Virus record (IMG/VR): IMGVR_UViG_3300030102_003029
Coordinates: 1-37,035 of that record
Direction: 5' to 3' (one strand)
Source of the DNA: a virus
Length of the DNA: 37,035 bases
Shown here: one piece after another, positions 1 to 37,035 of the stretch
Layout: each line of letters starts with the position of its first letter
How positions within the stretch are numbered: the first letter of the stretch is position 1
Translations under genes and position numbers: made by a program
Notes under the pieces: model-generated
The model's input: the letters and a program-made list of their open reading frames with translations, nothing else
The model's database searches: none
What the model was told of the DNA's origin: nothing

Positions 1-2
1 AG

Positions 3-1514
3 CGGTTTTTGGCCGGCGGTCGCAAGAAGGGCGGCTTCTTCATGCTGGGGCGACCATCTGGCGTGATCTATGTGGCCGAAGGCTATTCGACCGCAGCGTC
101 TGTCCATGAGGCGACGGGTGCGTGTGCAGTGTGCGCGTTCGACGCGGGAAATTTGGCGCCGGTCGTGGAAGGACTGCGGGCCGCGTGGCCGCGCGCTGAG
201 ATCGTTGTCGCGGCTGACAATGACGCCAGCGGTGCTGGCATGGACGGTGCCAGGAGGGCGAAGCCCGACTACATCGTGATGCCGGACGAGGTTGGTACTG
301 ATTGGAATGATTTATGGGTTTCTGAGGGCCGTCAGGCGGTCTTGGAGGGGGTCCAGACTCGTATCGTGCGCGTTATGGCGTCAGGCTTCACCGCTGCCGA
401 CATGCGCGGCGTTGAGCCGCGCAGGTGGCTGTATGGCAAGCATCTGATCCGTGGATATGTCAGCGCAACCGTGTCACCGGGCGGCGTGGGCAAGACCACA
501 CTGGAGCTGACTGAGGCGATTGCGCTGGCAACTGGCCGCGACCTGTTAGGCGTACCCGTGCGGGAGCGGGTGAAGGTCTGGCATTACAACCTTGAAGATC
601 CGCGCGATGAGCTGTTGCGGCGGGCGTGGGCGATATGCGAGCAGTTTGATATCCCGCCTGTGGAGCTGGAGGGTTGGCTGTATTTAGACAGCGGGCGCGA
701 CTGCAAGATGATCGTCGCCGAGCCAGTGGACGGCATCGTGACGCCGACAGTGGCGGCGGAGCAGGTTATCGAGCAAATGCAGCGGCTGGACATTGGGCTG
801 CTTCAGGTCGATCCGTTGGTCAAAGCACATTACGCAGAAGAGAATGATAACAAGCAGATAGACGCCGTTCTTGATGTATTTGCTGATGTGTCAAAGCGGT
901 GCGATGCGGCCATCGATCTTGTCCATCACACACGTAAGCCGCCATCAGGGTTTGTCGCCGTGGCAGGCGACATCAACACCGCGCGAGGCGCCGGCGCTTT
1001 GGCCGGTGCCGTGCGGTCAGCCCGGACCATCACACCGATGTCGGACAAGGAGTGCGAACGGTTCGACATCGATCCCCAGCGTAAGGCTTGGTATGTCCGA
1101 GTTGACGATGCCAAAGGCAATATGTCGGCGCCCGCTGCGGACGCCGTATGGTTTGAGCGGCAGTCTGTTGAGCTTGTCCAAGGCGATTATGTGGGCGTTC
1201 TCGCACCGTGGTCGCCACCAGACCCGTTTGAGGGGCTAGGCGTCGATGGTGCGCGGCGTGCGCTGATGTCCATCGAGGCGGGCCTTGAAGACGGTCAGCG
1301 ATACACCGCAACCGCACGAGCCGGAACCAACCGATGGGCTGGCTGCGTCCTGCTCGACATGGGGCTGGGTGAGGGCAGCGCAAAGTCGGTTTTGCGGACG
1401 TGGATGTCCAACAATGTGCTGGTCGTGGCCGACTATCACAACCCAGTCCGGCGGCGTTCAGACAAGGGATTGTTCGTCAATTATGACAAGCTGCCGGGTG
1501 AGAACGATGAGTGA
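3..1514 (+). CDS. Toprim primase-helicase, C-terminal part (continues from 36263-37035)
   Basis: DNA primase-helicase for phage replication. The window starts inside the gene: the first codons match those at 36800 onward, and joining gives a 682-aa protein starting at 36263. In that numbering the Toprim domain has its catalytic Glu near 205 (YVAEGYST) and the metal-binding DND near 251-253. A RepA-like/AAA_25 helicase domain follows, with Walker A GGVGKTT near 339-345, a Walker B-like strand ending in QVDPL and a conserved LVHHTRK segment. No DNA polymerase gene is visible, so it presumably hands over to host polymerase (inference). Its stop overlaps the next possible start by 8 nt. Confidence 0.9.
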   Translation, partial: RFLAGGRKKGGFFMLGRPSGVIYVAEGYSTAASVHEATGACAVCAFDAGNLAPVVEGLRAAWPRAEIVVAADNDASGAGMDGARRAKPDYIVMPDEVGTDWNDLWVSEGRQAVLEGVQTRIVRVMASGFTAADMRGVEPRRWLYGKHLIRGYVSATVSPGGVGKTTLELTEAIALATGRDLLGVPVRERVKVWHYNLEDPRDELLRRAWAICEQFDIPPVELEGWLYLDSGRDCKMIVAEPVDGIVTPTVAAEQVIEQMQRLDIGLLQVDPLVKAHYAEENDNKQIDAVLDVFADVSKRCDAAIDLVHHTRKPPSGFVAVAGDINTARGAGALAGAVRSARTITPMSDKECERFDIDPQRKAWYVRVDDAKGNMSAPAADAVWFERQSVELVQGDYVGVLAPWSPPDPFEGLGVDGARRALMSIEAGLEDGQRYTATARAGTNRWAGCVLLDMGLGEGSAKSVLRTWMSNNVLVVADYHNPVRRRSDKGLFVNYDKLPGENDE

Positions 1515-1710
1515 ACATTTGGGTGCTGTGATTTGGTCTGATAGCGCGCGCTTTGCGCGCAGTTTGTGCGCAAAATCGGGTGCGCACAAAGAAAACCGTA
1601 CTAGTATTGTGCGCACGCGCACGCAAAGCGCTTTTGTGCGCGCTTTGCGCGCAGTTTGTGCGCACAAGACGGTACTAGTACGGTTGCGGAAAGTGCGCCA
1701 TGCGGGGTGA
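1507..1710 (+). CDS. possible 67-aa basic protein over the repeat region
   Basis: An ATG at 1507 overlaps the primase-helicase stop by 8 nt, and the TGA at 1708-1710 overlaps the next gene's start by 11 nt, which is the tight coupling seen elsewhere here. The product is Arg/Ala/Val-rich, and most of its middle is encoded by the direct and inverted repeats described separately, so its composition may simply reflect the repeats. No domain is recognised. It may be a real coupled gene or a fortuitous open frame over a regulatory stretch. Confidence 0.3.
   Translation: MSEHLGAVIWSDSARFARSLCAKSGAHKENRTSIVRTRTQSAFVRALRAVCAHKTVLVRLRKVRHAG
1546..1664 (+). repeat. 27-bp direct repeat pair with nested palindromes
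   Basis: A 27-bp sequence occurs identically at 1546-1572 and 1638-1664. Copy 2 contains the perfect hairpin TGCGCGC-TTT-GCGCGCA (1637-1653), followed by the 12-bp palindrome TTGTGCGCACAA (1656-1667). Related GTGCGCAC blocks lie between the copies, and GTACTAGTAC-type half-palindromes occur near 1598-1607 and 1672-1682. The cluster sits directly after the primase-helicase gene. It could be a replication-initiation or regulatory site; nothing seen decides this. Confidence 0.75.
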
Positions 1711-2116
1711 TTTTGAAGCCTTGCGGCAGCACGTTGGCGACGTCGATGGGCTGGCTGGATTGTTTTTCGAAGCGGCTGAGACGGAGCGGAAGATGCCGGG
1801 TGTGATGCAGAAGCGGTATCGGGTGGCGTGGCCGGAGTATGTGCCTGATCCGGGTCTGGCTTATGGGTACAATGATGTGGACGTGCGGCCGGGGCCGGCG
1901 GATGCGGGTGAGGTTGATCGCTGGGATATGGCGTTGAGGCTGACGCAGTTGCTGGATGCGGATGATGCGCGGTTGGTGTGGGCTGTTGCGCATTCGGCCG
2001 TCAGGCGGCAGCGTGGGCCTGCCTGGCGGCGTGTGGCGAGGCTGGTTGGGTGTCACCCGGCGACTGCCAAGCGGCGGTTTGAACGTGCTATTTTGGAGCT
2101 GTGGTACAAGATGTAG
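1700..2116 (+). CDS. DUF6362-like phage protein, helix-turn-helix type
   Basis: A 138-aa protein. The pattern of an N-terminal WPEY segment, a central Asp/Leu-rich helix (LTQLLDADDARLVWAVA) and a C-terminal WRRVARLVGCHP...AKRRFERAI segment matches the DUF6362 family found between replication and terminase genes in proteobacterial phages. The C-terminal part looks like a helix-turn-helix (first helix RVARLVG, recognition helix ATAKRRFERA), so DNA binding is likely; a regulatory role is inference. GGAAAG lies just upstream of the ATG. Downstream comes a promoter/terminator leader rather than a close gene. Confidence 0.65.
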   Translation: MRGDFEALRQHVGDVDGLAGLFFEAAETERKMPGVMQKRYRVAWPEYVPDPGLAYGYNDVDVRPGPADAGEVDRWDMALRLTQLLDADDARLVWAVAHSAVRRQRGPAWRRVARLVGCHPATAKRRFERAILELWYKM

Positions 2117-2125
2117 TATTTGGTG

Positions 2126-2180
2126 TTGACGATGCACACCAAATGTTGGTAGTTTTTGATAAAGTGGCGAGGTATCGCCA
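2126..2180 (+). promoter_or_regulatory. candidate sigma70 promoter and dyads upstream of terS
   Basis: TTGACG at 2126-2131 and TAGTTT at 2150-2155 are 18 nt apart. A perfect dyad, ACCAA-ATG-TTGGT (2138-2150), fills the spacer and could be an operator. A second perfect hairpin, TGGCGA-GGTA-TCGCCA (2165-2180), would lie at the start of the transcript. The -10 match is weak, so the promoter call rests on the -35, the spacing and the location before the morphogenesis genes. Confidence 0.4.
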
Positions 2181-2187
2181 ATCTGGA

Positions 2188-2213
2188 CCTGCGGATCGCC
2201 GCGGGTTTTTTTT
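2188..2213 (+). terminator. Rho-independent terminator 11 nt before terS
   Basis: The stem CCTGCGG/CCGCGGG (7 bp, one G-U pair) has loop ATCG and is followed by eight T residues at 2206-2213. The terS ATG follows at 2225. It either ends transcription of the replication operon or, with the candidate promoter at 2126, acts as an attenuator controlling the late genes. Confidence 0.75.
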
Positions 2214-2224
2214 ATGGGTGCGAG

Positions 2225-2707
2225 ATGGGCAAGCGGGTTCGGTTTACAGAGGCGAAGATGCGGGCCGTTTGCGACGAGCTTGCGAAGGGTAAAAGCCTGC
2301 GCAGCGTGTGCGATGGTGATGAGAACCTTCCGCACTGGGTGACGGTGCTGCAGCAAGTGCAGCGTGACGAGAGCCTGTTCGAGATGTACGCCAGGGCGAG
2401 AGCGATTGGGGCCGAGGTGCTGGCCGACGAGATGCATGACCTTGCGCGTCAGCCTCTGCCAGCGGATCTGGATAACAAGGTGGCGAACGCCGAAGTGCAG
2501 CGTCGTCGGTTGGAAGTGGACACGTTGAAGTGGACGTTCGCCCGGATGCAGCCGCGTGGTGTGCGACACAAGAAAGAGGATGTCGAGCAACAGTCTGGGC
2601 CGGTGACGCTGGTGTGGGGTGGCGTGCCTGACGAGCAGGATCAGGGCAAGACCGAGTCCGCGGAGATCGTGAGGCTGGTGCCGGATGACGGTGATACCAC
2701 GGGTTAA
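2225..2707 (+). CDS. terS: terminase small subunit
   Basis: A 160-aa DNA-recognition subunit of the packaging terminase. The N-terminus (KMRAVCDELAKGKSLRSVC) resembles a resolvase-like helix-turn-helix. The middle (FEMYARARAIGAEVLADEM) and the RLEVDTLKWTFARMQPR segment are hallmarks of small terminases of phages with this type of TerL. I chose the ATG at 2225 because the earlier in-frame ATG at 2156 would place the terminator hairpin inside the coding region. The C-terminal tail is acidic. The large subunit lies 1.4 kb downstream, beyond six tiny genes. Confidence 0.8.
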   Translation: MGKRVRFTEAKMRAVCDELAKGKSLRSVCDGDENLPHWVTVLQQVQRDESLFEMYARARAIGAEVLADEMHDLARQPLPADLDNKVANAEVQRRRLEVDTLKWTFARMQPRGVRHKKEDVEQQSGPVTLVWGGVPDEQDQGKTESAEIVRLVPDDGDTTG

Positions 2708-2968
2708 AAGCACAGCCAGCCCTCATAGCATTTCGCGCGCGACCCCCAAGCCTTTTGGTTTTTTTTGAGGTTTACGGATTTAGAATCCGCAGGTCAAACC
2801 AATGATATCAATGGGTTACGGCCCGCCAGTGCCGGATTGCTGCCAATGTTGGGGGTCGATTTCCTGCACGACACCCCCCCACCCCCCGCCAGAAAGCGGC
2901 GCGGGTTGTTAGGCGATAATACGTCCACAACTGAGGCTCACACACTCTGAGCCTGATCGAGGCTCGAT
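2708..2968. other. noncoding gap with RNA-structure signals
   Basis: No convincing gene lies in these 261 bases. A T8 run at 2759-2766 follows a weak 4-bp stem. At 2769-2800 there is a two-tier hairpin, outer arms GGTTT/AAACC and inner stem CGGATT-TAG-AATCCG. Near 2850-2880, GGGGGTCG can pair with CGACACCCCC through a one-base bulge. GATAAT near 2914 resembles a -10 box but has no good -35. The stretch may be a processed leader of the small-gene run. Confidence 0.4.
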
Positions 2969-3268
2969 ATGAGTACACCCGCATGGCAACGCAAAGCCGG
3001 CAAGAACCCGAAGGGCGGCTTGAACGAAGCAGGGCGCCGCTCCGCAAAGCGCGAGGGCATGAACCTCAAGCGCCCGGTGAAAAAAGGCGACAATCCCCGC
3101 CGCGCCAGCTTCCTCGCCCGCATGGGCAATATGAGAGGCCCGGAACGCGACGCGAAGGGACGCCCCACGCGCCTCCTACTCTCTCTCCGCGCGTGGGGCG
3201 CATCAAGCAAGGCTGACGCCAAAAGCAAGGCGGCAGCAATCAGCAAACGAAACAAGGCGAAAGGATAA
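2969..3268 (+). CDS. small basic DUF6321-like protein
   Basis: A 99-aa, strongly basic protein (pI clearly high from Lys/Arg content). The N-terminal TPAWQRKAGKNPKGGLNEAG segment, the following GMNLKRPV and the central SFLARMGNMRGP match a small conserved family of phage and bacterial proteins (DUF6321 type) of unknown function. The C-terminus is a lysine/alanine-rich tail. It is the first of six tiny genes between the terminase subunits. Nucleic-acid binding is plausible from charge alone. Confidence 0.65.
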   Translation: MSTPAWQRKAGKNPKGGLNEAGRRSAKREGMNLKRPVKKGDNPRRASFLARMGNMRGPERDAKGRPTRLLLSLRAWGASSKADAKSKAAAISKRNKAKG

Positions 3269-3272
3269 ACTG

Positions 3273-3410
3273 ATGCCTGGCAAAAAAATGTCTCCGAAGC
3301 AGAAGCAGATGGCTGCTGCTGCCAGCCCGAAAAACAAGATCACGGGCGCCGACTTCAAGGCCATGAAAAAGAATAAAAACAAAAAGTCCATGATGTCGAA
3401 ATATGGCTAA
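3273..3410 (+). CDS. 45-aa basic conserved phage peptide
   Basis: The peptide begins MPGKKMSPKQKQMAAAA, continues with KNKITGADFKAMKK and ends in MMSKYG. It starts 4 nt after the previous stop and overlaps the next start by 8 nt, so it sits in a coupled array. Similar short peptides with a KITGADF core are common beside podovirus terminase genes. No function is known to me. Confidence 0.6.
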   Translation: MPGKKMSPKQKQMAAAASPKNKITGADFKAMKKNKNKKSMMSKYG

Positions 3411-3588
3411 AAAGAAGTCGCGCGTTAACGAAGCCGGCAACTACGACAAGCCGGGTATGCGCAAGCGCCTGTACAAGTCCATCCTAGGCCGCGCAACGCA
3501 TGGTACGGCCGCTGGCAAGTGGTCCGCACGCAAGGCGCAGCTCTTGGCGAAGACGTACAAAGAGCGCGGCGGCGGATACACAAGCTGA
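3403..3588 (+). CDS. 61-aa basic conserved phage protein (GNY...WSARKAQ type)
   Basis: It contains RVNEAGNYDKPGMRKRLYKS and GKWSARKAQLLAKTYKERGGGY, a pattern conserved in small proteins of many marine phages in the terminase neighbourhood. It starts within the previous gene and ends by sharing one base with the next start codon (TGATG). The high Lys/Arg content suggests nucleic-acid contact. Function unknown. Confidence 0.65.
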   Translation: MAKKKSRVNEAGNYDKPGMRKRLYKSILGRATHGTAAGKWSARKAQLLAKTYKERGGGYTS

Positions 3589-3821
3589 TGAGGGCGCCGC
3601 AAAGCAGTCTGAAGCGTTGGGGCGAACAGAAGTGGCGCACCAAATCAGGCAAGAAATCCAGCGAAACAGGCGAGCGTTACCTGCCCGAAGCCGCCATCAA
3701 GTCACTGTCGCCAGCCGAGTACGCGGCAACCACTGCCGCGAAGCGCCGCGACAAGAAGCGCGGCAAGCAGTTCAGTAAGCAACCCAAGTCTATCATGCGC
3801 AAGACCCGGCGGTTCAGATGA
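3588..3821 (+). CDS. 77-aa basic conserved phage protein (WRTKSGKKS type)
   Basis: Conserved-looking segments are LKRWGEQKWRTKSGKKS, RYLPEAAIKSLSPAEYAAT and KQFSKQPK, matching a small family often encoded next to phage terminases and annotated as hypothetical. The start codon overlaps the upstream stop (TGATG) and the stop overlaps the next start (ATGA). The sequence is very rich in Lys and Arg. Function unknown. Confidence 0.65.
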   Translation: MRAPQSSLKRWGEQKWRTKSGKKSSETGERYLPEAAIKSLSPAEYAATTAAKRRDKKRGKQFSKQPKSIMRKTRRFR

Positions 3822-3979
3822 CCTACAGCGCCTACTGCATGCCCCACAAAGACGGCAAGTTCGGTCTGTGCATCATGCTGGAGGGGTTTGATACGCCCGA
3901 AGCCGCCGAGTGGTTCCTGCAGCAGGTCATGGGTCCGTTTGAGGATTACGAGGACGCGACAAGCGAAACGGTGCATTGA
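3818..3979 (+). CDS. 53-aa acidic hypothetical protein
   Basis: It is coupled by ATGA to the upstream gene and by TGATG to the downstream one. Unlike its neighbours it is acidic; it contains two Cys (CMPHKDG, LCIML) and an aromatic-rich C-terminal half with WFLQQVMGPFEDYED. No domain is recognised. Its place in an unbroken coupled array is the main support for it being expressed. Confidence 0.55.
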   Translation: MTYSAYCMPHKDGKFGLCIMLEGFDTPEAAEWFLQQVMGPFEDYEDATSETVH

Positions 3980-4134
3980 TGAAACAGACATACGGGAAAG
4001 CAGTCGGCCAAGCCCAGAAGATGGGCGTCATCGAGCCGATGAGCATGATGAAGCGTTATGCGGAGCGGAAGCGCCGCAGCGTCACGCCACGGCGCGCAAA
4101 GCACACGCGGGGCCGCAAGCCTATCGAAGAATGA
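3979..4134 (+). CDS. 51-aa basic hypothetical protein before terL
   Basis: It starts at an ATG overlapping the previous TGA and ends in a TGA overlapping the terL ATG by 4 nt. The C-terminal half is Arg/Lys-rich (MKRYAERKRRSVTPRRAKH). No family is recognised. It is probably cotranslated with the large terminase. Confidence 0.55.
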   Translation: MKQTYGKAVGQAQKMGVIEPMSMMKRYAERKRRSVTPRRAKHTRGRKPIEE

Positions 4135-5426
4135 AGACAATCCAGATCGACTACACGCCGCGGCCGCTCCAGGTCGAGCTGCACAAGATGCTGGATCAGA
4201 ACCGCTTCAACGTGCTGGTCATGCACCGCCGCTTCGGCAAGACGGTCTGCGCCATCAATCATTTGCTGAAACGCGCAATCGAGGAGCAGAAGCCCAACCC
4301 GCGACTGGCGTACATCGCGCCGACGTACAGACAGGCGAAGAACGTCGCTTGGGACTACCTCAAGCAGTTTAGTTCAAAGATCCCCGGCACGAAGTACCAC
4401 GAGACAGAACTGCGGTGCGATCTGCCCAACGGCGCCAGGATAAGCCTGCTGGGATCAGAAAACCCGTCCAGCCTGCGAGGCATCTACCTTGACTTCGCTG
4501 TCATGGACGAGGTCGCGGATATGCCGGAAAGCATCTTTCCCGAGGTCATCCGGCCCGCACTGTCGGACAGAAAAGGCGGCTGCACGTTTATCGGCACGCC
4601 GCAAGGCCACAACTACTTCCACGATCTGTGGGAAGCCGCCGCCGGCACAGAAGGCTGGGCGCGCAAGATGTACAAGGCATCCGAAACCAACCTGCTGGAT
4701 GCCGAAGAACTGGAAGCCGCCAAGGCGACCATGACCGACGACCAGTACAATCAGGAGTTTGAGTGCAGTTGGGTCGCCAACGTACCGGGCAGCGTTTACG
4801 GCAAGGAGTTGCAGGAAGCTGACGACGCGGGGCGCATCACCAACGTGCCGCTGTTAAGCGACTACAAGGTCGATACCCATTGGGATATCGGAATGCACGA
4901 TTATACGGCGATCTGGATGACCCAGTCGCTGCCGGGCGGTCGCGTAAACGTGATCGATTTCTATCAAAACCAAGGCGAAGGATTGCCGCACTATGTTCGG
5001 ACGCTGCATGAAAAAGGCTATGTCTATGGCACGCACAACGGCCCTCACGATCTGGAAGTGCGTGAAATGGGTACCGGCAAAAGCCGCCGCGAAGCTGCGT
5101 ACAATCTTGGCCTCAATTTCCGCGTGGTGCCGCGCCTGCCTGTCGAAGATGGCATCCATGCTGCGCGGCTCCTGATACCGCGCTGCTACTTCGACCGCGA
5201 CAACTGCCGCGATGGTTTGGAAGCCCTGCGGCACTATCATCGATCATACAACGAACGGACCCGACAGTTCCGTGACCAGCCTGTGCATGACTGGTCGAGC
5301 CACGCCGCCGATGCGTTCCGCACCGGGGCAATCGGATTGGAAACGCAAAGACTATCCAACGGCAAGCCACCGCAGCGTGACGCGGTGATGAATTACAACC
5401 CGTATCAATATGAAGGACATGCCTGA
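4131..5426 (+). CDS. terL: terminase large subunit
   Basis: A 431-aa packaging motor and nuclease. The N-terminal ATPase shows Walker A MHRRFGKT (31-38) and Walker B FAVMDE ending in the Asp-Glu pair near 126-127. The C-terminal RNase H-like nuclease has its first acidic motif in THWDIGMHDYTA, a middle GPHDLEVREMGTGKSRREAA segment and the final acidic motif DWSSHAADAFR. Length is typical of Terminase_6-type large subunits of phages with P22/T7-like connectors. The ATG at 4131 overlaps the preceding stop; earlier in-frame codons lie inside the tiny genes and are unlikely starts. Confidence 0.93.
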   Translation: MKTIQIDYTPRPLQVELHKMLDQNRFNVLVMHRRFGKTVCAINHLLKRAIEEQKPNPRLAYIAPTYRQAKNVAWDYLKQFSSKIPGTKYHETELRCDLPNGARISLLGSENPSSLRGIYLDFAVMDEVADMPESIFPEVIRPALSDRKGGCTFIGTPQGHNYFHDLWEAAAGTEGWARKMYKASETNLLDAEELEAAKATMTDDQYNQEFECSWVANVPGSVYGKELQEADDAGRITNVPLLSDYKVDTHWDIGMHDYTAIWMTQSLPGGRVNVIDFYQNQGEGLPHYVRTLHEKGYVYGTHNGPHDLEVREMGTGKSRREAAYNLGLNFRVVPRLPVEDGIHAARLLIPRCYFDRDNCRDGLEALRHYHRSYNERTRQFRDQPVHDWSSHAADAFRTGAIGLETQRLSNGKPPQRDAVMNYNPYQYEGHA

Positions 5427-5644
5427 TGGGATTTCTCGCCCCTGAGCCACCAAAACCGCCGCCCCCGCCACCCGTTCCGCCGGTGCCGCCCGATCCGCCG
5501 ATCAAGCCGAAAGAGGCCAAGGAATCGAAGCGCGTTGAACGTCAGGCACGCCGCAAGCGTGGTCTGCGCCAAGCAAACGTCACCGGCGGCATGGGTCTGA
5601 CGACCGAAGCGCCAACGACGAAGAAGACACTGCTGGGGCAGTAA
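5426..5644 (+). CDS. 72-aa proline-rich protein between terL and connector
   Basis: The start overlaps the terL stop (TGATG). Residues 6-28 are a run of Pro with Lys, Val and Asp. A basic helix (KESKRVERQARRKRGLRQ) and a short Gly/Thr tail follow. Similar small Pro-rich proteins sit between terminase and portal in related podoviruses; function is not known to me. Confidence 0.6.
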   Translation: MGFLAPEPPKPPPPPPVPPVPPDPPIKPKEAKESKRVERQARRKRGLRQANVTGGMGLTTEAPTTKKTLLGQ

Positions 5645-5645
5645 T

Positions 5646-7283
5646 ATGGATGATCCGCGCGCGTCAGCGTTAATGAAGCGATACCAGACGCTGCAAACAA
5701 ACCGCAGCCACTGGGAATCGCACTGGCAGGAGCTGGGTGACTACGTTTGCCCACGCAAGGCCGACATCACGAAGAAGAGAACCGGCGGCGATAAACGCAC
5801 CGAGTTAATCTTTGACGGCACCGCTATCCATGCGGCCGAGCTGATGTCTGCCAGCCTGCACGGTATGCTGACGAACGCGGCGACTCCGTGGTTCGACCTG
5901 CGCTACGAGAACGACGAGCTGAACGGTGACGACGAGGCCAAGGAATGGCTGGAGGGCGCCACCGACGTCATGTACCAGCACCTGGCGCGGTCGAACTTCC
6001 AGGAGCAGATTCACGAGCTGTACTCTGACCTGGTGACGTTCGGCACCGGCGTCATCTTCATTGAGAACGACGAGAACGATGGTTTCCGTTTCAGCACCCG
6101 GCACATAGCCGAGTGCTACGTTTCGGAGAACGAACAGGGGCGCGTCGATACGGTCTTCCGCAAGTACAAGACCACGGCGCGCGCCGCTGTGCGGCAGTTC
6201 GGCGAGCAAGAGGTCACACAACGCATTGCGAAGTTAAACTCTGACGACCCCTATGCCGAAATCGAACTGCTGCACATCGTCATGCCGCGCGAGGATCGCA
6301 ACCGGCGCAAGAAGAACGCGGTCAACAAGCCGTTTGCATCGATCTATCTGGACCCGGCTGAGAAGATGATCATCGGCGAAAGCGGGTACGACGAGTTCCC
6401 GTACTGTGTGCCGCGGTTCCTGAAGGCCAGCTTCGAGATTGGTTATGGTCGCTCCCCGGCGATGACGGCGCTGCCCGACACCAAGATGGTCAACAAGATG
6501 TCCGAGGTGGTCATCCGGGCAAGCCAGTTACAGATTCATCCGCCGCTGATGGTGCCGGATGACGGGTTCATGCTGCCGGTCAGGACGACACCGGGCGGTC
6601 TGAACTTCTACCGGTCAGGCACCAGAGACAGGATCGAGCCGCTCAACATCGGCGCCAACAATCCGCTGGGTGAGATGCAGCTCGAACAGCGCCGCCAGGC
6701 AATCCGCGCGGCGTTCTACGTTGATCAGCTTATCCTTGGCACCGGGCCGCAAATGACCGCGACCGAGGTTGTCCAGCGCACCGAAGAGAAGATGCGCCTG
6801 CTTGGGCCTGTTTTGGGACGCTTGCAGGCCGAACTGCTGCAGCCGCTGATCGGTCGCTGCTTTGCCATCCTCTCGCGTCAGAAGGCATTCGCTGCCGCAC
6901 CGCCGATGCTGCGTGAAGGCAACATCGACATTGAATACGTCTCGCCGCTGGCGAAGGCGCAGCGCACTGGCGACATTCAAGGCATCCTGCAGATGATCGA
7001 GTTCCTGATGCCGCTCATGCAGCTTGACCAAGGCGTGGCCGATTACCTCGATATGGACGGCCTCGCCAAGCACATCATCAAGGTCACCGGCACACCGGCG
7101 GCTGTGGTGCGTGGTGAAGGCGAGGTTGCTGGTATCCGCGAGAACCGTGCCGCTGCCATGCAGCAGGAGCAGGAGTTGATGGCCGCGCAGCAGGTGGCAA
7201 GCGCGGCAGGTGATGCCGCACCGGCGTTGCGTGCTGTTGATGAGACAGAGATCGGTCAGGAACTGATTGAAGGCGCCGCATGA
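5646..7283 (+). CDS. head-tail connector (portal) protein
   Basis: A 545-aa portal protein of the T7 gp8 type (bacteriophage head-to-tail connecting protein family). The start YQTLQTNRSHWESHWQELGDY, then TELIFDGTAIHAAELMSASLHGMLTN and the TPWFDLRY segment are diagnostic of the N-terminal region. GTGVIFIEN and YGRSPAMTALPDTKMVNKM mark the wing/stem region, and a helical Gln/Glu-rich tail matches the C-terminal crown. It forms the dodecameric ring through which DNA is packaged. Its length fits the family. The stop overlaps the next gene's start by 4 nt. Confidence 0.93.
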   Translation: MDDPRASALMKRYQTLQTNRSHWESHWQELGDYVCPRKADITKKRTGGDKRTELIFDGTAIHAAELMSASLHGMLTNAATPWFDLRYENDELNGDDEAKEWLEGATDVMYQHLARSNFQEQIHELYSDLVTFGTGVIFIENDENDGFRFSTRHIAECYVSENEQGRVDTVFRKYKTTARAAVRQFGEQEVTQRIAKLNSDDPYAEIELLHIVMPREDRNRRKKNAVNKPFASIYLDPAEKMIIGESGYDEFPYCVPRFLKASFEIGYGRSPAMTALPDTKMVNKMSEVVIRASQLQIHPPLMVPDDGFMLPVRTTPGGLNFYRSGTRDRIEPLNIGANNPLGEMQLEQRRQAIRAAFYVDQLILGTGPQMTATEVVQRTEEKMRLLGPVLGRLQAELLQPLIGRCFAILSRQKAFAAAPPMLREGNIDIEYVSPLAKAQRTGDIQGILQMIEFLMPLMQLDQGVADYLDMDGLAKHIIKVTGTPAAVVRGEGEVAGIRENRAAAMQQEQELMAAQQVASAAGDAAPALRAVDETEIGQELIEGAA

Positions 7284-7486
7284 CGCCCAAAGAGCTGAGA
7301 CAGACCTATCGCACGGTGCTGATGAGCGAGGACGGCGAGAAGGTGCTGGAAGATCTCGGCGTCCGCTTTGGACTCTGGAAATCGAGCTTCACGCCAAACT
7401 CAGACGAGACGGCGTTTAGAGAGGGGCAGCGCGATGTCGTGCTGTTCCTGCACAACATGATCAAGGATCAACAACCGAAGGAGTAA
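7280..7486 (+). CDS. Bbp19-like phage protein
   Basis: A 68-aa protein with RQTYRTVLMSEDGEKVLEDL followed by an aromatic GLWKSSFTP segment and an amphipathic helix FREGQRDVVLFLHNMI. This matches the Bbp19 family found between portal and scaffold genes in podoviruses such as the Bordetella phages. The ATG overlaps the portal stop. Function is unknown; a role in head assembly is inferred from position. Confidence 0.75.
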   Translation: MTPKELRQTYRTVLMSEDGEKVLEDLGVRFGLWKSSFTPNSDETAFREGQRDVVLFLHNMIKDQQPKE

Positions 7487-7492
7487 ACACAT

Positions 7493-8293
7493 ATGTCTGA
7501 CGAACAGGTAGCGGAAGCTCCGGCAGAGGCCGGGGAGGCACCGTCTGGGAGTGACGACTGGCTGGCATCACTGCCCCCGGAACTGGCAACCGACCCGTCG
7601 CTGCAACATATCGGCAGCGTCGAGGGCATGGCGAAGTCTTACATCAACGCACAGAAGATGGTCGGAGCTGAGAAGCTCGCGATCCCTGGCAACTGGGCGA
7701 CGGAAGAAGACTGGGATCTGGTTTACAACAAACTGGGCCGACCGGCAGAGGCTGGCGATTACGACTTGGGTGAGATGGAAGGCGACATGGCGGACTGGTT
7801 CCGCGAAGCCGCCCATCAATCAGGACTGTCTGATCGGCAGGCCGCGAAGCTCGCAGAAGCCTATGGCGAGTTCGCAGGCCAAGCGACGGTGATGTCCGAA
7901 GAGGCGATGGAGACGCACCGCGCCGACGTCGAAACCGAATTGCGGCAGGAATATGGCGGCGACTTTGACGACAAGATGGCACGCGCCAACGAGTTGCTGC
8001 GTGAGTTTGAGGCGCCGGACCTGACAGAGATACAGCTCGCAGACGGCAGTCTGTTGGGTGACAACCCCGAGCTAGTGCGGCTCATGGTCAACATCAGCGA
8101 CTATGTTGCGGAGCAGATCAGCGAGGATGGGCTGGCAGGCAGAGACAGCCGGCCGGGTCTGACCGACGAGGATTTGCAGTCTCGTATGTCAGAGATGACG
8201 GCGAAGAACTCGCCGTATTGGGAAAAGCATCACCCCGACCACGACCGCGTGGTCAACGAGGTGCTGCGACTGAGAGAGCAGATGCATGGATGA
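7493..8293 (+). CDS. capsid assembly scaffolding protein
   Basis: A 266-aa acidic, largely helical protein placed between portal and capsid, as expected for a scaffold. It opens with a Glu/Ala/Pro-rich tail, then DDWLASLPPELATDPSLQ and the GMAKSYINAQKMVGAEKLAIP motif typical of scaffold proteins in this phage group. The centre is predicted coiled helix, and the C-terminus is a basic helix (HDRVVNEVLRLREQMHG), the usual capsid-contact region. Expected to be absent from the mature virion. Confidence 0.85.
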   Translation: MSDEQVAEAPAEAGEAPSGSDDWLASLPPELATDPSLQHIGSVEGMAKSYINAQKMVGAEKLAIPGNWATEEDWDLVYNKLGRPAEAGDYDLGEMEGDMADWFREAAHQSGLSDRQAAKLAEAYGEFAGQATVMSEEAMETHRADVETELRQEYGGDFDDKMARANELLREFEAPDLTEIQLADGSLLGDNPELVRLMVNISDYVAEQISEDGLAGRDSRPGLTDEDLQSRMSEMTAKNSPYWEKHHPDHDRVVNEVLRLREQMHG

Positions 8294-8462
8294 TCAAGAA
8301 ATGCGTCTTGAATGCCTGCGCTTGGCTGTTGAGTTTGGCAGCGCGCGCAGTGTGAATGACCCGGTGGAACTTGCAGAAAAGTATGTCGGGTTCATCAAAT
8401 CCGCGGACAAGCGTAAAGCCCCGCGGCGCAAGCCTGTGAGCAAGGCGGATCAGTCGGCCTAA
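8286..8462 (+). CDS. 58-aa small protein before the capsid gene
   Basis: The ATG overlaps the scaffold stop by 8 nt. The product starts MDDQEMRLECLRLAVEFGS, continues with a second short helix (PVELAEKYVGFIK) and ends in a Lys/Arg-rich tail. Small proteins of this shape occur between scaffold and capsid genes in related phages; no function is known to me. The 71-nt gap after it holds a 5-bp hairpin CGGTC-AATA-GACCG (8475-8488) and the AGGAG ribosome binding site of the capsid gene. Confidence 0.6.
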   Translation: MDDQEMRLECLRLAVEFGSARSVNDPVELAEKYVGFIKSADKRKAPRRKPVSKADQSA

Positions 8463-8533
8463 CCGACAGTGAGCCGGTCAATAGACCGATAACCCACGCA
8501 AACATTCCAACCACAACTGTAGGAGCATGAGTT

Positions 8534-9657
8534 ATGTCAACTCAGGTCACTACGGCGTTTGTGAACCAGTTTAGTTCCAACGTCGCAATGCTCTCGCAGC
8601 AGATGGGAAGTCTGTTGCGAGGTGCCGTGGACACCGAAAGTGTCACCGGCGAAAAAGCTTTTGGATAAAGAGCCACCGCCCAGTAATAGGCGCGTGCAAA
8701 CTAGGTGAATTGCTGGGAACCCTAAGTCCGCAAGGATATGGCAATCAGCAGGGAAGCCGCGCAAGCGGAACCTTCAACGACTATCCCTTCGGGGAGTAGG
8801 GCCAAGTGGTCCGAAGCGCCTAGCCCCTAGTTTCTAGGGTGATGATATAGTCTCGTCCCTGTCCGAAAGGCAGGGGAGCTGCTTCGTGCAGCCGGTCTAG
8901 TTTAACGAACTAGATTGAAGAAATCGTTTTCGATCAAATCGGAGAAGCAGCCGCGGTTGCGCGCACGTCAAGGCACGGGGATACACCCCTCGTCGAGACA
9001 CCGCACAGCCGCAGAATGGTAAGCCTCACTTCGTATGAGTGGGCCGACCTTATCGACGATGCTGATAAAGTCCGCATGTTGATCGACCCGACGTCTTCGT
9101 ATGCCCGTGCGGCAGCGGCGGCGATTGGTCGGGCAATGGACGATGCCATCATCGACGCCCTTGGCGGCACTGCGAAAACTGGCAAAGAAGGCACGACCTC
9201 CACGTCGTTCCCGGCTGGTCAGAAGATCGCACATGCCTCTGGCGGCTTGACGATTGCGAAGCTGGTATCGGCGAAGAAGCTGCTCGATGCCCAGTCGGTT
9301 GATCCGTCAATCAAGCGATACATCGTTGTATCGCCTGAGCAGATTGAAGACCTGCTCAACAACACGACCGTCACTTCAGCGGATTTCAACACCGTCAAGG
9401 CGTTGGTCCAGGGTGACATAAATACGTTTGTTGGTTTCGAGTTTATCGTCTCGAACCGCCTCAAGGATGATGGCACGTCACGCCTTTGCTACGCATGGGC
9501 GCAGGACGGCTGCAAACTTGCGGTTGGTAAGGACGTGATGGCGCGGATCGATGAGCGCAGCGACAAGTCCTATTCCACGCAGGTTTACTACTGCGCGACC
9601 TTCGGGGCGACCCGGATGGAAGAAGACAAAGTCGTTGAAATCGCGTGCAACGAGTAA
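8534..9657 (+). CDS. major capsid protein, split by a group I intron: join(8534..8660, 8927..9657)
   Basis: Exon 1 (8534-8660) encodes MSTQVTTAFVNQFSSNVAML through SVTGEKA plus the first base of the next codon, then meets an in-frame TAA at 8666. Exon 2 (8927-9657) resumes with FDQIGEAAAVARTSRHGD and continues SLTSYEWADLIDDADKVRML and IDPTSSYARAAAAAIGRAM, all characteristic of this family of podovirus capsid proteins. Joining at 8660/8927 restores GEKAFFDQIG without gap or insertion and gives 285 aa, a normal length. Exon 2 alone has only an internal ATG at 9016 and would lack the N-terminal arm. AGGAG lies about 10 nt before the start at 8534. Confidence 0.88.
8661..8926 (+). ncRNA. group I self-splicing intron in the capsid gene
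   Basis: Conserved core elements appear in order. P is GAATTGCTGGGAAC at 8707-8720 and Q is GCAATCAGCAGGGAAG at 8741-8756; TGCTG pairs with CAGCA to make P4. R is TTCAACGACTA at 8773-8783 and S is GATGATATAGTC at 8841-8852; GACTA pairs with TAGTC to make P7. P6a is CCGC-GCAA-GCGG. A P9-type hairpin capped by GAAA lies at 8857-8875. P1 pairs GCTTTT (8657-8662) with AAAGAGC, giving the U-G wobble U8660-G8670 that sets the 5' splice site. The terminal G is 8926, and exon 2's TTT can pair with AAA at 8667-8669 as P10. No endonuclease ORF lies inside. Confidence 0.92.
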
Positions 9658-9672
9658 GGGGAGGAGTGAATT

Positions 9673-10179
9673 ATGGCTAACGTAAATCAGACCCTCGCCA
9701 GCAACTTCGTTGCTGACCCACCCGTCCACAGCCCAGTCCATCAGCTCCACGGCTCGATGCGTGTCGCTTGCGGCACAATCGCGCTTGCGGCTGGTGATCT
9801 TTCGGCTGGTGACACGGTAATGCTTGCCCCCATCCCGACTAATGCGGCGGTGGTGAGCATCGTGCTTTATAACGATGACCTCGACAGCGGTACGACCAAC
9901 ACATGCGACGTTGGTTTGTACACGTCTGACGGCGACGTCACTGCCAAGGACGACGATTGCTACGCGAGTGCAATCACCGACCTTCGTGCAGCCGTTGGCG
10001 GCGCAGGCACCGAGGTTGCGTTTGAAGCACGCAACATCAACCTGATGGGTCAAAAGGTATTCGAGGACGCTGGCGACAGCTCAGATCCGAATACCCATTA
10101 CTTTGTGGGCCTCAAGTTCGACGCCGCCGGCGACACCGCTGGCGATCTGTCGTTCAAGATCACCTACATCGTTGACTGA
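9673..10179 (+). CDS. capsid-associated hypothetical protein, possibly decoration
   Basis: A 168-aa protein with GGGGAG-type ribosome binding site, directly after the capsid gene and before a strong terminator. The sequence looks all-beta with many Gly, Ala, Thr and Asp residues and ends in GDLSFKITYIVD. The segment AGDTVMLAPIPTNAAVVSIV resembles proteins encoded after the capsid gene in several marine podoviruses. Position and composition suggest a head decoration or stabilisation protein, but I recognise no named domain. Confidence 0.6.
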   Translation: MANVNQTLASNFVADPPVHSPVHQLHGSMRVACGTIALAAGDLSAGDTVMLAPIPTNAAVVSIVLYNDDLDSGTTNTCDVGLYTSDGDVTAKDDDCYASAITDLRAAVGGAGTEVAFEARNINLMGQKVFEDAGDSSDPNTHYFVGLKFDAAGDTAGDLSFKITYIVD

Positions 10180-10184
10180 TTGAG

Positions 10185-10211
10185 AGGGGGGCTTCGGCCC
10201 CCCTTTCTTTT
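10185..10211 (+). terminator. strong terminator after the head genes
   Basis: An 8-bp perfect stem AGGGGGGC/GCCCCCCT with a TTCG tetraloop is followed by TTCTTTT. It lies between the capsid-associated gene and tail tube A. This would reduce tail transcription relative to capsid, a common way to set protein stoichiometry. Confidence 0.88.
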
Positions 10212-10224
10212 CAAAGGATTCAAG

Positions 10225-10815
10225 ATGGCATCGAACGTAGACATCTGTAACTCGGCCTTAAACATGATAGGCGCGAGCAACATCATCTCGCTGACAGAAG
10301 ACAGCCGCGCTGCGCGCGTGTGCAATCAGCGGTTTGAGTTTGTCCGCGATGCCGTCATGCGCGCGCATCCGTGGAACTGCCTGATCGTGCGCACCAGTCT
10401 GGCGGCAGATAGCGACACCCCGGCGTTTGAGTTCGACCATCAGCACACGCTCCCCACCGATCCGTATTGTCTGCGCGTCCTACGGCCGCAAGATCCCGAC
10501 ACGGTCTTCCGCGTGGAAGGGCGCAAAATCATCAGCAGCACGACACCGTTCAAGATGATCTATGTCGCGCGAATTACGGACCCCAACGAGTACGACCAGC
10601 TTTTGATTGAGTCCATCGCGTCACGGCTTGCCGCCGACATATCGTATGCCTTGGTCAACAGCGCCAGCCTGTCGCAGATGCTGATGGCGACATACGAGAG
10701 CAAACTATCAGAGGCGCGCTTCGTGGACGCGACCGAAGGTACGCCGGCAAACACGGTCAACATCGACCGCGCGAGCTACACCGAAAGCGACGTCTTCATC
10801 TCTTCGAGGTTCTAG
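10225..10815 (+). CDS. tail tubular protein A
   Basis: A 196-aa homologue of T7 gp11, the adaptor ring between portal and nozzle. The start VDICNSALNMIGASNIISLTED, then ARVCNQRFEFVRDAVMRAHP and the WNC segment are family signatures, and the C-terminal part has LLIESIASRLAADISYALVN. The ATG at 10225 follows AAAGGA after the terminator; the longer in-frame reading from 10180 would translate the terminator hairpin and is unlikely. Confidence 0.9.
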   Translation: MASNVDICNSALNMIGASNIISLTEDSRAARVCNQRFEFVRDAVMRAHPWNCLIVRTSLAADSDTPAFEFDHQHTLPTDPYCLRVLRPQDPDTVFRVEGRKIISSTTPFKMIYVARITDPNEYDQLLIESIASRLAADISYALVNSASLSQMLMATYESKLSEARFVDATEGTPANTVNIDRASYTESDVFISSRF

Positions 10816-13290
10816 GTGCCAAAAGTCAGCACAGCCTTCGCCAACTTCACGGCCGGCGAGATCACGCCCAAGCTCTTTGGGCGCACCGACATCTCGAAGT
10901 ACGACAACGGCGCCGAGACAGTTGAGAACTTTCTGGTGCAGCCGCATGGCGGGCTTATGCGTCGCCCTGGCACGCGCTTTGTGTCCGAGGTCAAAAACAG
11001 CTCAAACGCTGTCCGGCTGATCCCCTTCGAGTTCAACGTCGAGCAGGCGTATGTGCTGGAGTTCGGGCCGACGTACTTCCGCATCTATCGTGACGGCGGC
11101 GCGGTGACATCAAGCGGGTCGCCCGTCGAGGTGACGACGGTCTACACCGCGTCAGATCTTGACGGCCTCAAGTTCGCCCAGGCGGCAGATGTCATGTACG
11201 TCGTCAGCCCAAATCATCCTATCTACAAGATCACGCGCACCAGCCACACGGCGTGGACCTTTACCGAGGTGACGACAGCCCGCGGCCCGTTTCTCGATCA
11301 GAACACGACAACCACCACACTGACGCCTGACAGCCGTGACGGCACGATCCGGCTGACCGCCAGCGCCAGCTTGTTCACGAGCGACGACGTTGGTCGGTTG
11401 GTCAAGATTGAGGACGGCTTCGTCAAGATCACGTCGTTTACGTCGGCGACGGTGGTGGACGGCACAGCGCAGGAGTTGGAGGACGGCCGCGCAGAAATCC
11501 TGCCCAGTTACACGGCCGCTACGATCTCGTTCCACGAAGGCGACCCTGACGCGACCGGGCTGGAGCATAACGACCGCATCGAGGACACAGCCGCTGCGTT
11601 TATTGATCAGGGCTTCAAGATCGGCCAGACAATCGTCATCAGCGGCTCGACGTCAAACAATACGACCGACGGCCATCTGGTCGTGGACGTAACCGACAGC
11701 GTCATCACGCTGGCGCCAGGTGCGGATCTGGCAACAGAAGCAGCCGACAGCGGCCACACGTTGCAGGGCAAGCTGGTTGCGACCGACGAATGGTCGCTGG
11801 GTGCTTTCAGTAAGACGACCGGCTACCCGCGCGCGGTGGCGTTCTACGAGCAGCGCCTTGTGTTTGCCGGCACGTCTGAGCAGCCGCAGACGCTCTTTTT
11901 TAGCCAAGGCGGAGACTTCGAAAACTTTGAGAGCGGGACCGCCGCAGACGACGGCATGGTGTATACGATTGGTTCTAACACCGTGAACGTCATTCGGTTC
12001 TTGGCATCAACCCGAAACCTGATCGTCGGGACATCGGGCGGCGAGTTCGTGGTCCGCGCGTCGGGCGCTGACGAGGCGATTACCCCGACCAACATACAGA
12101 TTAAACAGCAAACCAGTCATGGTGCCGCGGACATCGCGCCGATGCAGGCAGGCAACGCGGTGCTATTCGTGCAGCGTGCCAAGCGTAAAGTGCTGGAGCT
12201 GCAATTCAACTTCGACGTCGATGGCTACATCGCACCGGACGTGGCGTTGATCTCTGAGCATATCACCGAGAACGGGCTGGACGAGCTGGCATATCAGCAA
12301 GAACCCGACAGCATTCTCTGGGGCCGTCGTGGCGATGGGCAACTTGCCTGCATGACGTACAAGCGCGAGGAGCAAGTTATCGGCTGGTCGCGTCAGATTA
12401 TTGGCGGCGCGTTCGGTACGGGTGACGCGGTCGTGGAAAGCATTGCCACAATCCCCGGCGATCTTGACGAGGATCAGGTCTGGGTTGTCGTAAAGCGGAC
12501 AGTGAACGGCGCGACCAAACGCTATGTCGAGTTCATCCGGGACTTTGACTTCGGTACCGACGTCAACAACGCCATCTTCGTGGACAGCTCGCTGACCTTT
12601 ACAGGCGTGACCAGCACGCTGGCTGGCGACGAAGCCGCAGACCAGACGACGATCACGCTGGCAGACGCCTCTTCGTTCCCCAGTTCGGGCGCCATAAAGA
12701 TCGGCACCGAGGTCATCACATACAGCGGCAAAAGCACGAACGACCTGACTGGCTGCGTGCGTGGCGTGGTCGGTCCCGCCGCAGCGCATAGTTCTGGCGC
12801 CACGGTGACGCAGGCAACGTTGTCGCTGTCGGGGCTTAGTCATCTTGAAGGCCAGACTGTCAGCATTCTGGGCGATGGTTCGGTCCACCCGGACAAGACG
12901 GTATCGAGCGGCGCAGTCACGTTGGAGCGGTACGTCACGAAGGCGCACGCCGGGCTGTCTTACAACTCGACACTGCGGACGCTGCGCGTAGATGCCGGCA
13001 GCGCGATGGGGACCAGCCAGGGCAAGATCAAACGCATCAACGAACTGACCGTGCGGTTGTATCGATCAGTGGGCCTCAAGGTTGGCCGCGATGCCAGCAA
13101 CCTGGACATCGTGCCGTTTCGTTCGTCTGCGACGTCTATGGACGCGCCGATTGCGCTGTTTACCGGCGACAAGGAGATTGAACTCAACGGCAACTATGAC
13201 ACCGATGGGCAGCTTACGATCCGACAGGACCAGCCGCTGCCGATGAACATCCTCGCCGTTTACGCAACGCTGAGTACTTTTGATCAGTGA
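10816..13290 (+). CDS. tail tubular protein B
   Basis: An 824-aa homologue of T7 gp12, the nozzle of the short tail. It opens with ANFTAGEITPKLFGRTDISK and NGAETVENFLVQPHGGLMRR, the most conserved motif of the family, followed by a long beta-rich body with GYPRAVAFYEQRLVFAGTSE in the middle. The start is GTG, immediately after the TAG of tail tube A. The C-terminal part contains a Ser/Thr/Gly-rich segment (about 600-680) that looks like an inserted beta domain. The stop overlaps the next GTG start by 4 nt. Confidence 0.92.
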   Translation: MPKVSTAFANFTAGEITPKLFGRTDISKYDNGAETVENFLVQPHGGLMRRPGTRFVSEVKNSSNAVRLIPFEFNVEQAYVLEFGPTYFRIYRDGGAVTSSGSPVEVTTVYTASDLDGLKFAQAADVMYVVSPNHPIYKITRTSHTAWTFTEVTTARGPFLDQNTTTTTLTPDSRDGTIRLTASASLFTSDDVGRLVKIEDGFVKITSFTSATVVDGTAQELEDGRAEILPSYTAATISFHEGDPDATGLEHNDRIEDTAAAFIDQGFKIGQTIVISGSTSNNTTDGHLVVDVTDSVITLAPGADLATEAADSGHTLQGKLVATDEWSLGAFSKTTGYPRAVAFYEQRLVFAGTSEQPQTLFFSQGGDFENFESGTAADDGMVYTIGSNTVNVIRFLASTRNLIVGTSGGEFVVRASGADEAITPTNIQIKQQTSHGAADIAPMQAGNAVLFVQRAKRKVLELQFNFDVDGYIAPDVALISEHITENGLDELAYQQEPDSILWGRRGDGQLACMTYKREEQVIGWSRQIIGGAFGTGDAVVESIATIPGDLDEDQVWVVVKRTVNGATKRYVEFIRDFDFGTDVNNAIFVDSSLTFTGVTSTLAGDEAADQTTITLADASSFPSSGAIKIGTEVITYSGKSTNDLTGCVRGVVGPAAAHSSGATVTQATLSLSGLSHLEGQTVSILGDGSVHPDKTVSSGAVTLERYVTKAHAGLSYNSTLRTLRVDAGSAMGTSQGKIKRINELTVRLYRSVGLKVGRDASNLDIVPFRSSATSMDAPIALFTGDKEIELNGNYDTDGQLTIRQDQPLPMNILAVYATLSTFDQ

Positions 13291-13730
13291 GGATTGTGCC
13301 GTTTGAGATAGCGCACGGCGAGGCGCTGCTTGAGGCTGACCTAAACGACGACCGCAACCGCCCGGCCCCGGAGTTCGGCAACTTCATGCCGACGCTGGTG
13401 CATGAGGACATGGCGTTCACAGGCATCAACAACGGCTACTTGGTAGCAGCCGCTGGCATCTTCCCGCTGTGGGAGGGCGTCGGCGAGGCGTGGTTTCTGG
13501 GTGCTAGCCGGGTTGGCAAGCATCAGCTCCGCGTGGCGAAGCTCGTCCGTGAGGGGCTGCTGCGTATTGCCGAGGAGCAGGGGTTGTGGCGCGTGCAGGC
13601 GGCGATGCGTAGCGACTGGCCGGAACTGGCGCGCTGGGCAAAGTTTCTCGGCATGGAACACGAAGGCCACATGCCGATGTACGGCGCAAACAAACTTGAC
13701 TACGAAAGGTATGCACGGGTATGGCACTAG
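13287..13730 (+). CDS. GNAT-like protein at the T7 gp13 position
   Basis: A 147-aa protein with the fold pattern of a GNAT N-acetyltransferase: an N-terminal strand/helix (IVPFEIAHGEALLE), a central GYLVAAAGIFPLWEGVGEAW pair of strands and GKHQLRVAKLVREGLLRIAE in place of the acetyl-CoA loop. Related proteins occupy the internal virion protein A position in alphaproteobacterial podoviruses. Whether it is enzymatic or structural cannot be read from sequence. It starts at a GTG overlapping the previous stop. Confidence 0.7.
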   Translation: MRIVPFEIAHGEALLEADLNDDRNRPAPEFGNFMPTLVHEDMAFTGINNGYLVAAAGIFPLWEGVGEAWFLGASRVGKHQLRVAKLVREGLLRIAEEQGLWRVQAAMRSDWPELARWAKFLGMEHEGHMPMYGANKLDYERYARVWH

Positions 13731-14251
13731 GAACGGTAGCAACAATCGCCGGCACAGCCTTCTCGGCTTACGGCCAGATGCAGACAGCGCGAGGCATGAA
13801 GGCGGCAGGCAGAGCCGCCATGCAGACTGCCGAATATAATAAAAAAATCCGCGACCGAAACGCGCGTGTCGCCGAGCAAGAAGCTGACTTGCGTGAGCGC
13901 GTCGGCGGCCGTGAAGTTGTTCGGTTTCGCAAGCAGTTTGACAAGCTCCAGGCGCGCGCTGGTACGGCGTATCGCAAGTCGGGTGTGCTTGCCACCACCG
14001 GCACGCCGCTGGACGTCTTGAGAGAAAGCGCCGACGAGGCCGAAGAGGATATCCAAACCATCCGCCTGACAGCCGCGACAGACGCGGGCCGGATGCGCCA
14101 GCAGGGCGTAAATCAGCGTCTGGCTGGTCAGTTGACGCTGCTCGAAGGACGCCAGCAACAACTGGCCTACAATATCAAAGCGCGTGATGCGCGCATAAGC
14201 GCGCTGACTACGCTCGGACGCGGCGCTTATCAGGTAAGTCAAATCGTATGA
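13721..14251 (+). CDS. internal virion protein B-like
   Basis: A 176-aa, Ala/Arg/Gln-rich, almost entirely helical protein. The N-terminus (ALGTVATIAGTAFSAYGQMQ) is hydrophobic with small residues; then come AEYNKKIRDRNARVAEQEAD and a conserved TAYRKSGVLATTGTPLDVLR segment. This matches the T7 gp14-type internal virion protein of many podoviruses, which forms the outer-membrane channel at infection. Overlaps on both sides show tight coupling. Confidence 0.8.
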   Translation: MALGTVATIAGTAFSAYGQMQTARGMKAAGRAAMQTAEYNKKIRDRNARVAEQEADLRERVGGREVVRFRKQFDKLQARAGTAYRKSGVLATTGTPLDVLRESADEAEEDIQTIRLTAATDAGRMRQQGVNQRLAGQLTLLEGRQQQLAYNIKARDARISALTTLGRGAYQVSQIV

Positions 14252-15819
14252 AGGTGCCTACCTACGAAGCACAGCTACGGCGCCCACGCCAGGGGCAGGG
14301 GCAGTTTTTGACCGCCCAGCTCAGTGCGTCGGCAATGGCCGCACCCGCACGCGCGTTTGCACAATCCGGTCAGCAGCTTGCGCAGGCCGGATCTGATCTT
14401 GCCGCGTTTGGAATAAAGAAGGCGCAAATTGGAGCGGAGAGCGAGGCATCCGCTGCGGCAAGCAAGATGCAGCTTGAGCTTGCCGACTTGGAAAACAACG
14501 CGCTGCAAAACACCAACATGTCGCAGGCAGAAGAGCAGTACCGCCGGCAAAGCCAGATTATTGTCGAGAAGTACAAGACGTCGATGTCTAACACTTTGGC
14601 GCGGCGTGCGTTTGGTTCCGCCGCAGTGAAAGCCCAAACGCGCGGCCTGCTGTCGTTCATCAAGCAGAACAATGCGCGCGTAGTCGAAGCAGCCAAAGCG
14701 AACCTTGAGACAACTATTCAACAGGAGATGAAACTTTCATCGGACCCCTCACAATCCTCAACAAGCAGACGCGAAAGTTTTTTGCGTGCATTGATGGAGA
14801 TTCGAGACAATGAACAAGACATCGGCCCAGATGAGGTGCGGATACAGACACAAAAGCTGTATTCCGAAACTACACAAAATACGCTGTTGAATTTAGCCAA
14901 TCGTCAAGGTGCCGATGCTGCGGCGATTGCTACAGCGTTTCGCAACGGCAACAGCGCAGATCCTATGGTGCAAGCATTGCGCGAAAATTTGAGCGCCATA
15001 GAGATCGATAATATTGCGACGACGCTAGAAAAAACTGCCGCGCGTAACGCAAAGCGTGACAACGATGCACGCAAAGCCAAGGACGCTGACGACAAAGAAA
15101 ACGACGAAGGCATAGTGCGCCAAATATTTTTTGGCAATCCCGCTAAACAAAACAACGATGACCTATTCGATGGCATCAAAGACTCAACGCACCTCACGGT
15201 AGGAACATTGCGGTCGGTTGAAAAATATCTCGCAGGCGGCGCGCAGGTTGATAATCAGCAACACGTTCTGGAGGTGTCGCGCTTAATTTCAAACGACGAG
15301 ATAACCAACGATGTTCAGTTAATAAAAAAAATTGGCGACGATAATCTCGAAATTACCGCCAACACTTTGCGCACTCAATTACTGCCGCTGATCACAACCA
15401 AAACCGACCGTGCTTTTTCTCTAGCAATCAAGTGGGCGGAGTCGAAACTTGGTTACGATGCGTCAAGCCAGCGCGCGGGCATCAAATTATTCGAAGACAA
15501 AGCAAATAAAGCACTCAAAATGCGCGAAGAAATGCTCGCTTGGAAATATAGCAAAAACAAAACCATCAAAGATCCTATGGTGAAAGCCAAGGACATTGCT
15601 GAGCGCCTGCTCAGACAGGGCAATGAGTCAGCAGCGGCACAGCTCCCTTCCTTAAAACTAAATTACGAAAACGCTCTTAAAAGCGGCGACCAAACACGAA
15701 TTGCAAATGCTCGATTAGTTTTCAATGCAGCACTAGTTGAAGCAACGCCGCTGACAACCATTCAATCCCTCAAAGCTGGATTTGACCCGCTCAAGTATCT
15801 TGAAGAGCTGCCGCAATGA
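14248..15819 (+). CDS. internal virion protein (T7 gp15 position)
   Basis: A 523-aa, mostly helical protein. It starts MKVPTYEAQLRRPRQGQGQF, where the PTYE..V-like opening is common to this protein in related phages, then an Ala-rich helical region. Most of the C-terminal two thirds is Lys/Asn/Asp-rich and visibly more AT-rich than its neighbours. Placed second of the internal core proteins, it would line the transenvelope conduit during DNA ejection. No enzymatic motif is seen. The ATG overlaps the previous stop by 4 nt. Confidence 0.75.
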   Translation: MKVPTYEAQLRRPRQGQGQFLTAQLSASAMAAPARAFAQSGQQLAQAGSDLAAFGIKKAQIGAESEASAAASKMQLELADLENNALQNTNMSQAEEQYRRQSQIIVEKYKTSMSNTLARRAFGSAAVKAQTRGLLSFIKQNNARVVEAAKANLETTIQQEMKLSSDPSQSSTSRRESFLRALMEIRDNEQDIGPDEVRIQTQKLYSETTQNTLLNLANRQGADAAAIATAFRNGNSADPMVQALRENLSAIEIDNIATTLEKTAARNAKRDNDARKAKDADDKENDEGIVRQIFFGNPAKQNNDDLFDGIKDSTHLTVGTLRSVEKYLAGGAQVDNQQHVLEVSRLISNDEITNDVQLIKKIGDDNLEITANTLRTQLLPLITTKTDRAFSLAIKWAESKLGYDASSQRAGIKLFEDKANKALKMREEMLAWKYSKNKTIKDPMVKAKDIAERLLRQGNESAAAQLPSLKLNYENALKSGDQTRIANARLVFNAALVEATPLTTIQSLKAGFDPLKYLEELPQ

Positions 15820-16664
15820 ACGAACTAGACGAAATCTATCTGCGCTCTGTGTCGAACGAAACGCTGGGCGGGGATCTGACCGCGCTCAATGCCGTCAAGT
15901 GGGACCGCACCGAAGACCAGCCAGACGGCACGCGCGTCGGTTTTGACGACATGACCGGCCAGAGTTTTGTGCTGGGCAAATCTGAGCCGCCCCCGGCTGC
16001 ACCTGCGCCAGCCGCAGAGGCGCCGCCACCCGCAGAAGAGGGGTCATCACTTGGCGAGTTTTTGGGGAAACTAAACGTCGCCCTCGACGCGCCGTTCTCG
16101 GGCGTTGCAGAGGGCATCGCCAGGTTTGTTGGCAATACTATCGGCGCGACGGGCATCGTTGAGCAAAAAGAAGTAGACCGTTTTTTCAAAATGGTTGACG
16201 ACGTGCGAGGCATGGCGACCAAAGATAACCCGACAGCCGATGTTCTAGGCACTGTCGGGCGCATCAGCGGTCAGTACATCGTGCCGGCTGTGACAGGTTA
16301 CAACGCACTGCGCGCGTTGGGCGCTCCGAAGCTGCTGTCCTCAATCGTTGCAGAAGGCACCACTGGGCTGCTCGGCCTGTCGCCCAACGACGAGAACATA
16401 TTCAATATGCTTGCCGAAGACAGCAGCTCGCCTGCCGTAGCGAAAGTGCGAGAGATGCTGGCAACGGACCCAGACGATCCTGAGTGGGCAAACAGGTCGC
16501 GCAACGCAGCCGACGCATTGCTTGTGCTGGGCGCCAGCGAAGCGTTAATGCGTGGCCTGCCCAAGCTGGTGGAGCAAGGCAAACAGTTCATCAAGTCTGA
16601 CAAGGGCCAGCAGGTCGTGCGCTCTGTCGAAGAAATGGGCGCGCGTGCAGGCGGCGATATTTAA
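15816..16664 (+). CDS. internal virion protein with Pro/Ala linker
   Basis: A 282-aa protein. Residues 1-55 form a small acidic domain (NELDEIYLRSVSNETLGG), then a Pro/Ala/Glu linker spans about 58-76. The rest is helical with hydrophobic stretches such as FSGVAEGIARFVGNTIGATG and ALRALGAPKLLSSIVAEGTT that could enter a membrane. The gene overlaps its upstream neighbour and lies directly before the largest internal protein, so it probably belongs to the ejection machinery. No enzymatic motif is seen. Confidence 0.65.
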   Translation: MNELDEIYLRSVSNETLGGDLTALNAVKWDRTEDQPDGTRVGFDDMTGQSFVLGKSEPPPAAPAPAAEAPPPAEEGSSLGEFLGKLNVALDAPFSGVAEGIARFVGNTIGATGIVEQKEVDRFFKMVDDVRGMATKDNPTADVLGTVGRISGQYIVPAVTGYNALRALGAPKLLSSIVAEGTTGLLGLSPNDENIFNMLAEDSSSPAVAKVREMLATDPDDPEWANRSRNAADALLVLGASEALMRGLPKLVEQGKQFIKSDKGQQVVRSVEEMGARAGGDI

Positions 16665-16681
16665 GCGATAAAGGTTACCTG

Positions 16682-19408
16682 ATGGCTATTTCTGAACAGG
16701 CGGCTGAAGCCTCACGCCGCGGCGGCATCCTATTGCCTGATGACGGCGACAATGTGCAGGTGGCGGGTATACTCAATCCGCTGTCCGATTTGCTGCAGCG
16801 CCTGACCAAAAGCGACACGCCGCCACAGCGCGTTGAGCCATCGGTCAAGCAGCCGCCTGCAGTCGAGCCGCAGATTACGCCCGAGCCTGCGCCAACGCCG
16901 GAAGCAGCAGCGCCAGAGGCGGCTCCCGCGCCACCGTCGCCTGCGCCGGTCGAGGAGAGTGCGTACAGCGCCTATAAGGGCGACGACGTGGTTGGCATCG
17001 ACTTCAATATGTCGAACATAAATACGTCGGCCGATGCGAAAGAGCGCATCAACCAGGTCAGCAAAGAGTTTGCCGAGCAAACAAGGGCAGCAACACAAGG
17101 CGAGGTTTCGTTGGAAGAAACGCGCCAACTTGCTGATCTGCTCGGCACAGATGAAGAAGGCGCAGCGCGAGCCATCAAGGGGCTACCGAGCGACGTTGCT
17201 AATCTAAGTGTGCGCGCGACAGTGATGCGCGACACGATGGTTAAGTCTGCCGAAGAGGTAGACGAGCTGGCAAAAGCAATTGATCGCGACCCGACAATGG
17301 TCACAGATATGCAGCGTTTCGAGTTCCGCAAAAAGCTGGTCGAACACGCTGCGCTGCAGGCACAGATGAAGGGCGTGCAGACTGAGATTGCGCGCGCACT
17401 GTCGGCGTTCCGCATTCCGGCCGACAGCAGCTCCGCAGCGCGTGCAGACGCAGTAGCAGAAATTATACAGAACAGCGGCGGTCGCGATACTGCGGACGAG
17501 CTGGCAAAGCGTTGGTTGGCTACGCCAGTGGAAGACCGCGGCAAGTTTGCTGCGAGAAGCCCCTTTAAGAAATTTAAGGCGGCTGTCTACGAGGTGTGGA
17601 TCAACGGGCTGCTGTCAGGACTACGCACCCATGAAGTGAATCTGGCATCCAATACACTTTTCACATTGTGGCAACTGCCAGAACGCGCAGTAGGGTCAGC
17701 GATTGGAGCAGCTCGTCAAATGTTACCAAACGCCAACCCTGACCGGGTGGCGGCTATGGAAGCAGTGGGACAACTGCATGGCATGATCGAGTCCATCCCC
17801 GATGCGTTTCGCCTAGCCGGTCGCGTATTCAGAACAGAAACGCCCAGCACGGTGACGTCGAAACTTGAAGTGGCGCAGCAGCGTGCGATTTCGACCGAGG
17901 CGCTCGGGTATGAGGGGCCAGAGTTTTTCGGCCACACGATCAATCTGTTTGGATCTTTGGTTCGGTTGCCCAGTCGTTTCCTGATGGCGTCTGACGAGTT
18001 TAGCAAGTTGATAGGCGCCCGTATGGAGTTGCGCGCGCAGGCGTATCGCCAAAGCAATGCCGCGTTGGCAGAGGGCAAGACTGCGGAAGAAGCGGCAGAG
18101 GTCTACGTCAGTGTGTTGCGCGGCGAAGTAGACGACGCGAACGCAGCCGCAGAAGGATTTGCCGACACTATTACGTTCACAAAAACTTTGGGTGAGTCAG
18201 GTCGCAAGTTTCAAGACTTCATAAACGCGACGCCCGGTGGCCGGTTGATTATGCCGTTTATCCGCACACCGGCAAACGTCCTGAAGGAGTTTGGAAAACG
18301 TAGCCCGTTTCCGTTTCCGTTTGCTATGAAAGAGGTGCGCGAAGATTTTTTTGCAGGTGGCGCACGCAGGGATATGGCGCTTGCGCGTATCGCGACGGGT
18401 AACTCTGCACTAATGTACGGCGCATACCTTGCATCGCAAGATGTCATTACAGGCGGCGGTCCTACAGATCCAAAGCTGCGCGCTATATGGCGTGAAAAGT
18501 ACGAACCATACTCCGTGAAGATCAACGGCAAGTGGTATCCGTATGGACGTCTAGAGCCTATCGGCACAGTCTTTGGCGTTGCTGCTGATTACGCAGATTT
18601 TATGAAATGGGCGCCGCGCGATATTGACCCGGCCGACGAAGACAAAATGACCTTCCGCGCGTTGAGCGCAATCATGCACAACGTGGGTCAGAAAACATTC
18701 CTTCGCGGGATCGCAGATTTTGCCGAAGCCTTTAACGATCCTGTGCGATACGGCGGTAGTTATCTTGAGCAATTCACAAGCGGTATTGCACAGCCTCTTG
18801 GCTCATCGTTTTTGCGCGATGTAGAGACGGCCTTTGATCCAGAGTTGCGCGACACAAGAAACGATCCGCGCGAAAAGATTGGCACCAAGGAGTTTTACGC
18901 GGTGCTGAACGAGATCAGCAATCGCACGCCAGGGTTGTCATCTGATTTGCCGCCGCGCCGCAATTTCTGGGGCGAGCCAATCAAAGCATATGAAGGTAGC
19001 TGGCTAAATGCGTTCAACGCTTTCCGCCCACGATCTGATCGGTCAGACGCTGCCATTGACGAGATACTGCGTCTGAATATGCCGATCTCACTGCCTCGCC
19101 GACAAGTCGAGGGGGTGAAGCTCACGCCGCAGCAGTACGACCAGCTCGTCGTCAATATGAACGAAATCAAGGCACCCAATGAAGCAACCGGCACAGAGAT
19201 GAATATGCGTCAGACAATGAATTGGCTGGTCACGACACCAATGTATCAGGCGCTGACTGACGTGCAGAAATCAGAGCAGTTAAGGAAAATTAGAAATGCC
19301 TACGTTGATGCGGCCGGTGAGCTGCTCAAAACAACCGACGCAGATCTGTTGGCACGCACTATCACCCGCAAGGCGCTGCGAGGCGCTGGCCTACCCGCAC
19401 CGAAGTAG
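16682..19408 (+). CDS. large internal virion protein (T7 gp16 position)
   Basis: A 908-aa protein, the largest product. Residues about 40-100 are a Pro/Ala/Glu linker, followed by long helical regions. The segment VWINGLLSGLRTHEVNLASN and the later SLVRLPSRFLMASDEFSKLI are typical of the large internal proteins of marine podoviruses. No lytic transglycosylase motif is visible, unlike T7 gp16. Expected to be ejected into the cell with the DNA. GGTTACCTG precedes the ATG, so ribosome binding appears weak. Confidence 0.8.
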   Translation: MAISEQAAEASRRGGILLPDDGDNVQVAGILNPLSDLLQRLTKSDTPPQRVEPSVKQPPAVEPQITPEPAPTPEAAAPEAAPAPPSPAPVEESAYSAYKGDDVVGIDFNMSNINTSADAKERINQVSKEFAEQTRAATQGEVSLEETRQLADLLGTDEEGAARAIKGLPSDVANLSVRATVMRDTMVKSAEEVDELAKAIDRDPTMVTDMQRFEFRKKLVEHAALQAQMKGVQTEIARALSAFRIPADSSSAARADAVAEIIQNSGGRDTADELAKRWLATPVEDRGKFAARSPFKKFKAAVYEVWINGLLSGLRTHEVNLASNTLFTLWQLPERAVGSAIGAARQMLPNANPDRVAAMEAVGQLHGMIESIPDAFRLAGRVFRTETPSTVTSKLEVAQQRAISTEALGYEGPEFFGHTINLFGSLVRLPSRFLMASDEFSKLIGARMELRAQAYRQSNAALAEGKTAEEAAEVYVSVLRGEVDDANAAAEGFADTITFTKTLGESGRKFQDFINATPGGRLIMPFIRTPANVLKEFGKRSPFPFPFAMKEVREDFFAGGARRDMALARIATGNSALMYGAYLASQDVITGGGPTDPKLRAIWREKYEPYSVKINGKWYPYGRLEPIGTVFGVAADYADFMKWAPRDIDPADEDKMTFRALSAIMHNVGQKTFLRGIADFAEAFNDPVRYGGSYLEQFTSGIAQPLGSSFLRDVETAFDPELRDTRNDPREKIGTKEFYAVLNEISNRTPGLSSDLPPRRNFWGEPIKAYEGSWLNAFNAFRPRSDRSDAAIDEILRLNMPISLPRRQVEGVKLTPQQYDQLVVNMNEIKAPNEATGTEMNMRQTMNWLVTTPMYQALTDVQKSEQLRKIRNAYVDAAGELLKTTDADLLARTITRKALRGAGLPAPK

Positions 19409-19417
19409 AGGCACGAT

Positions 19418-21187
19418 ATGACCGTTTCAAGCACCACCACGAAAGTCAGCGCGAGCGGCGACGGATCGACCGCGGCGTTCAACTACACGTTCAAGATATT
19501 CGCCGACAGCGAGATGGAAGTGATCATCCGCTCCTCCACTGGCACAGAGACGACGAAGACGCTGACCACGCACTATAACGTCAGCGGTGCAGGCAACGAC
19601 GCCGGCGGCACGGTCACGTTTACCAGCGGCAACATCCCAGCATCGGGCGAGACGGTCGTGCTGCGGCGCAAGCTCGCGCTAACGCAAGGCACTGACTACG
19701 TCGAGAACGATCCGTTCCCGGCAAACAGCCACGAAGACGGCCTTGATCGCCTGACGTTTATTACGCAAGGACTCCAAGAGGAGCTGGACCGCGCGTTTAA
19801 GGTATCAAAGACTAACTCGATCACCACGCCAGAGTTTACCGAGAACGCTGCTGCGCGTGCGTCAAAGGCGCTAGGCTTCAGCTCTGACGGCAATACGCTG
19901 GCTGTGGTGGACAGCATCATTCTGCCTACGTCACTGTCTGGCGCGTCTCTCAAGATGATCCGCGTAAACAGTGGCGAAACCGCTTACGAGTTCCAGACAC
20001 CGGCGCAGGTCTTCACCAACCTCTTGGCAACAGAGTCGAACGGCATCATTGCACACGCTGGATCTGGCAGCGCAGAGCCGCGAACGATTACCGGCACGTC
20101 AAACGAAATCACCTTAGCAAACGGCGACGGTGTGAGCGGCAACCCCACTGTCAGCATTCCGTCTGCTGTTACCTTTACCGGCAAGACAATTACCGGCGGC
20201 ACATTCAGCTCTATGTCGGCAAGCTCGACAATGGCATCTGGGCCGAGCAGCGCATTATCGATTGCCACGAAGGGCTATGTCGATGGGCTGCTTGCTGGTT
20301 TGGCGAAGCGATCCAATGTGCGCGTTGCAACGACAGCGAACATCACTATCGCTACCGCACTTAACAACGGCGACAGCATCGACTCGATAGTACTTTCAGA
20401 CGGGGACAAGGTGCTAGTCAAATCGCAGTCCAGTTCAGAACAAAACGGGATTTACGTCGTTGGCAGCACGCCCGCACGCGACAGCCTGTTCGATACATAC
20501 GATGAGCATGTCGGCGCGCTTATCCATGTCGAGGAGGGCAGCACAAACGCAGACAAGCTGTTTCACTGCACCAGCAACGCAGGCGGCACGCTAGACACGA
20601 CAGCGATCACCTTTGCAAACATTGTGCCGGGTTCTGGCGGCACGGTTACGTCGGTCGCCACTGCTGGCCTCGCCACCGGCGGCACTATCACTGGCAGCGG
20701 TACGATCACTGTCAGCATCAACGGGCAGTCAGGTCTAAGTGGTAGCCCGGTCGCTGCGGACGAGTTCGCGATCTACGACGCATCTGCGACCGCGCATAAA
20801 AAGATTACGACGACTGAACTGTTTGGGTCAGACGTGCTGACCGCCACCGCACGTGAATATAGTAAAACCCAAAACTTCGATATGACGACGCTGACTGATG
20901 GCGCGAACATCAGTTGGGATCTGTCGCAAAATCAGGTCGCGACCGTCACGCTGGCAGGCAATCGCACCCTCGATGCGCCTAGCAATCAGGTGGCAGGGGC
21001 GACCTACATTTTGATTGTTAAACAAGACGGCACCGGGTCACGCACGCTGAACACCAGCGCAAGCAGTTACAAATTTCCCGGCGGGACTGAGCCGACCTTA
21101 TCGACCGGCGCAAACGCAGTGGACATCCTCACGTTTGTGTCGGACGGCAGCAGCATGTTCGGCGTCGCGCAGCTTAACTTCTCGTAG
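19418..21187 (+). CDS. tail fibre protein
   Basis: A 589-aa fibre. The N-terminal 150 residues (KVSASGDGSTAAFNYTFKIF, LALTQGTDYVENDPFPANSH, LQEELDRAF) match the virion-attachment domain of T7 gp17-like fibres. After it come Thr/Ser/Gly-rich beta repeats and a TPARDSLFDTYDEHVGALIH segment resembling carbohydrate-binding fibre modules. The C-terminus lacks an obvious chaperone domain. It would attach to the tail and carry host recognition. Confidence 0.85.
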   Translation: MTVSSTTTKVSASGDGSTAAFNYTFKIFADSEMEVIIRSSTGTETTKTLTTHYNVSGAGNDAGGTVTFTSGNIPASGETVVLRRKLALTQGTDYVENDPFPANSHEDGLDRLTFITQGLQEELDRAFKVSKTNSITTPEFTENAAARASKALGFSSDGNTLAVVDSIILPTSLSGASLKMIRVNSGETAYEFQTPAQVFTNLLATESNGIIAHAGSGSAEPRTITGTSNEITLANGDGVSGNPTVSIPSAVTFTGKTITGGTFSSMSASSTMASGPSSALSIATKGYVDGLLAGLAKRSNVRVATTANITIATALNNGDSIDSIVLSDGDKVLVKSQSSSEQNGIYVVGSTPARDSLFDTYDEHVGALIHVEEGSTNADKLFHCTSNAGGTLDTTAITFANIVPGSGGTVTSVATAGLATGGTITGSGTITVSINGQSGLSGSPVAADEFAIYDASATAHKKITTTELFGSDVLTATAREYSKTQNFDMTTLTDGANISWDLSQNQVATVTLAGNRTLDAPSNQVAGATYILIVKQDGTGSRTLNTSASSYKFPGGTEPTLSTGANAVDILTFVSDGSSMFGVAQLNFS

Positions 21188-21196
21188 AGGACAGCG

Positions 21197-23515
21197 ATGT
21201 TCACTTTTCCCGTTGCTCACTTCGGCGGTGAGCTATCCTTCACCATCGACCAGTCGATCCGGTTCAACGACGGGGACACACCCTCGCTAAGCCGGACTAT
21301 CGGCACGCCAACCAGCACGCAGAAGTTTACCTTCAACACATGGATAAAGCCCTGCACATTTTTCAACGACACGGCTTCGAGAGCTATTTTTTCCGCTGCT
21401 ACGCCCGGTAATTCGTCCAGCGACCGGGATATTATCGGGTGGGAAAATGACGCCTTGTATGTCGCTTTCAATACCGGCTCGTGGAACGAAATAAAAACCA
21501 GTCAAGTTTTCCGCGATCCTGGAAGCTGGTACATGATCACGATAGCCATGGACTCGACCCAAGCAAGCGCGAGCAACAGAACAAAAATTTATGTAAATGG
21601 GTCACAAGTCTCTAGTTTTTCGAAAGCGTCCTACGTTGCTCAAAACGACACGATAGCGATTTGCACGAGCGGTAAGCTGCAAGCAATCGGCGCATATGCG
21701 TTTGACATTACCGCAGCAAACGACCGCATTGATGGGTACCTTGCTGAAATCAATTTTATAGATGGCCAGCAACTTGCTCCAACCAGCTTTGGAGAAACGA
21801 ACAGCGACACCGGCCAGTGGGTGCCGGTGAAATACGCAGGGTCTTACTCTGGCAACTCGTTCCACATCACCGGCGCTGACAGTTCTGACTTAGGTGCTGA
21901 CCAAGCCGGATCGAACGACTTCACCAGCAATTTGGCTGCGGCGGATCAGATGTCTGACAGCCCGACTGATAACCATTGCACCCTCAACCCTTTGGAACAG
22001 GATGCAACCGGACTGTCGGACGGCAACTTACAGTTCACCACCAGCAGCACCAGCACGCACAAAATGGCGTCTGGGACAATTGCTGTCACCAGTGGCAAGT
22101 GGTACGCCGAAGTCACCTGCAATGCCACGCTCGGCAGCAATGCGCGGATTGGCATCATACCTGACGATAACGACAATTATAGCGGGTCTGACGGTCACGT
22201 TGGCGACGATGCGGCCAGCTTTGCCTACGTTGATAATGGGCAGAAAGAAAGCAACAACAGCCAGAGCAGCTACGGTGCTAGTTACGCAAACGGCGATGTG
22301 ATCGCCATCGCACTAAACCTCGATGACGATGAGGTAACATTCTACAAAAACGGATCGTCGCAAGGTGCGATCAGCATAACGGCTGGGAAGGATTATCGGT
22401 TTGCTGCAAGCCACTACAACGCGGGGGGTATGGCGTTTAACTTTGGGCAATCGTCGTTCTCGTCAACGCCGCCAACAGGTTTCAAAGCACTAAGCACCGC
22501 CAACCTATCAGACCCAGGCATTGTCCCGTCAGAGCATTTCAGTACGGTGTTGTACACGGGCAACGGGTCCACCGGCCAAAGCATCACCGGCGTTGGATTC
22601 CAGCCAGACTTTACTTGGACAAAAATACGTAGCCCGAATGCGTACAGCCACCAACTCTTTGATGCCGTGCGTGGCGCAGGTATAAACTTGCAATCTAACA
22701 ACGCTAATGCTGAAGGTGATATTTCAAATGAATTTATCAGTTTTGACAGTGACGGGTTTACCATTGACGACGTAAACCAAAACGTAAACGAAAGCGGAAG
22801 CTCATACGTTTCGTGGAACTGGAAAGCTAACGGCGCTGGCAGCAGCAACGGTGATGGTAGCGTGACCTCTACTGTGTCAAATAACAGCACTGCGAATTTT
22901 TCCATAGTCAAATACACAGGAACGGGTAGCGGCAATAGTACGGTTGGGCATGGTTTAGGTGTCACACCTGATATGATAATTCTAAAGCACCTAGATCGTT
23001 CTCAAAACTGGCGTGTTTTCCACACTTCAGAAGGCGTGGGTGAAACTGGATTTTTGAACAGTACCGCAGCTTTTTCAGCAGACCCTGATCGTATCTCAGC
23101 GGTTAGTTCAACGACATTCACAGCGGCTGCAAACATGAATGAATCTGCCGACTACATTGCTTATTGTTTCGCGGAGGTAGAAGGCTTCAGCAAGTTTACA
23201 TCTTACGAAGGCAATGCTTCTACAGACGGTCCATTTATTTTTTGTGGCTTCCGCCCGTCTTTTGTGATGATTAAGAACGTAGATGCAGCCGAAGACTGGT
23301 GGATTCAAGACGCCGTAAGAGAACCATTTAACGGCGGTAATATGGCTAGAATTTCGCCAAACAGCAGCGCCGCTGAATCTGACAATGTTGCTTGGTTTGA
23401 TTTCGTCAGCAACGGGCTGAAGGTCAGATACAACGCTGGCGGCATCAACAATTCTGGCACACATATCGTAATGGCATTTGCCGAGACGGCGTTCAAACAT
23501 GCGACCGCAAGATGA
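21197..23515 (+). CDS. LamG/SPRY-like tail protein, candidate receptor-binding protein
   Basis: A 772-aa beta-rich protein. Residues about 15-200 resemble a LamG/concanavalin A-like domain (QKFTFNTWIKPCTFFN, GYLAEINFIDGQQLAPTSFG). About 270-410 form a SPRY-like domain (GKWYAEVTCNATLGSNARIG, ALNLDDDEVTFYKNGSSQG). From about 450 a repeated module GVGFQPDFTWTKIRS / GLGVTPDMIILKHLDRS / GFRPSFVMIKNVDAA is found in marine phage tail proteins. It probably acts with the upstream fibre in adsorption. AT content rises towards the 3' end. Confidence 0.75.
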   Translation: MFTFPVAHFGGELSFTIDQSIRFNDGDTPSLSRTIGTPTSTQKFTFNTWIKPCTFFNDTASRAIFSAATPGNSSSDRDIIGWENDALYVAFNTGSWNEIKTSQVFRDPGSWYMITIAMDSTQASASNRTKIYVNGSQVSSFSKASYVAQNDTIAICTSGKLQAIGAYAFDITAANDRIDGYLAEINFIDGQQLAPTSFGETNSDTGQWVPVKYAGSYSGNSFHITGADSSDLGADQAGSNDFTSNLAAADQMSDSPTDNHCTLNPLEQDATGLSDGNLQFTTSSTSTHKMASGTIAVTSGKWYAEVTCNATLGSNARIGIIPDDNDNYSGSDGHVGDDAASFAYVDNGQKESNNSQSSYGASYANGDVIAIALNLDDDEVTFYKNGSSQGAISITAGKDYRFAASHYNAGGMAFNFGQSSFSSTPPTGFKALSTANLSDPGIVPSEHFSTVLYTGNGSTGQSITGVGFQPDFTWTKIRSPNAYSHQLFDAVRGAGINLQSNNANAEGDISNEFISFDSDGFTIDDVNQNVNESGSSYVSWNWKANGAGSSNGDGSVTSTVSNNSTANFSIVKYTGTGSGNSTVGHGLGVTPDMIILKHLDRSQNWRVFHTSEGVGETGFLNSTAAFSADPDRISAVSSTTFTAAANMNESADYIAYCFAEVEGFSKFTSYEGNASTDGPFIFCGFRPSFVMIKNVDAAEDWWIQDAVREPFNGGNMARISPNSSAAESDNVAWFDFVSNGLKVRYNAGGINNSGTHIVMAFAETAFKHATAR

Positions 23516-23820
23516 GTAGGATTTTATGTCTTGCCCTGCTAGCCGCCTTTATGGCGGCTTTTTTTATGCGTCCAGCACAGGGGCATGAGCTGCCGTGTTT
23601 CGCCAAGGAACAGGCAGAGATGTTGGAACCGCGCGAGAACTTGCGCGGATACGGCACGACATCAGAGGGCTTGGTTAAGTTGTCCGTGACCAGTTCCGGC
23701 GCATGGATGTTGACGTTTAGCCCGCCCAAATTAGACGGCGCGGTCTGCATCGTATGGCTTGGGGAAGATTGGCAAATCGTGACCGGGGCAGGGGAGAGGG
23801 CGAAGTGGACGGCGCGATAG
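23512..23820 (+). CDS. small secreted protein in the lysis cassette
   Basis: A 102-aa protein with a clear signal peptide: MSRILCLALLAAFMAAFFMR followed by a PAQG/HELP junction near residues 21-26. The mature part has two Cys and a beta-rich pattern ending in GEDWQIVTGAGERAKW. The ATG overlaps the previous stop. A periplasmic role, perhaps in lysis, is inferred from location; no family is recognised. Confidence 0.6.
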   Translation: MSRILCLALLAAFMAAFFMRPAQGHELPCFAKEQAEMLEPRENLRGYGTTSEGLVKLSVTSSGAWMLTFSPPKLDGAVCIVWLGEDWQIVTGAGERAKWTAR

Positions 23821-24167
23821 ATCTTAGATTGATTATTACGCTACTGGGTGTTGCGGCGAGCGTGTTTGGCGGCGTGGCAGCGGCCAAGTTTCAGATCAAG
23901 CAACTCGGTGAGGACGCCAAGGAGTTGCAGAAACTTGTGCGCTCACTTGATGCGCGTTTCGACAAATTGCACACGCTGACTGAAACCCAGGAACAGCGGA
24001 TCGACATCCTCGCCAAGATGTCCAGCCCGGAGAACCTGCGCAGGGACCATATGAACATGGCCGCGATGCAAGCCGACATTGCGTTTCTGAAAGACGAAGC
24101 AGCACGGATGCATAAGATTCATAATGGTGTCCATCCGCCTGTAGCCAATGAAAGAAAGGCGACATGA
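23805..24167 (+). CDS. membrane-anchored coiled-coil protein, possible lysis accessory
   Basis: A 120-aa protein read from GTG 23805 behind GGGAGAGGG. One transmembrane segment (about residues 7-27, LIITLLGVAASVFGGVAAAK) is followed by a charged heptad-like coiled coil (QIKQLGEDAKELQKLVRSLD). The arrangement of N-terminal anchor plus periplasmic coiled coil before holin and endolysin resembles spanin-like or accessory holin proteins, but no specific family can be named. Confidence 0.6.
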   Translation: MDGAIDLRLIITLLGVAASVFGGVAAAKFQIKQLGEDAKELQKLVRSLDARFDKLHTLTETQEQRIDILAKMSSPENLRRDHMNMAAMQADIAFLKDEAARMHKIHNGVHPPVANERKAT

Positions 24168-24568
24168 TCCAATCCCTGATCCCGTCCATACTTCCCGCCG
24201 TCACCGACATCGTCGGCCGGTTTTTGCCTGAGAACGCAGAGGAACGTGCGAAAGCTGAACGCGCAATCAAGGCGAGCCTGACGGAACACCTCGCCAAGGT
24301 CGATCTGGCGCAGATTGAAGTGAACAAAGAGGAGGCCAAAGGCAACTGGTTCCAATCGTCCTGGCGCCCGCTGACGGGCTGGACCTGCGCTGCATCATTA
24401 GCGTGGACCTATCTGCTCCAGCCGATGGCCTCATTCGTACTAGCGCAGACCGGCCACCTCGTCTCGCTGCCGACGCTGGATATGAGCCAGATGATGCCAA
24501 TCCTGCTCGGCATGCTCGGGTTGGGTTCGCTCCGTTCATGGGAACGCACCAAAGGGGTCGGCAAGTGA
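24164..24568 (+). CDS. 3TM-type holin
   Basis: A 134-aa protein. The first helix (IPSILPAVTDIVGRFL), a charged amphipathic stretch and the motif NWFQSSWRPLTGWTCAASLA followed by two hydrophobic helices are those of the 3TM holin family. It would permeabilise the inner membrane to release the endolysin. The endolysin GTG start overlaps its stop by 4 nt. Confidence 0.85.
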   Translation: MIQSLIPSILPAVTDIVGRFLPENAEERAKAERAIKASLTEHLAKVDLAQIEVNKEEAKGNWFQSSWRPLTGWTCAASLAWTYLLQPMASFVLAQTGHLVSLPTLDMSQMMPILLGMLGLGSLRSWERTKGVGK

Positions 24569-25002
24569 TCAGCGCTAACCTGATCGACAGCATCAAGCGC
24601 CACGAAGGGTTTTCCGCGACCGCGTACCGCTGCCCAACCGGGCGCCTTACCATCGGCTTTGGACGGTGTGTGGACCCCGACGAACCGGGAACGGGCATCA
24701 CTGAAGAAGAAGCGGAAGACCTGCTCGCAAACGATCTGGTGAAATTTGAAGCCGCAGCGCGGCGTGTGGTAGGCGACAACATTTGGTCGCTGCTTAACCA
24801 GGTACGCCGCGAGGCGCTGATTGAGATGGCGTTCAATATGGGCGCCGGCAACCTCGCGAAGTTCAAGCGCATGATCAACGCGCTAATGGCGGAAGATTAC
24901 GAGGCCGCTGCTACGCAGGCGCTCGACAGCCGGTGGGCCGACCAAGTAGGCAAGAGGGCTGACCGGATTGCGGAGCGGCTCCGCACAGGCGCGTATGCCT
25001 AA
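24565..25002 (+). CDS. endolysin, GH24 lysozyme (muramidase)
   Basis: A 145-aa T4-lysozyme-like enzyme cutting the MurNAc-GlcNAc bond. The catalytic Glu14 lies in KRHEGF. The second catalytic position, Asp20 in T4, is Cys23 here, and Thr29 follows, giving the E-8aa-C-5aa-T spacing known as an active variant of the family. TIGFGRCVD and REALIEMAFNMGAGNLAKF are further signatures. No signal peptide is present, so release depends on the holin. The start is GTG within the holin stop. Confidence 0.92.
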   Translation: MISANLIDSIKRHEGFSATAYRCPTGRLTIGFGRCVDPDEPGTGITEEEAEDLLANDLVKFEAAARRVVGDNIWSLLNQVRREALIEMAFNMGAGNLAKFKRMINALMAEDYEAAATQALDSRWADQVGKRADRIAERLRTGAYA

Positions 25003-25351
25003 CCAGCGCCACATCGATGGCGACGTTTGCGAGCTTATTTGCGCGGAGCATTTCCTGCGGCTGGGGTACTGGGTCTTCCCCGCTGTGCAGGGCAGCAGCC
25101 CGGTCGATCTTGTGATAATCAACGAAAATGGCGTGCGCCTGATCCAAGTTAAAAAGAACGCAGAGCGCACGAACCCCGGTCGCAAGCGCACCGCGCGGAT
25201 ACACCGTTCTCGTTCTGATTTGCAAAAGGCACTGGGTGTTGAAATGGTGTATGTTGATCCGATCGCACGCACGGTATTCGTGACCAATCACAATTTTCAC
25301 GCCAACCGAAAGCGACCCACTGAATTGAACGACCCATTGCCAAAAATTTAA
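24995..25351 (+). CDS. PD-(D/E)XK nuclease, resolvase- or homing-endonuclease-like
   Basis: A 118-aa protein starting 8 nt inside the endolysin gene. The core is HIDGDVCELICAEHFLRLGY, then SSPVDLVIINENG and RLIQVKKN. That is the order helix Glu, Asp, Gln-x-Lys of small PD-(D/E)XK enzymes such as the I-Ssp6803I-like and Hjc groups, where Gln may replace the Glu. A basic segment (NPGRKRTARIHRSRSD) follows. It lies between the lysis cassette and attP, a typical place for acquired genes. Whether it resolves junctions or is a free-standing homing enzyme cannot be decided here. Confidence 0.6.
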   Translation: MPNQRHIDGDVCELICAEHFLRLGYWVFPAVQGSSPVDLVIINENGVRLIQVKKNAERTNPGRKRTARIHRSRSDLQKALGVEMVYVDPIARTVFVTNHNFHANRKRPTELNDPLPKI

Positions 25352-25433
25352 TGTAAGATTTTCTCATTGCGTGTTCGATTTTCCCATAGTAGAACGATTC
25401 CTGATTTTGGAATTGAGGCTTACACGCTAAACC

Positions 25434-25528
25434 TTTGTTTTTAAATGAACCTTGGACGGTGGTGATACGCACTTTTAATCAGTGGGTCCCAGGTTCGAGT
25501 CCTGGTGGGCGCACCATTTAAAAACAAA
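25434..25528. repeat. 14-bp perfect inverted repeat flanking the attP core
   Basis: TTTGTTTTTAAATG at 25434-25447 and its exact reverse complement at 25515-25528 bracket the tRNA-derived core with 67 nt between. The right copy overlaps the last two bases of the tRNA 3' end. A related TTTTTAAAT block recurs at 25558-25566. They may be integrase arm-binding sites or a cruciform that presents the core. Confidence 0.8.
25471..25516 (+). other. attP core: 3' end of a tRNA-Lys(UUU) gene
   Basis: The 46 bases reproduce the 3' portion of an alphaproteobacterial-type tRNA-Lys: anticodon loop CTTTTAA, the 3' anticodon-stem strand, T-arm CCAGG-TTCGAGT-CCTGG, a 3' acceptor strand and ACCA. The matching 5' half (5' anticodon strand, D-arm, 5' acceptor strand) is absent, so this is not a functional tRNA. 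Its location between lysis and integrase genes fits integration into a host tRNA-Lys gene with restoration of that tRNA. Part of the core, TAATCAGTGGGTC, is repeated at 25612-25624. Confidence 0.88.
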
Positions 25529-25549
25529 CACTTAGCAGTGTTTCTAGAA

Positions 25550-25602
25550 CCCCTCGATTTTTAAATCGGGGGGTTTTTGGCGTTTTAGTGCCAAAAATTT
25601 TT
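25550..25602. terminator. two tandem terminators downstream of attP
   Basis: The first stem runs CCCCTCGATTT / AAATCGGGGGG (11 bp, one G-U pair) followed by five T. The second, TTTTTGGC / GCCAAAAA with an 8-nt loop, is followed by TTTTT and preceded on the other strand by A residues, so it can work in both directions. A further hairpin, AAACACT-TAGC-AGTGTTT, lies at 25526-25543. They would insulate the lysis genes from the integrase module. Confidence 0.82.
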
Positions 25603-25643
25603 CCCTCAAAATAATCAGTGGGTCAGAAGGTTATTTTTTGACC

Positions 25644-25673
25644 TTGTAACGTAACAATATGTTACCATATGTA
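25644..25673 (+). promoter_or_regulatory. candidate integrase-module promoter with operator-like dyad
   Basis: TTGTAA (25644-25649) and TATGTA (25668-25673) are 18 nt apart. Between them lies the dyad GTAAC-AATAT-GTTAC (25651-25665), partly resembling the TGTAAT and CATTACG repressor sites around the CI gene. The match to sigma70 consensus is moderate only. Confidence 0.35.
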
Positions 25674-25724
25674 ATGACGAAGGGTGACCCACGGACTGGG
25701 CATCCGCAGATTGAGGAGAGAGAC

Positions 25725-25928
25725 ATGGCATACGACATCATTGACGCCCGACCAGTCGGCCGTGACACAGCGAAGATCGCATTGTGCAAAACCGGCCACA
25801 GCTACGCGCCGTTCGCGACTCTGTACTTACGCGATGACGGCTACGAGCTGCGTGGGGACTACTTCAAAACATTCGACCAGGCAGTGGACCATTACCGCGA
25901 GCGGTGCCGTCAGCACCGCTGCCGATAG
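25725..25928 (+). CDS. 67-aa hypothetical protein upstream of integrase
   Basis: The start at 25725 follows the strong site GAGGAGAGAGAC. The product begins MAYDIIDARPVGRDTAKIAL and ends with an aromatic/basic helix (FDQAVDHYRERCRQHRCR). The mix of beta-strands and one helix with two Cys near the C-terminus is seen, but no family is recognised. It is 11 nt before the integrase start; an excision or integrase-control role is possible by position only. Confidence 0.6.
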   Translation: MAYDIIDARPVGRDTAKIALCKTGHSYAPFATLYLRDDGYELRGDYFKTFDQAVDHYRERCRQHRCR

Positions 25929-25939
25929 GAGAGAGAGAC

Positions 25940-27031
25940 ATGAAAAAATCAGACAAAATCACGAAGGTGAAAAAAGGCTGGGCCGTCGATACGCGCAGCA
26001 TTGGAGGCGGGCGCGAAATCGTCGGCAGTCGTGACGAGGCGCTGGACGTTCGCGACCAAGCGTTCGCTGACCATCAGAACGGCGAGTACATCCCGCGGAC
26101 AAAGAACCCGCGAGTATGTGACGTCGCGGAAGGTTTTATCAATTACGTCCGCGCGAAGCGAGACGCGACCGAAGACAAGACGCGCACGCACCGTCGTAAT
26201 CTGCAATTTATATTCGACAACGTGTCCGGGCTGCGGCAGCGCAAGGTGATGGACGTCACTGTCGCCTACATCGAAACGGAAATCATTCCGGCCATTTTCG
26301 TGCAAGCCCACAGCACCGGGCTGAACCGCTTCAACACGCTGCGGCAGTTGCTGAAGTACGCGGTGAAAAACAACTGGGCGCGGACAAACCCGTGCCGCGA
26401 TGTTGACCTGCCGAAACCAGAGATAGAACACGACGGCCCGCCGCGCATCAGCCAACAGGACATTGAGGCAATCATCGCGAACGCTGGAGAATTTGCGCTG
26501 CGCATCAAGTTTGCCGCCAAAACTGGTGTTCGTGCTGGCGAGCAAGCGGCCTGCGGTTGGGACGATCTGGATTTAGACGGCGGCGTGTATCACGTCACGC
26601 AAGCGCGGAAAAGGACAGGCGGGTTAGGGTCAGTCAAAACAAAGGCGGGCGTCCGGTCGATACAGTTAGAGCATAGGTTGGTGCAGGATCTGAAAGAATG
26701 GAAGCTGGCCCAACCTCTAAAGCAACGGTCGCGCGGGCTGGTGTTTCCCACATCGACTGGGAACGTCGCTGACCCAAGCAACTGGCGGAAGCGCGGTCTG
26801 CACCCAGCTTGCGTTGCCGCAGGCATCGAACCGATCCGCTGGCACGATTTGCGCCATTTTTACGCGAGTGCTTTACTCTTCGGTTCGCATAAGCTGACCG
26901 ACGCACAGATCACGCAGTTTCTCGGTCACACGTCGATTGATTTCACGCGCAAAATTTACGCGCATTGGATGAAAGACCCGCGTCGCGACAAAACAGTTCG
27001 CGACGAAATAGACTCAGTGTTTGGTTTTTAG
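25940..27031 (+). CDS. int: tyrosine-recombinase integrase
   Basis: A 363-aa phage integrase. An arm-binding-like N-terminus is followed by a core-binding SAM-like domain (about 55-150) and the catalytic domain. The catalytic set is visible: Arg198 (TGVRAGE), Lys235 (KTKAG), His302 and Arg305 (HDLRH), His330 (LGH) and the nucleophile Tyr340 (KIYAHW). The chosen ATG has AGGAGAGAGAGAC in front. It would recombine attP at 25471-25516 with a host tRNA-Lys gene. A matching excisionase is not obvious; the 67-aa upstream protein or the small minus-strand helix-turn-helix protein are candidates. Confidence 0.95.
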   Translation: MKKSDKITKVKKGWAVDTRSIGGGREIVGSRDEALDVRDQAFADHQNGEYIPRTKNPRVCDVAEGFINYVRAKRDATEDKTRTHRRNLQFIFDNVSGLRQRKVMDVTVAYIETEIIPAIFVQAHSTGLNRFNTLRQLLKYAVKNNWARTNPCRDVDLPKPEIEHDGPPRISQQDIEAIIANAGEFALRIKFAAKTGVRAGEQAACGWDDLDLDGGVYHVTQARKRTGGLGSVKTKAGVRSIQLEHRLVQDLKEWKLAQPLKQRSRGLVFPTSTGNVADPSNWRKRGLHPACVAAGIEPIRWHDLRHFYASALLFGSHKLTDAQITQFLGHTSIDFTRKIYAHWMKDPRRDKTVRDEIDSVFGF

Positions 27032-27044
27032 AGGGAGAGAGAGC

Positions 27045-27803
27045 ATGGCAAAGGATATAAAACTTGTTACCGACGACGGTGAGCGTCTGCTTGGCGAACC
27101 TGTGGAACCGCGCGATCCGCCGGTGGGTGGAGATACATTCAAAACGTACTCGCTGAAGGACAACCTCATGCGGGCGCATTTTGCTGAAGGCTGGCAAGCG
27201 TTCTTTGGTCGCTCAGACCGCGCGCGGCAGCTTATTTCAAACCCGCGCCGCAAGCAGCGTCAAAACGGCAAGATCGCGGAGGCGCAAGCATTTAGGAAAT
27301 ACCAAGGCGTGTTCTTGGATGTTCGGCTGCACGCATATGAAATGGCGCGCGATTCAAGCGGTCTGACTTGGTGGTTCCAAAACAGTCACCGGATTTGGCT
27401 GCACCACACCATAATGAGGAACTACTATCTCGAAGATCGGCCTACCACTGAGCAAGAGATAATGCAGGGCGCGAAGACATCGCGCAAAACCATGCGCGGC
27501 ATTTTGCAAACGGCGGTCGAAATCGGATCTCTTGACCCGGACGTGCTGGAGGAAGATCGCCGGCAAAAAGTTTACTACCCAACTCGCGGGCTGGTCAGCG
27601 ACACCGACCACTTTTTCCACGCCGACGACGATGATCAGAGGGGTGTGTTGACGCACATGCGCCAAAAGTTGAGCGAAACATTTTTGGGCAAAGATACGTA
27701 TCGGTTGAGCGATTACGAACACGACGTTGAGACTTTTTACGACCTGATGGCTCAGATGATGGCGCAGGCACAAGCGGAGGCGGAGGAAACTACCAAAAAT
27801 TAG
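27045..27803 (+). CDS. 252-aa hypothetical protein, possible winged-helix DNA binder
   Basis: It follows the integrase by 13 nt behind GAGGGAGAGAGAGC. The N-terminal part is mixed. The middle (FQNSHRIWLHHTIMRNYYLE) and TTEQEIMQGAKTSRKTMRGI resemble a winged helix-turn-helix of the kind in MarR-like regulators. The acidic HADDDDQRG and a helical Gln/Ala-rich C-terminus follow. Its stop codon lies in the first unit of the 13-bp iteron-like array, so it might bind that array as an initiator or regulator (inference). No named family is recognised. Confidence 0.6.
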   Translation: MAKDIKLVTDDGERLLGEPVEPRDPPVGGDTFKTYSLKDNLMRAHFAEGWQAFFGRSDRARQLISNPRRKQRQNGKIAEAQAFRKYQGVFLDVRLHAYEMARDSSGLTWWFQNSHRIWLHHTIMRNYYLEDRPTTEQEIMQGAKTSRKTMRGILQTAVEIGSLDPDVLEEDRRQKVYYPTRGLVSDTDHFFHADDDDQRGVLTHMRQKLSETFLGKDTYRLSDYEHDVETFYDLMAQMMAQAQAEAEETTKN

Positions 27804-27849
27804 TGGTAAAAATTACCGGAAATAATTACCGGTAATAATTACCGGAATA
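27798..27849 (+). repeat. iteron-like array, four 13-bp units
   Basis: Units start at 27798, 27811, 27824 and 27837, exactly 13 bp apart: AATTAGTGGTAAA, AATTACCGGAAAT, AATTACCGGTAAT, AATTACCGGAATA. The first is degenerate; the other three share AATTACCGG. The array is strikingly AT-rich in a GC-rich genome and includes the palindrome TTACCGGTAA. Spacing near the helical repeat suggests cooperative protein binding, as in plasmid or phage origins or an operator array. Confidence 0.8.
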
Positions 27850-27864
27850 AATTTCCCTTTTTTT

Positions 27865-27910
27865 CTCCCTCTCGCTCCGGCGTAATCGTCAGACGAGAGG
27901 GAGTTTTTTT
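27865..27910 (+). terminator. terminator whose 3' arm carries a ribosome binding site
   Basis: The stem CTCCCTCTCG / CGAGAGGGAG (10 bp, perfect) has a 19-nt loop and is followed by seven T. It would end the integrase operon. The 3' arm contains GGGAG, 7 nt before the ATG at 27911, so the same hairpin would hide that gene's ribosome binding site in any read-through transcript. Confidence 0.85.
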
Positions 27911-28144
27911 ATGATCATCATAAAGTTGTATGACGTGGATGACGTGTGGGACGTCACAATCACGTTTTCAGATACAGATGCTTTCATCGCGCATGAGTTC
28001 TCAACCAAAAACGACGCGGAGGATTTTGCCCGCCGCGCCGCTGATCTGTTTGCTGACGTCGATGATGTCCAGGTAATTACCTCGCGGTCATCGTCGGGTC
28101 GTCCTGGCAATGGCGAGAGCGAGGAGCCGTTGCTGCGTCACTAG
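27911..28144 (+). CDS. 77-aa hypothetical protein after the terminator
   Basis: It opens MIIIKLYDVDDVWDVTITFS and has a helix with TKNDAEDFARRAADLFADVD, a plausible small alpha/beta protein rich in Asp. The start directly follows the T-run, with GGGAG in the stem as ribosome binding site. The last 19 codons overlap the end of the minus-strand gene at 28088-28300 and look less protein-like, so the true extent is uncertain. Function unknown. Confidence 0.45.
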   Translation: MIIIKLYDVDDVWDVTITFSDTDAFIAHEFSTKNDAEDFARRAADLFADVDDVQVITSRSSSGRPGNGESEEPLLRH

Positions 28145-28300
28145 GCTTAATTTTTTACCCTCGCGCTCCGCGCGCGGGTCATCCTCGAACTGACCACCGA
28201 AATCGACGTTGGGCGCGCGCATCCGCTCCGCCCGCTCCGCAGGCGCGGCAATCATTTTGGAATGGCGAAAGCGCCACGCATCGTTCAAATCATTTGCCAT
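28088..28300 (-). CDS. 70-aa hypothetical protein, end of the minus-strand operon
   Basis: The ATG at 28300 follows GGGAGCAAAAA and overlaps the stop of the DUF3310-like gene by 11 nt, as in a coupled operon. The product begins MANDLNDAWRFRHSKMIAAP, continues with AERAERMRAPNVDFGGQFED and has a basic Ala/Leu-rich end. It overlaps the plus-strand gene at 27911-28144 tail to tail by 57 nt. No family is recognised. Confidence 0.5.
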   Translation of the reverse strand: MANDLNDAWRFRHSKMIAAPAERAERMRAPNVDFGGQFEDDPRAEREGKKLSLVTQQRLLALAIARTTRR

Positions 28301-28601
28301 TTTTTGCTCCCTCAATAAGCAAGTCCAAAAACCAGCGCGCCTTGCGCAGGTCTTCGACGCCGTTCTTCTCGCGCCAGCGCCACAAATATTGAAGCGCGCT
28401 CGCGGTCGCGTGCGCTTCAATGCCGTCCAAATTTGACACCGCTGCCTTGACTGCGGCGATGCACTCGATGCCGCCCTTGTTGTAATAATTTGGCCGATTG
28501 ACCGCGTCGTAGGCTTCGTCAGAAATGCATTCGCACTGGACGATCATGCCGTTCGACGTGCGGCGGTATTGATTGCCGCCACACTTCTCGCACTCAGTCA
28601 T
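28290..28601 (-). CDS. DUF3310-like protein with N-terminal Cys cluster
   Basis: A 103-aa protein. The C-terminal 75 residues contain DAVNRPNYYNKGGIECIAAV and YLWRWREKNGVEDLRKARWF, the signature of DUF3310 phage proteins. The N-terminus adds CEKCGG and CEC, spaced like a small zinc ribbon. The ATG at 28601 overlaps the upstream stop by 8 nt. DUF3310 proteins are often annotated as nucleotide kinases, but no P-loop is visible, so I give no reaction. Confidence 0.82.
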   Translation of the reverse strand: MTECEKCGGNQYRRTSNGMIVQCECISDEAYDAVNRPNYYNKGGIECIAAVKAAVSNLDGIEAHATASALQYLWRWREKNGVEDLRKARWFLDLLIEGAKNGK

Positions 28602-28776
28602 CAAGATTTCCCGCAAGGCGCAGGATCTCGGCGCGCGGCACCCACTTGCCGTCGATCAGCTTGATCTCCCCGGCGGCGGCGAGCGCCTTGAGTTGTTTGT
28701 AGCGATTGGAGTTCGCTGAACCGAAGAGCGCCATGCAGGCGCGCTTTTTGTCCAGTAGCGCAGTCTGGACGCTCAC
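28594..28776 (-). CDS. 60-aa small helix-turn-helix-like protein
   Basis: Read from GTG 28776, which shares GTGA with the stop of the upstream 34-aa gene and has AGG 8 nt before it; an earlier in-frame GTG lies at 28785. The body ALFGSANSNRYKQLKALAAA then GEIKLIDGKWVPRAEILRLA resembles short winged or MerR/excisionase-type DNA-binding proteins. It could be the excisionase or a regulator; this rests on shape and size only. Confidence 0.55.
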   Translation of the reverse strand: MSVQTALLDKKRACMALFGSANSNRYKQLKALAAAGEIKLIDGKWVPRAEILRLAGNLDD

Positions 28777-28877
28777 AGAAAGCACCTGTCGATTGAGGCG
28801 CAGCTAAAAAAGACTGTGAAATAGGCGAGGGCGAGTAAGCCCACCAGAACGATAAACTCTGCCGTAAACCGCAACAT
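28773..28877 (-). CDS. 34-aa single-pass membrane peptide
   Basis: A tiny ORF with an excellent ribosome binding site (AAGGAGAGAGAAA before the ATG). The product begins MLRFTAEFIVLVGLLALAYF and continues TVFFSCASIDRCFL: one hydrophobic helix of about 18-20 residues, then two Cys. Its TGA overlaps the next gene's GTG. First gene of the repressor-linked minus operon, it might be a lysogenic-conversion or superinfection-exclusion peptide, but nothing proves this. Confidence 0.6.
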   Translation of the reverse strand: MLRFTAEFIVLVGLLALAYFTVFFSCASIDRCFL

Positions 28878-28880
28878 TTT

Positions 28881-28906
28881 CTCTCTCCTTGTCGTTAAGG
28901 AGAGAG
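28881..28906 (-). promoter_or_regulatory. hairpin that sequesters a Shine-Dalgarno sequence
   Basis: CTCTCTCCTT and AAGGAGAGAG form a perfect 10-bp inverted repeat (11 bp with a flanking A-T) around a 6-nt loop. In the minus-strand transcript the 3' arm is the ribosome binding site of the ATG at 28877, so the stem would block initiation until opened. A weak promoter, TTTACT-17-TTAAAC, lies upstream within the 28918-28943 region. Confidence 0.7.
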
Positions 28907-28917
28907 AGCCTAGTTTA

Positions 28918-28937
28918 AGACATTACGAAATGTAAAG
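28918..28937. promoter_or_regulatory. repressor operator downstream of the CI gene
   Basis: AGACATTACGAAATGTAA differs at one position from the site at 29658-29675. The half sites CATTACG and CGTAATG-like TGTAAAG make an imperfect dyad. It lies between the CI stop and the minus-strand 34-aa gene and overlaps the candidate promoter of that operon, so CI would probably control it. Confidence 0.6.
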
Positions 28938-28943
28938 TAAAAA

Positions 28944-29558
28944 TTACGTTATGGATGTTCCGCACACGATGTGGATCGCAGATATAGTATCTCGTCGAAT
29001 CGTAATTTCTTTCGACGGATTGTACTGACGAAGCGTCACTTCGTCGTCATCGGCGCTCACATATTCTTTGACGATTGCGGTGCGCGTCTTGCCATCCTCA
29101 ATCTGGACGACCACGTCGTCGCCTTTCCGCGGCGGCTTGCCGGGGCGGACGTAAACGATTTCGCCCTCGCGGAAACGCGGCTCCATCGACGTGCCGACAA
29201 CGAACACGGCATACCCGTTTGCGCTGCTTGCCATCAATGGGTGGCGATCAACGTATTCAACCGGGCTGCTTACGTCGGTCACGTCGGCGCCCAAGCCCGC
29301 GGCTGCATTGCCATAAACAGGTATCTGGTTTTCGCCAACGTCTTTGGGCGGTGGTCCGCCGTTCATGTCAAAGCCCATCACTTCGTTGGCTGTGCAGCCC
29401 AGTGCTTCGGCTATCTTTTCCGCCAGGGCAGGGCGCGGCTCACGCTCTCCGCGAGTGTAGACGCGCAGCGTCGGCGCCTTCACGTCTATCAGCTTGGCAA
29501 GCTCAGGTATCTTTAGACCGGCCCGCGCAGCGAGTTCGGCAATACGGTTCTGTGGCAT
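28944..29558 (-). CDS. cI: CI/LexA-type phage repressor
   Basis: A 204-aa repressor. The N-terminal XRE helix-turn-helix (AELAARAGLKIPELAKLIDV) is followed by a linker and an S24 peptidase-like domain. The cleavage site is Ala87-Gly88 (NAAAG), the nucleophile Ser124 (VGTSMEP) and the general base Lys164 (TAIVKEY). It should maintain lysogeny and self-cleave upon RecA activation. It is divergent from the Cro-like gene. Dyads at 28918, 29602 and 29658 are its likely operators. The ATG at 29558 has no clear ribosome binding site. Confidence 0.93.
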   Translation of the reverse strand: MPQNRIAELAARAGLKIPELAKLIDVKAPTLRVYTRGEREPRPALAEKIAEALGCTANEVMGFDMNGGPPPKDVGENQIPVYGNAAAGLGADVTDVSSPVEYVDRHPLMASSANGYAVFVVGTSMEPRFREGEIVYVRPGKPPRKGDDVVVQIEDGKTRTAIVKEYVSADDDEVTLRQYNPSKEITIRRDTISAIHIVCGTSIT

Positions 29559-29599
29559 GAGTGTCGTCCGTCGTCATTTTTATCGGCTACAAATTTTTT

Positions 29600-29628
29600 T
29601 TTGTAATGTAGCAATTACATGTTGTCAG
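29600..29628 (-). promoter_or_regulatory. CI promoter with overlapping operator
   Basis: On the minus strand CTGACA (29628-29623) and TACAAA (29605-29600) are 17 nt apart, a good sigma70 match. The dyad TGTAAT-N6-ATTACA (29602-29619) covers the spacer and -10, so CI would regulate its own synthesis. The plus-strand TTGTCA (29622-29627), a candidate -35 for the Cro-side promoter, overlaps the same -35. Confidence 0.65.
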
Positions 29629-29657
29629 AATTTGTGAACGGATGATAGCACTTTCTC

Positions 29658-29677
29658 AGACATTACGAAACGTAATG
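29658..29677 (+). promoter_or_regulatory. repressor operator before the Cro-like gene
   Basis: CATTACG-AAA-CGTAATG (29661-29677) is a perfect 7-bp dyad 13 nt before the Cro-like start codon. It lies around the probable transcription start of the rightward early operon, whose -35 is TTGTCA at 29622 and whose -10 is a weak GATAGC near 29644. Confidence 0.7.
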
Positions 29678-29690
29678 AAAAAGAGAGAGA

Positions 29691-29897
29691 ATGCTACTTC
29701 GAGATTGGTTGCTTGAGAACGACCTGACCTACACCGCAGCGGCTACGCGCTTCGGGTGCAGCCGCCCGGCCGTCTACTACTACGCCATCGGTCGGATGCG
29801 CCCCGGTGCGCAGATCTGCGCAAACATCATGCGCGAGACAGGCGGCGAGGTCACAGCCGACGACCACCAACTTGCATTTATGGAAGCGCAGCGATGA
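29691..29897 (+). CDS. Cro-like helix-turn-helix regulator
   Basis: A 68-aa protein whose DNA-binding region LTYTAAATRFGCSRPAVYYY resembles YdaS/Cro-type regulators, followed by RMRPGAQICANIMRETGGEV. It is divergent from CI and the first gene of the early rightward operon. AAGAGAGAGA precedes the ATG. It shares ATGA with the next gene. Likely to repress the CI promoter during lytic growth. Confidence 0.8.
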   Translation: MLLRDWLLENDLTYTAAATRFGCSRPAVYYYAIGRMRPGAQICANIMRETGGEVTADDHQLAFMEAQR

Positions 29898-30229
29898 GCG
29901 CGCGGAACAAACAGCGCGGCTACGAGCTTGAGCGCGAGGTCGTCGTTGCGGCCGAAGCGGGAGGACTGGAGGCCAAGCGCGTGTTCGGCAGCGGCCAGCA
30001 CAAGGTGCAGCTTGGCGATGACTTCGCTGGGGACGTGGTCGTGGAAGGGCTGCGCGTTGAATGCAAGCGCAGGAAGTCCGGCTTCAAACTTATTTACGAC
30101 GCCTTCGATCAGGACGACGCCGACATCGTGGTCGTTCGCGCTGATCGTTCGCCGCGGCTTTGGGTGCTGCGCGAGGCCGTCGTCTTGGAATTGTTGGAGA
30201 GAGCGAAAGGAGAGAACAATGCCTCTTAA
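29894..30229 (+). CDS. Hjc-like PD-(D/E)XK nuclease
   Basis: A 111-aa protein with the fold signature of archaeal-type Holliday junction resolvases and related nucleases: GYELEREVVVAAEAGGLEAK, then GSGQHK, the acidic GDDFAGDVVVEGLRVECKRR containing the D...E-x-K catalytic group, and a closing DDADIVVVRADRSPR strand. It starts the recombination gene set. Resolution of branched DNA is the likely role. The sequence overlaps its neighbours at both ends. Confidence 0.7.
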   Translation: MSARNKQRGYELEREVVVAAEAGGLEAKRVFGSGQHKVQLGDDFAGDVVVEGLRVECKRRKSGFKLIYDAFDQDDADIVVVRADRSPRLWVLREAVVLELLERAKGENNAS

Positions 30230-30971
30230 CATAACCAGCGGCACGGCAATGGCGCCGCCCCGCATCTTAATCTACGGCCCACCGGGCGTAGGCAAGACCA
30301 CGTTTGCCGCCGGAAGCGGGAAGCACGCGATCTTCGTGCCGACTGAGGAAGGTGCTGACGTTGTCGGCGTTGACCGCTTTGACCTGTGCGAGACTACCGG
30401 CGCTGTCATGGACGCGCTTGATGGGCTGATCAAGGAAAAGCACGACTACAAGGTCGTCGCGATTGATAGCTTGGACTGGTTTGAGGCGCTGACCTGGAAG
30501 AGCGTCTGCGACGAGAATCAGTTCAAAAGCATCGAGGACGCGGGCTATGGCAAGGGCTACGTCATGGCGCTTGCACACCACCGCGCGCTGTTGGGCAAGC
30601 TGACCCAGCTCCGCCGCGACAAGGGCATGGCGTGCGTTTTGCTAGCGCATAGCCAGGTGAAGCGGTTTGAAGATCCGACAACGGAAGCCTTCGACCGCTT
30701 TGAGATCAAGCTGCACAAACGCGCATCCGATTTGTACACGGAATTTTGCGACGTCGTCGGCTTCGCCAATCACAAGATGACCACGCGCGAAACGACTTCG
30801 TCGTTCGGACAAAAGAAGGTCAAGGCCGTGGGCAGTGGCGAGCGCGTCCTGCGCTGTGCGTCCCGGCCCAACTTCGTCGCGAAAACCCGATACCCGATAC
30901 CCGATGAACTGCCGCTCGAATGGGCGGCGTTGATGTCTGCAATCACACAGAAGGATGAGAAGAATGGTTGA
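30219..30971 (+). CDS. Sak4-like RecA-fold ATPase (AAA_24)
   Basis: A 250-aa ATPase. Walker A is GPPGVGKTT (20-28); Walker B-like YKVVAIDSLDW lies near residue 80. GMACVLLAHSQVKRFEDP resembles the sensor region of RecA-fold phage recombinases. AAA_24/Sak4 proteins promote single-strand annealing with a partner SSB, and the next gene encodes a DUF669 protein, a frequent partner. AAAGGAGAGAAC precedes the ATG. The stop overlaps the next start by 8 nt. Confidence 0.82.
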   Translation: MPLNITSGTAMAPPRILIYGPPGVGKTTFAAGSGKHAIFVPTEEGADVVGVDRFDLCETTGAVMDALDGLIKEKHDYKVVAIDSLDWFEALTWKSVCDENQFKSIEDAGYGKGYVMALAHHRALLGKLTQLRRDKGMACVLLAHSQVKRFEDPTTEAFDRFEIKLHKRASDLYTEFCDVVGFANHKMTTRETTSSFGQKKVKAVGSGERVLRCASRPNFVAKTRYPIPDELPLEWAALMSAITQKDEKNG

Positions 30972-31413
30972 GCTAAATTTTGAGGTGGAGGCGGTCGAGC
31001 CGTCTTCGTTTGGACCGCTGCCGGCAGGCGAGTACGACGGCGAGATTGTTGCCTGCGAGATCAAGGAAACGCGCAGCGGGACCAACATGCTGTCGCTGGA
31101 AATCCAGACCGATAAGGGCAAGGTCTGGGACAATCTGAACCTGTGGCACAGCAACCCGAAGGCGGTCGAGATCGCGAAAGAGCGGCTTTCTGCAATCGGG
31201 TCCGTCCTCGGGATGCAGAAGATCGATGACACGGACCAGCTCTTGGCGAAGCAGGTGCGCATCCGCGTCGGCATCCAGAAGAACAACCCCGAATACAACG
31301 AAGTCTTGGGTTACCTCCCGGCGTCCTCCCCGCCGGCGGCTGCGGCAATTCCCCCCGCAGCACCCGCTCCAGCCTCGGCCCCGGCGGCGTCGTCCGCGCC
31401 CTGGGCCAGCTAG
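30964..31413 (+). CDS. DUF669 single-strand-binding-like protein
   Basis: A 149-aa protein. Residues about 1-115 carry the DUF669 pattern: FGPLPAGEYDGEIVACEIKE, then LSLEIQTDKGKVWDNLNLWH, and KQVRIRVGIQKNNPEYNEVL. The C-terminal 30 residues are a Pro/Ala/Ser tail ending in PWAS, like the flexible tips of phage SSBs. DUF669 members are thought to be OB-fold ssDNA binders accompanying Sak4-type recombinases. A terminator follows. Confidence 0.8.
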   Translation: MVELNFEVEAVEPSSFGPLPAGEYDGEIVACEIKETRSGTNMLSLEIQTDKGKVWDNLNLWHSNPKAVEIAKERLSAIGSVLGMQKIDDTDQLLAKQVRIRVGIQKNNPEYNEVLGYLPASSPPAAAAIPPAAPAPASAPAASSAPWAS

Positions 31414-31425
31414 AGCGGTTCAACT

Positions 31426-31453
31426 GGCGGGCGCTTCGGCGCCCGCCCTTTTT
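31426..31453 (+). terminator. strong terminator after the recombination genes
   Basis: The 9-bp perfect stem GGCGGGCGC / GCGCCCGCC has a TTCG loop and is followed by C and five T. The next gene starts 4 nt after the T-run, so genes downstream depend on read-through or an unseen promoter. Confidence 0.9.
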
Positions 31454-31456
31454 CCC

Positions 31457-31903
31457 ATGAGGTTGCAGACCGTGCCGATAACACTTGCCGAAGCCAACGC
31501 TTTTGTAGCGGACCATCACAGGCATCATCAGCCCGTCGTCGGTCATAAATTCAGTATCGGCGCTGTTCTTAACGACGCCATCGTCGGCGTTGTGATTGTG
31601 GGACGTCCGGTCAGTCGCCGTCGTGATAATGGGCTGACGCTTGAGGTCACGCGACTTTGCACTGACGGCTCGCGGAACGCTTGCTCTTTCCTATATGGCG
31701 CTGCCGCCAAAGCGGCTTTTGCCCTCGGTTACGAGCGGATTGGGACATACATCCTCGCAAGCGAAAGCGGCGCGAGTTTGAGAGCAGCGGGTTGGCGATT
31801 AATTGGCGAAACGGCCGGTAAGTCTTGGAACGTCCCAAGCCGCCCGCGCGTCGATACGCACCCCCTTGAACCCAGATTTCTTTTCGAAACGGAAAAATCC
31901 TGA
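31457..31903 (+). CDS. XF1762-family protein
   Basis: A 148-aa protein. VPITLAEANAFVADHHRHHQ and VVGHKFSIGAVLNDAIVGVV at the N-terminus, followed by EVTRLCTDGSRNACSFLYGA, are signatures of the XF1762 family widespread in phages and often acetyltransferase-like in fold. No reaction is known to me. The start is ATG 31457 directly after the terminator without a clear ribosome binding site; GTG 31472, behind GAGG, is an alternative. The stop overlaps the next ATG (TGATG). Confidence 0.8.
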   Translation: MRLQTVPITLAEANAFVADHHRHHQPVVGHKFSIGAVLNDAIVGVVIVGRPVSRRRDNGLTLEVTRLCTDGSRNACSFLYGAAAKAAFALGYERIGTYILASESGASLRAAGWRLIGETAGKSWNVPSRPRVDTHPLEPRFLFETEKS

Positions 31904-32781
31904 TGGTTGCGATTGAACTAAACGAGGGCGACGCGCTGCTTGCGGCCGCTGATGCCGAGATGGAGCGGCGGGAGACAGCGAAGCCGCCGAGACTGCATCT
32001 CGGCATGAGCGGCGGCGGCTACTGTCCGCGTCGTCAGTGGTACGGCTGGCTGTGGGCGGCACCGCGACGGATACCAGCGCGCGGCTTGTGCGCGATTGAC
32101 GACGGCATTCGCGGCGAGGACGTCGTCGCTGCGCGTATCCAAGCGGCGCCAGGTTCGTCGTTGCTGACGCGCGACCCGGAGACGGGGCGACAGTTTGAGG
32201 TCGTTGATGCGGGCGGTCACGTTGCGGGCCACATGGACGGCGTGGTGTACGGCCACCCGGCGGCGCCGAAGACGCCGCACGTCTGGGAATGCAAAGTCGT
32301 CGCGCCGCGCAAGCTGGAGAGCTTCCGCAAGATTAAGGCGAAAGATGGCGAGAAGGCGACGCTGCGCCAGTGGGATCATGTGTATTGGGTCCAGGCGCAG
32401 CTTTACATGCTGTACGGCGGCTACACGCGGCACTGGCTGACGGTGGCGTCGGCAGGCTGTCGCGACTGGGATGCGTGCCGCACCGAGTTTGTGCGCGACG
32501 AGGCGGAGTATTTTGCCGAGCGCATGCGGTCGATGGTTGAGAACGTCGATGAGATGCCGGAGCGCATCGCAGAAAATCCAAAGTCGCCAGATTGTATGTG
32601 GTGCGACTTCAAGCAGATTTGCCACGGCGATGAGCCGGTCGATCAGAACTGTCGCACCTGTTCGTTTGCCAAGCCGGTCGATGGACCGCAGTGGCTCTGC
32701 ACGAAGCACAAAAAATATCTGGATGCGGGCGAACAGGCGGCGGGCTGCGGTGACTATTCCAAGCGCGAGGCGATGGCGTGA
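31903..32781 (+). CDS. Cas4/RecB-like PD-(D/E)XK exonuclease
   Basis: A 292-aa nuclease. An N-terminal CPRRQWYGWLW segment is followed by GHVAGHMDGVVYG with the catalytic Asp and by HVWECKVVAPRK with the E-x-K, then YWVQAQLYMLYGGY as the Q-motif region. Cysteines in CMWCDFKQIC and CRTC near the C-terminus could hold a metal or Fe-S cluster, as in Cas4. It probably produces single strands for the Sak4/DUF669 pair. The GTG start of the next gene overlaps its stop. Confidence 0.8.
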   Translation: MVAIELNEGDALLAAADAEMERRETAKPPRLHLGMSGGGYCPRRQWYGWLWAAPRRIPARGLCAIDDGIRGEDVVAARIQAAPGSSLLTRDPETGRQFEVVDAGGHVAGHMDGVVYGHPAAPKTPHVWECKVVAPRKLESFRKIKAKDGEKATLRQWDHVYWVQAQLYMLYGGYTRHWLTVASAGCRDWDACRTEFVRDEAEYFAERMRSMVENVDEMPERIAENPKSPDCMWCDFKQICHGDEPVDQNCRTCSFAKPVDGPQWLCTKHKKYLDAGEQAAGCGDYSKREAMA

Positions 32782-33458
32782 TCCATTACCACGGCACACC
32801 AATCACGCCGCGGGCGGAAATGCAAAAGCTCGCCGGGAAACACTTTTGTGTCAGCTTCGCGGATGTGCGCGATGCGGATTGGTGCATCAATCACGCGCAA
32901 AGCGTGATGTTGGACAACGGCGCGTTTTCTTTTTTCACCAAAGGAAAAGCAACAGATTGGAATAATTTTTACGGGTGGGTTGAACAGTGGATGGGGCATC
33001 CACACTGGGCTGTCGTACCCGACGTGATTGACGGCGATCCCGAAGAAAATGTCGAATTAGCAAAAACATGGCCGCACCGTCGCGACTGCGCTGCCGTTGT
33101 TTGGCATCTCCATGAACCACTCGACCAAATTGCGCGCCTACTTGATCTGGGTTTCGGAAAATTATGTTTCGGAAGTAGCGGCCGATATTGGCAGGTCGGT
33201 TCTGAATTATGGGAACGCCGTGTCGATGAGGCTTTCGATTGCCTTGCAAAGCGCGGTGCATTGCCTTGGGTGCATATGATGCGCGGCCTTTCGATCTGCG
33301 GAGATCGCTGGCCCTTCGCATCCGCAGACAGCACGAACGTCGCTCGCAATTACAAAGACACAAATGTTTGTCCAGAGCGAATGGCACGCCGGATCGACGC
33401 CGTGCAATGCCCCGTCGCGTGGATCAAGCGCCCACAAACGATGGAGTTATTTGCATGA
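32778..33458 (+). CDS. DpdA-like tRNA-guanine transglycosylase family protein
   Basis: A 226-aa protein resembling phage members of the TGT/DpdA group that exchange guanine in DNA for a 7-deazaguanine. Segments in order are HFCVSFADV, VMLDNGAFSFF (Asp46, comparable to the DSGGFQ loop of TGT), VPDVIDGDPEE (81-90), WHLHEPLDQIARLL, KLCFGSSGRYWQVGS and FASADSTNVARN. It is shorter than bacterial TGT and I see no CxC-CxxC zinc site. The next gene being a YhhQ/VUT transporter strongly supports the assignment. Start GTG overlaps the previous stop. Confidence 0.65.
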   Translation: MIHYHGTPITPRAEMQKLAGKHFCVSFADVRDADWCINHAQSVMLDNGAFSFFTKGKATDWNNFYGWVEQWMGHPHWAVVPDVIDGDPEENVELAKTWPHRRDCAAVVWHLHEPLDQIARLLDLGFGKLCFGSSGRYWQVGSELWERRVDEAFDCLAKRGALPWVHMMRGLSICGDRWPFASADSTNVARNYKDTNVCPERMARRIDAVQCPVAWIKRPQTMELFA

Positions 33459-33958
33459 AATATGCGGCTTTTGTTGCGTTTATCGCCACTGTCCCGGCGG
33501 CAAACTGGATGATCGGCAACATCGGCACGGTGTGCGTCCCTGACGGACCTTGCCTTGTCCCAGTAGCGCCAGGATTGATGGCGCCTAGCGGTGTGGTGCT
33601 TGTTGGTTTGGCACTGGTTTTGCGGGACGCCGTGCATGAACAGTTAGGGGCGCGTTGGGCCGCAGGCGCTATTTTTGTTGGTGCGTTGCTGTCCGGTTTT
33701 GTCGCGCCGCCGTCCTTGGTGGTGGCAAGTGCAGCGGCGTTTCTCCTGTCTGAAGCGGCCGACATGGCCGTCTATTCGCCGCTTCGTAAGCGGCACCTGA
33801 TTGCAGCCGTGGTTGCGAGCGGCGCAGTCGGAGCTTCAATCGACAGCGCCGTATTTTTGTATCTCGCTTTCGGTTCTTTGGATTTCTTGGCGGGACAAAT
33901 CGTTGGGAAAATTTGGATGACTGCCCTTGCCGCAGCGTGGCTGGCGACACGGCGATGA
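33455..33958 (+). CDS. YhhQ/VUT-family queuosine-precursor transporter
   Basis: A 167-aa inner-membrane protein with five or six hydrophobic helices. APSGVVLVGLALVLRDAVHE, ADMAVYSPLRKRHLIAAVVA and IDSAVFLYLAFGSLDFLAGQ are the family's conserved blocks. YhhQ imports preQ0/preQ1-type 7-deazaguanine bases. In a phage, next to a DpdA-like gene, it would supply the base for DNA modification. The start shares ATGA with the upstream stop and the stop shares ATGA with the next start. Confidence 0.88.
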   Translation: MKYAAFVAFIATVPAANWMIGNIGTVCVPDGPCLVPVAPGLMAPSGVVLVGLALVLRDAVHEQLGARWAAGAIFVGALLSGFVAPPSLVVASAAAFLLSEAADMAVYSPLRKRHLIAAVVASGAVGASIDSAVFLYLAFGSLDFLAGQIVGKIWMTALAAAWLATRR

Positions 33959-34110
33959 TCTGTCCCGACTGCGATGGCGAGCGCCGTGTCGAAGGCGAGC
34001 GCGTTGTCGGCGGCTACGACCGCGGCAATGCGTGGCAGGGGTACGAGAGTTGTTGGATTGAATGTGAGCGGTGCTTCGGCACGGGCGAGGTAGAGGATGA
34101 CGAATGCTAA
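33955..34110 (+). CDS. 51-aa zinc-binding-like small protein
   Basis: It has CPDC near the start and CERCFGTGE near the end, the CxxC...CxxCxGxG pattern of DnaJ-type zinc knuckles, with a GYDRGNAWQGYESCW middle. It overlaps both neighbours. Small proteins of this type are common in phage operons; the function here is unknown, perhaps a partner of the adjoining modification enzymes. Confidence 0.65.
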   Translation: MICPDCDGERRVEGERVVGGYDRGNAWQGYESCWIECERCFGTGEVEDDEC

Positions 34111-34931
34111 ACGTCATTAGTCTCGGCGCGGGTGTGCAGTCGTCGGTCATGGCGCTGATGGCGGCTCGGGGCGAACTTACGCCCATGCCTGACTGCGCGA
34201 TTTTCGCGGACACTCAATGGGAACCGCAAAAAATTTATGAGCATTTAGATTGGCTTGAAAGCGTTGTGTCCAACCCTCTTCACGTCGATCACCCTTTCCC
34301 TGTCTATCGTGTCACAAACGGCAGTCTGCGAGATGACGCAATTGCGAATGAGCCTGTAAGGGGTCGAGGAAAAAAATCATTTTCCGCCATCCCTTGGTTT
34401 TCAGAACGTGGAATGGGGCGGCGGCAATGTACTTTTGACTACAAGATCGTGCCTCTCAATAAAAAAATACGCTCGTTGCTTGGGTATAAGCCCCGCCAGC
34501 GGATCCCTGTGGGCAATGTGCAAGTTTGGGTCGGCATTTCGACAGACGAAGCTGTCCGAATGAAGCCGTCACGGGAGCGGTGGATTGAAAACATCTGGCC
34601 TTTGATTGATGCCGGTATGTCCCGCCACGATTGCGTCCGATGGTTTGAAGAAAACTATCCTGACCGCAACCTACAAAAATCAAGTTGTCTCGGTTGCCCC
34701 TTTCACAACGATGCGGCTTGGCGGGAACTCAAAAACGGTAATCCAGACGAATGGCGAGATGTTGTTCACGTTGACAGCCAGATCCGACACGGCGGGTCTG
34801 GCGACAAAACGAATAAACAATTTATGCACAGATCCTTGCAGCCAATCGACGAGGTGGACTTCCGCAACCTTGAAGACATGGGGCAACTCAACTTCTTTGA
34901 CGAAGAATGCGAGGGCATGTGTGGCGTTTAA
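34104..34931 (+). CDS. PP-loop ATPase, PAPS-reductase-like family
   Basis: A 275-aa protein. The N-terminal ISLGAGVQSSVMALMAARGE is a PP-loop variant (SLGAGVQSS), followed by CAIFADTQWEPQKIYEHLDW. The C-terminal half has SSCLGCPFHNDAAWRELK, with a CxxC that could bind metal. Phage relatives are annotated as phosphoadenosine phosphosulfate reductase, but the real reaction is probably ATP-dependent activation of a base or thiolation. Its place after the DpdA/YhhQ pair makes a base-tailoring role possible. It is not QueC: the SGGxDS motif is missing. Confidence 0.78.
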   Translation: MLNVISLGAGVQSSVMALMAARGELTPMPDCAIFADTQWEPQKIYEHLDWLESVVSNPLHVDHPFPVYRVTNGSLRDDAIANEPVRGRGKKSFSAIPWFSERGMGRRQCTFDYKIVPLNKKIRSLLGYKPRQRIPVGNVQVWVGISTDEAVRMKPSRERWIENIWPLIDAGMSRHDCVRWFEENYPDRNLQKSSCLGCPFHNDAAWRELKNGNPDEWRDVVHVDSQIRHGGSGDKTNKQFMHRSLQPIDEVDFRNLEDMGQLNFFDEECEGMCGV

Positions 34932-35263
34932 CGCGCGGCCTTTGCGCCGTCTGCCTGCGACCGGAGCGCGGGTTCGGATGGTCGCCGCGATTGATCGGGA
35001 TCGACCGGCCTGATCGCTGGTTTTGTTCAAGGCAACACCAAGAACTTTGGAGAGAGAAGAAGATGGATTGGACGGAAGACGAAAACAAAATGATTTTGGA
35101 GGCCGGCAAAAGCGGCGGGCAGTACCTGGAGTCTATTGGGATCACGGATCTGCGGGCGCTTGATAAGGCGCAATGGCTCATGTTTCTGCGCGCAGTCATC
35201 TCGCGGATGGCGGAGCAGCGCAGCGGCGTCGTTGATGAACTCAACGACGACATTCCGTTTTGA
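34907..35263 (+). CDS. DUF6511-like protein, possible second internal start
   Basis: A 118-aa protein. The N-terminal half has CAVCLRPERGFGW and WFCSRQHQE, a likely zinc-binding module, and the C-terminal half has QYLESIGITDLRALDKAQW and ends DELNDDIPF, as in DUF6511 phage proteins. An in-frame ATG at 35063 follows GGAGAGAGAAGAAG, the same GA-rich ribosome binding site used by other genes here, so a 66-aa C-terminal product may also be made. The TGA overlaps the ATG at 35263. Confidence 0.7.
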   Translation: MRGHVWRLTRGLCAVCLRPERGFGWSPRLIGIDRPDRWFCSRQHQELWREKKMDWTEDENKMILEAGKSGGQYLESIGITDLRALDKAQWLMFLRAVISRMAEQRSGVVDELNDDIPF

Positions 35264-36263
35264 TGGCTCAAAAAAAAACTTCGACGTCCTCGACCTCTTC
35301 AGCGGCATCGGAGGCTTCAGCCTCGGACTCGAAGCAGCGGGAGCTTTTCGGACAGTTGCCTTCTGCGAGCGAGAGCCGTTCTGCCAAGCCGTCCTTCAAA
35401 AACACTGGCCCGACACGCCGATCTACGACGACGTCAGAACCATCGACACAGATCGACTTGGAAGAGTTGACCTCATCTGCGGCGGGTTCCCCTGTCAACC
35501 GTGGTCCGCAGCCGGGCAGCAGCGAGGCGCAGAAGATGACCGAGATCTCTGGCCGGTCATGGCTTCCCTTGTTGAAGACATACGGCCTCGATGGGTCATT
35601 GGCGAGAATGTGCGAGGTTTTGTTAACGAGCCGCTGGGCCTCCAGCGCAGCCTTTCTGACCTGGAAAGCATCGGATACAGCGCCGTCCCATTTGTTATTC
35701 CAGCTTGCGCCGTCGATGCCCCGCACCGACGCGACCGCGTCTGGATCATCGCCGCGCAAAATGATGCCGACAGCGACGGCGAGCGACCACATCGAGCGCA
35801 ATTCAACAAGCAGCGAGAAGCTGAACCCGCTGACGGGCAAAAGCGTTTCGCTGGACAGGTTCGTAAAGTTTTGGCCCGACGCGGAAACGCAGGCCAGCGG
35901 GACGCCGCAGATGTGGCCAACGCCGACCGGGCAGGACAACCCGCAAGTGAGGGGTGTCGGGAAGACAGTAGGGACAAAGCGCGGCACGACGCTGGGCGGA
36001 GCGGTGCGGATGTGGCCGACGCCGACGGCCAACGAGGACGCGGCCGGGACGCCAGCCGGAAAAATGCAGGGGATGTTGGGCAACCACCCCGACATACGCG
36101 GCACCACACAGGCGGAGTGGAGCCTTGGCTCGCTGAACCCGACGTGGGTCGAGTGGCTGATGGGATACGAAATCGGGCACACCGACTTAGGGCATTGGGA
36201 AATGCCGTCGTCCCGCAGATCGTCACGCAGATCGGGCGGGCAATCATGCAAGCGGAGGGCTGA
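35235..36263 (+). CDS. C5-cytosine DNA methyltransferase
   Basis: A 342-aa Dcm-type enzyme methylating cytosine C5. Motif I is VLDLFSGIGGFSLGLE (18-33), motif IV GGFPCQPWSAAG with nucleophile Cys87, motif VI GENVRG (123-128), motif VIII HRRDRVWIIA (164-173) and motif X RLRALGNAVVPQ near 317. The target-recognition region is an Asp/Arg/Gly-rich stretch. ATG 35235 lies 29 nt inside the upstream gene and has only a distant GGAG; a start at 35263 with a -1 shift at A9 is an alternative. Probably protects phage DNA from restriction. The stop overlaps the primase-helicase ATG. Confidence 0.93.
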   Translation: MNSTTTFRFDGSKKNFDVLDLFSGIGGFSLGLEAAGAFRTVAFCEREPFCQAVLQKHWPDTPIYDDVRTIDTDRLGRVDLICGGFPCQPWSAAGQQRGAEDDRDLWPVMASLVEDIRPRWVIGENVRGFVNEPLGLQRSLSDLESIGYSAVPFVIPACAVDAPHRRDRVWIIAAQNDADSDGERPHRAQFNKQREAEPADGQKRFAGQVRKVLARRGNAGQRDAADVANADRAGQPASEGCREDSRDKARHDAGRSGADVADADGQRGRGRDASRKNAGDVGQPPRHTRHHTGGVEPWLAEPDVGRVADGIRNRAHRLRALGNAVVPQIVTQIGRAIMQAEG

Positions 36264-36279
36264 TGGTCGCGATACCTGA
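35263..36279 (+). CDS. overlapping second-frame protein with WPTPTA and LNPTWVEWLMG motifs
   Basis: A 338-aa frame, +1 to the methyltransferase and overlapping it for 1001 nt. It starts at ATG 35263 in a TGATG junction with the upstream stop. The first 90 residues are Ser/Thr/Ala-rich. From about 96 the sequence looks conserved: SRWASSAAFLTWKASDTAPS, LLFQLAPSMPRTDATASGSS, MMPTATASD (167-175), MWPTPTGQD (217-225), MWPTPTANED (250-259) and SLGSLNPTWVEWLMGYEIGH (287-306). I recall this WPTPTA/LNPxWVEWLMGxP pattern from proteins in many phages and prophages, often labelled methyltransferase-associated or hypothetical. Function unknown. Expression is inferred, not proven. Confidence 0.55.
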   Translation: MAQKKTSTSSTSSAASEASASDSKQRELFGQLPSASESRSAKPSFKNTGPTRRSTTTSEPSTQIDLEELTSSAAGSPVNRGPQPGSSEAQKMTEISGRSWLPLLKTYGLDGSLARMCEVLLTSRWASSAAFLTWKASDTAPSHLLFQLAPSMPRTDATASGSSPRKMMPTATASDHIERNSTSSEKLNPLTGKSVSLDRFVKFWPDAETQASGTPQMWPTPTGQDNPQVRGVGKTVGTKRGTTLGGAVRMWPTPTANEDAAGTPAGKMQGMLGNHPDIRGTTQAEWSLGSLNPTWVEWLMGYEIGHTDLGHWEMPSSRRSSRRSGGQSCKRRADGRDT

Positions 36280-37035
36280 GATAATTATACGCCCGCAGCC
36301 CAGCGGCTTGGAGGCGGTGCGCGATTTCACCGACGCGGCGTCCGCGTTCGGTCTGCGCCTGTCCGGCATGGCGGTGGCTGATGACCAGATCCATCGTGTG
36401 CCTGACGGCGAGGCGCGCGGCAAGAACACGTCGGGCTGGTATGTGCTGTCCGAGTTGGACGGCATCTTGTACGGGTCGTTCGGGTCGTGGAAGGCGGGCA
36501 GGGGGCAGCATGTCTGGTGCAGTCGCGACAGCTATTCGCTGACGGTTTCGGAAAAGCAATCACTGCGCGCCGCGCGTGAGCGGCAGGCGGCAGAGATTGA
36601 GGCGAGGCGTGTAGAGGCAGCGGCACAGGCGGAGCAGGATATTGCCGCCGCTGACGTGGCGGTTTCACACCCGTACCTGGTAGCCAAGCAGGTCGGCGCG
36701 CACGGCGTATTGCTGGATGGCGACAAGCTGCTGATCCCGATTGTCGATGGGTCTGGGCAGGTGATTTCGCACCAGACCATTGGGCCGGACGGCGAAAAGC
36801 GGTTTTTGGCCGGCGGTCGCAAGAAGGGCGGCTTCTTCATGCTGGGGCGACCATCTGGCGTGATCTATGTCGCCGAAGGCTATTCGACCGCGGCGTCTGT
36901 CCATGAGGCGACGGGGCAGTGCGCTGTGTGCGCGTTCGACGCGGGAAATTTGGCGCCGGTCGTGGAAGGCCTACGGGCCGCGTGGCCGCGCGCTGAGATC
37001 GTCGTCGCGGCTGACAATGACGCCAGCGGTGCTGG
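36263..37035 (+). CDS. Toprim primase-helicase, N-terminal part (continues at 3-1514)
   Basis: ATG 36263 shares its first base with the methyltransferase TGA. Residues about 1-100 (FGLRLSGMAVADDQIHRVPD, GWYVLSELDGILYGSFGSW, RGQHVWCSRD) form the small N-terminal module common in phage Toprim primases. A long charged helix (105-145) and SHPYLVAKQVGAHGVLLDGD follow. The Toprim domain begins near 195 with GVIYVAEGYSTAASVHEATG. The frame is open to the window end and continues without break from position 3. No classical zinc-finger CxxC set is seen. Confidence 0.9.
   Translation, partial: MVAIPEIIIRPQPSGLEAVRDFTDAASAFGLRLSGMAVADDQIHRVPDGEARGKNTSGWYVLSELDGILYGSFGSWKAGRGQHVWCSRDSYSLTVSEKQSLRAARERQAAEIEARRVEAAAQAEQDIAAADVAVSHPYLVAKQVGAHGVLLDGDKLLIPIVDGSGQVISHQTIGPDGEKRFLAGGRKKGGFFMLGRPSGVIYVAEGYSTAASVHEATGQCAVCAFDAGNLAPVVEGLRAAWPRAEIVVAADNDASGA
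36798..37035 (+). repeat. terminal overlap with positions 1-238 (about 96% identical)
   Basis: All 238 bases align without gaps to 1-238 with 10 differences, at start-side positions 74, 95, 119, 120, 121, 125, 128, 173, 176 and 206. Only the cluster at 119-128 changes the protein (Ala to Gln); the rest are silent. The overlap shows the contig closes on itself. The mismatches suggest two coexisting variants rather than an exact terminal repeat. Confidence 0.9.

Follow-up and report, generated by a model that had tools for sequence, protein, structure and literature searches.

Compact group I introns without endonuclease genes in a phage major capsid gene: one copy at codon 43 and its relatives at nine sites of the capsid family

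Group I splicing begins when guanosine, held in P7, attacks the RNA just 3' of the U in the U.G pair at the splice site; in the second step exon 1, aligned by P10, attacks behind the G with which the intron ends. More than one such element may occupy a single phage gene, as in Twort orf142, which carries multiple IA-type introns. The intron in the major capsid protein (MCP) gene of the cluster J mycobacteriophage LittleE is spliced during infection according to RT-PCR and N-terminal sequencing (PMC3706429), and the capsid subunit gene of lactococcal phage Tuc2009, from a phage group unrelated to the one studied here, is mentioned as containing an intron (cited in PMC3706429). The DNA polymerase and terminase genes of Bastillevirinae have two or three IA-type introns per gene (PMC11878797). 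Introns without their own endonuclease can home in trans (PMC3984707, PMC10448857), and such collaborative homing has been described for the psbA intron of S-PM2 with F-CphI (PMC3984707, PMC6083498).

Among the phage genomes compared here, phage C72C1 (OQ984150) has an RF00028 match of 81.8 bits at 1988-2456, between two CDS annotated as 'major head protein' and with no intron annotation; its MCP is likewise split, but belongs to the family phrog_1328. Two further phages have other genes split: in DSS3_VP1 (MN602266) a group I match of 93.9 bits at 1453-1669 lies between pieces of the terminase large subunit, with a small ORF in the gap, and in Klebsiella phage KPN234 (PV446873) the RNA polymerase gene is divided at 812-1616 by a group I intron-like region with an ORF (30 bits, below the gathering score).

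The window, i.e. the whole 37,035-nt stretch of viral DNA from IMG/VR analysed here, resembles LittleE in having a group I type intron in the major capsid gene (PMC3706429). The LittleE intron is ca. 819 bp long, contains a LAGLIDADG-like gene and occupies a single site, in an HK97-like siphovirus of an actinobacterium (PMC3706429), whereas the intron of the window has 266 nt and no internal gene, interrupts an MCP of the PF19821 type, and belongs to a family with nine sites. The Bastillevirinae introns are in 32 of 45 cases endonuclease-bearing, have a mean length of 802 bases and are not in the MCP (PMC11878797). The psbA intron of S-PM2 is, like the MCP introns, mobile and devoid of its own endonuclease, but it has F-CphI as partner, when none was identified for the MCP introns. 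From both Bastillevirinae and Twort orf142 the present MCP family differs in that three short introns may reside in one 858-nt MCP gene. On comparative grounds, codon 43 of the MCP gene almost certainly holds a compact IA-type group I intron that would be spliced out, being one of a capsid-only set spread by recombination. The features of the locus are as follows.

8534..8660, + strand: first exon of the MCP gene, 42 full codons and one further nt, with the 3' end GAA AAA GCU U
8661..8926, + strand: group I intron of 266 nt, no internal gene (RF00028; boundaries from empty sites and covariation)
8657..8673, + strand: P1, exon GCUU(UU) 8657-8662 paired to the guide 8668-8673, the 5' splice site being at U8660.G8670
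8666-8668, + strand: in-frame stop TAA just inside the intron, starting at intron base 6
8701..8823, + strand: P3, 8701-8707 with 8817-8823; double changes in 4/7 pairs
8710..8751, + strand: P4, 8710-8715 with 8746-8751, P5 enclosed (RF00028 and base-by-base check)
8779..8852, + strand: P7, the guanosine-binding site, 8779-8783 with 8848-8852; invariant in 14 introns
8784-8795 and 8800-8811, + strand: P7.1 and P7.2 hairpins between P7 and P3, as in IA-type introns
8825..8839, + strand: P8 (base-by-base check)
8857..8914, + strand: P9, P9.1 and P9.2 hairpins (base-by-base check and folding)
8926..8928, + strand: 3' splice site, terminal G8926; U8927 and U8928 pair with A8669 and A8668 (P10)
8927..9657, + strand: MCP exon 2, stop included (PF19821, phrog_3437)

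Unspliced, the frame from ATG 8534 comprises 44 codons and ends at TAA 8666-8668. Joining of 8660 to 8927 results in a single open frame for an MCP of 285 aa, with a junction peptide that spans GEK.AFFDQIGEAAAVAR, and this protein matches PF19821 Phage_capsid_2 over its full length (3.4e-95) as well as phrog_3437 (9e-95). Restoration of the frame by splicing at 8660/8927 had been proposed in a sequence-only reading of the window, and the restored product is indeed colinear with intronless relatives. Intact MCPs continue through the junction in pelagiphages (closest group, 62-69% aa identity) and in 79 of the 80 IMG/VR matches listed (best 94% aa identity), and codon 43 is empty in the close relatives L002-L005. 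Two other explanations of the split frame, a truncated capsid protein starting from the internal ATG 9016 and an MCP pseudogene, were ruled out because exon 1 is kept in all relatives and covariation sets the boundaries. The window phage is probably a temperate tailed phage, though the closest cultured relatives of its MCP are pelagiphages, since the window contains both an integrase gene (PF00589, 25904-27031) and a gene for a CI-like repressor (Peptidase_S24 and HTH, 28944-29558).

The group I model RF00028 (Intron_gpI) matched 8643-8875(+) with 70.3 bits (E-value 4.8e-16, gathering score 50), which was the sole Rfam match across the 37,035-bp record, and the folding of the intron was stronger than that of dinucleotide shuffles (MFE z-score -3.09). 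All helices in the window were checked base by base. Assignment to subgroup IA is suggested by the P7.1/P7.2 hairpins, as judged from these hairpins rather than from a subgroup-specific model. An endonuclease gene was absent from the 266 nt in the ORF list of the window. The sequence-only reading had postulated a group I intron without endonuclease gene at 8661-8926, with P4 and P7 pairings, a U-G wobble at the 5' site, a terminal G and a possible P10, and it had named a search with the Rfam group I model as a check; that search gave a match over the gathering score, each of the listed elements was located, and the P10 proposal gained from a covarying pair. Supported by empty-site relatives and by covariation among 14 homologous introns, the splice sites 8660/8927 stand, and on these comparisons the coordinates 8661-8926 are exact to the base. 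As an element it is canonical for group I, and its host gene is of a type already known to harbour introns.

Covariation was evaluated with 14 distinct codon-43 introns over 20 pairs of P1, P3, P6, P7 and P10. The tested pairs were formed in 100% of the cells (20 pairs x 14 introns), and double changes occurred in 8 of the 20 pairs. The covariation score was 0.380 in comparison with 0.136 for shuffled data (0/500), and it was at most 0.124 when the pairing was slid. The splice-site U.G (14/14) and the P7 strands GACUA/UAGUC were invariant, when the P1 pair adjoining the U.G (U8659-A8671 in the window) was U-A, C-G or G-C. The exon-side base of this pair is the third position of the capsid alanine codon, so the silent codon choice tracks the guide: the wobble base of GCU, GCC or GCG covaries with A, G or C in the intron guide. 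The P10 +2 pair alternates likewise between A-U and G-C (7 vs 7 introns), and in the codon-64 introns the guide follows the proline codon in the same manner, CCG occurring with GCGG and CCA with GUGG. The data thereby tie the choice between synonymous capsid codons to the guide sequence of the ribozyme.

Sequence elements for both splicing steps are present in the intron of the window. We infer that the late transcript folds and that an exogenous guanosine would attack after U8660, whereupon exon 1 would attack after G8926, and the ligated mRNA would encode the 285-aa capsid protein; splicing itself is deduced from these elements, and its efficiency, which the sequence-only reading expected for a highly expressed capsid gene, is presumed. 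The in-frame UAA at 8666-8668 would presumably halt ribosomes ahead of the catalytic core. It is very improbable that the intron is degenerate, with splicing lost in this phage and the contig representing a defective prophage or dead lineage. Such decay might be read from the inner P2 pair, where the window copy has A for G, a single C-A mismatch that is missing from close homologues, and from the integrase and repressor, with which the record could be a decaying prophage. Against it, the catalytic core is near-identical in five phages, no damage is seen in P1, P3, P7, P10 or the terminal G, and the MCP exons are open and conserved, which would be unexpected were the protein lost.

In total, 42 introns were counted in the MCP family, on 28 IMG/VR contigs; they occupy nine insertion sites, with up to three introns per gene. 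Splice sites of all 42 were placed by hand, and the sites are numbered by codons of the window MCP:

Codon 43: 16 contigs
Codon 60: 2 contigs
Codon 64: 8 contigs
Codon 69: 1 contig
Codon 84: 4 contigs
Codon ~92: 1 contig
Codon ~99: 1 contig
Codon 200: 3 contigs
Codon 257: 6 contigs

Seven of the nine sites fall within codons 43-99. Three introns in one gene were found in L083 (codons 43, 200 and 257) and in both L260 and L261 (codons 60, 84 and 257). The full-length introns are 188-269 nt long and without endonuclease gene. Rebuilt spliced coding sequences gave a continuous MCP in 12 relatives (L084 without exon 1), and RF00028 confirmed nearly all of the introns, the codon-200 intron of L094 scoring 48.2, just below the gathering score. 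The 16 codon-43 contigs (GEKAF/F) include the window and L084, which is cut by the contig end; the suggestion to look at this junction in other capsid genes thus yielded an intron in 15 further MCPs.

The set was assembled by sequence patterns: a core pattern found L083, L084 and L085, a pattern combining the P7 strand with the exon that follows added further codon-43 contigs, and a wider core pattern together with a codon-257 pattern enlarged the set. Since every site was found by patterns derived from known introns, nine is a minimum number of sites and the counts cannot be read as frequencies, and the distance limits of the patterns would miss introns with an endonuclease in the P9 loop. 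One contig, L097, was discarded as a chance pattern match. Another, L096, has at 1-470 a tape-measure-like exon and a foreign 5' intron half fused to the 3' half of the MCP intron described here, and was left out as a probable chimera produced by assembly error or by intron recombination. The same intron core was observed in L134, L154, L155, L169, L184 and L202 near a capsid-like protein of 23-28% identity; these may be introns of MCP genes from other capsid families.

A terminal G was present in the introns of all sites but codon 84. The four codon-84 introns (L084, L101, L260, L261) seem to have a terminal A where G is near-universal, their 3' site being set after ...UUA or ...AUA on the basis of P1 (GACCU/GGGUC), a 5-bp P10 (CAAUG/CAUUG) and the reading frame. 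In a tree of the introns, the sequences clustered by insertion site (9 changes, when the minimum is 8 and the shuffled mean 20.3), which indicates that each site has mostly retained its own intron lineage; deeper branches were poorly resolved.

All 23 group I matches of the 14 intron-bearing records, including records of 37.0, 33.5 and 21.8 kb, were located in the MCP; 13 viral relatives without introns, as well as one host genome, gave none. The MCP family is an intron hotspot. No introns were seen at 11 MCP loci of prophages in GTDB genomes. A description of introns in this MCP family was not found in the open-access literature, a scope in which subscription journals are mostly uncovered. 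The multi-site, capsid-only and endonuclease-free pattern is a more interesting result than the intron of the window itself.

The window intron is nearly identical to those of L074 (265/266), L083 (264/266), L085 (264/266) and L101 (261/266), i.e. 98.1-99.6%, when the 4-fold sites of the capsid genes differ by 44-49% between the window and these four. A near-identical intron in phages with such strongly diverged 4-fold sites demonstrates, at the level of sequence, recent movement of the intron, which apparently took place without an endonuclease of its own. As is characteristic of homing introns, near-identical copies occupy the same site in alleles that have diverged, and other alleles are empty there; the endonuclease gene that a homing intron carries itself is missing from the window intron. 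Identity was raised in the flanks: between the window and L074 it is 100% over nt 1-40 of exon 2 (81.5% over the CDS), and between the window and L083 it is 98% over the 47 nt at the 3' end of exon 1. This looks like co-conversion, but is partly due to purifying selection, as L002, which has no intron, already shares 91% of its bases with the window directly ahead of the junction.

The window intron is one of a group of short, mutually similar introns that among these phages were found only in the capsid gene, at nine conserved sites, and at each site the copy would pass to empty alleles of co-infecting phages via recombination within the gene. The transfer may be driven by ordinary homologous recombination or by a break from an endonuclease encoded elsewhere. 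For the former, in which co-infecting phages swap pieces of the conserved capsid gene and neutral introns hitch-hike, the chances are somewhat short of even. Contig L101 (2796-4141) contains a mosaic MCP, the N-terminal part with two introns being ca. 91-93% (aa) identical to the window and the C-terminal part 66%; this mosaic, and the outcome of the endonuclease searches, are consistent with plain recombination. However, the introns are far more alike than the exon stretches beyond the flanks, which suggests drive, and the confinement of group I matches to the MCP is left unexplained.

Both the near-identity of the intron in diverged phages and the raised identity at the junction would also be expected from collaborative homing in trans, for which precedents exist in phages (PMC3984707, PMC10448857, PMC6083498), and we tentatively regard as possible that a free-standing endonuclease, from elsewhere in the genome or from a co-infecting phage, cuts the empty MCP site. 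Among the searched records, GIY-YIG, LAGLIDADG_3, HNH and T5orf172 produced no match, which speaks against such an enzyme, and HNH_3 produced only one, in record G004 ca. 5 kb from the MCP gene, which could be a candidate. Of these five families, no free-standing endonuclease adjoined the MCP gene in the window, as it would in collaborative homing, though an enzyme of an undescribed family or one encoded off the contig may still act. The window also encodes, between endolysin and integrase, a small PD-(D/E)XK-like protein (24995-25348, phrog_5018, weak PF11645 with E-value 0.006), a weak candidate that was rejected as homing helper, being absent from the 13 other intron-bearing records, many of which are short fragments.

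That the capsid gene serves as a dedicated multi-site landing zone, with endonuclease-free introns kept because they help the phage, seems unlikely; a filled site could not be cut by competitors' capsid-targeting endonucleases, or splicing could gate late capsid expression. If this were true, nine sites, at most three introns per gene and the lack of group I matches elsewhere in the records would be the trace of an arms race in which the capsid gene is at stake.

Gene callers split the capsid genes that bear these introns, so such phages may seem to be without capsid. Evidenced phage capsid introns are few, and here one capsid family yields 42 at nine sites, and close relatives differ in whether a site is filled or empty. 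Two questions are thereby made testable: how introns spread fast without endonucleases, and whether a gene expressed at a very high level is damaged or protected by them.
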